From the NCBI RefSeq assembly GCF_958298935.1, contig NC_084938.1, positions 317,501 through 381,500 of the forward strand: DNA of 64,000 nt. Reading direction: 5' to 3'. Origin of the DNA: Phragmites australis. Taxonomy: Eukaryota; Streptophyta; Magnoliopsida; Poales; Poaceae. The position numbers were made by a program, and so were the translations under genes. Under the pieces are notes generated by a model that saw only the letters and a program-made list of their open reading frames with translations, had not been told where the DNA came from and made no database searches. Below, piece after piece: positions 1 to 64,000 of the stretch (the first letter of the stretch is position 1; each line of letters starts with the position of its first letter).

Positions 1-1284
1 GCACTCAGGAAGAAGATTCTTGATGAGGCTCATGACTCTTTGCTATCCATTCATCCTGAGAGCACGAAAATGTATCAAGACCTCAAGCCACGGTTTTGGT
101 GGACTCACATGAAGTGAGAGATCACTCGATATGTAGCTGAGTGTGATGTCTGCTGAAGAGTGAAGGCCGAGCACCTCAAGCCAGCCGGTACACTTCAGCC
201 TTTGCCCATTCCTTCCTGGGAGTGAGAGGAAATTGGAATGGATTTCATTACTGGCTTGTCGAAGACCTCGAATGGGTACGACTCCATATGGGTCATTGTG
301 GACCGACTCACGAAGTCAGCACATTTTCTTCCCGTAAAGACCCAATACAATGCAAAGCAGTATGCGGAGTTGTATCTCACCCGGATTGTGTGCCTACATG
401 GGGTTCCAAAGAAGATCATTTCTGATCGAGGCACATAATTCACTTCTCACTTCTTGAGGAGCTTTCAAGAGGCTATGCAAACTGAGCTCTTTCATAGCAC
501 AGCACACCATCCTCAGACCGACGGCCAAACCGAGAGGGTAAATCAGATTTTGAAAGACATGCTTCGAGCTTGTGTCCTCACTTATGGGAAGAGGTGGGAC
601 ATATGTTTGCCTTTCGCAGAGTTCTTATACAACAATAGCTTCCAAGCGAGCATTGAGATGTCACCGTTTGAAGCTCTATATGGCCGAAGGTGCCGAACGC
701 CGCTGAATTGGTTCGAATCCGACGAACGGGCTTTCCTAGGTCCGGATTTAGTCAAAGAGGCGGAAGATCATGTTCTAAATATCCGCAAGAGTCTTCTCAC
801 GGCTCAATCCCGGCAAAAGAGCTATGTGGAACATCGCCACCGAGATCTCGAGTTCGCAATTGGAGATCATGTGTATCTCAAGGTTTCACCGCTCAAGGGT
901 GTTCGCCGATTCCAAGTCCGAGGCAAGATATCGCCTCGATACGTGGGACCATTCCAGATTGTTGCTCAATGTGGAGAGGTGGCATATCAACTGGACTAGC
1001 CTCCATCTAAATCCGCCGTGCATAACGTCTTACATGTGTCGCAACTAAAGAAATTCCTCCAAGTTCCAACCGAGGTCGTTGATGTTGCACCTCAAGAGTT
1101 GCAGCCGGATCTTACATATTGTGAGCGACCTATCCGGATATTGGATGTAGCAGAATGCAAAACTCGGCGTCATTCTATAAAATTCATCAAAGTCCAGTGG
1201 AGCAACGACACCGAGGATGAGGCAACTTTGGAGCGTGAGGATGAAATCCGCTGCGAGTATCCTGAGCTCTTTGCGAGCTTGTAA
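1..1284 (+). pseudogene. Ty3/gypsy chromovirus (Tekay-like) integrase and chromodomain remnant
   Basis: This is the 3' half of a gypsy pol gene, cut by the window edge. From about 60 to 440 it reads as integrase zinc-finger remnant and catalytic core (MDFITGLSK, then DRGT near 435). A second frame follows with HHPQTDGQTERVN, the usual integrase core end, and then a GPF/Y-like stretch (ISPRYVGPFQI). The last frame, 1018-1284, ends in a chromodomain-like segment (HSIKFIKVQWSND, then EATLERED), which is the mark of chromoviruses. Stop codons near 114, 154, 223, 436 and 998 break the frame, so it is dead. A purine-rich tract at 1461-1471 lies directly before the LTR, as expected of a polypurine tract. 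The lineage (Tekay/Del) is inferred from the chromodomain and the LTR style. Confidence 0.88.
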
Positions 1285-1473
1285 ACATTGTGTAAATTTT
1301 GCACAATTGGGACCTCTTGCATGTCTATGCTCATCACTGTGTTGAATAAAAGTATTGCATTTGTTTCCATACTTCACCGCTTGATATCTCTCATAGCGTG
1401 GTTCCTAGCCTCATCGTCCTCTCCCCGACTCGTGCCGAATCTCAGGATGAGATTCTTCTTAAGGGTGGAGGTT

Positions 1474-2917
1474 TGTCACGTCCCAAATTCTTAAGCACGC
1501 ATTTAAGCAAAATCATGCTTCTTAAGCATTATGCTTAATTTACGTAATGGTAATTCGGAGCGCTAATGCACTTCGTTAAAAATTATTTGGATAAGAGAAA
1601 GAAAATTGGGGGAGAAAAGAATGGAAATTGCTTTAGAAATACCCATTTTCTCTAACATGTGGGCCCCACCCCACACCCACTCCCTCTCTCAAGTGGGCAG
1701 CACCCCACCTGCTCTCTCTTGCCTCTCCTCACTCCCCACGTCCCGCAAGCTGCTGCAGTAGCAGCTCTTCCCCTCACTCTCCCACGCAAGCTCACTCTCT
1801 CTTTTCTTCCAAAATCCGAGCTCAAGTGGAGGATTCAAGGTATGCATGGGTAGAACCTATGCCGATTGCATTCTTCTATCATGAATACTTGTGTATTCAC
1901 ATTCCTTGTAGCCTTGAGATGTTGTCAATGTCTAGGTATGATTTCGACTTATATGCTTAGCCATGCTTAGGTCATTTAGTAGAAGTCGAACAACGGTGCA
2001 TTCCGTTGTTCGTGAGCATAGGATGTTCTTATGATTACATACACTTGTTGAGGTTGAGATGGTTGTGTGAGTGGTGAGTATGAGATAAGGTGTGGGCGGT
2101 ACTAGGATGGTGTTTTGTCCTGCCCGGATGTGGAGTTCCCCTAGGTAGATCGGTAGAGGAAGCCGGACACCGCAGACCGCTTTGCGCAGGTTAAGCACCG
2201 ATCGTCGGTGTTGTTGGCTTTAGCACTTACCTTACTCACCACATGCCGATATAATGGTAAGGCGAGCCGAATACTTTCACAGCTGTGGCTTTTTGGGCTT
2301 GGACATCGACGGTGTGAGCGGGTGGGCTTGTAGCGGTACTAGTTTGCTCCGGGAGTAGTTCTAGTACCGCCGCGCCAAGAGATGCATGATCCAAACAGTT
2401 AGTGCTGGTTGGGAAAGGTTGCCACGAGTACCCCTTGTGTGCACTTTGGCCGATGGCTTAAGCCGAATGGTCCTCGTGTCGTGTGGGTCCAGAAGTATCC
2501 CCATGCAGGGTGTATAAACCGTTCGAACTGCCGCGCTCTCGGTCATGAGCATGCTTCTGTCCATTTGCATCGGTCGTAGATTTTCGAGTATGGTTTGTGG
2601 TTTAGTATGTGGGAGTTAGTGATGTTGGTACTTGTTACTTATTGATATACATGTTGCTTACAGTTACTTTTGTTCAGTTGTTAGTTGCAGAGCAGTTTTC
2701 ATATGTTTTGGTAAAGTTTCAGTCACTCACACATATATCTAGGATGCTTAGTGCTTATGTTTTACTTAACCTGTGGTTCATCCTTGCTAATGATCAATGC
2801 ATAATCCTTGGAGTCGAGCTATGTATATGTGCTCTATGTGGTTTAAGTCTTGCGAGTACCTTTGTACTCATGCCTGCTCTTTCAGGTACTCCTGTTGCTG
2901 GAGAAGAGACTGTTTTT
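1474..2917 (+). mobile_element. 3' LTR of the Tekay-like gypsy element, truncated
   Basis: The LTR begins TGTCACGTCCC right after the polypurine tract of the preceding pol remnant. It runs to 2917, where the sequence switches abruptly to an integrase coding segment of another gypsy family, so no clean CA end or target duplication is visible. Open frames inside it, such as the N-terminal part of a frame starting at 2609, are chance frames; that frame is an artificial fusion of LTR and integrase. No gene is seen here. Confidence 0.72.
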
Positions 2918-3543
2918 GCCCTGTTCAGGGAATACTGCGAGGACCTCTGGATCAAGCTTTGCTTTGCTTCTGTTGCTCATCCCCGTAGCAACGGGCAAGT
3001 CGAGCGCGCAAATGCCGAGATATTGAAGGGGCTCAGGACCCGGACCTACGACGTGCTCGCAAAGCATGGGAAAGGGTGGATCGATGAGCTACCCGCTGTG
3101 TTATGGGCCAACCGGACCACACCAAGCCGGGCCATCGGGGAGACGCCTTTCTTCCTCATCTATGGCACCGAGGTTGTCCTCCCCTCCGAGCTTACGCTCG
3201 TTTCATCTCAGGTGAACGCATACTCGGAGGGTGAGCAAGAACAGAGAAGACATGACGACATCGAGCACTTGGAGGAGCATCGGCGACGAGCCGTTGTCTG
3301 AGCCGCCAGATATTAGCAGAGCCTGAGGTGTTACCATCAGCGCCGTGTCCAGACCCGGTCGCTCGAGGTTGGGGATTTGGTTCTCCGACGCGCTCAGACG
3401 CGCGAAGGAAAGAACAAGCTCTCCCCCATGTGGGAAGGCCCCTTCGTTGTGACCAGTACCCCACGACAAGGCTCGTTTCGATTGGCCACAGAGGACGGGC
3501 AGCCTCTCCTGAATGCTTGGAATATCGAGCACCTTCGTAAATT
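2918..3543 (+). pseudogene. Integrase C-terminal fragment, copy 1
   Basis: This segment contains integrase core end HPRSNGQVERANAEILKGL followed by a region with NRTTPSRAIGETPFFLIYG, typical of Tat-lineage integrases. The reading frame stays open to about 3301 and then decays. The upstream half of the integrase, with the first two catalytic acidic residues, is missing because the segment starts abruptly at 2918 against foreign LTR sequence. It is a near copy of 7514-8125. Confidence 0.85.
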
Positions 3544-3551
3544 TTATCCAT

Positions 3552-4698
3552 AGGTAAGCGTGTCTGTGCTCGGGCTAACTAGGTCAGGGGTCTTCCCCCT
3601 GCCCAAATTGGCCGGGGGCTCATACCAACCGCGTAAGTTAGCACTTGCTATTTATTTTCGTCACTTCTGTATGAATCATTAATATACGCCTATGTTGCTC
3701 TTATTCTGAGTTTTCCTCTGGAATCCATATATTAATCTGCTTGGTAAGATGCTCGACTCATGCGCAAAAAATACGTTCTCTCTTGTTTTCCCGCTGACAA
3801 AAACGGATGCCAGTCGGTAAGCGGCACAGGCTGCGATCGCCGACCTAAGTCCGTTGTGGTAGGCTATGGTGCCCAGCTGCTGTGGCAATACCCCGAGCAC
3901 TACCGAGCCTCTGGGGTTCTCGGGTGATTCTACCGCTCGAGCATGAGTGGTCGGGACCGCCTAGTCCCCAGGGGCGGGTTGTTGGTGCTCGGCCTGGTTA
4001 GTCCCAGCCCGAACACCATCGAACCATGGGACCTCTTGGTCGTATCTCTGTCTGTGCACTTCGCCGGTCGGGCATTCGAGAGGTCGCGGGTTAGAAACGA
4101 GAGCAAGCTATAATGAGTACCGCACCGACAGAGCGCACCAAGCAAAGAAACCTTACCTATTTTAAGCTTACAGAAAAATGCTCCAGAACCAAGCAACCCG
4201 AGCACAAGGGCATCAATGCCCAGGGCGCTACCGAGCCTCTGGGGTCCTCGAGTAATCCTACCACTCGGGCATGAGTGGTCGGGACCACCTAGCCTCTAGT
4301 TCCATTGTCGGGTTTGGAGTGCTCGGGTGCTAAAAGGACGACCTGGGAACACAGAGAAAAACGAGAGAGCTAGAGATCGAGAAAGACATAGAGACAGCCG
4401 ATAGAACAGCAGAAGCTAGAGATAGAAAAAAGGATCCAGAGATCGAGAGAGATCCAGAGAAAGGCATTCAAAGAGCATTGATAACATACTAGACACACAA
4501 GAGTAGAGTATTACGCCTCGGTGCGGCCTGAACCTGTCTAAACCCTTGGTGCATTTATTTCTACCAGCTGATGATGATCCATCCTGCCTAAGTCCTACAT
4601 GCATTAACCCCACGTACGAGGTAGTTCCAGGCATAGCCCCCCGGTCGAATCTCGAAGGGGATCCCTCATGATCCCTGCTCGCGGTGTTCATCCACTGA
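3552..4698 (+). repeat. LTR copy 1 of the Tat-like element (boundaries approximate)
   Basis: Non-coding block repeated at about 8133-9275. The two copies end together at 4698 and 9275 (shared gttcatccactga). Inside each copy a module of about 63 bp containing 'catgagtggtcgggacc' occurs twice, here near 3911-3973 and 4234-4296. The exact 5' edge is not certain; the true LTR may start some tens of bases later, after the G-rich stretch near 3610. Confidence 0.7.
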
Positions 4699-4699
4699 C

Positions 4700-6250
4700 A
4701 GTTGGCGTGGTGACCTAGAAGCTAAATAGGAAAGCGCGCTCGTCACCTTCCTCCGGGCTAACGCCGACGTGTTTGCATAGCAGCCGTCGGATATGCCTGG
4801 GATCCCTAGGGAGGTGATCGAGCACCACCTTGCCGTGTGCCCAGACGCACGGCCTGTGAGGCAAAAGATTCGCCGACAGGCACCCGAGCGCCAGGAGTTC
4901 ATTCGGGAGCAAGTCAACAAGCTCCTTGACTCCGGCTTTGTCCGAGAAGTCCTCCACCCGGAGTGGCTTGCAAACCCCGTCGTCGTCCCCAAGGCCAATG
5001 GCAGGTTGAGGATATGCGTCGACTACACTGACCTTAATAAGGCTTGCCCAAAAGATCCTTTCCCTCTACCTCGCATAGACTAGATTGTCGATTCCACTGC
5101 GGGGTGTGATCTTTTGAGCTTTCTTGATGCAAATTCGGGCTATCACCAAATTCGCATGGCCAAGCAAGATGAAGAAAAAACATCTTTTATTTCCCCAGTG
5201 GGGACTTATTGCTATGTGTCTATGCCTTTTGGTTTGCGCAACGCTGGATCTTCATTCCAGTGAGCCGTCCGCATTACCCTTAACACGCAGATTGGTCGCA
5301 ACATCGAAGCTTATGTCAACGACATTGTGGTCAAGTCCCGAGAATGAGCCACCCTGCTAGAAGACTTGGCCGAGACGTTCAATAGTCTTCGCAGCATGCG
5401 CCTGAAGCTCAACCCCGAGAAGTGCGTATTTGGAGTACCCGCGGGCAGACTCCTCGGCTTCTTGGTCTCCAGTCGCGGAATCGAGGCCAATCCCGAGAAG
5501 ATCCGGGCCATCGAGCAGATGCGTTCCACAGCTCGACTCAAAGAGGTACAATGTCTCGCTGGGTATATGGCAGCCTTGGGGCGTTTCATCTCCAAGCTCG
5601 GGGAGCGGGGGCTTCCACTCTTCAAATTGCTGAAGAAGACCGGTCGTATTGACTGGCCACTAAAGGCCGAGCAGGCCTTCCAAGACTTAAAGATGTACCT
5701 CACCTCGCCGCTCGTACTGGTGGCTCCCGGCAAGGGTGAACCTCTATTGCTCTACGTGTCGGCCACTCCTCAGGTTGTGAGCATGGTGCTGGTGGTGGAG
5801 CGTTATGAGTGCTCAGGGTAAGGTGCTGGGTTCGAGCTCCCGACCGCCCCCGAGCAGCCTCTGGGACGCGGGACCACTCCCGACCAGGGGCTTGAGCTCG
5901 GGACCTCGGCAGGCCCCGAACCCTGCGTTGAGCTCAGGGGCTGTGGCAAGGCCTCGGGCGAGGCAGCAGTCGGGGCCCGCCGAATACAGCGATCGGTGTA
6001 CTTCGTTAGTGAAGTCCTAAGAGATGCCAAAACGAGATACCCTCAAGCACAGAAGATGCTCTATGCAATGCTTATTGCTTCCGAGAAGCTGCGACACTAC
6101 TTCCAGACGCACAAGGTCTCGGTGGTAACCACATACCCACTAGGACCGATCCTGCGGAACCAAGAAGGTACCGGACGTATCGTCAAGTGGGCGGTCAAGC
6201 TCGCGGAATTCGATCTGCACTTCATCAGTTGCCACGCGATCAAAAGCTAG
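4700..6250 (+). pseudogene. Gypsy reverse transcriptase (and first RNase H) remnant
   Basis: From 4793 the frame reads a typical RT start (VRQKIRRQAPERQEFI, then RICVDYTDLNKACPKDPFPL). The next RT blocks (LLSFLDANSGYHQI, MPFGLRNAGSSFQ) lie in a shifted frame with stops near 5083 and 5260. The active-site motif reads YVND near 5315-5325 instead of YVDD, so one catalytic aspartate is lost. The thumb and connection follow in 5366-5821. A GC-rich linker at 5820-5990 separates it from a short RNase H-like continuation ending at 6250. It is clearly non-functional. Confidence 0.88.
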
Positions 6251-6253
6251 GCC

Positions 6254-6725
6254 TTATCCGACTTCGTGGCGGAGTGGACGCCGGTCCCCGAGATCGACAA
6301 TGAAGAATTGTCTGCGTACCCCGATCAAGACGGACCCGGGTACTATGTCATGCACTTTGACAGCTCCCTCACGCTGAAGGGCGCGGGGGCTGGAGTGGTG
6401 CTCACCTCCCCGACAGGTGAAGTCCTCCAGTATGTCGTGCAGCTGCATTTCCGAGCAACAAACAACATGGCGGAATACAAAGGCCTCATCGCTGGACTCC
6501 GAGCAGCAGTGGGTCTCGGGATCCGGCGGTTGCTTGTCAAAGGTGACTCCCAACTGATAGTTAATCAAGTATCAAAAGAATACTAGTGCGCGGACCCGCA
6601 GATGGCGGCGTACGTGGCGGAAGTCAGGAGGCTGGAGCGACACTTCGACGGCCTGGAGCTGGAGCATATACCTCGTCGCGACAACACCATGGCCGATGAC
6701 CTCTCCCGCCTGGCCTCCGCCCGGG
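6254..6725 (+). pseudogene. Archaeal-type RNase H domain of the Tat-like element
   Basis: Two adjacent frames give YVMHFDSSLTLKGAGAGVVL, NNMAEYKGLIAGLRAA and then HIPRRDNTMADDLSRLAS. This matches the second RNase H domain known from Tat/Retand retrotransposons. The usual first acidic motif reads HFDSS. A stop near 6585 splits the domain. Confidence 0.8.
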
Positions 6726-6899
6726 AGCTCGTCCCGCCCGGAATCTTTGAAGAAAGGCTCACACGGCCATCCGTCCTGTCTGCCGACCAGGATGAAGGGG
6801 AACCCTCGAGCTCAGTCGGGGGGACCCAGGCCGCACCTTCAGTGGGAGGTCCCATCAAGGTGCCGCCGCCCGGCGAGCGTGTTGCGCTTGCCGGTAGTC

Positions 6900-8125
6900 C
6901 TCGAGAACCCTCGTGGATCGACGAGATCCGAGGATACTTGAAAGAAAACATCCTTCCCGAGAACGACACCTCTGCAGAGAGGATTGCACGGCAGTCCAAA
7001 CGCTATGCCTTAGTAGATGGGGATCTCTACCGGTGCGGCATGGACGGTGTCCTCCTGAAATGCATCACCCGTGAAGAAGGCAGAGAGCTCCTCACTGAGA
7101 TCCACGAGGGCGAGTGCGGTGGCCATGTATCATTCCGCACGCTTGTCGGGAAGGCCTTTCGGCAAGATTTCTACTGGCCGACAGCCCTCCTGGACGCATC
7201 CGAGCTGGTTCGGCGCTGCAGGGCATGCCAGTTCCATGCAAAGCAGATTCACCAGCCAGCTCAGGCTCTTCATACCATCCCCCTATCTTGGCCCTTCACG
7301 GTCTGAAGGCTGGACATCTTGGGTCCATTCCCCCGAGTGGTCGGAGGCTATGAGTACCTGTACGTCACCATCGGCAAGTTCACCAAGTGGCCGGAGGCGG
7401 TCCCAGTAACCAAGGTCACCAAGAACACGGCGGTTCAATTCATCCGCGGCATCACAAGTCGCTTCGGCGTCCCGAACAGGATCATCACCGACAATGGCAC
7501 TCAGTTCACAAGTGCCCTGTTCAGGGAATACTGCGAGGACCTCGGGATCAAGCTTTGCTTTGCTTTTGTTGTTCATCCCTGTAGCAACGGGCAAGTTGAG
7601 CGCGCAAATGCCGAGATATTGAAGTGGCTCAAGACCCAGACCTACGACGTCCTCGCAAAGCATGGAAAAGGGTGGATCGATTAGCTACCCGTTGTGTTAT
7701 GGGGCCCAACCGGACCACACCAAGCTGGGCCACCGGGGAGACGCCTTTCTTCCTCGTCTACGGCATCGAGGTTGTCCTCCCCTCCAAGCTTACGGTCGGC
7801 TTGCCTCGGGTGAATGCATACTCGGAGGGTGAGCAAGAACAGCGAGCACTTGGAGGAGCGTCGGCAACGAGCCGCCGTCGAAGCCGTCAGATATTAGCAG
7901 AGCCTGAGGCGTTACCATCAGCGCCGTGTCCGGGCCCAGTGGCTCGAGGTTGGGGATTTGGTTCTCCGACGCGCTCAGACGCGTGAAGGAAAGAACAAGC
8001 TCTCCCCCATGTGGGAAGGCCCCTTCATCGTGACCAGTACCCCACGACAAGGCTCGTTTCGATTGGCCACAGAGGACGGGCAACCTCTCCCGAATGCTTG
8101 GAACATCGAGCATCTTCGTAAATTT
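6900..8125 (+). pseudogene. Integrase of the Tat-like element, copy 2
   Basis: The region contains the H-H-C-C zinc finger (GHVSFRTLVGKAF, then RRCRACQFHAKQ), then a stop near 7305, then the catalytic core (LDILGPFPRVVGGYEY, IITDNGTQFTS, HPCSNGQVERANAEI). A stop near 7682 and a one-base insertion near 7702 (GGGGCCC against GGGCC in copy 1) disrupt the C-terminal part. The order relative to RT and RNase H is normal for gypsy pol. Confidence 0.86.
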
Positions 8126-8132
8126 TATCCAT

Positions 8133-9275
8133 AGGTAAGTGTGTCTGTGCTCGAGCCAACCAGGTCAGGGGTCTTCCCCCTGCCCAAATTGGCCGGGGGC
8201 TCATACCAACCGCGTAAGTTAGCACTTGCTATTTATTTTCGTCACTTCTGTATGAATCATTAATATACGCCTATGTTTCTCTTATTCTGAGTTTTCCTCT
8301 GGAATCCATATATTAATCTGCTTGGTGAGATGCTCGACTCATGTGCAAAAAATACGTTCTCTCTCGTTTTCCCGCTGACAAAAACGGATGCCAGTCGGTA
8401 TGCGGCACAGGCGGCGATCGCCGACCTAAGTCCGTTGTGGTTGGCTGTGGTGCCCGACTGCTGTGGCAATACCCCGAGCACTTTTGAGCCTCTGGGGTTC
8501 TCGAGTGGTTCTACCACTCGAGCATGAGTGGTCGGGACCGCCTAGTCCCCAGGGGCGGGCTGTCGGTGCTCGGCCTGGTTAGTCCCAGCCCGAACACCAT
8601 CGAACCATGGGACCTCTTGGTCGTATCTCTGTCTGTGCACTTCGCCGGTCCGGGCATTCGAGAGGTCGCGGGTTAGAAACGAGAGCAAGCTATAATGAGT
8701 ATCGCACCGACAGAGCGCACCAAGCAAAGAAACCTTACCTATTTTAAGCTTACAGAAAAATGCTCGAGAACCAAGCAACCCGAGAACAAGGGCATCAGTG
8801 CCCAGGGCGCTGCCAAACCTCTAGGGTCCTCGGGTAATCCTACCACTCAGGCATGAGTGGTCAGGACCACTTAGCCCCTGGTTCCATTGCCGGGTTTGGA
8901 GTGCTCGGGTGCTAAAAGGGCAACCTGGGAACACAGAGAAAAACGAGAGAGCTAGAGATCAAGAAAGACATAAGCCGATAGAACAGCAGAAGCTAGAGAT
9001 AGAAAAAAGGATCCGAAGATCGATAGAGATCCAGAGAAAGGCATTCAAAGAGCATTGATAACATACTAGACACACAGGAGTAGGGTATTACGCCTCGGTG
9101 CGGCCTGAACCTGTCTAAACCCTTGGTACATTTATTTCTACCAGCTGACGACGATCCATCCTGCCTAAGTCCTACACGCATTAACCCCACGTACGAGGTA
9201 GTTCCAGGCACAGCCCCTCGGCCGAATCTCGAAGGGGATCCCTCAGGATCCCTGCTCGCGGTGTTCATCCACTGA
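8133..9275 (+). repeat. LTR copy 2 of the Tat-like element
   Basis: This block parallels 3552-4698 with small indels and substitutions, including the internal duplicated module (near 8489-8551 and 8812-8874). It ends at 9275, where CACTA transposase sequence begins abruptly. No direct target duplication could be recognised, because the 5' side of the element is itself truncated. Confidence 0.72.
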
Positions 9276-9278
9276 TAT

Positions 9279-9717
9279 CTACCATGCGCTGAAACTTTTG
9301 ATGTCGCGCAATATTTGTTCTACGTCGACTTCATTGTTGCCAACAGAAGTGTCGCCTCTATCGTCCTCGATAAAAATATCTTTGAATGCTGACATATCGA
9401 AGTCTTCATTAGCCATCATATCAATGTCTCTGTCTTCTTTGATTGTTGGTTGCCCTTCATGCACATCATCTTCAAGTTCACTATGCTTTATCTAACGGGT
9501 ATAGCCAGCCTTGAAACCCTGTGAATCAAGTGTGCACGAATCTGCTCTATTATTTGAAAACTGCTTATCGTTCTTGCTATCGACACACGGACAACATATA
9601 TAGTAATCGGCACACTTACTTTTTGCCTTCTTGTACGCTGCGGCAGCCCTCAAAAAAGCCTCAACACCATTAAAAAAACTCTAGTCCTCGATCCTTACAT
9701 ATACATAACCGGTCTAT
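9279..9717 (-). pseudogene. CACTA transposase N-terminal (transposase-associated) domain, broken
   Basis: On the minus strand the frames read FFNGVEAFLRAAAAYKKAKS, an ICCPC cysteine motif, SQGFKAGYTR followed by a stop where the family has Trp, then IKHSELEDD and an acidic stretch to 9279. This layout (start segment, GVEAF, CPC, H/GF..GYTRWIKHGE-like end) is the transposase-associated domain of En/Spm TNPD-type proteins. A run of seven T in place of six shifts the frame just before the GVEAF block, and one stop interrupts the end. A splice-acceptor-like cag precedes it at 9718-9720. The catalytic domain is missing. Confidence 0.75.
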
Positions 9718-10103
9718 CTGCAAATCATTATAGTTAAACTTATACAACTTATAATCATTAAACATTTCAAAATCTATAACAAATTTATTGAATTACCTCG
9801 CATTTTGATTGATCCCTATTTGAGGGTGCATCTCCTTCCAATAGTTGGGCCGGGTCGGGGACCCGCCTTTCAAAGGCTATTGTGTCTGATTGCGATCTGT
9901 GGGTGGACGTGACATCCCTACAATACAGTATTCTACAAATTGTGTTAAATTCACTATGTTTATTAATGAATAGAGAAATCCATTTGATTAGTATTTAAAT
10001 TTAATACTTTAAAATATACGCAATCCATATACTAGAAAATTAGAGCTAGATTTTAATGTATGCACCCACATCTATTTATATGTGACTTTAATCTACTCCT
10101 TAA

Positions 10104-10567
10104 ATCATCTACAATGACAAAATTATGATCTTTCTCTAAATTAGATCTCAATTGGAACCTTTTCTCCTTCCAAAATTCAACACTAATGAACAACCACCTA
10201 CATTCAAATCTAGAGCAATCTAGCAACTAAATCCAATTACGAATGAAATGTAGATCATCTTTATACATCTAACAATGACAAATTTATAAACTTTTTCCTA
10301 AATTTGATCTCAATTGGAGTTCTTGCTCCTTCCAAAATTCAACACCGAGAAACAATCACCTACATTTAAACCTAGAGCAATCTAGCAACAAAATCCAATT
10401 ACAAATGAAATATAGATCATCTCTATTCATCTAACAATGACAAAATTGTATTTTTTTTTCTATATTAGATCTTAATTGCATCTCAAAATTTATCACCATA
10501 GAATAAACACCAACCATCAACCCTAGAACAATCTATCAATTAAATCTAACTAAAAATAAAATATATA
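10104..10567. repeat. Three tandem repeats of about 155-160 bp
   Basis: Three diverged AT-rich units start near 10104, 10253 and 10413. Each contains 'catctaacaatgacaaa', 'gatctcaattgga' and 'ccttccaaaattcaacac'-like blocks in the same order. The repeats lie inside the CACTA 5' region, upstream of the transposase on the minus strand. No coding potential is seen. Confidence 0.75.
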
Positions 10568-10645
10568 TCATCTTACTAACCTTATAGCACATTGACTCCT
10601 CCAAATTTTGAATACTCCAACTGCAAGAATGACAAAAATGGTGGC

Positions 10646-10730
10646 TAGCTCTGTTCTACTCGGGCTTGGGGGTTAGCTCTGTTCTGCTCGGGCTTTGGGG
10701 TTAGCTCTGTTCTGCTTGGGCTTGGAGTAG
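10646..10730. repeat. Three tandem copies of a 28-bp repeat
   Basis: The unit 'tagctctgttctgctcgggc' plus eight G/T-rich bases begins at 10646, 10674 and 10702 with few changes. It lies between the long tandem array and the subterminal repeats of the CACTA element. Confidence 0.8.
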
Positions 10731-10749
10731 AAGGTAGACTTTATACTGT

Positions 10750-10936
10750 GTGAACCATCAGTGTTGGTTCGTAATTGAAACCGGCACTCATAGTCGGTTT
10801 CAGTACCGATTTTTTAAGGGCTCAATCATTGTTCGCGAGCGAGAGATTAAGAAACCGACACTGATACATTTTCAATGTCGGTTCCTGCACAACCAACACT
10901 AATGAGTAGCCCCCTATTGTTTGTTCTGTGGTAATG
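10750..10936. repeat. CACTA subterminal repeats and degenerate terminus
   Basis: Several copies of an 'accggcactgatagtcggt'-like motif occur in both orientations (for example 10780-10800 and 10852-10890), followed by the terminus at 10936. Such repeats are the usual transposase-binding region of CACTA elements; the binding role here is inferred. Confidence 0.65.
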
Positions 10937-11029
10937 GGAGTACAGTTGGATCGATCTAATTGGGTTGATAGATCAACTTGTTGTGTCTCTACTACGTGTA
11001 GATCAACCAACCAAGATGAATGCACGCCA

Positions 11030-11038
11030 CTATATATA
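11030..11038 (+). promoter_or_regulatory. TATA box of the P450 gene
   Basis: The sequence ctatatata lies about 115 bp before the P450 start codon. Transcription would then begin near 11065 and give a leader of about 90 bases. A ctacgtgtag element near 10991-11000 has a G-box-like ACGTG core. The CACTA terminus lies only about 95 bp upstream, so the transposon end abuts the promoter. Confidence 0.6.
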
Positions 11039-11153
11039 GCAGCCAAAGGCTTTCGTAGCAAAAACACACCAGCTGAACCTAGCTATATTAGCTAGTACTC
11101 CACCACCTGCAGAACGATTCGAGAACGTACCAGCAACGACCGACGAAGTAACC

Positions 11154-12957
11154 ATGGCTCACGTGGATGTAGTATACCAGCTATTCCTCGTCCCTCTCGT
11201 ACTACTGCTGTTGCACTTGGCCTCCCGAAGCCTTCGTATCAGCAACAAGCAGCGGCAGGCGAAGCATCCCCCGCCGTCGCCTCCGGGACTTCCCATCATC
11301 GGCCACATGCACCTCGTCGGCGACCTCCCACATGTCTCCCTCCGTGACCTCGCCACGAAGCACGGCCATGGCGGCGGCCTCATGCTCCTGCGTCTCGGCG
11401 CCGTTCCGAACCTCGTCGTGTCGTCCCCGCGCGCCGCTCAGGCGATCATGAGAAGGCACGACCACATCTTTGCCTCGCGACCGACGTCCAAGCTCTCCGA
11501 CGACCTCCTGTACGGGTCTTCGGACATCGGCTTCGCCCCATACGGCGAGCACTGGCGACAGGTCAGGAAGCTCGTCACCACGCACCTCTTCACCGTCAAG
11601 AAGGTGCAGTCCTACCGCCTCGCCCGCCAAGATGAGGTGATTAGTTAACAGAATAACGCATGTGCAACAGCGTATGCATGCACTCGTAAAATCGTAATGT
11701 CTCAAATAAATAACACCATCCATGCATGTGTTCATCCATGTTTAGGTACGCCTGGTGATGGCCAAGATCCGGGAGATGGCGGCCGCGAGCACGGCCGTGG
11801 ACATCAGCGAGATGATGAACACGTTTGCCAACGACATCGTGTGTCGTGCCGTGTCGGGCAAGTTCTTCAGAGCAGAAGGCCGGAACAAGCTGTTCAGGGA
11901 GCTGATTGAGATAAACTCTGTTATGTTTGGAGGATTCAACTTGGAAAACTACTTCCCAGGGTTAGCAAATTGGCTAGGTTTGCTCACCAGCTGGTTTATG
12001 AGCAACAAGGCCAACGAGGCACGCAAAAGATGGGACGAGTTGCTTGAAAAGATAATAAGCGACCACGAGACCTCTAAGCATCGTCATGGTGGAGGTGCTC
12101 AGCAAGAAGAGAGTGACTTCATCGATGTGTTGCTCGCCGTTCAGCAAGAGTACGGTATCACCAGAGATAATATCAAGGCCGTCTTGATGGTAAGTAATAT
12201 ATATAGATCTTTTTCTTTGGAGAAAAGAGAACCTGCTAAATCTTGCTTATATCATGCATCTAGACTAAGTAAACAACGTACGTACATCCAGGACATGTTC
12301 AGTGCGGGCACAGACACATCGTCTTTGGTCCTGGAACTCGCCATGGCCGAGCTCATGCGCAACCCTCAGCTCATGACCAAGCTACAAGCTGAGGTGAGGA
12401 AGAACACACCGAAGAGACAAGAAATAGTGGAGGAAGAGAACCTAGCTAGCATGGCTTATCTGAGAGCCGTCGTGAAGGAAACACTAAGGTTGCACCCGCC
12501 TGCTCCGCTCCTCCTCCCACACTTGTCCATGGCAGACTGTGATGTTCATGGCTACACGATCCCTTCTGGAACGCGAGTCGTCATCAACTCATGGGCCATT
12601 AGCAGGGATCCAGAGTCATGGGAGAAGCCAGAGGAGTTCATGCCAGAGAAGTTCGTGGACGGTGGCAGCGCTGCGGCCATCGACTTCAAGGGGATGGACT
12701 TTCAGTTTGTGCCGTTCGGGGCTGGCCGGAGGATCTGCCCTGGACTCAACTTTGGGTTGGCAACTGTAGAAATCATGCTGGCGAACCTTGTGTACTGTTT
12801 CGATTGGGGACTGCCTGCCGGCATGGAGGAGGATATTGATATGACGGAGGTGTTTGGATTGACGGTTCATCTTAAGGAGAAGCTCATCCTTGTTCCGAAA
12901 CTGCCTGATACTGTTGGTCACGCCATGCAAGCTGTGGCGAAAGACGTAACGGCGTGA
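11154..12957 (+). CDS. Cytochrome P450 monooxygenase, CYP71 clan (CYP71C-like)
   Basis: Three exons, 11154-11636, 11746-12189 and 12292-12957, join in phase 0 and encode 530 residues, a normal P450 length. The protein has an N-terminal membrane anchor (about 8-25) and the proline-rich hinge PPPSPPGLPIIG. The oxygen-binding I-helix AGTDTSS is at 314-320, the ExxR pair in KETLR at 372-375, the PEKF block at 427-430, and the heme signature FGAGRRICPG has its cysteine ligand at 458. All key residues are present, so it should be an active ER-bound, NADPH-P450-reductase-dependent oxygenase. The second intron, just before the I-helix, sits at the position conserved in CYP71-type genes; the first is extra and short. 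Similarity suggests the grass CYP71C/indolin-2-one monooxygenase group used in specialised metabolism, but the substrate cannot be read from sequence. Both introns are about 100 bp and would be translated through if missed. Confidence 0.9.
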
Positions 12958-12971
12958 TCTGTAAAAGATGC

Positions 12972-12974
<3 letters not shown>

Positions 12975-13024
<50 letters not shown>
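12975..13024. repeat. (TA)n-(CA)n compound microsatellite
   Basis: A TA run at 12975-13011 passes directly into a CA run. It begins 18 bases after the P450 stop codon and so probably lies in the 3' untranslated region. Confidence 0.9.
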
Positions 13025-13025
<1 letters not shown>

Positions 13026-13134
13026 GTCCATATGTTAATTCGTACAGAAACTATATATGTATGCTAGCTGCTTGTTAATACATAGTTGCACTGCAGATAT
13101 GCTAGATATGTTTGGACTGACCATACGTTGTACG

Positions 13135-13205
13135 GAGAAAATCTTCCTCGTCCAGACGTTCATCATGTACTTCAGGACTATCATATGGATTGAGGACTCA
13201 ATCGG

Positions 13206-13284
<79 letters not shown>

Positions 13285-13625
13285 ACGTATATATATGTAT
13301 ACGTATATGTATATATATGTATATGTACATATATGTATATGTATATATATGTACATATATGTATATGTATATGTATATATATATGTATATATATATATGT
13401 GTATATATGTATATGTATATGTATATATATATACATATATATATACATATATACATATACATATACATATATATACACATATATATATACACGTGTATAT
13501 ATATACACACATACATATACATATATATCAACCTATCACTATTAGGAAAAAAATCTTCCTCGTCCAGAGGTTCATCATGTACTTCAGGACTACCTATCAT
13601 ATGGATTGAGGACTCAACCACTAAG
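13135..13625. repeat. Long TA-rich microsatellite flanked by a 70-bp direct duplication
   Basis: A near-pure TA tract and its TATG/TACG variants fill 13205-13530. The flanks are copies of each other: 13135-13200 and 13548-13618 share 'atcttcctcgtccaga', 'catcatgtacttcaggact' and 'tcatatggattgaggactca'. Long open frames here only reflect the repeat (endless Tyr-Ile). Confidence 0.85.
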
Positions 13626-13654
13626 TACAAAATCGGTCATATATATCAGTCTAT

Positions 13655-14760
13655 CACTACTAAGTAGCTAATGGGCTAACAGTAACGAAGCATCACTGTT
13701 GGTTTATAAACTATGTTACAAGAAATAGTTAATGTAGCTTATGAACTGGTAGTGATGAAAGGCATCATTGCTGATCGATAGCTTAAGCCGACAGTGAAAC
13801 CCCGATGTAGCTTCGTTGCCGAGTGATGGCACCGGTCGGTAGTGAAACCCATACTATCACTGTCAGTTCAAGTTATGGATTCTTTAAGGTAAGCTATCAT
13901 CTATTACGAACCGATAGTGCTACTATCACTACCGATTCATAGCTAGAACCAGTAGTAATAGTCAAGTTTCACTGCTAGTTCGTGGCTAGAATCGATAGTG
14001 TTACGAACCGGCGGTGTACTTGATAGACTATCACTGTCAGTTCTAGCCACGAACCTACAGTGATAGTTCGTCAAGTATTACTGTCGGTTCATAACACTGT
14101 TAGTTCTAGCCATGAACCGAGAGTGAAACTTGACTATTACTGCTGGTTCTAGCCACGAATCGACGGTGATAGTATCACTATCGGTTCGTAATAGATGACA
14201 GCTTATCTTAAAAAATTCATAATTTTTTCATACAAAAGTCAAATATGGACAAATTTTATATGAAAATGATAGTCCTTGACTGGATCTACAACCTTATAGT
14301 TGAAATTTTTTGTATTTGAAGTCATTTAAATGTCCAAATAATCATTTAAAGTTTCAGATAAAAGATATCAAAAGGATTACATATGCTATTGTTATCACTA
14401 GGACTTCTGTGGTGGAATGGTAAAAATGTATCGTACGAGCAGAGAGGTTCCGGGTTCGAGTCCCACGAACCACACGCGTGTGTATTTCACGCGAAAAATC
14501 TTATGACTTGTGACGGCACAGGCAGGGGTTCCTCGGGTGCAAAAAAATCTTGTGACTTGTGACGGCGTGGGCAGGGGTTCCTCGGATGAAAAAAATCATT
14601 TTTTTCGAGGCAAAAATATGCCTTTTCAAGGATGAACCTTCAATCGGCAGTGATAACCCTTTAGTCGAGGACTATCACTGATTGTTGCCCACTGCTGACT
14701 CTAAAACCGGTAGTGAAGATGATTTTAGAGTCGACAGTAAACCTCAGTTCTGTAGTAGTG
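13655..14760. mobile_element. Non-autonomous CACTA-like element with inverted subterminal repeats
   Basis: It begins CACTACTAAG at 13655 and ends in the complement of CACTACTACAGAAC at 14760. From 13690 to 14190 and from 14640 to 14755, short repeats such as 'actatcactgtcggttc' alternate in both orientations. The middle (14200-14370) is a unique core related to that of the element at 36585-37386. Flanking 3-bp sequences (tat and tac) differ, so no clean target duplication is seen. No transposase frame is present. Confidence 0.7.
14408..14474 (+). other. tRNA-like segment with Pol III box A/B inside the CACTA-like element
   Basis: The box B motif GGTTCGAGTCC at 14453-14463 matches the consensus. 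Box A-like TGGTGGAATGG lies at 14410-14420, and a possible acceptor stem pairs TGTGGT (14408-14413) with ACCACA (14469-14474). The T-arm pairs only partly and no convincing anticodon arm forms, so this is a tRNA-derived relic and not a tRNA gene. Confidence 0.6.
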
Positions 14761-15269
14761 TACCTTGCATATTCATGAAATAATTAACATTGTTGGCCTC
14801 AGTTAATCATGTATAGTTTCAGCATAATTTCCCACTTGTCCGTCTAGATGTTCAGTCTTTGTTTTATATATGCGTGACTCAGCAGCTATATATGTTCATG
14901 CAATCCAAGTTTTTTCACGGTGCGGCCATCAACTTAATTACAGCTGCATGCATTCCTTGTAGACATATATGCGCTTTTTTTGGCGCACTTCTGCGGTTGC
15001 TGACTTATTATCTGACTATTAACACGCGAGAAAAAGGTCAAGCAATTAAGGTAGAGACCAAGACTAGTTGGTTTGAATGTGCATCGATCAATTATGCGCG
15101 GCAGTAAGGCCCAGTTTAGGGAAGCTGAAGATTGTCCAACAGTTGCTTATCTGAGAATCTGTTAGCTGGCTGGTCTGAGAAGTTGGCTTGCTTGGCAATC
15201 TAGCTTTTGAATGTTTGGTGGCAACCTAGCTTTTGAATTTTCTGAAATACCCTTTGAGGTAGTTAGGCC
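14761..15269. other. Intergenic sequence, no gene seen
   Basis: AT-rich spacer. From about 15106 (taaggcccagtttaggg) to about 15811 the ends look like weak inverted copies of a hAT-type terminus, which could enclose the MITE listed next. The match is too diverged to assert. Confidence 0.4.
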
Positions 15270-15457
15270 AGCCCAACGGATTCATTTCGGGGATCAAAAT
15301 CTCATCGTGAAGGGATTTTCGTTCCCTTTAGCGCTTCAACGGTTTCTCTTCACGGTTCCCTTCACGACGGGATTCCCAGGATCATTTCTTTCAGGACGGG
15401 GTTCTCTCTCCTTTCCTTTCGCGATTTCTCTCGAAGAGAAGCTGTTGGAGATAAGAG
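15270..15457. mobile_element. MITE copy related to 22266-22462
   Basis: This segment resembles the reverse complement of 22266-22462 over most of its length, with shared stretches 'gaagggattttcgttc', 'ctctcgaa' and 'aagctgttggagat'. The terminal motif is clear at the right (complement of ATCTCCAACAGCTT), while the left end is decayed. It is non-coding. Confidence 0.5.
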
Positions 15458-16951
15458 AAAATAAAAAGAATGGAAACGGAGAAGAGAATCGAGAAATGAA
15501 CGAAATGAAGGGAATATGATTGGGGAAACCTGGTAGGTCGTGTGCTGAGTATTGAAAAACTAGTGTTTTTGTTTTCTTTTGATAGTTTAAATTTTAAAAC
15601 TGAAATGTAAGACAAAGACATTGTAATTGAGCCTAAGTTCCAAGCATTGATATAATTCTTGTTGACATTCTAAGGAAGCTGCTCACGTCCAGCTTCCAGC
15701 GGGCTGTTGGAGGTAGCAGATTGTTGGACAATTTAGCCCGTTTGGGGGAGCTTTCGGCTTTTGGCGCTTACAGGAGTAGCATAAGTTGTCAGAAGCACCC
15801 CCAAACAAATCAGAACCTAAGTATCCATCGAAACATATCGATGCCTTGAGATATAAGTTATCATACTATTTAACCTAAAGCTGTTGACAAAGGTTAATGT
15901 GACAGAAAATATATATAATCAAAATACACATATGTTTATAATTTGCTTGTTGCCATCTTATGGGTTTTTTAATAATGAAACCTAGACTCCAAATCTAGAT
16001 ATAAGTCCATGTCAAAATTTTCATGCTCTCGTATTGGATTGCGTTGGCTGCATGCTGATCGTCCATTACATGGCAAGTGTTTTTGGCAATCGTGCTGATT
16101 AACCTGCCTACATGGTTGTTGAATGATTGAGAAGCCGTGAATGATAACATCTCTTTCGATGCATGCTTGGTAAAAAAGGATGTGCTGGCCGGCCATACTC
16201 CCTCCTGTGGCAGATAAGTGACATTTTTGTGGGGTTGCATGCAGTCAGAGTATTTAAATTTTTTACCATCGATTCCTCTTTATATATTGAGATTGAATAT
16301 TTGGAAATAGTATGAATAGATTTATATTGAATAGTACTTTTATAATACTATTATATCGTTGCACTTTATAAGTATGTTAAAATAAAAACTAGTGGTCAAA
16401 GGTATGTCTTGGAGGCCATTACGATGTACAAAACGTCACTTATTTATGTCTAGATGGAGTAATATTTAATTGTGTCACTGTTTCACACGAGGGAAATGTG
16501 CTCTCGATGGCATTTCACTTAGAATCGAATATAATGCGGACGTGCCAATATACACACATTATATAAGTAAAGAGACAAAGAATGTAACAGAAACACTAAT
16601 CTTTATTAATTCATCAAAATCATAAGGTACTTGTTTCACTCGCTATATCAGAACTCACACTAACACATTTGACTAACTAACATATGGCGATCATGTCTTC
16701 TTAGTGCCCAGGGTTTCGCGAAGCTCTCCAGTTAATTACATATGTCTCAACGGACAACCTACGATTAAGCCGTTATGATGGTCATTCGCTGATGGTCTCC
16801 TGAGCCTTGCATAGTTGCAAAATAAAGAGAGACAACAAATATAGAAAAAATATGATAGAACTATGAAATGAAGTAAAATATTGGTCTCAATATAACATCA
16901 TCGACCGTAGGCAACCCAGAGCATCATCGGTCTCATATCAATAACCTTAGC

Positions 16952-16956
<5 letters not shown>
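15458..16956. other. Intergenic sequence, no gene seen
   Basis: AT-rich spacer of about 1.5 kb. All frames are short and show no recognisable domain. Some stretches near 16240-16460 look like old MITE debris, but I cannot define ends. Confidence 0.5.

Positions 16957-17039
<83 letters not shown>
16957..17039. repeat. (GT)n microsatellite, about 41 units
   Basis: An uninterrupted GT run of about 82 bases. Confidence 0.95.
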
Positions 17040-17040
<1 letters not shown>

Positions 17041-18287
17041 TCGCTCATCATTGACCTCGTATCATCGGTTTCAGGTGATATAGAATAGTGGAGGGAGGAA
17101 AAGACTAGGCGCGCGGCAAACTCGCACAGCTACAACCTAAACGGGAGCCCGGCGATTTGCATAGTATCTACAAATCTCTCGCAACTACCCAAGACCTCAA
17201 CCCTTAGCATCCTCAATCATGGCAACAAGGCGACAACCCTTAGGCAACAGGCAACCCCCCCTTTGGCCTCAACAAGCATCATCGTCCATATCGAGGTAAC
17301 AGACAACACCCCCTTGGCTAGCCACACATAAACAGGCAGCAATCACTGACATTGCCAAGCCGTCAACCAATACATCCCTAAACAATGGGGCATCATACCA
17401 TACGGGCCTCAATAATATCATCAGCCAATGGCAACAGCATAACATAACTGACCATAGGGCTCCCATAGCAATGACACCACTGCCATAACATAAATTGATC
17501 ATATAGATTGTTTGAAAGCATAGGTTCAATATGATCAAGGAGATAGGACTTGCCTTCTCTGATGTTCTCCTCTAAGCCTTGGTCATAATCAGGATCTTCC
17601 TCACTCCTGATGCTTCATGTGCAGCACTCACAAAACTCCACTGGTTCTGTAAATGCGACTATGATCAATAACGAACTATACTACATAAGAATCAAAGAAT
17701 ACCAAATAGAAAATAAAATAAGTCTTAATTGATATCACACTGTGATAGATAGGTATATCTCAAATTTACATGAATTTCGGCGAAAGAATCACTGAAGTCG
17801 GAGCCAGAACAGAGAAGTTTTATGACTCCCAGAATATTTAATCCAAAATTAAATTGAGAAAATATGTAATTGCACTATTCATATGTGAGACCCACTAAAA
17901 ATTAACTCGATGGGACCCACTGCATAGTGTCGGGTTTAGGCTAGGCTTGGGCCTTGGCCACACAGTGCTCGGATGCACAATGGTCGGCCCACTCGGATCG
18001 GGCCGGTTGGTGTTGTGGACTGTGGAGCTGGGTCGACCCACTGGGGCACGGTACTCTGGTGGTTGGGCTGGCCTAGCAGGCCGGTTGCTACCTGACCGAG
18101 CCACGACCTGCTTTGGTCGGCCGCGCTAGCAGGCCATGGCGGCCTTGCCCACGTGGGCACGCGGGTGCGATAGGCGAGCGAAGCTATGAAGGGGGGGATG
18201 GTAGCGAGCAATTATGGCGGAACCGCACCGGTGAGCTCGTCGGAATCACGTTCCCGTCGGAGTTTCGCAACGAGATGCTAAGGCTAG
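17040..18287. other. Intergenic sequence, GC-rich toward the right end
   Basis: No gene is supported. The part from 17880 to 18287 (repeated 'gggacccactg' and 'ggcccactcgg'-like words) looks like retrotransposon LTR or leader material next to the LTR that begins at 18288, but no boundary can be set. Confidence 0.4.
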
Positions 18288-19690
18288 TGTAACACCCAGT
18301 TTTAAAGGAACAAAACCGGTCATAACACATGTATACCAGGATCAAGTTTCATACATGCGTTTACATCATCAGTGTATCATCACAGTGCCATTATTATAAT
18401 AACGTAATTAACTTAATACAAAAGGACCCGAGCGTCTAAAAGAAAACACAGCAGAACTAAAGATCTTCAGCGCTAGCGGGGCTTCCACAATCCACAGGCG
18501 TCAACCGAGGGGCATTCCAGCCTAGAACAGCAACTCCGGGTTAAAGTCGTCTTCATCAAAGGTTGCAGCTTCATTGACGGCTTCTGAACAGCGGCAGAAT
18601 GTAAGAGAAGGGACAACAGGTGTGAGTTCAAAAATATACTCTGCAAGTATATGGAAAACATGCTATGGAGCTTAAATCAAGAAAATGTTAGACACGGTTA
18701 ACTGCATCAAGCAAACTTTAACCTAATGACTCTAACAACATGCATCATATTTACTAAGTGTGAAGACACCACTATAACAAAAGGATTGACTCATCGGATT
18801 CCATCCGACTACCAAGACTCACTAGGTAATTCTGTTACCCGGCTACCCAACCAACCATACCAACCCTGATCCCATCTAATCCTGAAGAAGTCCAAGTCCG
18901 CTCTTATCCGTGAGCACGGCTGATCGACTACATTGATACTCTGCAGAGTTTGCATAACTTTCCCCATGAGTCATGATTCTCGTGTTGTTGCACACTTTCG
19001 GGGTGTGGAGTCGGGGTCTCACTACAAGGCCTTTACAAACTCTCGCCAACTTGTAGGCACCCACTGAGATTTTACCACTAATAGATGATTACATCGCTGC
19101 AAAAGCCCCCTGTTGTGCCACTCAACCTTCCAACAGTGTCCACAGAGTTAGAGGATTGGCTAATTAGTTGGCCAGGTCGTACCCATATATGTCTCCTGGT
19201 TGTGCGGATTCACTTAGTTACATGTTCAAGAACCGGTCCTTAGAACCCAACACAGGCACAAACACAAGCCTACTGTTCAGCACCACCTCAAATCAATCAT
19301 CCTGATATTGTCTCTATACCATGTTGCTACAAGATTACCGTACCCGATTCTGGTTGCATAAAACATTAGTCAAGATTAACATTTACCCAACTATGACAGC
19401 ATTAGCATATCAACCCTTCATTAACCATGACTCATCAATGGAAGGAATAATCATACAAAAGCTAGTAAACCATAACATAGGATTCCAGTTTAGACAAGCA
19501 TGCAATGAAGGAATAAATAGCTACACATAAATCCTAAAATAGAGGTTAAAATGTCTAAGGACACTTGCCTTCAACGGAGGGTTGCTCAAAATCCTTGAAA
19601 GCTTGATCTTGAATATTCCTGAACTGTTCACCCCCTAATCGACAAACCGGACAAAGCACACGAGAGAAACCTCTAAGAACAGTACACCAA
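18288..19690 (-). mobile_element. LTR of an unclassified gypsy-like family, minus orientation
   Basis: The sequence starts TGTAACACCCAG at 18288. On the minus strand this is the characteristic LTR 3' end, reading through 'ctgatgatgtaaacgcatg' to 'gggtgttaca'. Blocks such as 'cggattccatccgactacca', 'gaagaagtcc', 'ccatgagtcatgattctcg' and 'ggggtgtgga' recur in the same order at 33440-33780, so this and the 32960 element belong to one family. The far end is uncertain and may extend into the AT-rich sequence beyond 19690. No internal coding region is adjacent, so it could be a solo LTR. Confidence 0.6.
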
Positions 19691-20567
19691 AAATACCAAA
19701 ACTAGGTTAAAAATCTTATAAAAAGATTCTACACATCGCTACAAAGGAACTTACTTTTTCACTATATAACATAGGGTTGAAAATAATTTTAGAAATTAGT
19801 ACATAACATAATAAAAATATTAGTGAATTTTCCAAATTTTTGGATTTTATTTAAGGCCTAAAAATTGTTAGAAGTTATAAAGGTAGTATTTTTTGGAGAA
19901 TTTTAATTTAAATTGTACACATGATTTTTGTGTGAATCCAATTAAAATGGGTTGCACATGAATTATGGAACACATATAAAAAGTTATAGGATTTTTTAAA
20001 GACAGAAGACCACTGATTTTTGGAGAAACAAAAGATCGTCGTGCCTATAAACAGTACTATTGGTGAACAATAAATTTCGAACGGCAGAATGATGGAATCG
20101 CAGAAATGGTAGTTTTGTGAGAAAAAACCCCAAGATAGTGGTAGTTCTGTGAAATAGCCACAAAAAGTGGTAGTTTTATGACTATTGGACAAGAAAGAAA
20201 GTGGTGTGTTTGTGAAATTAAATCCTTTTTTTTTACCCTCGCTTTAAAAAAAATCTCGACCTGTAATACTCTATTTTTTAAAAAAAAATCTATGACCTTA
20301 AAAAAAATAGCATAAACATAGTTAGGTTAGTTAACACCGAATTAATATACTCATCTAACGATCACCCGATGGGATCTTTGTTTAGGTAGAAGGTAGGAGG
20401 TAGAGGATTATCAAATGATCACCTGATCCAGAGCAAGGGAGAGATTGTTGCTGACAGATTCCGCACTTCTGAGGCCTGTTTCTTTTCTGGATGTTCAGCG
20501 TCACCGAGCATTCATCGGATGTCTCACTGCTGCTAAGGTGAAAGGAGCACAGCAGTAGCTGTAAGGT
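19691..20567. other. AT-rich intergenic sequence, no gene seen
   Basis: It may include the remaining part of the LTR at 18288-19690. No coding frame or structured repeat was recognised. Confidence 0.4.
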
Positions 20568-20960
20568 CATCTCCAGCAGCTATCTTAAATTTTCATCCTC
20601 TAAAATACTATTACAGCATCTCTTATTTTTTCATCTCCAGCAGCTACCCTATTTTCTACCTTCTACTCCTCTTTTTCTCTCTCCGGACCCGCTGTCAGCC
20701 TATGTGAACATTATGCTACAGTGTTGCTACAGTACTGCTACAGTAACAAACATTTGTTTCCTCCCTCTGGGCCCACTGTCAGTCTCCTTTTTAGCACTGT
20801 GATACAGTATGCTACAGTGCGGGATGCTACAGTAGTTCCGCAAAGTTGCTGGACTGTTTTCTCTCTCCGCAGACTGTAGCAACACTGTAGCACCGGATGC
20901 CGACTCTGCTGGAGCTGGTACAGTACCCCCGCAAAAATCACTGTAGCAGCCGGATCTTCA
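20568..20960. mobile_element. MITE-like element rich in gctacagt motifs
   Basis: 'aaggtcatctccagcagct' opens at 20571, and an inverted relative (tgctggagctgg) lies near 20905-20917. Between them 'gctacagt' or its close variants recur about ten times, in both orientations. 'catctccagcagct' itself appears twice at the left (20574 and 20633). The right limit is approximate. Confidence 0.45.
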
Positions 20961-21686
20961 AAAATGCAGATTCTGCTGTAAGGAATAGCACCATAGCCCC
21001 ATCTATTCCTCATTATTGTCAACTTTCCATGATCCCGCTTTAAAAAATGTCGAAATGCTGCGAGAATGAGCTGCCATTTGACACCCAGCTCCTAGTGTCA
21101 AGTGTTAAGTTATTTGGATTTTGGAGAGTAAACTTATATGAAATTTGTACATTTGTTTTTGAAGTACAGGTGATTGATACAAATTTATCCTGGAACTGTC
21201 CAGTTGACATAATCCTGCAAAATCCATCTTCCATGTGAAGCATGATCTGTCTGCACAATTGTACCATCTGCCCGATGAGGCCCATGTACGATCAAATCCT
21301 TCCAATCCTATTCTGTCACACTTTTTGGGCCTGTGAGCCGCGTTCAGTACAGAGCAACAGGATCCTCTATTTCTTTTGACCTTTTTACCGTTAGTGTGCT
21401 TTTACAATCCTCTGCTGAATCTGGAATCCCCGGACGTTTGTGTTGTAACCTGAGAGGGATCTACGGCGCCTCCAGTCCTGTCGTCTGCATGTCAGGCAGG
21501 GCTGGTATTTCCTTCTCCCATTTTTCTCCCTCCTCAATTTAGAAACGGGGTGAGCTGATAAACAGTCTGATGTTTCTTTTTCGTAAAATTCACCTGAATA
21601 TTTCAAAGATTGATTTGCATTTTTGCGTCACAGTTTGTGCTTCGGTATGGCCATTGGCGACATTCTGGCAGTATGGGCACTGATGG
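20961..21686. other. Intergenic sequence, no gene seen
   Basis: Short frames only, with no recognisable domain or repeat structure. Confidence 0.5.
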
Positions 21687-21937
21687 TTCTTTTAACCCAT
21701 TTAATTCTAATATTTTAATACTAGCTCTCCCTAACTATGTTTTCATATTCTAATCTCTTTAATCACACCGTACGCCTGGGCGTAACAACCCATTTAGTCA
21801 CATCACATGCCATGGCGCGGCCAAATGCTTTAAGTCACGCCACGTGCCCATGAAGTGACTAAGTACAGGTTAGAGGTTGGAAATTTAGTTATCAAGATAT
21901 TAATATTTAAATATTAGAATTAAATGGGTTCAAGAAT
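21687..21937. mobile_element. MITE with about 23-bp terminal inverted repeats
   Basis: The left end (aacccatttaattctaatat, starting at 21694) and the right end (its complement ending at 21930) match almost perfectly. A weaker extension through 'ttctt' reaches 21687 and 21937. It is about 240 bp long and non-coding. The superfamily is not assignable because the target duplication is unclear. Confidence 0.75.
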
Positions 21938-22265
21938 AAAAAAAAAAATCTGGCACTTATTGGGTGGTATTTGGATAGCCGATTCACTGCACAGAATCAC
22001 TGCTCCTGAGTTAGCCGAAGCTATTGCAGCTAGATGTGCTTCATCCTTTGCTAGAGACTATGGCTATAGAAAGGTTATACTGACCACTGATTGCTTATCT
22101 TGAAGCTGAAGGCACCATCACCCTTGGACAGATCCCAAATTAGAGCTCTTGTTCATGACATGAAGCTATCCATCATTTATTCATGCAAGTTGTACACTAT
22201 TCCTAACTATATTTCCTTCATTTCATTCTTTTTCTTATTTTTTTCTTATTCTTTTTTTTTTATTT

Positions 22266-22462
22266 TCACTCCATCTCCAACAGCTTACTTTCGAGAGGAT
22301 TTGTGAAAGAAAAAAATAGATAATTCCAAGGTGAAGAGAATGAAGATAGGAATCCTTCATGATGTGAACTACGAAGAAAAATTATTAGAGCGATGAAGTG
22401 AACGAGAATCCCTTCGCAAAGAGAACGAAAACCGTGAAGGGATTCAGTTGGAGATGACCTTA
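22266..22462. mobile_element. MITE with atctccaacag termini
   Basis: Left 'catctccaacagctt' and right 'cagttggagatgacc' are inverted copies of each other. The element is about 190 bp, purine-rich and non-coding. It is related to the segment at 15270-15457 in the opposite orientation. Confidence 0.6.
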
Positions 22463-23200
22463 TGTAATTGAGGCAGCACATGTTCTCACAAAATCTGAAG
22501 AACTTAATGTTGGTTCGATGTAAAGATACATCCCTTGGTTCTCCGGTGTCCCACTCGCCCAGTCTTACCGCCTCACGTGACGAGCTCTCTTTTGCGTCTT
22601 TCTTATGTCACCTTCGGTTAACTGAGTGAATTTGTTGTCATAGTAGAAATTGATACATAGAATTAGAGCTAGGACTTAGGTCGTGTCGTACCGCGCCGGC
22701 ATGATCTGATCCCATCGTGCCTCGTGCCACGTCGTGTCATGCTCACTAGGCGCGATCAGCTCATATGTCATGCCATACCGGCACGAATCAACTTTAGAAA
22801 GGTCTAAGTACGGCTCTAGACACGTTGTACCGTCATCGTGCTATATCAGTCTAGGCACGATCTTGCTCCATATCGCCTGATAATACTTACATATTTATTT
22901 CTTAACATCTCACACTTGTGTCTCTCATACTTACATATTTATTTATTATCATTTCTTACCAAATAAATAAGACATTAAAATCTCACATTTTATAGCAGAG
23001 AGATTAAAAAATAAATATAGAAAAATACGATCTAAACCATCCTGGCATACCGACATGCCTACTATGTTAAGATCCTAGGTATAGTACGACTCAAAATCAT
23101 ACCATGGGCGGCTTGAGAATGACACTGCGCAAGTCTTAGCTCTATACAGAATTGAGGAGGAGGAGGAAGAGAGCAAAGAATGCCCACTTTGAGTAGATGT
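22463..23200. other. Intergenic sequence upstream of the PHD gene
   Basis: At 22680-22870 'gtcgtgtcgtaccgcgccgg' and similar 'gtgccgtac/cggcacga' words recur. They resemble the GC-rich subterminal repeats of the hAT element at 57759-61889 and may be a remnant of a related element. No gene is seen. Confidence 0.4.
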
Positions 23201-23537
23201 CAGACAAGGAGAGAGGAGAGGTAGACAGGCTCAAGTTTTCCGTTTTCCTTTCCCCCGCTCCTCCACTTTGGAGTGGACTCTCTGGCATCTCTGCTCACTC
23301 CTCCCTCCCTCCCGCTCCTCCTCCCCACCCCCACCTCGCCGCTCCGGCGTGGCGTTGCGGTTTCCTCTTTTGCTCTCGCCCTCCCACCCCCAAACCAGAT
23401 CTTTAAATCCCCCCCCCCCCCCCACAAACCCTAGCCCACAACTCCTCCACCTCCTCTCCTCACAATCCTCTTCTCCTCGCAGACCATTCCGATCTCGCCG
23501 CCGTTCCTCGGGCTGAGGATGCTGTAGCTGCCAGCGG

Positions 23538-26500
23538 ATGGCCTCCGAGGGTGCTGCCAGCCGCCGCCCGCCCCTGGCCCCGCCTCCCAAGCGCCGAGCC
23601 GCGGAGGACCAGCAGCCGCCCGACGTCCTCACCTACAAGCGCCGCCGCCACGCCACAAACTCCAACTCCAGCGGCAGCGTCGCCAACCCCGGCTCTGACA
23701 TGGTAAGCATTGACCTAGCCGCCTCTTCTTTACATGGCTATTTCTTCTTTGCTGTTATAGTTCGAGCATCTGCCTAGCGTCGCGATGCCATCAGTCCGTC
23801 AAGATTTCGTTTCGATATCCCAAGATTTCGTTTCCATGTCGCAATATTTCGTTTTGACTGGGTTCTTGCAGTACTACCAACCTGGGTTCAGGAATCATGG
23901 GTGCCGATTTCTTTCTTTTGTCCCCCGGAATCGTATATACTGGGTGGCGATTTGTCTTTGGTTATAGTAATTGTTTGTGTTAAACTAGATTTATTCCCTT
24001 GCTTTCTGCGCAGGCTCAGCTGAGCATGGTAGTAGTACGTAGCAGCATTTCTCAGCAAGATGGGCACCAAGCGCTGGCAAGGCACTGGAGAAGCTGGAGG
24101 GACACGCTGGAGGGCTTCCTGGAGTCCCCCGCTGTGAACCAGGGCTCTGGAGGAATTCAGAGCTGCATCCGTGATGCGCTCAGATATAATGGTTGCCAAC
24201 CCCTCCAACAACTCGCTAATCCTGTCACTCAGGTTGTAGAAACTCATGAGCCTTGTGCAAAGGTGGTGTATGATTAGAATTTTCCTGCTGACAAAATTCT
24301 TCTTTGTGGTCACTAGGGGAACCTTTCTAACGGCCAAGGTGAAGCCCAACAGACCCCTGGTGAACTGGTTAATGATAAAGAGAATAATGGCGCTGGTGCC
24401 TTGGTTTCGTTTGAAGATGGAACTGCAGCATCTTTGGAAGCCAACAAGGCAATGTGCAATAATGCTCTCTTTGACATCCTTGTCTCGGAGAAGTTCGCCT
24501 TGTTGTGTGATTCACTGGCTGCAATTTTCCATGTCAATAAGCCTAATGAGGTGATTGGTATGGAAAAAATTGATGCGAGGATGAGAAATGGAGATTATGC
24601 ACAGAACCCTACACTGTTTGACCATGATATCAAGCAGGTACCTGTTCTTTATTGCATTAATTCATTCCCTCATATTCATTTGAACTGTTTTATCTATCTA
24701 ATAAAGAAAGAGATGTAGCACTTCTACTTGGGACCCTACATTAGGTCCTTTCTACACTATAGATTTGAAAAATGGTCCCTATCTCCTGTCCGTTTGATGA
24801 CATAGGTTCAAGAGTGAGATGCTCTGAATATGGTTGTTTGATTGAATGATTCTGTCTATGTTGTGTTGCCTATTTGGGTTTTTTTTTTCAGCATGTTGCT
24901 CAGTCTTGCAAAATGTTTTAACTGTCCAAACAACAGAACCCAGGGGAGGATGGATGTTTCTCCTTCATTGTAGTAGTTAGAATAGGTGTGGTGCTCAACC
25001 AAAACACAGCAATTCAAGTGAAGGAGATCTACTATATGTTTCTTGTGCGAAGGGATCTGCAGTGTTGTCTTCATGTATTCATGCTCTCTTTCTCTCCACT
25101 CATGTCATTCGCTGTCCTCACTCTTCACCTTGCCAACTCCCATGGGCCTCTCTCTTCAAGTGGGCCACAAGCTTGACCATCAGAGGATGGCATTTGTGAA
25201 CACAGAAATCTGTAGCGTGATGCTGCCACGCACGACTGCTCAATACGTAGGTTTCAATCCAAGTGAGGAAGTTTTTTATTTACCCTTTTTCACTTCTTTT
25301 CTTACACAGTAGGAGGCAAAAAAAAGGGAGAGTAATCTTAAAGTCTTGAGGGCAATCAACGAACATTTAGATTTGGTGTAGCTTTCAGTACCTCCTATAA
25401 TTCTCAAAGATCAAACCAGTTCTCTTATATTTGTGTCTTCATTTTCTTGTATGTAATATTTTGTTTGTTTGTTATTGTTCATGCACCATGCATCCACATA
25501 AGTTTCCTTAACATTCAGGCAAAAATATCTTCAACGCTGTGTATCTATTTTAATTTATATTTGTTTATTCTGTAGATATGGGAGAAGTTTGAACAAGTTG
25601 GCCGAGAAATGGCTGGTCTGGCTAGCAGTCTTTCAGTCATTTCACGAGCTTCTTATCAGAAGCAGGTATGTTGTCAGTTTTTTGTTGGCGCTACTGCTTC
25701 CTTGATATAATTGTTGGTGCTAGCATTGTAACTGTTAGATTTTGACTCAAGAGGCTTCCATTACATGGTTACATTGCACCACAGAACCATGCTGCAATCA
25801 TATGCAGCCTTTAGATTTTTTTAAATGAGTCCTTTTATGTCGGCCTGTTGGGCATTGCTAATAGGAACATTCTTTGTAGGCTTCTGGACTTTCAGAAATT
25901 GATGCGACTGAGCACAAGACAGAAGTAAGTGGTGTGTTGTGGACATGTTTTCCGACAATTGTTTGGTTGTTAGATTTGTTAAAATACCTTTACTAATTGC
26001 ATTCTTCATTAGGAAACAAGTTTGGTTGGTGTTGCCCACAAAGTCCTAAGGGAGTCGACTCCCACATGCGATTCTGGCCATTCTACCATACCAAAACGAA
26101 CTGAAACATCTAGACTGGATGGAAATCAGACTTGCAAGGATTGTGACAAAAGGGCAGATAGTGAAGGGAGAATTATCTGTGATGGATGTGAAGCCGCATA
26201 CCATGTTTCGTGTCTTAAGCTTGCCATTGAAGATGTCCCAGTGAAATGGTACTGTCCCACCTGTATTGAATCAGCTGTAGCTGCCGCAAAGAATAATGCT
26301 AATGGCAGATCGCATGAAGATTGTAATGTGTGTGACTGGCTTGACGTCACCAAGCCAATAGAACATCCTGAGGTTGTTAGCAGAACTGAGTTAGTTGACG
26401 AAACACAGGAGAGCGCAGTTGCAAGCATGGAGGAAGATAGTGAACCAGACCTCTCGACAACTGCCCTATCAAACTTGTGTAAACATTGCGGCACATGTGA

Positions 26501-26894
26501 AGATGAAGACAAGAAATTCTTAGTATGTGGTCATCCTTACTGCGCTTACAAGTTCTATCACATCCGATGCCTGAAAGAAAGCCAGATTGCGCATGAGAAG
26601 CAAAAGAACCGAGCATGCTGGTACTGCCCATCTTGTCTGTGCAGAGGCTGCTTCAAGGACAAGGATGATGAATATACAGTCTTGTGTGATGGTTGTGATG
26701 ATGCTTATCACATATACTGCATGACACCGGCACGCACTTCTATCCCCAAAGGTCAGTGGTATTGCTCATCATGTAGCGTGCTAAGGGCAATGGACGGACT
26801 GCAAAAGTATGAGAAGTCGATCATCCAGAGTGTTAAGCATGTTTCTGATGCCAAAAGGTCGAAGATGTTGCTAGGTGATGCTCCAGAAAAATAA
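23538..26894 (+). CDS. Nuclear protein with three PHD fingers
   Basis: Six exons, 23538-23702, 24014-24262, 24317-24637, 25576-25665, 25880-25924 and 26013-26894, all join in phase 0 and give 583 residues. The N terminus is basic with a nuclear localisation-like stretch ([17 protein letters not shown]). Residues 56-290 form a plant-specific region without a named fold that I can recognise. The last exon holds three Cys4-His-Cys3 PHD-type zinc fingers at about 331-374 (CKDC..CDGC..YHVSC..CPTC), 446-498 (CKHC..CGHPYC..FYHIRC..CPSC) and 500-544 (CRGC..CDGC..YHIYC..CSSC); fingers two and three are almost contiguous. PHD fingers usually read histone H3 tails, so a role in chromatin-based gene control is inferred. 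Grass relatives include EHD3-like flowering regulators, but orthology cannot be settled here. The upstream 300 bases are CT-rich, as in many plant leaders. Confidence 0.87.
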
Positions 26895-28999
26895 CTAGCA
26901 CAATAGCAGCATTCTGGATCAGCTTCAGAGCTTTTGCTTTGGCAGACTTAGGCGAAAAGAAAGGATTCGTTGATCCCTCTGAAGGGGTATACTCTGACAT
27001 CAATAATTGGATGGGCTGTGTGGTTTATTTCCTGCCGTTGATATCTACAGGAAGAACTTTTGCCTGGTGAAGATGATGGTCTATGGATGCGTAGCGGGAT
27101 GCAATGTTCATTCCCTGTTTCCCTTTCGAATTTCCGCGACAATTCTGAGAACATTGTTGTTGCCTGTTCTTTTGTATGTGCTCCGTCGTTGTGATGATAC
27201 CCTTTGTTGACATCGTTCTGTGAAATATATGTTTTATCTGACAATATGTTTGCATCATTGTTGGCTGTGAAGGTTTGTTAATGCTATATCTATCACTAAA
27301 CAAGGGAGGTAATGTGAGTATATTGTACTGCATCTTTTGTGTGCTGGCTTGCTAATCCTGAAGGCTGTTCAGCTGAGGTTTCAGAGGCGAGAAATGGTTT
27401 GTGGCAGATGAAAGAAGCAACAGCTGTGAGCATCAGAGACATGGAAGCAACACTTTGGTTATGTGCTGAGAATCCCAGAAGAGGCATATAACCTGTTGGA
27501 CTCAAGGATGAGGAGCGTACGTATGGGGTTTGTGTCAACGTACCAGAGCCTAAGTCGACAAGAGGGATGGATTTTCTTGGCAGACTTTCATGGTACGAGA
27601 CTTGAAGAGAGAGAGAGAGAGAGAGAGTTTGGCTGTGTGTACTATGTAGAGAGGGTGAGTTTGGCTGTGTGTACTATGCGTAGGCATGTGACCAAATTGG
27701 ATGCTTGCAAGCGTCCGAAGCGCCTACTCTACTCCACGTCGGCTTCCTTACAACAGGGATAAAGATGAGTCGCACCTTTCTTTGTCAAACGGCCTACATC
27801 TGCACTCGTTCGCATCCACGTTGGTCCTTTTCTTATCTCTCTCTAATTGCCAACTAATACGGTGATATCTTGCTAAAAATCCTCCGTCCTCCCTCTGGAA
27901 CGCAAGAAATTTTGCGAATAGAGATGAAATTATACTATAAACGGGAAAAACACATCCCCATATCACATATAAGCCCATGATAAACAAAAAAAATACAAAA
28001 ATAATACGACATGGTGCTCTTTCACCTCTCCAGTAACATCCATTGTTGTTGACCTTGCTCCGCAACAGCTGAACAAGTATATCGTCAAAACTAGCCGCAA
28101 CAGTCAACACCTCGAATCCACTATTAAAATGCATCTAAGACTCTAAATAAACATCGACGGTGTCCTTGTTGAAAGAGGTAAAAGATAAAATCTAGCGTCG
28201 TCATCATCAGATTCATCGAATCCAGTAGCTCAAAGACAAAATTTGCAGCTAACGGCGATGAAACAACCAACCCGAAAAGCTGGAACAGCAACCTACATCC
28301 GCACAAAGGGGATGATGAAGTTTTCAAAATCTACTGCAAAGAGATGAAGAAAAGCTAACTTTCCACGTGCTTTGCCAAAATCACCACCATCAAAGAAGAC
28401 ATGAAGGAACCTAAACCTACATGGTCGTCATACCACTGCATCCACATGAGAAATTCTAGCACACCATATCTTTATTAGAGATAAAATAAATCCCACTAGT
28501 AAATCTACAAGGAGGATCGGATCCTAGTCCTCACTGCTGGTGAGGTCGCTAAGGGTACAGGAGGAAGGGGAGGGAAAGGAAGGCAAATGTGATTTCATAT
28601 TTATGGAATTTTATGAGGATCCGAGTGACTTGTGAATGGATCCTCGAGATATAGGTGTGGAAAGAAAAATATGATATAAATTACATACAGTCATCCTAAT
28701 TCAATTTTATGTGAAGTTCATTTTAAAAAAGTATGTATTTTTCAATCTCTGGCCTTCTAAGATATCAAATAAAAGAGAGCTGAATAGTACCAAACCAAAG
28801 GAAAAGGGAAGAAAAGGCACACGTAACGCGTGGCAAGTGTTTCTCTTGTGTGCTCTCTCTCTCTCTCTCGCTCGCTCTTCACGCCAACTGAACGCCCAAC
28901 CTAAAACCAGAATATCCTTCGTCTCCCTCCTCGCCCTGCTGCTTCGTCTTCCTCCTCCCCCCTTCTCTCCTCTCGTATTCTTCCCCTGTTCCTCTCCTC
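26895..28999. other. 3' region of the PHD gene and spacer to the transporter gene
   Basis: The first few hundred bases are probably the 3' untranslated region. A GA microsatellite lies at 27605-27627. Frames in 27460-27760 and 27750-28130 show no domain and have poor codon structure. CT-rich promoter sequence starts near 28850. Confidence 0.5.
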
Positions 29000-29007
29000 T
29001 CCTCTCC

Positions 29008-29016
29008 TATTATAAG
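29008..29016 (+). promoter_or_regulatory. Possible TATA box of the transporter gene
   Basis: The sequence tattataag follows a long CT-rich tract (28853-29007) and lies about 200 bp before the start codon, which allows a leader of about 170 bases. There is no direct proof of use. Confidence 0.4.
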
Positions 29017-29218
29017 CCATCTCCTCCTCCGCTCTGTTCCTTCACAACTCTCTGGAACCTTCTAGAAGAACCACCGAGTCTTCTTTAAGCCGGAGGACAC
29101 CGTTTATGGATCACCGAGAGGAGTTTTTCGAATCAGATTAATTATCACATAGAGACGCCGGTTCTTTGGCGTTTCAGTTCTTTCCTCCTCCTTCCTCCGG
29201 CCGTTTTCTCTGGGATCG

Positions 29219-31857
29219 ATGGAGGACGGGAAGATGGGGAACGCCACGACGATCCGAGCGGTGCTCGCCATCCTCCAGTGGTGGAGCTTCAACGTCACCG
29301 TCATCATCATGAACAAGTGGATCTTTCAGGTCACAATTCTTGTCTCTTTCTTCCTTATTGCCCGTTGTTTCTCATGAATTTTCCGTGCTTCCTTTGAAGA
29401 CCTTTGGGGTTGATCCGTTAGTTTAGGAGCCAAAGGTACTGCCTTTCATGTGAAAATTTTGATTTTTTTATGGATGGAGATTATTTGCTGATGATGTCGT
29501 GTAGGATTAAGGAGGATTTTCACAGAAAGTAACGGTCTCTATATGTGTAAAATTGCTCTAGTTGGTGGTTTCGAGTTAAGATTGGGACAACTGTGATGAA
29601 TAAAAAGAAAATTTGGAGGAATTTGTTCACTGGAAACAATCAATGGATTATATTGATGGATTTCAAGGTTAACTATGAGCAAAGAGAATGGATACGACTG
29701 TTGCGAACGAAAACCAAGTTTGCATCTTAATATACGGCCAAGCTTCAGAATTAACTACACTTGTAGTGAGTTCGGGAAAAAAAAGGAAAAAGAAAAAAAA
29801 TACAATTGTAGTGATACTGGAAGGAATTTTGTGCAATCAAATTCATGAACATATTAAAACCACGGCAGGGGGCTCTCCTGCCATTTTTCCGTTCGGAGGA
29901 AAAAAAAATCAAATGCAGGGTTAGCAATTTCCATTCAACATATCATGGCATCCGAATTGCACCTCTATGCAATCATGCAGCTTTTTAGACCACAGGGCAC
30001 AGGCACTACCCTTTGCAGTCATGCACGTTGCTAATGTTGTGTTTTATTCAAGTTGTTATTATGAACAACAGGATTTCTATTCTGTCACACTGACATTTCG
30101 TACGACCATCCCATCTTATCTTTGACTTTGGCTTCTTCTTTCATCTTTCTTGGGAGCATTTACTTTTTCTGTGTTTTTTCATCAATACAGTAGCATGGTA
30201 ATGATTTGATACAAATGGGATTGCGACTTGATTTATGAAATTGATTATCTTGTGAACTAGTAGAGTTGTAAATTGATTATCCTGCAGTACGTTCGATATC
30301 CCCAAAAATAAACTGATCCAGAATGTCAGGCATGGTGCGATAACCAACTTGTTTGATCTTGTGTCCTTGAAGAAACCCTCTACTGACATGTGACGTGTGC
30401 TCTGTCACAGAGACCCTCAAAGAAGAAGTTTCCTGTTTTTCCTATTTGATTTATTGGAATTGACTTTTGTTGCTTGGATGTTGAAAAGAAACGGTTCGTG
30501 ATACTATTGCAACTTCCTTGGCACAAAGGAGTGAAATTTGATGATTCTTACATTTCCTTGGCCAGAAATTGGAGTTCAAATTTCCTCTGACCGTGTCATG
30601 TGTCCACTTCATATGCTCTTCCATTGGAGCTTATATAGCAATCAAAGTTCTTAAAACAAAACCGTTGATTGAGGTTGCCTCGGAGGATCGCTGGAGAAGG
30701 ATATTCCCGATGTCATTTGTATTCTGCATAAACATTGTGTTGGGAAATGTCAGCCTGCGGTACATTCCGGTCTCCTTCATGCAGACAATAAAATCTTTTA
30801 CTCCTGCGACAACAGGTTAGTTATCCGATTTTATCCTATTTTGGAGAGCATTGTTCTCGTTTAGTGGTGGTGCGCAATCGCTACAGAATTTCCTGAACAA
30901 TCCCTTCAATTATGATACAGTGATTCTGCAGTGTCTGGTCTGGAGGAAATATTTCGAGTGGCGCATTTGGGCCTCTTTGGTCCCTATTGTGGGAGGAATT
31001 CTTCTAACTTCGATTACTGAGCTTAGTTTCAACATGTTTGGTTTTTGTGCTGCCATGGTTGGCTGCCTGGCCACATCTACAAAGACTATATTGGCAGAGT
31101 CACTACTCCATGGATACAAATTTGACAGGTAAATTTATGATCTTGTCTTGGATTTTTGTTTTTTTTTAAAAAAAATCTTGTGAATATAGTGAGTGTTTCA
31201 CTATCCTCTTGGCTGGTGAAATTCTGATCAGATAGGGTCTTTAAAGTTTGCCGTCTGATATTCCATATGAAGAGTCGCAGAATTAACCATACAAAATGCA
31301 GCTGTTTTGGTAGTTGTGTAGAATTGCTTGTTGCTTTGATAGTCTAACCTTGCACCTTTTGTCCTTGATGACCTGACTCTGCTATTATTCTTGCTTTCCC
31401 GTGCAGCATTAACACGGTGTACTACATGGCACCCTTTGCGACGATGATACTGTCAGTACCAGCAATGGTGCTGGAAGGGAGCGGCGTGATCAACTGGCTC
31501 TACACCTACGACTCCGTGGTCCCTGCGCTGATCATCATCATCACCTCTGGAGTGCTGGCCTTCTGGCTCAACTTCTCCATTTTCTACGTGATCCACTCCA
31601 CCACGGCCGTGACCTTCAACGTGGCCGGCAACCTCAAGGTGGCGGTGGCGGTGCTGGTGTCGTGGATGATCTTCCGGAACCCGATCTCGGCCATGAACGC
31701 GGTCGGCTGCGCCGTCACGCTCGTCGGCTGCACCTTCTACGGCTACGTGAGGCACCTCATCTCGCAGCAGGCCGCCGTCGCGCCGAGCCCGCGCACGCCC
31801 AGAGCCCGCATGGAGATGCTGCCCCTCACAGGCGAAAAACAAGGGGACAAGATTTAG
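29219..31857 (+). CDS. UDP-galactose-type nucleotide-sugar transporter (NST/TPT family)
   Basis: Four exons, 29219-29329, 30566-30815, 30921-31128 and 31407-31857, join with matching phases (0, 1, 2) into a 339-residue protein, the usual length for this family. It is almost entirely membrane helices, about ten, starting with ILQWWSFNVTVIIMNKWIFQ and including MQTIKSFTPATT, WASLVPIVGGILLTSITELS, MFGFCAAMVGCLATSTKTIL and STTAVTFNVAGNLKVAVAVL. The lysines in TIKSF and NLKVA are conserved substrate-site residues of the TPT branch. The closest plant relatives that I recognise are UDP-galactose transporter 1-like (KT group) proteins of the Golgi membrane, which exchange nucleotide sugar for UMP to feed glycan synthesis. 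The acceptor of exon 3 is at 30920; a second AG ten bases later would shift the frame. Intron 1 is 1.2 kb, a common place for intron-borne control. Substrate is inferred by family only. Confidence 0.9.
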
Positions 31858-32319
31858 CAGCTGCTGAAAACAAACTGCTAATACCAACATCTACATCTAC
31901 ATCTGAAAAGGGTTAGCAACCGTTTTCAGCATCCATCATCAGATTTTGGCAGACATCTTCTACATCTAAAAAGGGCACAGTTTTCTTTGGATTCTTTTTG
32001 CTCGTAGGATTTTCTTTTTTCTTTTCTTGGTCACCCAGATTTTGTTGCTATTATTATTACCGCTCCATCCAAATTTTTGTTTGATCTTCAACTCCGATCT
32101 CAAATAATTTTGTTGCTAGAATTCTGATATGAATTTTTTGCCTGTGTTGCGTAACTACAACAACTCTCAGATCTTATGCAAAATGACCAGGAACCAGCTA
32201 CATCCGAAAGCAAACGTTGCTGTCCAAATCCATTAAAAATCTCTATATGAACTCAAAAAAGTAAAAATTAATTAGAAAGAAACAGAGTAGGGCACGTTTA
32301 AAAGTTGAGCAAAAAAGTA
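31858..32319. other. Spacer between transporter gene and tRNA gene
   Basis: 3' untranslated region of the transporter gene, then AT-rich spacer. No further gene is seen. Confidence 0.5.
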
Positions 32320-32392
32320 CACGCTCGGTGGGACTCGAACCCACAATCCTTTGATTAGAAGTCAAATGCCTTATCCATTAGGCCACGAGCGC
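32320..32392 (-). tRNA. tRNA-Arg (anticodon TCT)
   Basis: On the minus strand the 73 bases fold as a full cloverleaf: acceptor GCGCTCG pairs with CGAGCGT (one G-T pair), the D-arm reads GGCCTAATGGATAAGGC, the anticodon arm is TTTGA-CTTCTAA-TCAAA, and the T-arm carries the perfect box B GGTTCGAGTCC. Anticodon TCT reads AGA (Arg). The discriminator base is G. A run of six T follows closely on the minus strand (32311-32316 complement), a normal Pol III terminator. No intron is present. It looks functional. Confidence 0.95.
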
Positions 32393-32959
32393 TTATGTGA
32401 TACAGTTATATCGGTAAACTTTAAATATAATTATAATGTTCGATGCAGCCTTTTTTTGTTTCTTATCTGCTGATTGGCTGCTCTTTTGCTAAGTTGACTT
32501 TCCTGGGTTTTGATTTTCATCCAATGTTTTAAAAAGTATGCATTTGGACTGAAGATGGGAAATATTAATCCTACGAATTGACAAAAGGCAAGACAACTGA
32601 ATCTATGGCATCTTCACTCTAACGGATAGAGAACCTTACATTAATCATAAAAAAAATCCTATGAGACCATGTCTCCGGGCTCATCAAGCTGGACCCCTCC
32701 AAATCATGATACCTGGCAGCACAAATCGTAAAGCATCCATCTCACTAACTTCTCATTAACCCATAATCCCCTCCTAATTCCCTGCCTGTGCTTCTAATCC
32801 CGACCTTAATTTCTTCAACTCAAGACGAAGACGAGAACAAGCATATGCAGGGCTTCCACCGAGATGAGGGTGGAGAGGGCCTGCCCCACGGTGCCTCGGG
32901 CTGGGAAAGGGCCTTCACCATGAGGGCATCATTGGTGCGCGCTGTGACCATGACGGTGC

Positions 32960-34530
32960 TGTCACATCTAATTTTATAAGACCAAATTATATGTAAACTA
33001 TATATATATATATATCAAAATTAGTTTTATCATACATGTAGTGATATCATTAATGATAATGACATTTTATCGTATAAAAAATAACTTTATTGACATAAAT
33101 ACCAGAGTTTTCAACAGCAGCGGAAGAACACGAGAATACTCTAACGAAAACTTCAGGGCACACCACAGACAATCGACTAGGGGCAACACGACCAAGGACG
33201 CTTTATCTTCATTTTAGTCTTCAGCTTCCTTGATCTCTGCGTAGTCTTCTCCTGCTGAGCAGCATGTATTATTGAAAATAGCAAATATGAGTATATATCA
33301 TACTTTGTATGTGTGAGAAAGTATGACATGAGAGCTTAAGATAAGAAAGGCTTGGCTCAAATTTACTGCATATATATCATCCTAACATAGGACTAAAAAA
33401 GGTATAACAGTCCTATTTACTATCTTGACAACAAGACTTTAAAAGATATGGCTTATCGGATTACATCCGACTACCAAACTTACCACATATTCCATATCCA
33501 GCTACCAACTCATCAGGCTACCACCACCCGACTACCAAAAACCAACCATCCAAGATTCCTCCTAATCATGAAGAAGTCCTAGCTCGTTCTTGACCGTGAG
33601 CATGGCTAATATATCAGTTTTACACTATACAGAGATTGCATATTTACCCATGAGTCGTGGTTCTCGTATTGCTTCACACTTTGGGGGTGTGAAGCCGAGG
33701 TTTCACTACAAAGTCTTTCATAAGCATCTCTCAGCATGCATTTGCCTACTAAGATTTCACTGTCATACATAAAATGGAGCAAACTCCATCCCAGAGGCCC
33801 TCTTTGTGCCTGTAGGTAAAAGGGAAGTCCAAACATGCTCCTTCCATGGAAGTCCACACAGACACATTCCACACCCTACACCACCATATGGCCCATACAG
33901 TACTGGGAGAATATCTAATTACTTAGTCAGGTCATACCTATATAAGCCTCGTGGTTACGTTGTTGTGCCGAGTTACATGTCCATGAATTGGTCCTTAGCC
34001 ATCAACTTGGGCAACACTACTACTAACCATAGGGGTAAACTAACCATGAATACCAGAAAAACCTTTACCACCTGGAACACATCCACAGGACAACTGAAGA
34101 TAACATAACATCACAAGAGGTAAACATAATGTCACAACCACATGCGGTCCATTTGCCCAAGTCCCTAGGTATACATGTTGCTACCAAGATTACTAGACCA
34201 ATTCATATTGCATAGACCATTAAATAGATTAATATTTAAACCACCCGATTCAATAACACGACTAAGCATTTCTACCCTCGACACTCAAACTACAACACAG
34301 GCGAAAAGGATAATTATAGAAGAATCTAGTAAACCCTAGTCATGATATTCAATTTGACAAGCATGCACTAGAAATAAAAGACATGATTCCCTACAATAGG
34401 GTCAATGTGATTAATGACACTTGTCTTCTCCGAAATGCTAGTCAAAGTCATCGAAGTCTTGATGTTGGAAATTCTCGAATGGCTCAGGAACATGATCATC
34501 TAAATGTGGAGAGAACAACACACTAAGAAC
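32960..34530 (-). mobile_element. LTR of the same family as 18288-19690, nested in the Mutator-like element
   Basis: It starts TGTCACATCTAATTTTATAAG, which corresponds to TGTAACACCCAGTTTTAAAGG at 18288. The shared blocks are given under that feature (here 33440-33780 and 34425-34480). It is more AT-rich and more decayed. The end is unclear and may reach about 35750, since AT-rich and then promoter-like sequence follows as one unit. Confidence 0.55.
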
Positions 34531-36584
34531 AAGCGCAATATGAAGCTAACACAATAAACAAATGCTAAGGCTAGTTAGGGCACGATTTTAAGAAGATTTG
34601 GGCATAAGAGTCATCCAAATCAGAGCAATGACACGAAAACTACGGCTAAACGAATTTTAAATGACTGAAAATGATGAAAACTATTTTATATAATTAAACC
34701 TAATTTTTAAAATACCTAAAACATTTATTTACAATTTTTTAGAATTATTTTATAGCATAAAACTGAATAAACCAATTTTATAGAATTTGTTTGCATTTTT
34801 TAAATTAAAACTAATTTTATATGCAACAAGACATATTAAAATCATTTATTTAACTCAATAAAACACATTAAAACATTATTTGAAATAATCTAGATTTTCT
34901 AAAACCATTTTCTAATTAAAAACATTTATTCTTAATATTAAACCTACTTTCAAAATTAAAATAGAATTAAAAACCTATTAAAAACATTTAATTAAAACCT
35001 ATTAAAACAGAATTAAAACCTATTAAAAACTTTTGTTTAAAAGATAAACTAATTTCTAAAAAATTCTATTAAAAGAAAACCTATTTTCAGAATTATTCTA
35101 TTTTGTGATTTATTTTTCTAAAAAAATTGAATTATTACGCAAGCGCTGACATCACTGTTGAGTGGACTTGTGTGGCTAACATAGGTGACACGTGTCTACA
35201 CGTGAAGCTGACGTGGACTATATAAACCCAATCATCAAAGTGGACATGTGGCGTCATCCTACTAGCTCGCAAAGGGTATCTCACCTTTTAATCTCGGCCG
35301 TTGATCTACGATCGGATGGTGAAGGGTGGGCTGCCTTGGCTCTGGTGCGAGGGCATCGTCGACGGTGGGCAGACATGGTGATGCGGCTCGGGAGGTTGTC
35401 GGAGTTGAGCTTCGGTGGCTGGTCTTTGACGGAGAGCAGCGGAGCACAGAGAGAAGACGACGGCAAACCCGTTTGATAGCTCGAATGTCGGCGAGGAAGA
35501 TTAGAGAAGCACGGCGTTGATGACAGAGCTCGGTGATGGTTCGGCGGCAACGATGAAATTTGACGGCGAACGGTCAAAGACAATGATATGTGGTTAGTGA
35601 ATGATGTCGTGAGCTCGAACAACATCGGAGCATCGTGAATCGGCTCGGCGACGGTGGCAAGGCTCGACGGAGCTTCGGCGACGGCATGGGAGCTCTCGGA
35701 TAAGGGAATTTCGATGAAAAAAGGGGGCTTAGACGCGGTGGATCAAGAGGAAACTTGGCCGGGGTCGGAGCGGGTTTTATAGCAGTGAGAGGGACGGTTG
35801 CCGAGACGTGGCGGCAGTTTCGACGAGCAGTTGGGCGAGGGTGGGCCCAAGAGGTTGGAGCTTGGCGGTTGCGGAGACGGGGATCGCATGCTCTGGTTGG
35901 AGATGGCTCACCACGACGCCATGGTCGGCACCACAGGGGATTTCAACAAACGGTGCTCCATTCAGAAAGAGCCTTCACGACAACCACATCGTCGGTGCAA
36001 CATGCCACCATGGTGGAGCCTGCACCACGATGGCATCATGGGCGTTGGCCTCAATAATCTGGAATGTGGGAAGCCAATTGGATACGACTCCATGGTCGAT
36101 TCCTCGTCAACAGCCTTTGACATTTACAACTATCAAGGATAATTTACAAGTCTACTACTTCAAGCTCATGGAAATACTACAACATTTTCTACTGCTAGTC
36201 AATCTTGTTTGGTTAATGAGTACTTGCCATGAAACATAATTTGAAAATTTATCTACTGGTTCTGGCATAAATTTCCTTCCCTACTCATGTCTACGAGTTT
36301 TGCCATTCACCAGGAACACATAAATTCAGAAGCCATCTTTATTGAACAAAATCTGAGTACTATTTGAAAAGAATCAGAGAAAAGCACATCGGCTGAACAC
36401 ATCTTGTTTCATAGCAGTGTTATGCATTTACTAATCTCCAAAATCAAAAACAGATGTGATCGGTGAAGTCTGTTTGATCAGTAATTACAAGAGGATGAAA
36501 AAGCATACATCCAGTGCTGAAAACATAATTTGGAAGGAACAAGGAGGTCGATGGGGGGGGGGGGGGGGATTGGTACTGAGTAAC
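34531..36584. other. AT-rich then GC-rich sequence inside the Mutator-like element, no gene supported
   Basis: 34600-35140 is A/T-rich with tandem-like 'taaaacctattaaaa' words. 35150-35760 has a TATA-like gactatataaaccc (35216-35229) and a GC-rich part that could be an LTR promoter or leader. Frames at 35755-36240 overlap each other and show no domain. A G17-G18 run lies at 36552-36569. Confidence 0.4.
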
Positions 36585-37386
36585 CACTACTACACAACAA
36601 CACATATATAGCGTCCTATCAGTGCCGATTCGATAGTAATCGACATTGAAGACATATCAATATCGGTTGTTAAATTTTTGCGCGCGAACAACAGCTGAAA
36701 AGATAAGAATCGGCACTGATAGTCACTATCAGTATCGGTTCCAGCCATGAACCGGCATTGATAGTCACTATCAGTATCGGTTACAGCCATAAACCAGCAC
36801 TGATAATCAATATTAGTGTCGGTTCTATTTACGAATCACATTAAAAATTCATAACTTTTTCACATGAAGTCGGATGGGAAAAAAATTTATATAAAAATTG
36901 TAGCTCTCAACGAGATCTACAACTTTGTAGTTGATCACTTTTTATTTGAGGTCATTTAGATATCCAAATAGCTATTCAAACGTTCGGTCAGAAGATGTCA
37001 AAAAAGATTTATTTTACCACTATACTCATAGCTGAGATGGTTAGAGAGTTTATGCGTGCGCACATGAGGTCTTGAGTTCGAGTCTTGATTGTTGCATACG
37101 AGCGAATATCATGTGAGTTTGCGAATATTAGGCGCGGTCGGGTGGACGACCTCTAGTTGGGTGCCTTTGGTCGCGAAAAAAGAATTTTAAAATTTTTTTC
37201 GGCTTGAAAAACGTTGAATCGATACCGACTATCAGTACCGATCGATACTGATAGTGATTTTCAGTGACGGTTCTATACCCGGTACTGATAGTAAGTGACT
37301 ATCAGTACTGAATAATCAGTGTCAGTTCAAAATCTGTCACTGATAACGATTTTAAAGCGATACTGATGAGATGTTTTGGTGTAGCG
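36585..37386. mobile_element. Non-autonomous CACTA-like element, relative of 13655-14760
   Basis: It begins CACTACTACACAACAAC at 36585 and ends 'ttttggtgtagcg' at 37386, close to the complement of a CACTACACC terminus with one change. 'actatcagtatcggtt'-like motifs alternate in both orientations at 36610-36835 and 37210-37370. The core at 36840-37000 (gatctacaactttgtagttg, ggtcatttagatatccaaat) matches the core at 14210-14350. It is non-coding. Confidence 0.7.
37029..37084 (+). other. tRNA-like segment in the second CACTA-like element
   Basis: Box A TAGCTGAGATGG with TTAGAG following (37029-37046) closely matches plant tRNA D-arms. Box B-like GAGTTCGAGTC lies at 37074-37084. The acceptor and anticodon stems are not convincing, so this is a relic. 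Confidence 0.6.
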
Positions 37387-37785
37387 AAAGGTGGCCAGCA
37401 CTGGTACGTAGAGGCCGTCTCCGGCAAACTCCATCGTGGTCCAAGCCCGCTCAGGCGATGCTGTGGCCCTTTCCATTCCGAGCTCTGTCCTAGTCAAAGC
37501 CATGACCGGCGATGTCGGTTGCGGTGAAGACCAATTCCTGCCGAAGTGTCGTCGCGATCGGAGCCGGCGATGTTGTTGCGGTGGATGTTGAGGAATTAGA
37601 TTGGGTTTGGAAGTACGCGCAGCGCAGGGGGTCGGGAATGAGATTATGGGTTAACGGGGAGTTAGTGAGGGGTTAATATGAGTTAGTGGGTTATATGCTT
37701 TAAGATTTGTGCTGCCACATGTCATAATTTAGAGGGAGTCCAGCTTGATGAGCCTAGAGAAAACTGGTCTCGTAGGATTTTTCTC

Positions 37786-39553
37786 CTGTTTGCTTGCTTC
37801 TATGCACGTACCCTTCTAGCTAGTTTCGTTCCATGCATGCACGTGTGGTCGTCTTGTTTATTTGTATCTGATTTGGATTTTGTCTGCTTGTATTGTTCCC
37901 TGTGCATTTGTTGTAAAGGGCCGGTGTGTGCTATCTTGTGCGCTGGTCTTAAGTTCCAATAAAGTTTGCTTTTCAGATATGAAACTAGTGAAGATGTGTC
38001 TGCCAAATAAAACGGGAGATAATTTTCTGTAAAGTTACATTGTAGTTTATATAGAAAAGGAATTAGCATCGAAGATCAACTCTGCTGATATTATTAAATT
38101 TTATGATCTAATCGGTTATAGTAGAGCTAAATTAAAGTTAAGTAGCAGATATTATTAAATCTTATGATCTAATTAGTTCTCGTAGAGCTAAACTCAAATT
38201 AATATAAATGTAATATTTTTGTATTGTCAAGCATATGCTACTTATGTTAGAATTGATCTTGGTCTTATGTTTTGACGTGTTCCCTAACGTAACCGATAAA
38301 GAGTGGGAGTTTGTTTTCCTCTCCCGCGCTCTTATTGAAAGCCCCAACCAACCTATAGTTGTGATCCCACCTTGTGCTGCACTATATAAACCAAAGGGGG
38401 AGTCCCGTGCGGCGTGCAATCATAATACCCACGTTTGCCTTAACCTCCTCTCATATCTTCTAATCCAATCCTAAGAAGGCGCAGAGAACAAGGTAAAAAC
38501 CGCCGCCGCCGCTTCGGGATCACTTCATCAAGCTCGGCTACCTCTACATTAAGCTGGCCACACCTACGCCATCTTCATCACGCCGACGATAACATCACTA
38601 ACGATCTGCATGGCATAACCTTCGTCACCACGCAAGGCTACATCTACATCGTGGTCTCCGTCCTTGTCTAATGGCGTCACACAACAATAGTATGTCTACA
38701 CGCTTCCACAAATAAGACGGTGTCTATTGCTAGGGCTATAATTTATGTTGTGATAGATTAAACAACCTTGTTTTGTTATCCTATATTGGTGCTAATTAGT
38801 AGAAAAGATAATTTATTTTTTTATCACAAAATATATGTTGCTATAATTATTATTTATACTCAGTTAAGTCAATATATATACATATATACTATCATATCAT
38901 ACTTCTTATCTGATAATTGTTGTTAACATTGAGGAGTGGCACCCCTCATATTCGATTCCCAGCTCGGCCTTGTGTTTAGCTTTTGCAAATTTTACTCTAC
39001 AGTATGTTTAATTTATTTCTCTCTCTCTCTCTCTCTCTCTCCTCTGAATGGATTGAGAAGGTAGTGAGATAGATAGATTCGGCAGAGATCATCAAACGGG
39101 TTGAACTTAATCAGGCATGGATGCTGCCTGTCGTCCATTTTCGAGCAAAAGCATCATCACTCGATGGGCTTCGCTAGGTGCAGAAATGACAGCAAATGAC
39201 CTACAGTACAAATCTACAATGCTAGCTAAATGGATCCTGCAAAAAGCGCGCCAACTTTGCAGTTGCCGTCTCGTCGCCGCTCCATCTTTACAACTTGGCC
39301 GTCAAAAGGTGGTGCATGCTGGCCACTGTTTGTTTTGTTTCCTCACGTTTCAAACTTGGATTCAGTTGAGTTTCAATGCCAACCCAGCTTGAAATGAAAT
39401 GCATGCAGAAGGGCACACTCATCACTGCCTCCGCCTGAGCCGCTCCTCCACTAGTCTACTACTAGGCTGAGTACTGATCCATGAATGAATGCTTCTGGTG
39501 TTCCAAAAGAATATCCTCTGACTACATCGGCCGGCACATTTCCCATGAAAAAA

Positions 39554-39589
<36 letters not shown>

Positions 39590-41580
39590 CTCTTTTCTTT
39601 TCAGCCATGTTCAGACTTGAGCATGTCGATTGCTTCCAAAAAACAAAAAAAACTGTCCTTCTAGCTATGTGCAACTTGTTTGCTTTGTTCCTGCCTCCTG
39701 GTACTGGTAGTAATCATCTATAGTGGAATGGTCTGTCACAGCATGCATCTAGGAGTAGTGATTTCACTCGATTAGTGTCTTGTAATTTGCATCTTGATTG
39801 ACGCTGCTGTGCTGCTGTATAGGATACCGGAGTAGCAGTATCAATTGCGAGTGAGTAGCAGCTAGGCATGCATGATGAGTTTTCCGCACACCTAGGAGCA
39901 GAAAAGAGGATACAAATACTAGGAGCGAGTCATGTTCTACTATGTATGTAATCGATCGATCATTGCACAACACAGCTAGGCAGGGCAGCCTTATGCATGG
40001 GCATGGCCAGGCCAGCTGCAGCTACTCCATCTCCCTTGCTGCTGCAAGACTTTGGCTCCCTCATCGATCTATCGTAGACTACTGTGCTGTGCATGCAAAT
40101 GCAACCATCTCAAAGCTTTTGGTCAAGTCCCAGCCACCCTACACCTACAGGCCTTTATCATTCTACTCTCCAGAGTTTTGACCATGTGTTGGTACTACTG
40201 GTACTGTATGCAATAGTGTAACACTTGTTAACACCATTTTTTTAGACACATTGTTCAGCACTAAATTGCAAAAAGGAATGACTTCCTATCAACATACGAT
40301 TGGAGTACAGTAATACAGTATCACCAAGGCGCGTTGATGTGGCCACAGCTCTTCATTTGGACAACCCATGAAATTATGTCCTTCCGTCCTGGAGAAAAAA
40401 GTTGTCAAAAATATAGAACAAGCCAAATCCAAGTCACCGGAGGTAGGTAGCCTACTCCATGCTGATAAAAGGCTACTGTTCCAGACCAATAAAAGCATAA
40501 AAAAGAGAAAATTCACTGTATATACAGTAGCTGAGATACGTAGACTTTTTGTTCTCCTCCTTCCTGAGTGCCGTGGAGCCTGCCTACCGGTAAACCACGG
40601 CCGCGCAGGAGCATTATTCTTATAACAAGGCATCATGTCCTATAGTGGTGTGGACATATATATATATAATGGAGTGAGTATTCAAACATGATGAATCGAT
40701 CTTAGCTAAGAACAAGTGGCATTGTTATACGAATAATTGGTTGGGAGGGGCAAACAACATACATGCTCTTTGATTTCCGCAATCAAATCCTAATCGTCCT
40801 CTCCTTCTCCCAAACCCCACGAGCGCCTAGACAATGGCAAGGGTCTAAACCAGAATTGATTCTATAAAATTTGCTTCTGTAAAGGAGACCCGCCCCGTCC
40901 TGGATCAGAGAGAGGGATCCTCTCCCTTCCCTCAAAAGGCGGCCATGGCATGCCATAGGGAGGAGGGGAGGGAGGGTCTGTACGGGTACAAGGAAACCCA
41001 TCATTCCAGCATCGGACCCCAGCCAACCAAGTGTCCATTCCATTTCCATGCCCCCTGCCATGCCCCTGCCATGGGGACTTGGACTGAATATACTACTGCG
41101 GTAGGAGTATTACTGTCCTCCTACATCTCTCAAATACCGAGTACGGACGGACAAATCTCTCGGAATCCCTGCCCGCCTTTGAAACTTTGTCGTCCGACGA
41201 CTCTCTATCTCACAAATCACATATGCCTTGGTGGTGTGCATGCATCTAGAACTAGAAGCACATACGTATATGCCTTGGAATGAAGATGCAGGAGGAGATG
41301 GCACGGCAATAAATACAATATAATCATCCTTCCCCCTGCACATGAGACACCCCATCATTACGGGAGATCCTTCCCAGACTCCCTCGTCCTCTCTCTCTGT
41401 TCACAAAGACTTTCATAAGATCTCATCTATACAGTGATTTAATAATAGAGAGAATGTGAATACGTGTCATCCTGTGATCCAATGACTGAGTCTTCCGTAT
41501 AACAACCTAGTCCTATAATTTGCTTCCCTCCCTTGTGCTGCTGCTTCTGACTCACTCTCTCACTCAGGCTCTTCTTCTGT
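37786..41580. other. Intergenic sequence with a possible LTR fragment
   Basis: No gene is supported over 3.8 kb. A stretch from about 38245 (tgttagaattgatc) with a TATA-like actatataaa at 38381-38390 and a CT-rich leader to 38480 looks like a retrotransposon LTR or an orphan promoter. CT microsatellites lie at 39018-39041 and 39559-39586. Frames at 39117, 39481 and 40289 show no domain. Confidence 0.4.
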
Positions 41581-41588
41581 CTATAAAA
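41581..41588 (+). promoter_or_regulatory. TATA box of the BPS1-like gene
   Basis: ctataaaa lies 44 bases before the start codon, so the leader would be short, about 15-20 bases. A CT-rich stretch precedes it. Confidence 0.6.
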
Positions 41589-41631
41589 ACCCAAAGACAA
41601 AGAGGAGCCTCCATCTCCATGCACCACCACC

Positions 41632-42591
41632 ATGAACTCCTTCTACTCCTCCATGGCGCACGGCCTCGACGCCCTCCACCGCAGCCTCGCCTCCTCCCCG
41701 CACGCCTTCCTCTCCGCGCCCTTCCTCCAGCAGGCCGCTGCGCTGCTCCGCTCCCTGCACTCGCAGCTCGTCCACCTCGTCCAGCGCCTGCACCTGCCCC
41801 CCGGCGAGAGCTGGCTCGACGAGTACATGGACGAGACCTCCCGACTCTGGGACGCCTGCCAGCTCGTCCGCGCCGGCGCCTCCGCGCTCGACGCCTACTG
41901 CGCCTCCACCGCCCGCATTGCCGCCACGCTCCACGACTGGCTCTGCAGCCCCAACCCCCACGCCGCCCGCCAGGTCCAGAGGGCCATCAACGCGCCGCGA
42001 CGCCACGCCGTCGGCCTCCAGCAGGAGAACCGCGCGCTCGCCGACAACCGTCTCGACCCCGCCTCGCTGCTGCTCGACGACCGCTCCCCGCTTGAGTTCA
42101 AGCTCAACGCCTTCAACGGCTTCCGCGGCGTGCTCTACGCGCTCCGCAACGCCAGCTCCTTCCTCCTCATGCTCCTCATCTCCGGCACCGTCTCATGCCT
42201 CCCGGACCTCGCTCGGACCAGTGGTGCCGGCGTCGCAGCGCACCAGTTCCGCACCTCGGGCGCCGGCTACGTCTCGTCCATGGGGCGCCTGCGCCAGCGC
42301 GTCGCCGAGGAGATGGACGCCGTCGACCACTCTGGGATCATGATGTACGAGTTCCGGCAGGTCAGCGCCGCCATTGATAGCCTCAAGGCAGAGTTCGACA
42401 GAGTCGTTGCCATGGGGTACGGAGGCTCCGTCGAGATCCGCGGGAGCCTAGGTGACAGAGTGGAGATCGTCAATGGCTGGGTCGGGATGCTGAGATCAGG
42501 TGCTGAGAGTGTCATCGGTGAACTCGATGACTTCTTTGATGAGATCGTGGAGGGCAGGAAGATGCTCTCAGACCTCTGCAGCCATCGCTGA
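41632..42591 (+). CDS. BYPASS1/ROH1-like protein (DUF793 family)
   Basis: Single-exon gene of 319 residues, the usual structure for this plant family. The N terminus (MNSFYSSMAHGLDALHRSL, HSQLVHLVQRL) and the block GESWLDEYMDETSRLWDACQ at 59-78 are the family signature. A hydrophobic segment at about 166-190 (GVLYALRNASSFLLMLLISG) is the usual possible membrane-associated stretch, and the C-terminal third is helical. BPS1 in Arabidopsis limits production of a root-derived growth-inhibiting signal, and ROH1 binds the exocyst subunit Exo70A1; neither role is shown for this copy. The first 600 bases are extremely GC-rich at third positions, common in intronless grass genes. A start codon in another frame lies 13 bases upstream in a weak context (41619) and opens a frame to 42095. 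The real start has A at -3, so leaky scanning would be needed if transcription begins upstream of 41619. Confidence 0.87.
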   Translation: MNSFYSSMAHGLDALHRSLASSPHAFLSAPFLQQAAALLRSLHSQLVHLVQRLHLPPGESWLDEYMDETSRLWDACQLVRAGASALDAYCASTARIAATLHDWLCSPNPHAARQVQRAINAPRRHAVGLQQENRALADNRLDPASLLLDDRSPLEFKLNAFNGFRGVLYALRNASSFLLMLLISGTVSCLPDLARTSGAGVAAHQFRTSGAGYVSSMGRLRQRVAEEMDAVDHSGIMMYEFRQVSAAIDSLKAEFDRVVAMGYGGSVEIRGSLGDRVEIVNGWVGMLRSGAESVIGELDDFFDEIVEGRKMLSDLCSHR

Positions 42592-44846
42592 AAGAAACTT
42601 CATTTGCAGACTGAAGAGTTCAGTTCAGCAGGAACAAACAGAGCACGCGGCAGCAGGATGCATGGTGGAGGTACTATGGTAGATAGAAGAAGGCTAACAA
42701 AAATTTAGGTGCTTTTTTTCTTTTGTTTTCCTGGTTGGGTGTAGTGCAGTGCAGGTAGCTGTCTCTAATGCGTCTGTTACTCTCTGGCTAGCATTATAGG
42801 GTGTCCATACTTAAGTCATGCAGCAGGATCGTCATCTTTGTATTCTTCCTTCCTAATCGATGGTACTGGCAGTTCGCAGTGCTTAATCATGCCTATCTAT
42901 TGTCAGAATCAGAATCAGAACATATGTCTGATTTATATAATATATATATATTTTTTAGATTGCCGTTCTATAAAGACACTAGTATAATAGTGTATGGTGA
43001 AAGGACGAATCTGCATGTGCGACCAATGAAATCTCGGAAAAAGGAAAGCAACTCTTTGCCCTTTTCTATAACTGGAAAAGTGCTGTGGAGGTGTAGGCAA
43101 CTTGTTGGACATAGGAGACAAAAGGCTAGTAACTGGGGGGAAATTAGATCTTATAGTTGTCATTCCTTTTGCTTGTTCTTCTTTTTGTTTTTGGTGGTGG
43201 GCTTATTGCTTACGTTATCATTGATCACTCCACCAGTGCAAGAATATGGCGAATGGTAGCATAAAGATTGGTCATTTTCCTAAAACAGAGAATATGAAGG
43301 GAAGGAACTAAGAATGGTACCTTTGTGCGGCTTCGCGAAGTTTGTGAGATGATTCTCTTTGATCTCCAACAACAGTCACCATTTGGTTTGCGGAATGATG
43401 AGACGCCCTTCTGGAATTGGAACAGGATGATCACCTTGTGGACCTCAATCAGATGAAGAGGATTGGCAGGGACAGCTGAAATGCCAAATTGATTGAGCTG
43501 CCTTGGAGAGTCAAGAGCTAGAGAAATGATGGTAAGCAGAATTGCTATCCATATTCCATACTTTTGGGGTTGGGACTCTGCCTCTGCTAGGAAAAGCTGA
43601 ATATGAATCCACCAAATTGAACCACTCATTCTGAAACGGCAACAAGGATCACTTCCTAAGGCAGGATTCACAAGCAATAGCCAAAGTATACACTTATACT
43701 AAGATTTGGTAGGTTCATCATCAGCTCCTGATAAAAAACAAAATGCACGTCATGAGTTAACCATTGAACTTAAAACTCCAATTCAACCTGACCAGGAGAA
43801 ACCAGGTTAAAATTAGCCAACCTGCTGGAATCTCTTGCCATCAGTTATCTGATCAGGACAAAATTATAATATAAGCTCTAACTGGATTATTCTCCTCGAT
43901 AAGTAACACGCTTTGGCTATAGAAAAAGAAGTGTAGTTAGCACCGCCCTGATCTGTGCAGTTTGTACTCTTTCTAAAAGGGGATAATTAACAGGTTAAGT
44001 TTCAGGAGAAGTAATGCATGATCAGAATAATTTGCATCAGCAAAGTTCAAGGCATGTTAATTGTTGCATAGCAATAAACAAGCATATAGAACAACTATAA
44101 AGAGTATGCACATCATCAGGCAGCCACTTTCTGATGCAGAACATTTGCAGAGTTGCCTCATCCCCAGGGAATTTTGTCTGAAATGAAAAAAAGAACAAAT
44201 TACATTTTGTTTCATTGACTTCATATGAGAATGGTTTGGGGGCATAAATACATACTGCTACTACAGAAAAATAATACAGAACACACAAGTAAGCAACTTG
44301 ATCTCACCCATTTTAAGTAATAACAGAACTCGATTTATGAATGGAAACAGTTAGTGGTATGTATCATACCTGAGGATCTGCAAAAGCTGTACACTGTACA
44401 GTAGTGAAAAATCTGCATTGTACTGTGTGCAGCAAGATCAAGAGGCATTTATGCTGGTCCTCACTTTCCGATGCAAGCAAAGCAATTAAATTGGATTCAA
44501 ATCGAGATACTTTCAACAGAGATAGAAAATGTCTAACTTGGACATTTAGTCATGCCATGAGTGAAGAACAAAAGAGCAAGTACAGACTGCTTCAGCCCCA
44601 TCGATGATAAGCGCAAAAGAATAATCATATAAATTTTGTAATTTCACTATAATAATTGTGAAATTAACAATGAACATTTGTACACGTCTTGTGGGCCTCA
44701 CTTGCCCCAACGATTTTCCTAAAAGCTGCAAACTTTTGGAGAGATCAATAGTGAGGCCTTCCTATATACACCATTTTACAAAGAGAAAATTAGCTAAACA
44801 ACAACTGGAAGGCTTCAACAGAACTGTCAGGAAATCCTGAATAGGA
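42592..44846. other. Spacer between two convergent genes
   Basis: It holds the 3' region of the BPS1-like gene at left and of the FAB1-like gene at right. Short frames only. A small TA tract lies at 42937-42950. I see no additional exon with family similarity. Confidence 0.5.
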
Positions 44847-47800
44847 TTAGGCGCATGCCTCAGCCTCAATTGGATGCTGAACCAGGCTATCCCCATTCTG
44901 GACTTCTACTGAATCGTGATTGCTATGACCAAAGGATTTGCATGACTTAGAAGGATTATCAGGACTCCAAGTATCTGGAACTGCAAGGAAGTACTTTGCC
45001 ATGAACTTCCTAAACCTTTTCTTGTACTCCCTGGGAGAAATTACAGTTGGTGAAACATTCTTGGGTACAACCAGAGAAGTCTTCACCCATGTCTCTAGTT
45101 GTTTGTCCCAAGTGTACTGCCTCAGATAATCAATGATGCCAAATACAAGCTCATGCTTTTGTTTGTCCACTCCCACAAGCAGAGAATAGTCCATAACATT
45201 AACCGACTGCAAGTACAATAATTATATTAAGAAATGTTTTAACTGAAAAACCTGATTACCTGTAATTGTAGTGAACATTTGCTTTATACATACAGTGAGG
45301 AAAGATGTGTCATTCCAGATTGCACGCTGCAAAAGATGCTTTGTTCTTCCACCAATATAGATTGGAGAAACACGCATGTCCTCAACATAGTTTTGATCCA
45401 GGTAAACAGTCTCATGATCATTTGAGTCAGCAACCCAACGCGAAAAAATAGCACCTTTAAGATCATAAATCCGCGAAATATTGTGGCCAAAGAGAAGATT
45501 TTCCATCACCATCAGGTCGATCTTTACCTCTTTGCCATGCCTTATTTGCTTCACCTGAAAAGTGCAAGTGACACCACGTGAAAAAACATAAAGTCAGGAA
45601 AATGAATTGAAATCAGACTCGAGCTGTTGATATAAACTACCTGATAGATTCCTAATATTTTGGCAAGGCAAGTTTGGGATCCAGTGTCTAGAGAATGGTT
45701 AACATGCTTGAAGTAATCAGGGGCGAATTTAATAAATGACTCAAACTCTGTTTTCTTGATCTGCTTTATGATGAACCTATCATCCATTGTCTTTGCAAAA
45801 AAAGCTTTGCTCTTTCCACCTTGAGCATCCCACTTCTTGCAGCGGCTTAAGGAAGTAATATATGCAAGCTCAGATGGGCAGCACTTCTTTCTAAGAGCGT
45901 AGAACTGATTAGCATATATACTAGTAACCGAATATTTGCCTTTTAGTGCTATTTTCCCGTTGACAGTAATTTCTGGATGCATCGAGGACAATAAAGGAGA
46001 GCTATCATAACCGGAAAAGTCATCAAATGAAAATGACGAGAGAGACGACAAGCTTGCTTCAGAATCTAAAGATCCAATAGATGACCACGGTGATGAATTG
46101 AAAGAACTTTCAGACAGAAAGCTATAGGATTTCTCCATTGTTTTACAATGCGCTCCCCTGGCATCATCCACTTCATTCTCAACAATGGAATCTATTAAAT
46201 GGTGACGTTCTTCAGATATGGCAAGAGCACGAGCTATTATGCTGGATACCTCATCCTCCAGCACGCACAAAATACTACTACTTGGACCAACTGCGAACTG
46301 CGGAGAGACCACCTCATCATGTTGTTCAAACAAGGGAGACAGATAGGATGGTGAATAATGGTTAATGAGTTCAAAAATTTCCAAATATCCAACTTGAATG
46401 TCCTTCCTGTAAGCCAGTTGAGACTCAGAAACTGAATTCCAAATCCACCTGTCCCTGTCATCCCAATAAGGATATCCGAACTGTTGGGGAGTGCTAGAAG
46501 GCTGCTGCACCATGGGTATTGGATCCGCCACCACCACATTGCCCTGGACCTCTGTATTGTTGGATATCTCGAAACAAGAAACTTTTTGGGTTTGTGTTGT
46601 GCTGTCTTCCTCGACATGACCAGGATCAATGGAAGATTCTGCATCTTTAATACCTCCATTGCAAGAAAGTTCCGAGTGGCCAGCTCCCTGAGTTTCATCA
46701 AGCAAGGATGCTGCAGCCTCCCCTGGTTGATGGGCAAGGTAGAGTTTGTTACTTGCGCACTCAGTGGTACTGGCTACCCCAAAAGCATTCTTAGTTTCAT
46801 CACATGTGAATTCACTTATTTTCTTATTAATATCAAGGTTTTCACAGGAAATCCTATCAACAGAAGAGGCAGGATTCTTGCAGTTAGCAAAACTTTCTAG
46901 TCTGACAGATTTACAGTTGAACAGTTGATGTAGCCGACGGTCCCATATGTAAAGCTCAAGTAGAAGGTCCTGATAGGACCAGTTTATATTCAAAAGCTCA
47001 TGCACAGATGAGGATGGTCTCCCATTTTGATCAATGGTCTTGCCTAGAGAACCCTGCATAACAATACAGATAACCAACCAATAAACAGAACAAATACCTA
47101 GGCCAATAGAAATCAGAACAAGGATGCCTACCTCAAAATTGTTTTTTTCTTTCATCAACAACTCTTCGAGTTCAGAGAAGTCCTTAAAAGGGAGTGAACT
47201 GCCACGATTGGTAGCCAACATTATCACATCAGGATGCTCATTCTTCAAGCGTTGTAGCAAGCTTGCAACCTCAGAAAACAGTGCCGTACCTCTAGCATGA
47301 ACCTTGAAATATGCAACACAAACATTAGACACCATTTTACATGCACTGAAGATAAGTAATGAACGATATGGTTTGAGAATAAGCTCTACATGTCTGCTCT
47401 CTCCTTCGAACCAATCCTGTCTGACGGGGTTGTGGAATTGGAGAGTGGGTTGTGGTTTGCAGGTAGTGTAAATTTCAACTGATGAGTACCGGAACATCGC
47501 AACTTTGGATCCCAACCTGAAATCAGTAAAAGAAAAAAGAAAAATAAAGTATTCATCACCAAAATAGGAAAAAGAAATAGTTGCCCAACCTGAACAGAAA
47601 GGGTTAATCACTAAAATGGAAAAAAAAAGTTAATTGGCCTTGTTACGCTACAGGTGATTAAGGAGTTGCTTCCATTTGAATTATGTGTATTTCATGTAAA
47701 AAAAAAAGTATGCCTAGCATACCCAAAAAAGCGCAAGCAATCCCTGTTCACCAAATGTCCGCATATGGATAATCTTCTTGCTGCAGAGTGGCTTGAAAAA

Positions 47801-50800
47801 CTAAGTTCCAGGAATTTCCCAAATGAGAGGTTGCGCGCTTCAGATGACATCAGTACTCTTGGATTCGATTTGGATATCCCATGTTCATGATCACATCTCA
47901 AGCATCTAGTCCACATCCATATTTTCCCTTCAGATTCACCAGGCAAACAGTGTTGGGGCACCAGATGCTTCACTAAAACAGTCAAATTTCCATTTCGATG
48001 AGTATAAGAGTACATGTGAGCCTCTGGAGGCTCTCCACATGAGGAGCAGCTCAGTTTCTGCTAAAAAGAAACACTGATGAGCTGAGCCTTCATCTAAACC
48101 AAATCAAATTGCGTTGCTAACACAAAAAAATGGATATTTCATGCAAATAAGAACAGATACTAAAAGGTGAAGAAGTTACCTGATTCTGCAAAATGTCTTG
48201 CAAATATCGCCCCAAGGACACATCAAAATTCCCATAGTATTTTATACGAGATAAATGACTAGGCTCACAGATAACCTGCTTTGCGATGCATTGGCTAGAC
48301 AGTAAAATCAGTATGCTGTGAGAATCAAGTGCATCATCTGCTTGATCTTCCTCGACATATTTCTCTTTGATAATGATACTGGTACTAGAGTGTTCCCCGT
48401 TTTCTGCCACAACTGGTGATTCTTCATTTTTATCACATGTAGAAGAACCTGTTGGCATTATTTCTTGAGTTATTTCTTGTTTCTGAAGAACATCTGTGTG
48501 CTCCACATTTTCACTCAAAACTGCAGACTTTTCCACCTTTGAACCTACATGGATACCATTAGTAGCCGATTCTTGACCTGATTCAACCCTGCCTTCTTTC
48601 TGGTTACCATTTGTCTCTTGCAATGATGTGACAGGTAAATAAATATTCTGATGACATAACATGTCAGCGAATAATTTCCTCAACGGTCCTGGGACTGGTG
48701 ATGTTAGCCTTTCAGCATTATGTGGTGGCCTCGAATCATACTGGATACTTGCACCTTCTCCAAGTTCATTTGCAGAGCTGCTTGTTGTTGAACTTGGAGC
48801 ATCTAGGTTTCTTTGAGATCTCAAAGTTTTGTTCACATCAGCATAGCCATTAGAAGTGGCATGGTACAGTCTAAGTGCTGGAGAGTTATCACGTGAAGGA
48901 AAGCCAGGGATAGTACTACCAACAGCAATTGCTGAAGGCCCTTCCATACCAGTAACAGAAATTTCTTTTGAAACATTTTTATCATTTAGGAAAACCCTCT
49001 GATCTTCAAAGAAAGATGTTTCAAGGATTAAATGATATGCTGCGAAGACTGTGAAGTGCATGACTTGCTTGACTTTCTTCAATTCTTCGCTATTAGCTCC
49101 TTTTAGCAATATCTGAACAAGGAAGAAACCATTGTAACTATGCGGATAGTTCAAAGGAGTATCAAACACTAATCAGTTTGGCACTTGCTGTTCATTCAGT
49201 ACAATGTAATTAGTGCGATAAAATGGACAGCAACTCAGTAGACGATGAATATGAACCAGACGTACCGTGCAACCCAATGGCCTTGGAAATCCTTCCAAGA
49301 ACATTAGTGTTTTTGATGGCATCTTTCCACCTTCACTGGTGCTGTTATGCTCCTCGATAAATTTTTCAATATGGAAGTAGTCACATTGCTTCAGCTTTTG
49401 TTTATCCAAAACTTCTGAAAACGATATTATGGGAGAACCCGTACAACGTGCGATTCTATTAAGCCGGTTGAGCTTCATATCAAGAATTAGAGTGACACCT
49501 TCTTTCAGAAGAAGTTCTTGTATGTTTCGTGAAACAGTTTTCTCAACCATAACAACATTAGGCCTGCATGTTTCCATCATTTTACTAATAGCCCTCTCCA
49601 GAAGGTCTTTTTCCTAATTGTTAAAGATATGAAAAACAGAAGGTATTAATCCTCTATTCAACAAAACAGAACTATATTTATTAATTTTTGCATGCATACA
49701 TATGTGAAGTCTAACCTGATCCATTGAATTAAATGATGACAAACCAACATCAGAATGCCCGAGGACTCCTTTGAGAAGCAGAAGCCTAGGATTGTGGCAA
49801 TTGGTCGGCATGTGCTTATGAGCAGCATTCTTCTTGAAGATTAACCCCTTGATCACCTCACTGCAATCAATATTGCCATGTGAAGGGATATGGTTTGAAA
49901 CAAACACAGAAATTCCAATTGTTTGGGGAAAAAATAGCTGAAAACAAATCTTGTTTCACCTTTGCCAGCGGGTACCAGATGCTATGCATTTGACCTTGAT
50001 GTAAGATCCAGGGTCCATTTCCTTTCCCATGCTACCATCAGGTTTGATAAGTAGCGCAGCTTCCCACGACAGGGAGGTCACAATGCCAAGCCAACTCTCG
50101 CTGCCCTCTCCCTTGGAAGAAGAGATACCAGCAGTTGCCAGGAACCGACTGACAAGTATCTTCAGCTGTCCATTCATAGCTTCTAGCATCGCCTTTTCTC
50201 GTTCCTCCCTAGGATTGCTAGTGCTGGCCTCATGTTCATCACCAGTGGCTGGGAAACTTGACTGGACCCACTTTATTCCATCGCTATAATTATCGTCATC
50301 GTCGTCATAAGTAATGCTTGTGGCGAAACTCTCAGTCTCATCCTCCTTATCTGCCGCTTCAGGAGGTATCCAGATGCTATCATTTTCTAGACATGAGCTA
50401 CCTGTAATGCTGCTTTTTCCATTGGTACTTTCAGCTCCATCAGAATCATCACCAGACTTAATTGAGCGGTCATCAACATAAGATGCAGATGGATCGCGGC
50501 TCATATCTCCGTGTCTGTGCCATGAAGCATTGGAGGAGAAATTGTCATCTGTGGACAGATTATTGCTGTACTTAGTGGTATCCCCAGACTCATGATGTCT
50601 GAAACGATCTGCATCATGCAGGCTGCCATCTAAAACCTCCAATGCAGCCTCCCTGTTGACAAAAGAAAAAAGGGATTAGAATGGAGCTGCAAGACATGAC
50701 ATATTTGTCCAAAATTAAAGCTCTACATGCCTAGCGAGTTGGATAAACGAATAAAAATATTTCGCTTCAATGTTATGCAGATCGAGACAGATTGGTGCTG

Positions 50801-51186
50801 AAGAACTGAGTTAGATTCTTCCAGGTGCCCAACACTGGAGCCAGAAAAGGGACTTATGCTTAGCAGATAGATGCTTTTAAGGTATGAAACAAGGCTGGTA
50901 AAACAAAAGGTTAAGGCAATGGAGAATTCTTGGCTCCACTAATCTCATACACCTGATTGACCACGAGAACGTTTAAGCATTGAACCAGGTGTTAAAAGTA
51001 TGGAATGCTTAAAATATGCGAGCAAACAGGCAGCAAAAATTAGCATAGTCTGAAGGGACTACAATCCAGAGGACACTGATGGAGTATCGCACAATCAAGC
51101 AAAACCAGTGCTAATTACCGATGGCAAGTACAATGAATGCTGTAGTACCTTGTTGCGTGCTGCTGCTGGTCCATTTCCCGGCACAT
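44847..51186 (-). CDS. 1-phosphatidylinositol-3-phosphate 5-kinase, FAB1C/D-like (no FYVE domain)
   Basis: Eleven coding exons on the minus strand (51186-51149, 50652-49960, 49860-49716, 49613-49266, 49112-48180, 48060-47723, 47516-47390, 47302-47132, 47053-45641, 45554-45294, 45206-44847) join with agreeing phases into 1608 residues, like plant FAB1C. The acidic N-terminal region is followed by a Cpn60/TCP1-like domain (about 240-500: LLLLKGVLGHSDVG, MMETCRPNVVMVEKTVSRNI). A Cys-rich middle lies at about 720-835 (CSSCGEPPEAH, RCLRCDHEHG, CGHLVNRDCLRF). The C-terminal PIP kinase domain covers about 1270-1600 (GGKSKAFFAKTMDDRFIIKQ, MENLLFGHNISRIYDLKGA, VMDYSLLVGVD, IIDYLRQYTWDK). The enzyme would make PI(3,5)P2 on endosomes and vacuoles. 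FAB1A/B have an N-terminal FYVE finger; none is seen here. DLKGA replaces the common DLKGS. The tiny first exon (MCREMDQQQHAT) is chosen because its phase fits; other 5' exons cannot be excluded. Confidence 0.87.
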
Positions 51187-51868
51187 TGCCTGCGGCAAGG
51201 CAAAGGCAGGCGGCAGCGTCACATACCCTTGCAGTTGCTCCCCCGCTGGCCAGCGGCGGCAGGCTTCCTTCTCAGGCGCGGGCAGGATCCTCGTGCTGAG
51301 ACTAGACCAGAGCAGATGAGATCTCCTACTCCTAGGAGGCGCCTATCTGTTTGACCTGGCCATAATACTTGCATACTTGATCAAAACCGTACTGGGTAAA
51401 AGGAAGAAAAAGAAATATTGGATTGCATTCATCGATGAGTAGAGTAGGTGCTCACGCGCTCAAAATTAAACAAAATATGATTGAATTTTGGTCCAAATCC
51501 AATCAACCGCAAAAACAAAGCAGCAGCAGCAACCGCAAAAACAAGATATATCTGGAAAGCTAAGCGGGTAGGGTAGTTGGAAGGATGGAATCCAAGCAAA
51601 GGGCGAGGCAGGCTGGATGAAGGATCCCCTCCCAGCAAAAATAAAAAAATAAAAAAATGCTCTTTTTATTTACAAGCACAAAGATAAATAAAGCAGAATC
51701 GAAAAGGAAAGGTGGCCCAAAGTCAATCCGGTCGTGAAGGAGCAAGAGTAGACGACAACACAAGTCATTGAAACCTGCAAGAGAAAAATCGAAGGAGGCT
51801 GGAGATGGATCCCTGATTCCTCCTCTAGTACGGTAGCTAGTCAGGCTATGAGGCTACTTCTTAATTAC

Positions 51869-52060
51869 CGCGAGGCGCGGGCGAGAGGAGTGCTCTGGTG
51901 GTCTGGAGGCCGCTGCTTGCGTGCCGTAGGCGAGGAGGTGTTTCTCCGATGACTCGAGAAGAAGAGAAGACGGCGACGACCACCACGGCACCACGGGCGG
52001 AGGAGGAGGCGAGAAAATGGAATGGAATGGAATGCCTGCAAGAAAGAACCGCTTCCCTCT
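51869..52060 (-). other. Probable 5' untranslated exon of the FAB1-like gene
   Basis: On the minus strand a GC- and CT-rich stretch ends with a donor-like CGCG|GTAATTAAG at 51869/51868. An acceptor ccttgccgcag precedes the proposed start codon (coding exon from 51189). This implies a leader intron of about 680 bp, common in plant housekeeping genes. Its 5' limit is not known. Confidence 0.45.
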
Positions 52061-52239
52061 TCTTCTCGCCGCTGGGCCCACGCATTTCCTTTTCTTTTCT
52101 TTTCTTAATTCTTTTTTCATTTTTCTGTGGGGAAAAAAAAACTATTGCAAGCTGCTAAGCGCCGACGCGGTTAGGCCAGCCCAGGACAGGGCTCCTCTAA
52201 GTGTTTATCCGACAAATCAAGTGGAGAACAGTCTTGTTT

Positions 52240-53780
52240 AGATATGATAAGATATTGATAATAGTAGATTGTATTTTGAATTTAGTATGTGTTTATGAAT
52301 ATTTAATTTTGTTTATGTCTAATTTGAGTTGGCGGTGTTTGAAATTGACGAATTCTTCTCTGTATGCAGAAAAATTACACACCAGAAGTTCCAGTATGAA
52401 CATATGATGTTCCGGTGTTCACCGAAAGTTTCGATGTAAACAGTGTATACTCATCGGACTATTTCATGTAGAGAGCAATTTTCGGACGAAATTTGAGATC
52501 AATACACCGAAAGATTCGATGAGTGTGGTGGCTACACCGGAGGGTAGCACCAGAGCATTTTTAGTGCTAAAGTAGAAATAAAAGCAAACACCAGATGGTC
52601 CGGTGATGGACTTTGAGAGCGCCGGAGTATTTTCTGCAGAGGGTATATTTTTGGTGCCAAGTTTGATTATGTACGTCAAATAGTCTGGTGCTGAGATTGT
52701 GAACACCGAAGAATACACTGGACCTTTTGTTGCAGAGAGGTTGCAGAAAGGTGATTCGGTGGATTGGCATACACCGGATTATCCGATGATGGATAGGTCA
52801 CTATAAGCTTTCACCGGACTTTCTCTTTTCCAAAGAGCAAAAAATTTACTGGAACAGATGGTGTTACACTTACCGGATGGTCCAGTGTTTAGGAGAAGAA
52901 CACACTGGAACATCCAGTGTTCACGTTTTTTCTGCAGGATGTGCTCTAAGTTGAAGTTTCTGGTTTAATGCTAATCTAGAGATGTTTTGGAGTGTGGAGA
53001 AATGCGTTTGCTTGTTTCAAGATGTGCAGGTGATGGATGCAACTTGACGGTCGACGACAAATGATCGGGGCTAAGCGGGTACTTGGTGCCGGACGATCAA
53101 GGAGGACCAGACAGAGTCAAGAGTGATTCTAGCTCTACACATGAAGGTCAAGCAAAGTATGAAACGAAGGATGAATATGATGTGTTGACAAAGTCAACCA
53201 AAGAGGATGCCGATGCAAGTGACAAGGTGACCCGAGGGTATCAGGCAGGAGAGACTTGCCGACGGTCAAGATCGCAAGACGGAGAACACAAGTTATCATC
53301 AGAGCGTTTGCTTCATGTGGAAGCAAGTGACGTCTAGTCACGCTTTGAGAAGCATGCTAGGATTTTGCGGTTTGGCCTCAAAACCGTAGGAGGAATGGAG
53401 GAGTGCGTGGCACTATCGAGAAGCTTGCGTCGAAGCGAAGATAAGTCGTAAAGGTGTCATGACCGTTCGATGAATGAAGAAGAAAATAGACTAAAATACC
53501 CTCGGTAGAAGGTAAAAGTGTACTACAAGAGAGGAGTATTTTTTAAAAAAAGCTAGAAAACTTGGGTGTCAAGTTTCCTAAGCATATAAATAGAGATGTA
53601 GGACTATAAGAGGGGATGAACCAGTCATTTAAGCTCCTTATGCTACCCATACGAGAGCATTGTACTATGGTTTTAAAAGAAAAATTTTTGTAATCCGCTT
53701 AAAATAGGGTTGATTTCTTTGAGTAATGAAGTTTATTATTTTATATGCTTGAATTATCCTCCTTCTAGTTTTTCTATCTT
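52240..53780. repeat. Copia-like LTR remnant with repeated ccggtg/caccgg words
   Basis: 52380-52930 is packed with words such as 'gttccggtgttcaccg', 'caccggatta' and 'ggtccagtgttta', often as imperfect inverted pairs. This is typical of long SIRE/Opie-type copia LTRs of grasses. 53080-53470 continues with the GC-richer part (ggcctcaaaaccgtagg, cgaagcgaagataagtcg), and 53640-53710 resembles a transcript-end region. Ends and target duplication are not defined. Frames are short and not genes. Confidence 0.5.
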
Positions 53781-56639
53781 GGTTCTTTTGCCTTGTGTTC
53801 AAGTTTTTCTTATTTGATGTTGATTTTTGTTTTTCTTTTTAGCTGAAATTTTAACACCTTGAGAGGTTATTCTTCTTGATGTTAAAGACATAAAATCACA
53901 TATACATGCATATGTGATATGTGGGGCTGGCCTTTTTCGGTGTTTGAGGTACCGGGTTTTCGGATTTTGAGATACCAAATGCATATGCTAGATTTGCAAA
54001 TACGCTGATTTATTATCTATTTTGATAAATACATCGACATATATCATCTATTTTTACATTTACCTCGAATCCTGCTTGACGGTTAACATTTCGTATCTTC
54101 TTTGTTTAGGGTGAGTGAAACTATTTTTACGATCACAACCCTATCAGAGGAAATAGATTATTTTGACCTGAAGCCTTCATATTGTAGGTGATGTTACAAC
54201 GCTGCCACGAAAAAAAATAAATTGTCGGTGTTCATTTCACATGGTTAACTCCAAATCGTGTCTCTTGCCCGTGCTATATAATATCAAGTATTTAGCGGAA
54301 CAAACCAGAAATATATGGTCCCTATCCAGAACAACATTGTCGTTTTCATGTTTGAACCATCATTAGGAATTTTGAACAGGTATAAGTATGTGCGCGTATC
54401 TGCATGTTATTCTAGTGTTTCTTAAAAGAAGAGCATGAGGCATGGTGTCACTTGGTCCAATTTTTCGCACCAGCCAATTTAGTGAAAGCAACACTGTGAA
54501 AAAAATTACAAAAGTGCTGTGTTACGTACTCATTTTATATTTCAAAATGTATATACTGCTCTCGGAAAATTGTAGGAATGTTGTAATTTGGATCTTGCGT
54601 GACGGTTGACATTTTGCAACCCAGGGTCAGTACAAACTTTTACAATATTATAACAACGATATCGAATGAACTAAATTATTAATTTCACCACCCTCTTTTC
54701 TAATCTAACCCTCCGCTGTTTTGCAATAACATCTAATCCGTGACGTTTAGTTGTTAACAAGTAAATTTAGCAATGATGTGCCTTTTGGAGTGAACGAACA
54801 GGCAATCTCTCGTTCGTGGGCTGCGTGGTTTGATTCAATCTCGAATCACGATCATGTGCTAACCATATCTGGTCTCAATCTCTCGTTCGTGTGCTTTGTC
54901 GTGCGGGCCAGGATTTGTATCAACTATCAAGGGTCTGGAGCTTCTCTTCGACCCTTCATGGCTCAAGTTCAAGAAGGCGCTTCATTATTGCTGTACGCTG
55001 AGAGTACCACGAAAGATCCGGAGAGAATTAGCCTTCACTGCTTGTCCCCGTATCAGCATTTAAGTTTCTCCCTAGTCAAATCATTAATCCTTGGGGCCCC
55101 ATCATGCTTGTGTTGTGCCCATAGCATCGTCATCCATGACTTCACCACACATAAGCGAGCTAGGTAGCCCATGAAATGATAATACGGTAGTGTATATAAC
55201 ATTATCCTTTTTTTACTGGATAGACAAAACAAATGAATTTTGAGGAAACAGTAGAATCGTCTCCTACTAATTATATATTAATTAAAGAGAGAAAAGTACA
55301 AAAGAGAATTATAAACCAAAAACAAAAATCAAGAAAAACTTATACAGGTTATTTTAAAGATACAAGTTATCGGTACATTAAATCTGTATAACAAGTTCTA
55401 GCACGATGGATAACCAAAGTAAATTTCTTTTTAAAAAGACTCCGAATTGCTTGGATTCAATCAACTCTTGGATCCTAACATAACAAATGGATTCAATCAA
55501 CTCTTCGATCCAGCAGGACAGAAATTCTCTAACAAAAAATAAAGATACATTTTACGTCCTTAAACATTAATTCCTGCCTCGTGATCGAAAAACACAAATC
55601 TAGGTGGATGTTATGCACGTAGGAGTAGGACTTCCACTGCGACTTGTATCAAGAACACACTTCTAGCTAAGGACCAAGATGGTTTTGCAACCGCATACAT
55701 TAGCGCAATAAGTAGTCAACAATTCAATTCAACAATCAAATATAAAAAGATAGAAGTCTTTCTACAAAATAGATATATAGATTTTCGTCGCGAAGAAAAG
55801 TCGTTGATGCACTTATCCTATCAAAATGAAGAAACGTGCACACGGCATCTGCTGTCCTGCTGATTGATGAGTGCGGTTCCCTGACAACGGGGCCAAGACA
55901 AGGGAAAAAAACAAGCACAAATTGAATTGCTTATAACCAAAGTCAAAATGATTGAATCCAATAATCCCTAGCTCCACTCTAGTACGGATCTTAAGACCTA
56001 ACCTCTCTTATTGGAGAGCTTAGTTTATTAACAATTAAGGTTCATAGGAATAACTAAGGTTTGACCAGCTGGTTCGGTCGGCTTTGGAGCAATCTTCACG
56101 TCACGTACAAAAGATTCTTTGATCTCTCTTTTTATTTATATATTTATCTACCTTTCTTTAATCAATTGCTTATGTCCCAAGTCAGGAGCTACGACCATTG
56201 ATATGTTCCTGAACAATAAAATTATGGGGATGTCTGAAAGAAATAAAGGTTGAGCGCACATATGCATGCATGCTAGCTGCCTGCAAATTGTAGTTCATTA
56301 GCATTTAGGTGAACTACATGCATGGTATACTAGAAGTAATATTATTTTTGTCAGCGAGGAAGAAGTAAATTTTAGCAAGAAAAAAGGTACATTATTTTTC
56401 CAACCCCACGGTATCTTTTTTCAGGCTTGTGATTTGTCCTCCCACGGTTTGCTACTTCCCTCTTGCTCTGACTCGAAGGACAGCAGTGGATTTGGGGAGA
56501 AAAAAATTAGCGAAAAGTGCCATATACTCTTTCCATATGATTTAATTAATACTGCAAAAGGTGCTGATGGTTTTATAATATGCTATATATCTGGTAAAGC
56601 ACATACAATTTGTTAGCAATAGCAACTTATATTTAATAG
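53781..56639. other. Intergenic sequence, no gene seen
   Basis: AT-rich spacer of about 2.9 kb. Two related segments ('gcttgacggttaacatttcg' near 54073 and 'gcgtgacggttgacattttg' near 54597) suggest an old local duplication. A frame at 54751-55167 has no recognisable domain. Confidence 0.5.
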
Positions 56640-57361
56640 TAGTTTTTAGGGAAAATATATAGAGAATACATGTGGGAGTATAAGATAAGTTCTCTAAGTA
56701 ACCTATATGTAATGGATAATGACTCTATATTCCTAACAGCCTCCTCAAATGCAAGATGTATACAATAGTATTGTACTTAGAAGATGTGACACTAAGTAAT
56801 AAACTTAGACTTTATATATAAAAAAATATATCTTCAAAGCCCACTTGCCTCTCTCGCCCGCCCCGCACTGACGCGCTATGCAGTTTCCCTAGCCGCCAGC
56901 GTCTCCCCGGCGTCGATCTGCCCTCGGCGCAGTTGGATCCGCGTCGGGCCGCCCGTTTTCACCTCGCCTGCATGCTACCGGTTCCATGCTGAGCTGCCCG
57001 TGTCTGCCTCGCCTGCGCGTCGCCGGATCTACGCCGGTTTCCCTTCACCCGGCGCATCGTCCACCCGGCCGGTTTCTGCCTGCCTTTCTGTTTCACGGGC
57101 TATCGCTTACGGTTTTATCCGCTCGTGAGTAGCAAAAAAAAAAAATAGTAGCACGCCGCTTCTTTTGTGCTATCGCCATTGCTGGTCTCTCTTTGTTTGC
57201 GTGCTCACCGCTTCTTTTGCGCTATTGCCGCCGCTTGTCTCTCTTTGTTTGTGTGATCGCCGCTTCTTTTGCGCTCTTGCCATTGCCTGCCTCTTTTCCC
57301 TTGAGCTCTTGTCGTCGTTTGTCACTTCTTCAGGATGTCGTTGAGCACCGTTTCTGTTCCT

Positions 57362-57758
57362 CGATGCTCAGTGATCTTTGATGGTGCCAACTATAGGGAC
57401 TTCAAGTAGCATATGCACATCCACATGTGTGGGCTTCGTCTTTAGGGTATTCTATGTGGTGATGTTCCTTGTCCACCTTCTCTTGAGCTTTCGACGAAGT
57501 CCATGCATCCATCTGTTGACAAAAGGAGATAAAGCAGCTATTGACATCATCACGACTACTTATGAAAAGTTTGTCTCCGTCTATCATGAAGCTTTGGAGC
57601 TGTACCATGATCGGTTGTCTGATTGTGTTCAGTGGATGGATGATGATGCTCATGCAGCGTCTATTATGATTTATAGTGTAGAGCACATGTTTTCTTATGA
57701 GATTGTTGAGTTATCTACTACCTTTCAGATGTAGACTCATCTTTATCATATCTATGAG
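57362..57758 (+). pseudogene. Copia gag fragment, left of the hAT insertion
   Basis: The frame reads FDGANYRDFK, a stop, then the typical CGLRL-stop-GILCGD block of copia gag N termini. After a frameshift near 57525 it continues as TYEKFVSVYHEALELYHDRL and VEHMFSYEIVELSTTFQM. Stops near 57407, 57443 and 57732 kill it. The coding sense continues on the far side of the hAT element at 61890. Confidence 0.7.
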
Positions 57759-57774
57759 TAAAGATGGCCAAATG

Positions 57775-58145
57775 GGCCAATCGGGCCGGCCCGGCACGGG
57801 CCCATCTCAGCACGGCCCGAAATCGGCACGGCCCGATTGGCCCATTTACTGTTACGGGCCGTGCCGTGCCGGCCCGCGTGCCGAGCCGTCGGCCCACGGC
57901 ACGGCCCAACTGTCACCGTGCCGTGCCGTGCCGGGCCGGCCCACGGCACGGTCGGCACGATGGGCCCGGCCGGCACGATGGGCCCGTTCGGCACGATGGG
58001 CCCGTTCGGCACGGTGGAGGCACGATAGGCCCGTTCGGCACGACGGGCCCGATCGGCACGGTGGAGGCACGACGGGCCCGGCCGGCACGGGAAGGCACGA
58101 CGGGCCCGGCAGGCACGGTGGAGGCACGTTGGGCCCGTCAGCACT
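57775..58145. repeat. Left subterminal array of the hAT element
   Basis: Units of about 15-20 bp built on 'ggcacgatgggcccg' repeat across the region (clearest from 57945 to 58140), with variants such as 'ggcacggtggaggcacga'. The long open frames here in all phases are caused by the repeat. Such arrays usually bind transposase; this is inferred. Confidence 0.85.
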
Positions 58146-58226
58146 CAAAAAAATAGGAAAAAATCAAAAATAATAGCTAAAAAATCAAAAAAACAATAAA
58201 AAATATGAAAAATAAATACATAACAT

Positions 58227-58286
58227 CTTTATTGATTGGTTGCCTCGTTAAAAACCTTTCTACTAGAAGGAAAAAAGAGTACAACC
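58227..58286 (-). repeat. 3' untranslated module, copy of 58762-58820
   Basis: On the minus strand both copies read 'ggttgtactcttttttcctt', then 'agaaaggttttt', then 'gaggcaacc' and 'atcaataaag', including an AATAAA poly(A) signal (complement at 58228-58233 and 58763-58768). One copy follows the BED mini-frame and the other follows the transposase frame. The pair shows that the two transcription units descend from one duplicated gene end. Confidence 0.85.
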
Positions 58287-58305
58287 AATGATTATGCTCC
58301 GAAAA

Positions 58306-58521
58306 TTACATGGTTTCATTAGAAACCCCAGAAATTTGCTTGCAATTTTTCATATGCTTCCTCAAGTGTCCCGTTCCATGTGAAGATCTGGCACCTATTT
58401 CTATACTGCATATATTACACTTAGCAAATCTTACCTATTCCCCGTTAATTTCTTTGAAGACCTTTTCAAAATGTTGCCACACTTGGGACCATACACCTGA
58501 GTTCTCGGCGCCTTGATCCAT
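58306..58521 (-). pseudogene. BED zinc-finger-only mini-gene inside the hAT element
   Basis: From the ATG at 58521 to the TAA at 58308-58306 the minus strand gives a 71-codon frame interrupted by one TAG (58435-58433 region). It covers just a BED-type finger: VWQHFEKVFKEINGE, stop, VRFAKCNICSIEIGARSS, GTGHLRKHMKNCKQ. The C-x2-C and H-x3-H positions match the finger of the transposase (KCYIC, GHLKRHAIS), but the residues differ at about half of the positions. It has its own TATA box (58632-58642) and its own 3' module with a poly(A) signal. No catalytic domain follows. If the TAG is read through or is private to this copy, the product would be a DNA-binding protein without transposase activity; that is inference. 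Confidence 0.72.
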
Positions 58522-58631
58522 GAATTGAAATATGGAATTAGTTTCTTGATGTGAAGTGAATACTGGCTACTTGGCTAGCAAATAGGAAAAGAGAGATGGG
58601 TGGGCAGGGTGGAGTTTGAGATGGAGTAGAT

Positions 58632-58642
58632 GGTATTTATAG
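58632..58642 (-). promoter_or_regulatory. TATA box of the BED mini-gene
   Basis: The minus strand reads ctataaatacc about 110 bases before the mini-gene ATG. It resembles the transposase TATA region (ctataaatagagg, 61293-61305 complement). Confidence 0.6.
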
Positions 58643-58761
58643 GGATGAGAGGAGAGGTAGGTGGGGGTGGGGCCGTGGGGGGTATTTTAAAAAAATAAAC
58701 AAAAAACATGAATAAAAAAACTTAGAAATAATAGGGGCACATGATTAATTCTAAAAATGAG

Positions 58762-58820
58762 CTTTATTGATAGGTTGCCTCATTAAAAACCTTTCTAGCA
58801 AAGGAAAAAAGAGTACAACC
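58762..58820 (-). repeat. 3' untranslated module of the transposase gene
   Basis: This lies about 20-80 bases after the transposase stop and is nearly identical to 58227-58286. It contains the AATAAA signal on the minus strand. Confidence 0.85.
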
Positions 58821-58839
58821 TAGCTCAGAAAATTTAAAA

Positions 58840-60993
58840 TTACACGTTCTCATCAGCATCTAGATACAAATTTTGGAATGATTCTTCAAGCTCAGTATTT
58901 TCTGCAGTGTGTTGCATTCGTGCTTCAGCTTGTTCCCAATCCTTTACTATGGTGAGTATTTCAACCATCTCACTTGACAGATTTGTTCTTCTCTCTTCGA
59001 TTATCCTTCCTGTAAGACTGAAGGCAGCCTCAGAAGAAACTGTAGATACAGGAACCGTTAACAAATCTCGCGCTAACAGTGAAAGGACTGGATAATTCGT
59101 CTTGTGCTCATGCCACCATTGCAGTATGTTGAAGTTTTCTTGTTCGTGGCTGATAACGTCACTGTCGATGAAGGTAGTTAGCTCCCCTCCGGATGTTGGA
59201 ATTCTGGTGCCCGTAGACGATCGTGACGAAGAGTCTGAACTTCTTGATGAAGAACCTGCACCAAATATTTTTCCCCACGTTGTCGTCTTCTTACTTGTTG
59301 TGGGTGCTAGTGGAGGTCGTTGCAGGCGAACTCCGCCATACTTTGTTTCATATTTACTATAAACTTCGAATAACTTAGAACGAACATTAGTATAATAATT
59401 AGAATAATCATGGCCAAGAGCATCACCTAGAATTGCGAGAACTCTACAGAAAGCTGCAATTTTAGCTCTAGGATCTAAAATAAAGGCAAAAGCGTATAAC
59501 AAAGGAATTTCTTTCCAATACTTTAAGAATTTAGATTTCATAGGAACTACACAATCTCTTAAAAGATTGTCATTTTCATAGTTGTTTAAATAAGTAGCAA
59601 TTTCAACAATATTATACACTACTAAACAAGATGTTGGATAATAAACTCCTGATAAACTCACAGTTGAATCATAAAAAAATTCAAGAAACTCCAGTATCCT
59701 TTCAGCAACATACCAATACGCTTCCGTGAGTAAAGTTTGACCCCCATGCTGATGGTAATGTGTATGAATAAACACACCAAATGTGCTCTTATATGGTATA
59801 ATATTTTTAAGCATCAAGAAAGTAGAGTTCCATCTCACCGGCATGTCCAGAGCAAACTTACGTGGACGCACACCCATTGCAACACAATACTGTTTATATG
59901 CTGCAATTCGTTGGTTAGAGGAGTTCACAAAAGATATTGCAGTACGAAAATCTTCTAAGTATCGCGATAACCTCTTCAAACCGGATTTTACTATAAGATT
60001 GATAATATGACAAGCACAACGTTGATGTAACAAGAAAGATTCAGCATAAGTACTAAACAACGGAGTAAGAATATCCATTGCTCTAGAATTTGCACCGGCA
60101 TTATCTAAAGTGATAGAAAATATTTTATTCGTGAGGCCAAAGTCTGCAACTACTTGAGATATTTTTTCAGCAATATTTTCACCGGTATGCGCGTTGTCAA
60201 TCAAGTGAAAACCTATTATTCTCTTTTCTAATTCCCAATCATTATTAACAAAATGAGCAACCACACTAAGATAATCCTCTCTAGCCCTACCTGCCCATAT
60301 GTCCGAGGTCAAAGCAACTGAAAATGTACATGTTTGCAACATTTCTTTAAGTTTGCTACGACACGTATTGTAGTATTTTACCATATCCCTACTAGTTGTC
60401 TGTCTAGAAACATGCGTGAACCTAGGATTATGAGCTTGCTTAATGTAATCTTCAAATGCAGCAGACTCACCGATATTGAGTGGTAGATCCGCTCTTGCAA
60501 TGAAACGACATATCTCTTTTCGAGCATTGGCAGAGTCGTACTCCCAATGATGAACAGAGCCGTCGGGGTTGTACTGCAACACCGTCTGCTTCATGGCTGC
60601 TCCACTCTTTCGCTTGCAACTTATGGCATGCCTCTTCAAGTGCCCCGTTCCACCCGAGGGCTTTGCAGATAATTCATTTTTACAAATATAACACTTAGCA
60701 TACCTGACACTTACCCCATCTTCCTCTTTGTAGATCCTTTCAAAGTCTTGCCAAACTTCGGAAGTACCGGCTCTTGATCTTTTAGACCCGTTGCTTGCTA
60801 ATGTGTGCGCACTTGTAGAGCCTGACGATGGCACTCCTGCTGCATCACCTGGATCTGGATGTGAACCAACCGGAGGTTCACCGTCGGGTCCATCATCACC
60901 TGCAGCACTAGTATCAAAGGGGCCGTAGTCCCCTGTGAGTCCTTGGAGAAAAAAATCATGATCTATGGATGTATCATGATCACCGGCATCCAT
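58840..60993 (-). CDS. hAT transposase, full length
   Basis: A single open frame of 717 residues, a normal size for plant hAT transposases, starting at the ATG at 60993 (an in-frame TAG lies shortly upstream). Order: acidic/Gly-rich N terminus, NLS-like SKRSR near 70-74, BED zinc finger at about 78-126 (Cys101, Cys104, His118, His122), then the RNase H-like catalytic fold with TSDIW and ITLDNAGAN holding the two conserved aspartates. The insertion domain CACHIINLIVK, PVRWNSTFLML and the C-terminal hATC dimerisation domain (LQWWHEHKTNYPVLSLLARD, PVSTVSSEAAFS, RTNLSSEMVEI) follow. No stop or frameshift is present. It would cut and rejoin the element ends in the nucleus after binding the subterminal arrays. 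A possible leader intron lies at about 61011-61100. Neighbours are the mini BED unit downstream and the right array upstream. A domesticated DAYSLEEPER-type gene is less likely, because the frame sits inside intact transposon ends. Confidence 0.95.
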   Translation of the reverse strand: MDAGDHDTSIDHDFFLQGLTGDYGPFDTSAAGDDGPDGEPPVGSHPDPGDAAGVPSSGSTSAHTLASNGSKRSRAGTSEVWQDFERIYKEEDGVSVRYAKCYICKNELSAKPSGGTGHLKRHAISCKRKSGAAMKQTVLQYNPDGSVHHWEYDSANARKEICRFIARADLPLNIGESAAFEDYIKQAHNPRFTHVSRQTTSRDMVKYYNTCRSKLKEMLQTCTFSVALTSDIWAGRAREDYLSVVAHFVNNDWELEKRIIGFHLIDNAHTGENIAEKISQVVADFGLTNKIFSITLDNAGANSRAMDILTPLFSTYAESFLLHQRCACHIINLIVKSGLKRLSRYLEDFRTAISFVNSSNQRIAAYKQYCVAMGVRPRKFALDMPVRWNSTFLMLKNIIPYKSTFGVFIHTHYHQHGGQTLLTEAYWYVAERILEFLEFFYDSTVSLSGVYYPTSCLVVYNIVEIATYLNNYENDNLLRDCVVPMKSKFLKYWKEIPLLYAFAFILDPRAKIAAFCRVLAILGDALGHDYSNYYTNVRSKLFEVYSKYETKYGGVRLQRPPLAPTTSKKTTTWGKIFGAGSSSRSSDSSSRSSTGTRIPTSGGELTTFIDSDVISHEQENFNILQWWHEHKTNYPVLSLLARDLLTVPVSTVSSEAAFSLTGRIIEERRTNLSSEMVEILTIVKDWEQAEARMQHTAENTELEESFQNLYLDADENV

Positions 60994-61292
60994 GATCAAT
61001 GTCGAATGACACTACAAAAATTGCAAATATTCAGAGTTAGAAATAATCAAATAATAAAACTAATAATAAAATAAGACTCAACAACGATGCAAAAAAATCA
61101 CCAAGATTTCTTCAACTTCAAGATAGCAAATCAGCAGGATGACGATTTTGGAATTGCTCGGATTTTTTTGCAATAATTCAAACTAATTTTGCCAAATTAT
61201 CGCTAATTCTCACGAACTTTGAGACAAGAATGAGAGGAGGAAACAAGAGAGAAAATGGTGTTGCTGGTGTGGAATGGAAGGGCAAGGTTCTC

Positions 61293-61305
61293 CTCTATTT
61301 ATAGG
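61293..61305 (-). promoter_or_regulatory. TATA box of the hAT transposase gene
   Basis: The minus strand reads cctataaatagagg about 300 bases before the start codon; transcription would start near 61265. It lies just inside the right subterminal array. Confidence 0.6.
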
Positions 61306-61389
61306 TGAAAAATGGTGATTTTTGCAATTTTTTTCGAATTTTTTGGAGCTCAAACGGTCACAAAACGGCTATAAAATTCAAAAATATCA

Positions 61390-61437
61390 GGTTAACGGGT
61401 TAAACGGGCCGTTCCCGGCCCGTTTAACCCGTTAACC
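61390..61437. repeat. Perfect palindrome at the inner edge of the right hAT array
   Basis: Arms 61390-61411 and 61416-61437 are perfect reverse complements over 22 bases, separated by ttcc. The arm contains gttaacgggttaaacgggcc. The structure could form a strong hairpin in DNA or RNA. Confidence 0.95.
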
Positions 61438-61870
61438 CGCGTGCCCCCGCCGGCCCATCGTGCCCCACGTGCCGGCCGGGCCGTGCCCCCCGCGGTGGGC
61501 CGTGCCGTGCCGTGCCGGCCCGGCCGTGCCGTGGGCCGCCGCGTGCCGAGCCGGCACGGTGGGCCATGCCGTGCCGGGCCGGCCGTGCCGTGATGGGCCG
61601 GCCGTGCCGTGATGGGCCGCCACGTGCCGTGCCGGCCCGGCCCGGCCGTGCCTCCTGGGCCAGCCGTGCCTGAGCCGGGCCGTGCCGGGCTGTGCCGTGC
61701 CCGTGCCGCCCGTGAGCCGGGCCGTGCCGTGCCGGCCCGCCGTGCCGCGCGCTCGGCCCAGGCATGGCCCGTGGCCTCGTGCCGTGCCGGCCCAGCCCAT
61801 CTCGGCTCGGGCCGGGCCGTGCTTGGGCCGTGCCTACAGTTCCGTGCCTCGGGCCGGCCCAATAAGCACG
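61438..61870. repeat. Right subterminal array of the hAT element
   Basis: 'ggccgtgccgtgccgg', 'ggcccatcgtgcc' and variants repeat densely. 'ggcccatcgtgcc' is the complement of the left array unit, so the two arrays point inward as inverted copies. Open frames here are repeat artefacts. Confidence 0.85.
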
Positions 61871-61889
61871 GCCCATTTGGCCATCTTTA

Positions 61890-62400
61890 TCTATGAGCCA
61901 TCTGGGGATGCGCTCTATCTGTCTGTTGTTCGTCAGGAGTAGTCTCTTCAGCAACGTGATGCCACAGTGATGTGTTGTATGCTCAGATGTTGGATGTGTG
62001 GTATCAGTTAGACTCTTTTTGTGTTGCTAGTTATCACTATTGTTAGTAATGCTTGGGCCTACGTGTTGAACGTGATTTTAGATGCCTCTATGAGTTACTG
62101 ACTTGCCTTCGTCCAGTGTTTAAGTAGCGTTGGGCTTAGCTGTTTGCACGATATCCTCGTGTCACGCTTGTGGAGGCTCTTACTGAGCTGCGCTCGGAGG
62201 AGACTTGTCTGCGTGGTTCTATACTGCTACCACTTCATTCAGTGTTGTCTACTCGTCTACCTGTTGACCGCCATTTGATTTGGCTCCTGATTGTTTTGAA
62301 TTTGCTGGTGTTGTTCCTGCCGAGCCATCTTCTTACCGTGATGTTGTTGTTTATCAAGAATGGCAGCATGCGATGGTAGTCTCTTCGGCACATTGATACG
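61890..62400 (+). pseudogene. Copia gag and pol fragments, right of the hAT insertion
   Basis: Right after the target duplication the frame reads PSGDALYLSVVRQE, a usual continuation of the copia gag segment left of 57759, then a stop at 61939 and more gag-like sequence. 62320-62390 looks like a pol piece out of order, which means internal deletions. Confidence 0.6.
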
Positions 62401-62643
62401 TGGAGAAAATCAGGCAAGCGGCAATGAGCCGGAGCTACGATGTGGTGGTCGGGCGCGTGGGAACAGCGCGGCGGCGGTATCCCTTTGTCCAACAGGCTTC
62501 CGTCTCTGCTCTTCGTATAGGTTTCGACCTTCACCTCACGTTTTGGCTTCACCTTCCGAACTTCGCTATCACTTCCGCCCTTCAGTGTTCCTTTCTTGAT
62601 ACACTCCCTTCGAGATCATCGTTTACTTCCATGGTCCTCCGGT

Positions 62644-63698
62644 CACTACATAAGAGACCAGTAACGGAGACACCATATTAGTGATGGCTGCTCAACACGC
62701 GTCACTAATGTTCTATTAGTGACGGATCCAATAAGGACGCGTCACTAATGTCCATTCTGATCGGGATCAGATATAGACCCATCACTGATGATAATAGTGA
62801 CGGGTCGTCCTAGGCCAGTCATTAATGACGGGTCAAATTGTGACCCATCACTAATGATAAGGTTATAAGTGACGACCTATCCTACGCCAGTCATTAGTGA
62901 TGGATCAAGTTGTGACCCGTCACTAATGATAAGGTCATCAATGACGGGTCGTCCTAAGCAAGTCATTAGTGACGGGTCACAACTTGACCCATCACTAATG
63001 ATTCATGACGGGTCGTCCTAAGCAAGTCATTAGTGATGGGTCATCATATGCGAGTCATTAGTGACGGGTCAACTTGTAATCCGTCACTAATGACGGTATT
63101 CACAAATATTTTTTATTTTTATTTTATTTTTCTCTTATATTTTCTCACCTCAGCAGCACTAGAATAGGAACCACTATATATTTCTGCTCAAGTTTGATGT
63201 AAGTGTGGTCGCTATAGACACAAGCGCGCGTTCCAAAAATAGTGTAGAAACTTTCGAGGGTGAAAACTCAATCTTTCAAGCCGTTTGGCTTCAAAAAATT
63301 CTCTAAACCCAACGAAGTGGGGGGGAGAAATGAATGTAACTTTTTTTAGATGTTTGTGGAGTCAAAAACGTCGAAATCAGAGTCCGCATGCAGAAGTTAT
63401 GCTCGTTTTACCGAATACACTCTGGATCACCTATCAAATTATAACCCTCGACGAAATTTGGTAAAATTAGTCATTAGTGATGGATCATGGTTATGACGTG
63501 TCACTAATAACCTTCAGCAAAAAAGGTTAAAAAGATAAAATATCCGATTTTTATCACAACTACGTGATAGTAGTAGAGGTGGTAAGGTGGCTACACACGC
63601 GAGAAGGAGGTCACATGTTCGATTCCCCCGGAACGCAAACTTGAAAAAAATGTGAAAAAAGCGTGGCTTGTGAGGCATATGAGATGGGACTGCGTTAG
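62644..63698. mobile_element. CACTA-like element with attagtgacgggtc subterminal repeats, right end truncated
   Basis: It starts CACTACATAAGAG at 62644. From 62680 to 63100 'attagtgacgggtc' and its complement alternate more than ten times, including 'tcactaatgacgg'. A unique core follows at 63110-63460, then further repeats at 63465-63520 and a tRNA-like segment. The expected complementary terminus is missing; at 63699 other sequence begins. No transposase frame is present. Confidence 0.68.
63571..63640 (+). other. tRNA-like segment in the third CACTA-like element
   Basis: TAGTAGAGGTGG (63571-63582) resembles box A, and 'aaggaggtcacatgttcgattcc' ends in the box B-like TGTTCGATTCC at 63616-63626. 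No full cloverleaf forms. It sits in the same place, next to the right subterminal repeats, as in the other two elements. Confidence 0.55.
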
Positions 63699-64000
63699 TG
63701 TAGAGATCGGTGACGTCCTAAGAGGGGGGTGAATTAGGACATTTAAAACTATTTCGGCTCTAAAAATAACACAAGATAAAACTATATCAATTTCTATCTA
63801 AATATGCTCTAATTTTATCTAGTGTGTCTATTTTACCGATCAAAGCGCTTGCAACCTATCTAAGAAGGTAAATTGCAAGTAAGTAAATGTGAAAACGTAA
63901 ATAAGGTAAAGAGAGTAAACTCGGCATAATGATTTTTTTCCTATCGTATCGATAGCATGAATACCACCCTTAGTTCACATTGGAGCTCCATGAAAGATAT
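63699..64000 (+). mobile_element. Start of an LTR-like repeat, cut by the window edge
   Basis: It begins tgtagagatcggtgacg and 'cctaagaggggggtgaatta', a common opening in grass copia (SIRE-type) LTRs, and runs AT-rich to the window end. It truncates the CACTA-like element. Family assignment is from memory of the motif only. Confidence 0.45.

What the first reader, a model, noticed from the sequence alone, without database searches (positions are those of the whole stretch)
58306..58642. A second, BED-finger-only transcription unit inside the hAT element
Downstream of the transposase is a complete small unit in the same orientation: TATA box, ATG, BED finger, stop, and a 3' module with AATAAA that is nearly the same as that of the transposase. 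The finger itself has diverged strongly while the 3' module has not, so it is not simply a recent internal deletion. A DNA-binding finger without catalytic domain could act as a self-encoded repressor or as competitor for the subterminal arrays. The frame has one TAG, which may be private to this copy. I know of no described hAT family with this arrangement.
Basis: partly seen in the sequence, partly recalled or inferred. Interest (0 to 1): 0.82.

Follow-up and report, generated by a model that had tools for sequence, protein, structure and literature searches.

The report
hAT transposon with second finger gene
A recently active plant jumping gene carries, besides its transposase, a tiny second gene for only the DNA-binding zinc finger; it is intact in most copies examined, so the element may encode its own regulator, although that function is untested.

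Summary
On the minus strand, downstream of an open 717-codon hAT transposase, lies a compact unit: CTATAAATA, an ATG-free leader, a 71-codon BED-finger frame, and a 3' module with AATAAA. The TAG at codon 29 is a lesion of this copy: 39 of 40 finger-ranked copies are open. All 66 transposase-ranked copies examined carry the unit, 54 with the full ATG-started frame. A metagenomic protein matches an intact copy. The TIR is 17/19 identical to rice Dart. Eight of 40 copies are identical over the 3.25-kb core, so the unit rode a recent amplification.

The unit looks derived from a transposase gene by internal deletion. Its finger is old (29 of 56 residues shared) and diverged under protein constraint (0 of 3000 neutral simulations match at 0.3 or more substitutions per site). 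But between subfamilies dN/dS is about 0.9, and the finger changed faster than its flanks, so recent purifying selection is not shown.

I favour an element-encoded, array-binding BED-only regulator; a neutral passenger remains nearly as likely. My searches found no other family with this arrangement.

The parts
57759..61889 (-). Complete hAT (Dart-like) element, 4131 bp
   Evidence: First 20 bases of both ends identical, TAAAGATGGCCAAATGGGCC (one search prints both ends); flanked by an 8-bp duplication CTCATAGA; most of the other 39 fetched copies match between the same two points
58841..60993 (-). Transposase gene, 717 codons, open
   Evidence: Pfam Dimer_Tnp_hAT E 6.9e-24, hAT-like RNase-H 4.4e-13, zf-BED below cut-off (14.8 bits); TATAAATA about 310 bases upstream of the ATG
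58760..58840 (-). Transposase 3' module with AATAAA at 58768-58763
   Evidence: 91.7% identical over 60 bases to the mini-unit module
58634..58642 (-). CTATAAATA of the mini unit
   Evidence: Present only twice in the window
58522..58633 (-). Leader without any ATG
58306..58521 (-). BED-finger-only frame of 71 codons, with TAG at codon 29 (58437-58435) in this copy only among the 40 finger-ranked copies
58220..58305 (-). Mini-unit 3' module with AATAAA at 58233-58228
57759..58143 (.). Subterminal GC-rich array beside the mini unit; GGCACG 20 times counting both strands
   Evidence: 0 in the internal region
61400..61889 (.). Subterminal GC-rich array on the transposase-promoter side; GGCACG 23 times counting both strands

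Best explanation
This is a Dart-like hAT element with two genes. The second gene arose from a transposase gene that lost its catalytic part by internal deletion, keeping the BED finger, the last codons, the stop and the 3' module, under a promoter of its own (read from sequence; transcription is inferred from promoter and poly(A) sequences). It is present in every transposase-bearing copy examined and intact in the recently amplified copies (shown). Inferred: it makes a 71-residue BED-only protein that binds the element's subterminal GGCACG-rich arrays, alone or in place of transposase, and so modulates the element. I take competition with transposase for array sites (dampening) as the most direct consequence, with protection of the arrays from silencing as the main alternative sign. 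The confidence is for an array-binding regulator of either sign.
For: Frame open in 39 of 40 finger-ranked copies; among these, open in all 12 in which my script did not read a 717-codon transposase frame (two of the 12, L023 and L045, still show a 707-codon frame without stops, so about 10 are clearly defective or not scored there). Of 66 transposase-ranked copies examined, all carry the unit and 54 have the full ATG-started frame: 35 shared with the first sample, 34 of them full, and 31 more with 20 full, 5 start lost, 5 stop, 1 indel. Eight of 40 copies identical over the 3.25-kb core. In a 9-row alignment of 2 mini proteins and 7 transposase fingers, 15 columns are identical in all rows, including three Cys and two His. 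The mini finger scores 75 bits with an HMM of 77 other transposase fingers (own transposase 88); neutral simulations from the own transposase finger reach that score in 10.6% at 0.1, 0.2% at 0.2, and 0 of 3000 at 0.3, 0.45 and 0.6 substitutions per site. Its own TATA-like box and ATG-free leader. The isolated BED domain of Hermes binds subterminal-repeat DNA, cooperatively (PMC10368747, passages), so a BED-only protein is physically plausible.
Against: No RNA, protein or binding evidence. Between subfamilies (4 older copies) the finger frame has dN 0.046 and dS 0.050, no sign of purifying selection. Variants shared by 3 or more of 59 copies are 6 nonsynonymous to 1 synonymous, by 2 or more 10 to 3; on the 40-copy sample alone only 2 finger-frame variants have 3 or more carriers. 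The mini finger shares only 29 of 56 residues with the transposase finger, so it may not bind the same motif. No second family with such a unit was found: the profile search returned 11 proteins, one mini protein from this family and 10 that read as N-terminal parts of transposases or other BED fragments.
Confidence: 0.5

Rival explanations
1. Neutral passenger: a truncated transposase gene hitch-hikes in the element without function; it looks intact because the family amplified recently from few masters.
For: Many copies are young (8 of 40 identical in the core). Finger-frame dN/dS about 0.92 between subfamilies. All finger-frame variants taken together fit neutral expectation (26 N, 10 S, 2 stop observed in 59 copies; about 24, 10, 4 from the expected fractions). 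12 of 66 transposase-ranked copies have lost the full frame.
Against: The finger is too well preserved for neutral drift over its divergence from the transposase finger, if it was already separate then. It changes faster than its own flanks between subfamilies (10 of 216 against 2 of 318, p 0.005; 0.035 if a clustered change counts once). The leader has no ATG, and promoter and leader show 0 and 2 shared differences between subfamilies.
Confidence: 0.4
2. Anti-silencing or accessory factor (one sign of the favoured reading): the BED-only protein coats the subterminal arrays and keeps the element's ends and promoters unmethylated, or helps the transposase assemble, as VANC proteins do for VANDAL elements and TnpA for Spm.
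For: All 66 transposase-bearing copies examined keep the unit, easier to explain if it helps its carrier. Motif arrays at both ends (GGCACG 20 and 23, internal 0). Between subfamilies amino-acid change concentrates in the two fingers (9 N: 2 S codons) and not in the rest of the transposase (2 N: 7 S), Fisher p 0.022, as expected if fingers track changing arrays; VANC targets are rapidly diverging tandem repeats (PMC10398659, passages).
Against: No methylation data; counts are small, post hoc and rest on 4 older copies; the finger frame alone against the whole transposase gives N:S p 0.20; similarity to VANC was not tested; the fast change is also what relaxed constraint or gene conversion gives.
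Confidence: 0.22
3. Recent capture (a rival for the origin, not exclusive of the others): the finger evolved inside a full-length transposase of an unsampled Dart-like family and was truncated or recombined into this element only shortly before the amplification, so its conservation says nothing about selection on the unit.
For: The mini promoter shows no detectable similarity to the element's own transposase promoter (233 of 500 shuffles score as high). The 3' modules are far more alike than the fingers. Finger DNA dN/dS of 0.35 would be explained by transposase constraint.
Against: Among the 120 transposases listed (of 291), none shown has a finger more than 52% identical to the mini finger; the best three by score are the element's own (P0002, 52%), P0012 (49%) and P0003 (52%). 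On a finger tree the mini finger has a long branch of its own (distance to P0003 0.89 against 0.46 for the own transposase; weak support). The 7,990 candidates were chosen by whole-transposase words, so a transposase with a closer finger could have been missed.
Confidence: 0.35

Closest known systems
Dart/nDart hAT elements of rice
   Same: TIR TAGAGGTGGCCAAATGGGC versus TAAAGATGGCCAAATGGGC here, 17 of 19 (the Dart TIR from passages of PMC2956540), 8-bp target duplication
   Different: No second BED-only gene in the passages I saw; that Dart has one gene is recalled, not tested
Hermes transposase BED domain
   Same: Isolated N-terminal BED domain binds subterminal-repeat DNA cooperatively (PMC10368747, passages)
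   Different: Part of the transposase, not a separate gene
VANC of VANDAL elements (MULEs, as recalled) and TnpA of Spm
   Same: Transposon-encoded protein; for VANC, binding to motif-rich repeat arrays and loss of silencing; for TnpA, activation correlated with demethylation (PMC10398659, passages)
   Different: Other superfamilies; function here untested; homology to VANC not tested
KP-type internally deleted P elements (recalled)
   Same: A truncated transposase that keeps the DNA-binding part
   Different: KP is a deletion-derivative copy; here the truncated gene sits beside an intact transposase in the same element
CGGBP proteins, domesticated from hAT
   Same: DNA-binding part of a hAT transposase kept as a protein of its own (PMC8097297, passages)
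   Different: Host genes with BED plus Hermes-type domain, outside any element

Membership tests
hAT superfamily | 8-bp target-site duplication | tested here: met
   Exact in 28 of 40 copies, one mismatch in 2, not found by the exact-end search in 10
hAT superfamily | hAT dimerisation and RNase-H domains in the transposase | tested here: met
   Pfam PF05699 E 6.9e-24 and PF14372 E 4.4e-13
Dart-like subgroup | Terminal inverted repeat like TAGAGGTGGCCAAATGGGC | tested here: met
   17 of 19 identical
Dart-like subgroup | Transposition of the element observed | not testable with these tools
   Only near-identical copies seen
Dart-like subgroup | Transposase groups with Dart transposase in a tree | not tested
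   No Dart protein was identified by name among the hits
BED zinc finger protein | Zinc-ligand pattern and BED profile match in the mini frame | tested here: met
   Pfam zf-BED 23.1 bits, above cut-off, with the TAG as X; C35, C38, H56, C60 identical in all 9 rows
Transposon-encoded anti-silencing factor (VANC type) | Loss of methylation in its own family when expressed | not testable with these tools
   No methylation data
Transposon-encoded anti-silencing factor (VANC type) | Repeated motif arrays in noncoding ends | tested here: met
Truncated-transposase repressor (KP type) | Reduces transposition in trans | not testable with these tools
   No assay
Truncated-transposase repressor (KP type) | Derived from a transposase gene by internal deletion | tested here: inconclusive
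   Finger homology, homologous 3' modules and 15 of 23 bases alike round the stop favour it; the deletion point is not resolved and the promoter is unrelated

The most novel reading that the evidence does not exclude
A two-gene hAT system in which a transposon has split off its own DNA-binding finger as a separate, fast-evolving regulator of its GC-rich subterminal arrays, with both fingers under diversifying change while the catalytic part is conserved: a VANC-like or self-limiting control system in a hAT element.
Probability: 0.35. Interest if true: 0.78.

Novelty: new variant of a known kind. Interest (0 to 1): 0.62.

Why it matters
Elements of other superfamilies encode a second protein (PIF's second frame: passage of PMC2528002; VANC and TnpA: passages of PMC10398659; MuDR's second gene is recalled). 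A hAT family whose copies carry an extra BED-only gene would show that hAT elements can also evolve such control, here by truncating a transposase gene. Because the family is young and high-copy, with intact copies of both genes, it makes the question of whether hAT elements encode their own regulators directly testable.

Tried and rejected
Tried without result: viral-contig scans with the transposase, with the intact mini protein and with a transposase alignment found no relative; the genome-contig scan gave one distant match of 22% in a record titled as a Bacteroidetes MAG. A profile search for short BED-only proteins (11 hits) gave P0001 from this family and 10 others that read as transposase N-terminal parts or BED fragments; candidates were limited to those sharing exact words and of similar length. 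Transposase queries P0003, P0004 and P0013 against the own genome listed only copies I take for this family (62, 62 and 63 scored of 2832, 2768 and 2719 candidates), so no sister family could be compared and lower-scoring families stay unseen. The mini and transposase promoters are not detectably related. By sequence only, the best solved relative is a BED domain, 2djr, at E 0.026. I rejected chance and artefact, the TAG as a family feature, and splicing round the TAG, because the GTAAG donor-like site lies after it (sequence). I considered that the 3' module is conserved because it is a widespread plant transposon 3' signal (recalled); a literature search for its letters found 0 papers, no third copy lies in the window, and the genome pattern test was never run.

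Full report
What is there. The window lies in an 848-Mb genome held in 28 contigs; the named proteins closest to the transposase are from grasses, so a grass is inferred. The element runs from 57759 to 61889, with the first 20 bases of both ends identical and an exact 8-bp duplication CTCATAGA. Its TIR matches that of rice Dart in 17 of 19 positions. On the minus strand it carries a 717-codon transposase frame with hAT dimerisation and RNase-H domains. Between the transposase and the neighbouring GC-rich array lies the unit of the finding. CTATAAATA occurs twice in 64 kb, once before each of the two frames. The leader has no ATG. The 71-codon frame matches Pfam zf-BED above its cut-off, and the 3' module is 91.7% identical to that of the transposase.

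Is the frame real in other copies? The DNA search listed 40 scored copies of the unit among 716 candidates. I fetched all 40 as whole elements. The frame is open for 71 codons in 39 of 40; only the window has TAG, the others CAG. My script read a 717-codon transposase frame in 28 of 40 and not in 12; the unit is intact in those 12, though two of them (L023, L045) still show a 707-codon transposase frame without stops. This sample is ranked by similarity to the unit and therefore biased. A second sample was ranked by transposase: 62 places with query P0003, of which 35 were already in the first sample and 27 were not; 4 further places came from the P0004 and P0013 searches. I fetched a short piece for all 31. 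The unit is present in 31 of 31: 20 full, 5 start codon lost, 5 with a stop, 1 with a deletion. Together, 66 of 66 transposase-ranked copies carry it and 54 of 66 have the full frame (34 of 35 and 20 of 31). These are the best-scoring copies of much longer candidate lists. Outside this assembly, P0001, a 71-aa protein from one 3457-base metagenome contig, is 94% identical to the window frame with Q at the TAG site; it has the same sequence as the L033 frame printed.

Origin. The finger shares 29 of 56 residues with the element's transposase finger; NG86 gives dN 0.34 and dS 0.97. The 3' modules are homologous and the bases round the stop are alike in 15 of 23 positions, so the frame is best read as a transposase gene that lost its middle and most of its N-terminal region. 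The promoter shows no similarity to the transposase promoter above shuffles (233 of 500 score as high). Among the 120 transposases listed, none shown has a finger more than 52% identical to it, the element's own included. A finger tree puts the mini finger with Dart-like grass transposases on a long branch, with weak support. Simulated neutral decay of the transposase finger reached the mini finger's HMM score in 10.6% of 3000 runs at 0.1 substitutions per site, 0.2% at 0.2 and 0 at 0.3, 0.45 and 0.6. The finger therefore diverged under protein constraint, either as a separate unit or inside an unsampled transposase before truncation. These data do not separate the two.

Recent evolution. Within the family, finger-frame variants taken together fit neutral decay (26 N, 10 S, 2 stop in 59 copies), and so do those of the transposase (120 N, 40 S, 6 stop in 40 copies) (one copy with a deletion, L058, was dropped, and L070-L080 were fetched later). 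Shared variants do not show purifying selection on the unit: with 3 or more carriers 6 N to 1 S, against 5 N to 8 S for the transposase; with 2 or more 10 N to 3 S, against 16 N, 10 S and 1 stop. On the same 40 copies the finger frame has only 2 variants with 3 or more carriers and the transposase 13. Four older copies (L077-L084, fetched) give a deeper contrast. Differences shared by at least 3 of the 4 are 10 of 216 in the finger frame, 2 of 318 in its flanks and 13 of 2154 in the transposase. The excess in the finger frame over the transposase outside its finger has p = 5e-6, and 7e-4 if a clustered change at codon 13 is counted once; over the flanks p is 0.005 and 0.035. In the transposase, 3 of the 13 changes lie in its own 57-codon finger, all 3 nonsynonymous; that density alone has p = 0.08. 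Both fingers together have 9 N to 2 S codons and the rest of the transposase 2 N to 7 S, p = 0.022; the mini frame alone against the whole transposase has p = 0.20. The finger frame has dN 0.046 and dS 0.050, the transposase dN 0.0036 and dS 0.0147. The high dS warns that the finger segment may have a deeper history than the transposase, for example through gene conversion, so acceleration is not proven. These p-values are post hoc, treat sites as independent and rest on four copies.

How it may work. Both ends carry arrays with GGCACG 20 and 23 times and none in the internal region. The isolated BED domain of Hermes binds subterminal-repeat DNA (PMC10368747, passages). A free BED finger at these arrays would compete with transposase, or it could shield the arrays from silencing as VANC proteins do (PMC10398659, passages). 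One array-like CACGGCCC lies about 30 bases upstream of the mini TATA-like box and is the only one in the internal region; autoregulation from that is a guess. Which sign the effect has cannot be told from sequence.

Novelty. Four literature searches aimed at hAT elements with a second gene or a separate finger listed 9, 2, 4 and 15 papers (the last out of 8,327 unspecific matches); in the titles, abstracts and passages that I saw none describes one. The library lacks most subscription papers, and repeat databases were not searched, so absence is weak evidence. The protein search found no other family with a BED-only protein of this kind. I rate it a new variant of a known kind.

Noticed in passing
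61390-61437: A 48-base near-perfect palindrome (91.7% to its own reverse complement) between the subterminal array and the transposase promoter.
   Followed up: no
58669-58676: The only CACGGCCC in the internal part of the element (4 and 7 in the arrays) lies about 30 bases upstream of the mini unit's CTATAAATA; possible autoregulatory site.
   Followed up: partly
L079 codon 29 of the mini frame: A second, diverged copy has TAG at the same codon as the window, probably an independent CAG to TAG change.
   Followed up: partly
60993-58841, codon 398 of the transposase: Two positions of the codon each differ in 16 of 40 copies (TTG to ATG and TTG to TTT as scored one by one; the older copies read ATT), a double change that marks subfamilies.
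   Followed up: partly
62808-63071: Tandem repeats of 72 and 28 bases with TGACGGGTC-type units, looking like part of another repeat or transposon.
   Followed up: no
L069 (VBAU01000396.1) 3356-5026: A hAT-like transposase match of 22% identity in a record titled Bacteroidetes MAG, probably a mis-binned eukaryotic contig.
   Followed up: no
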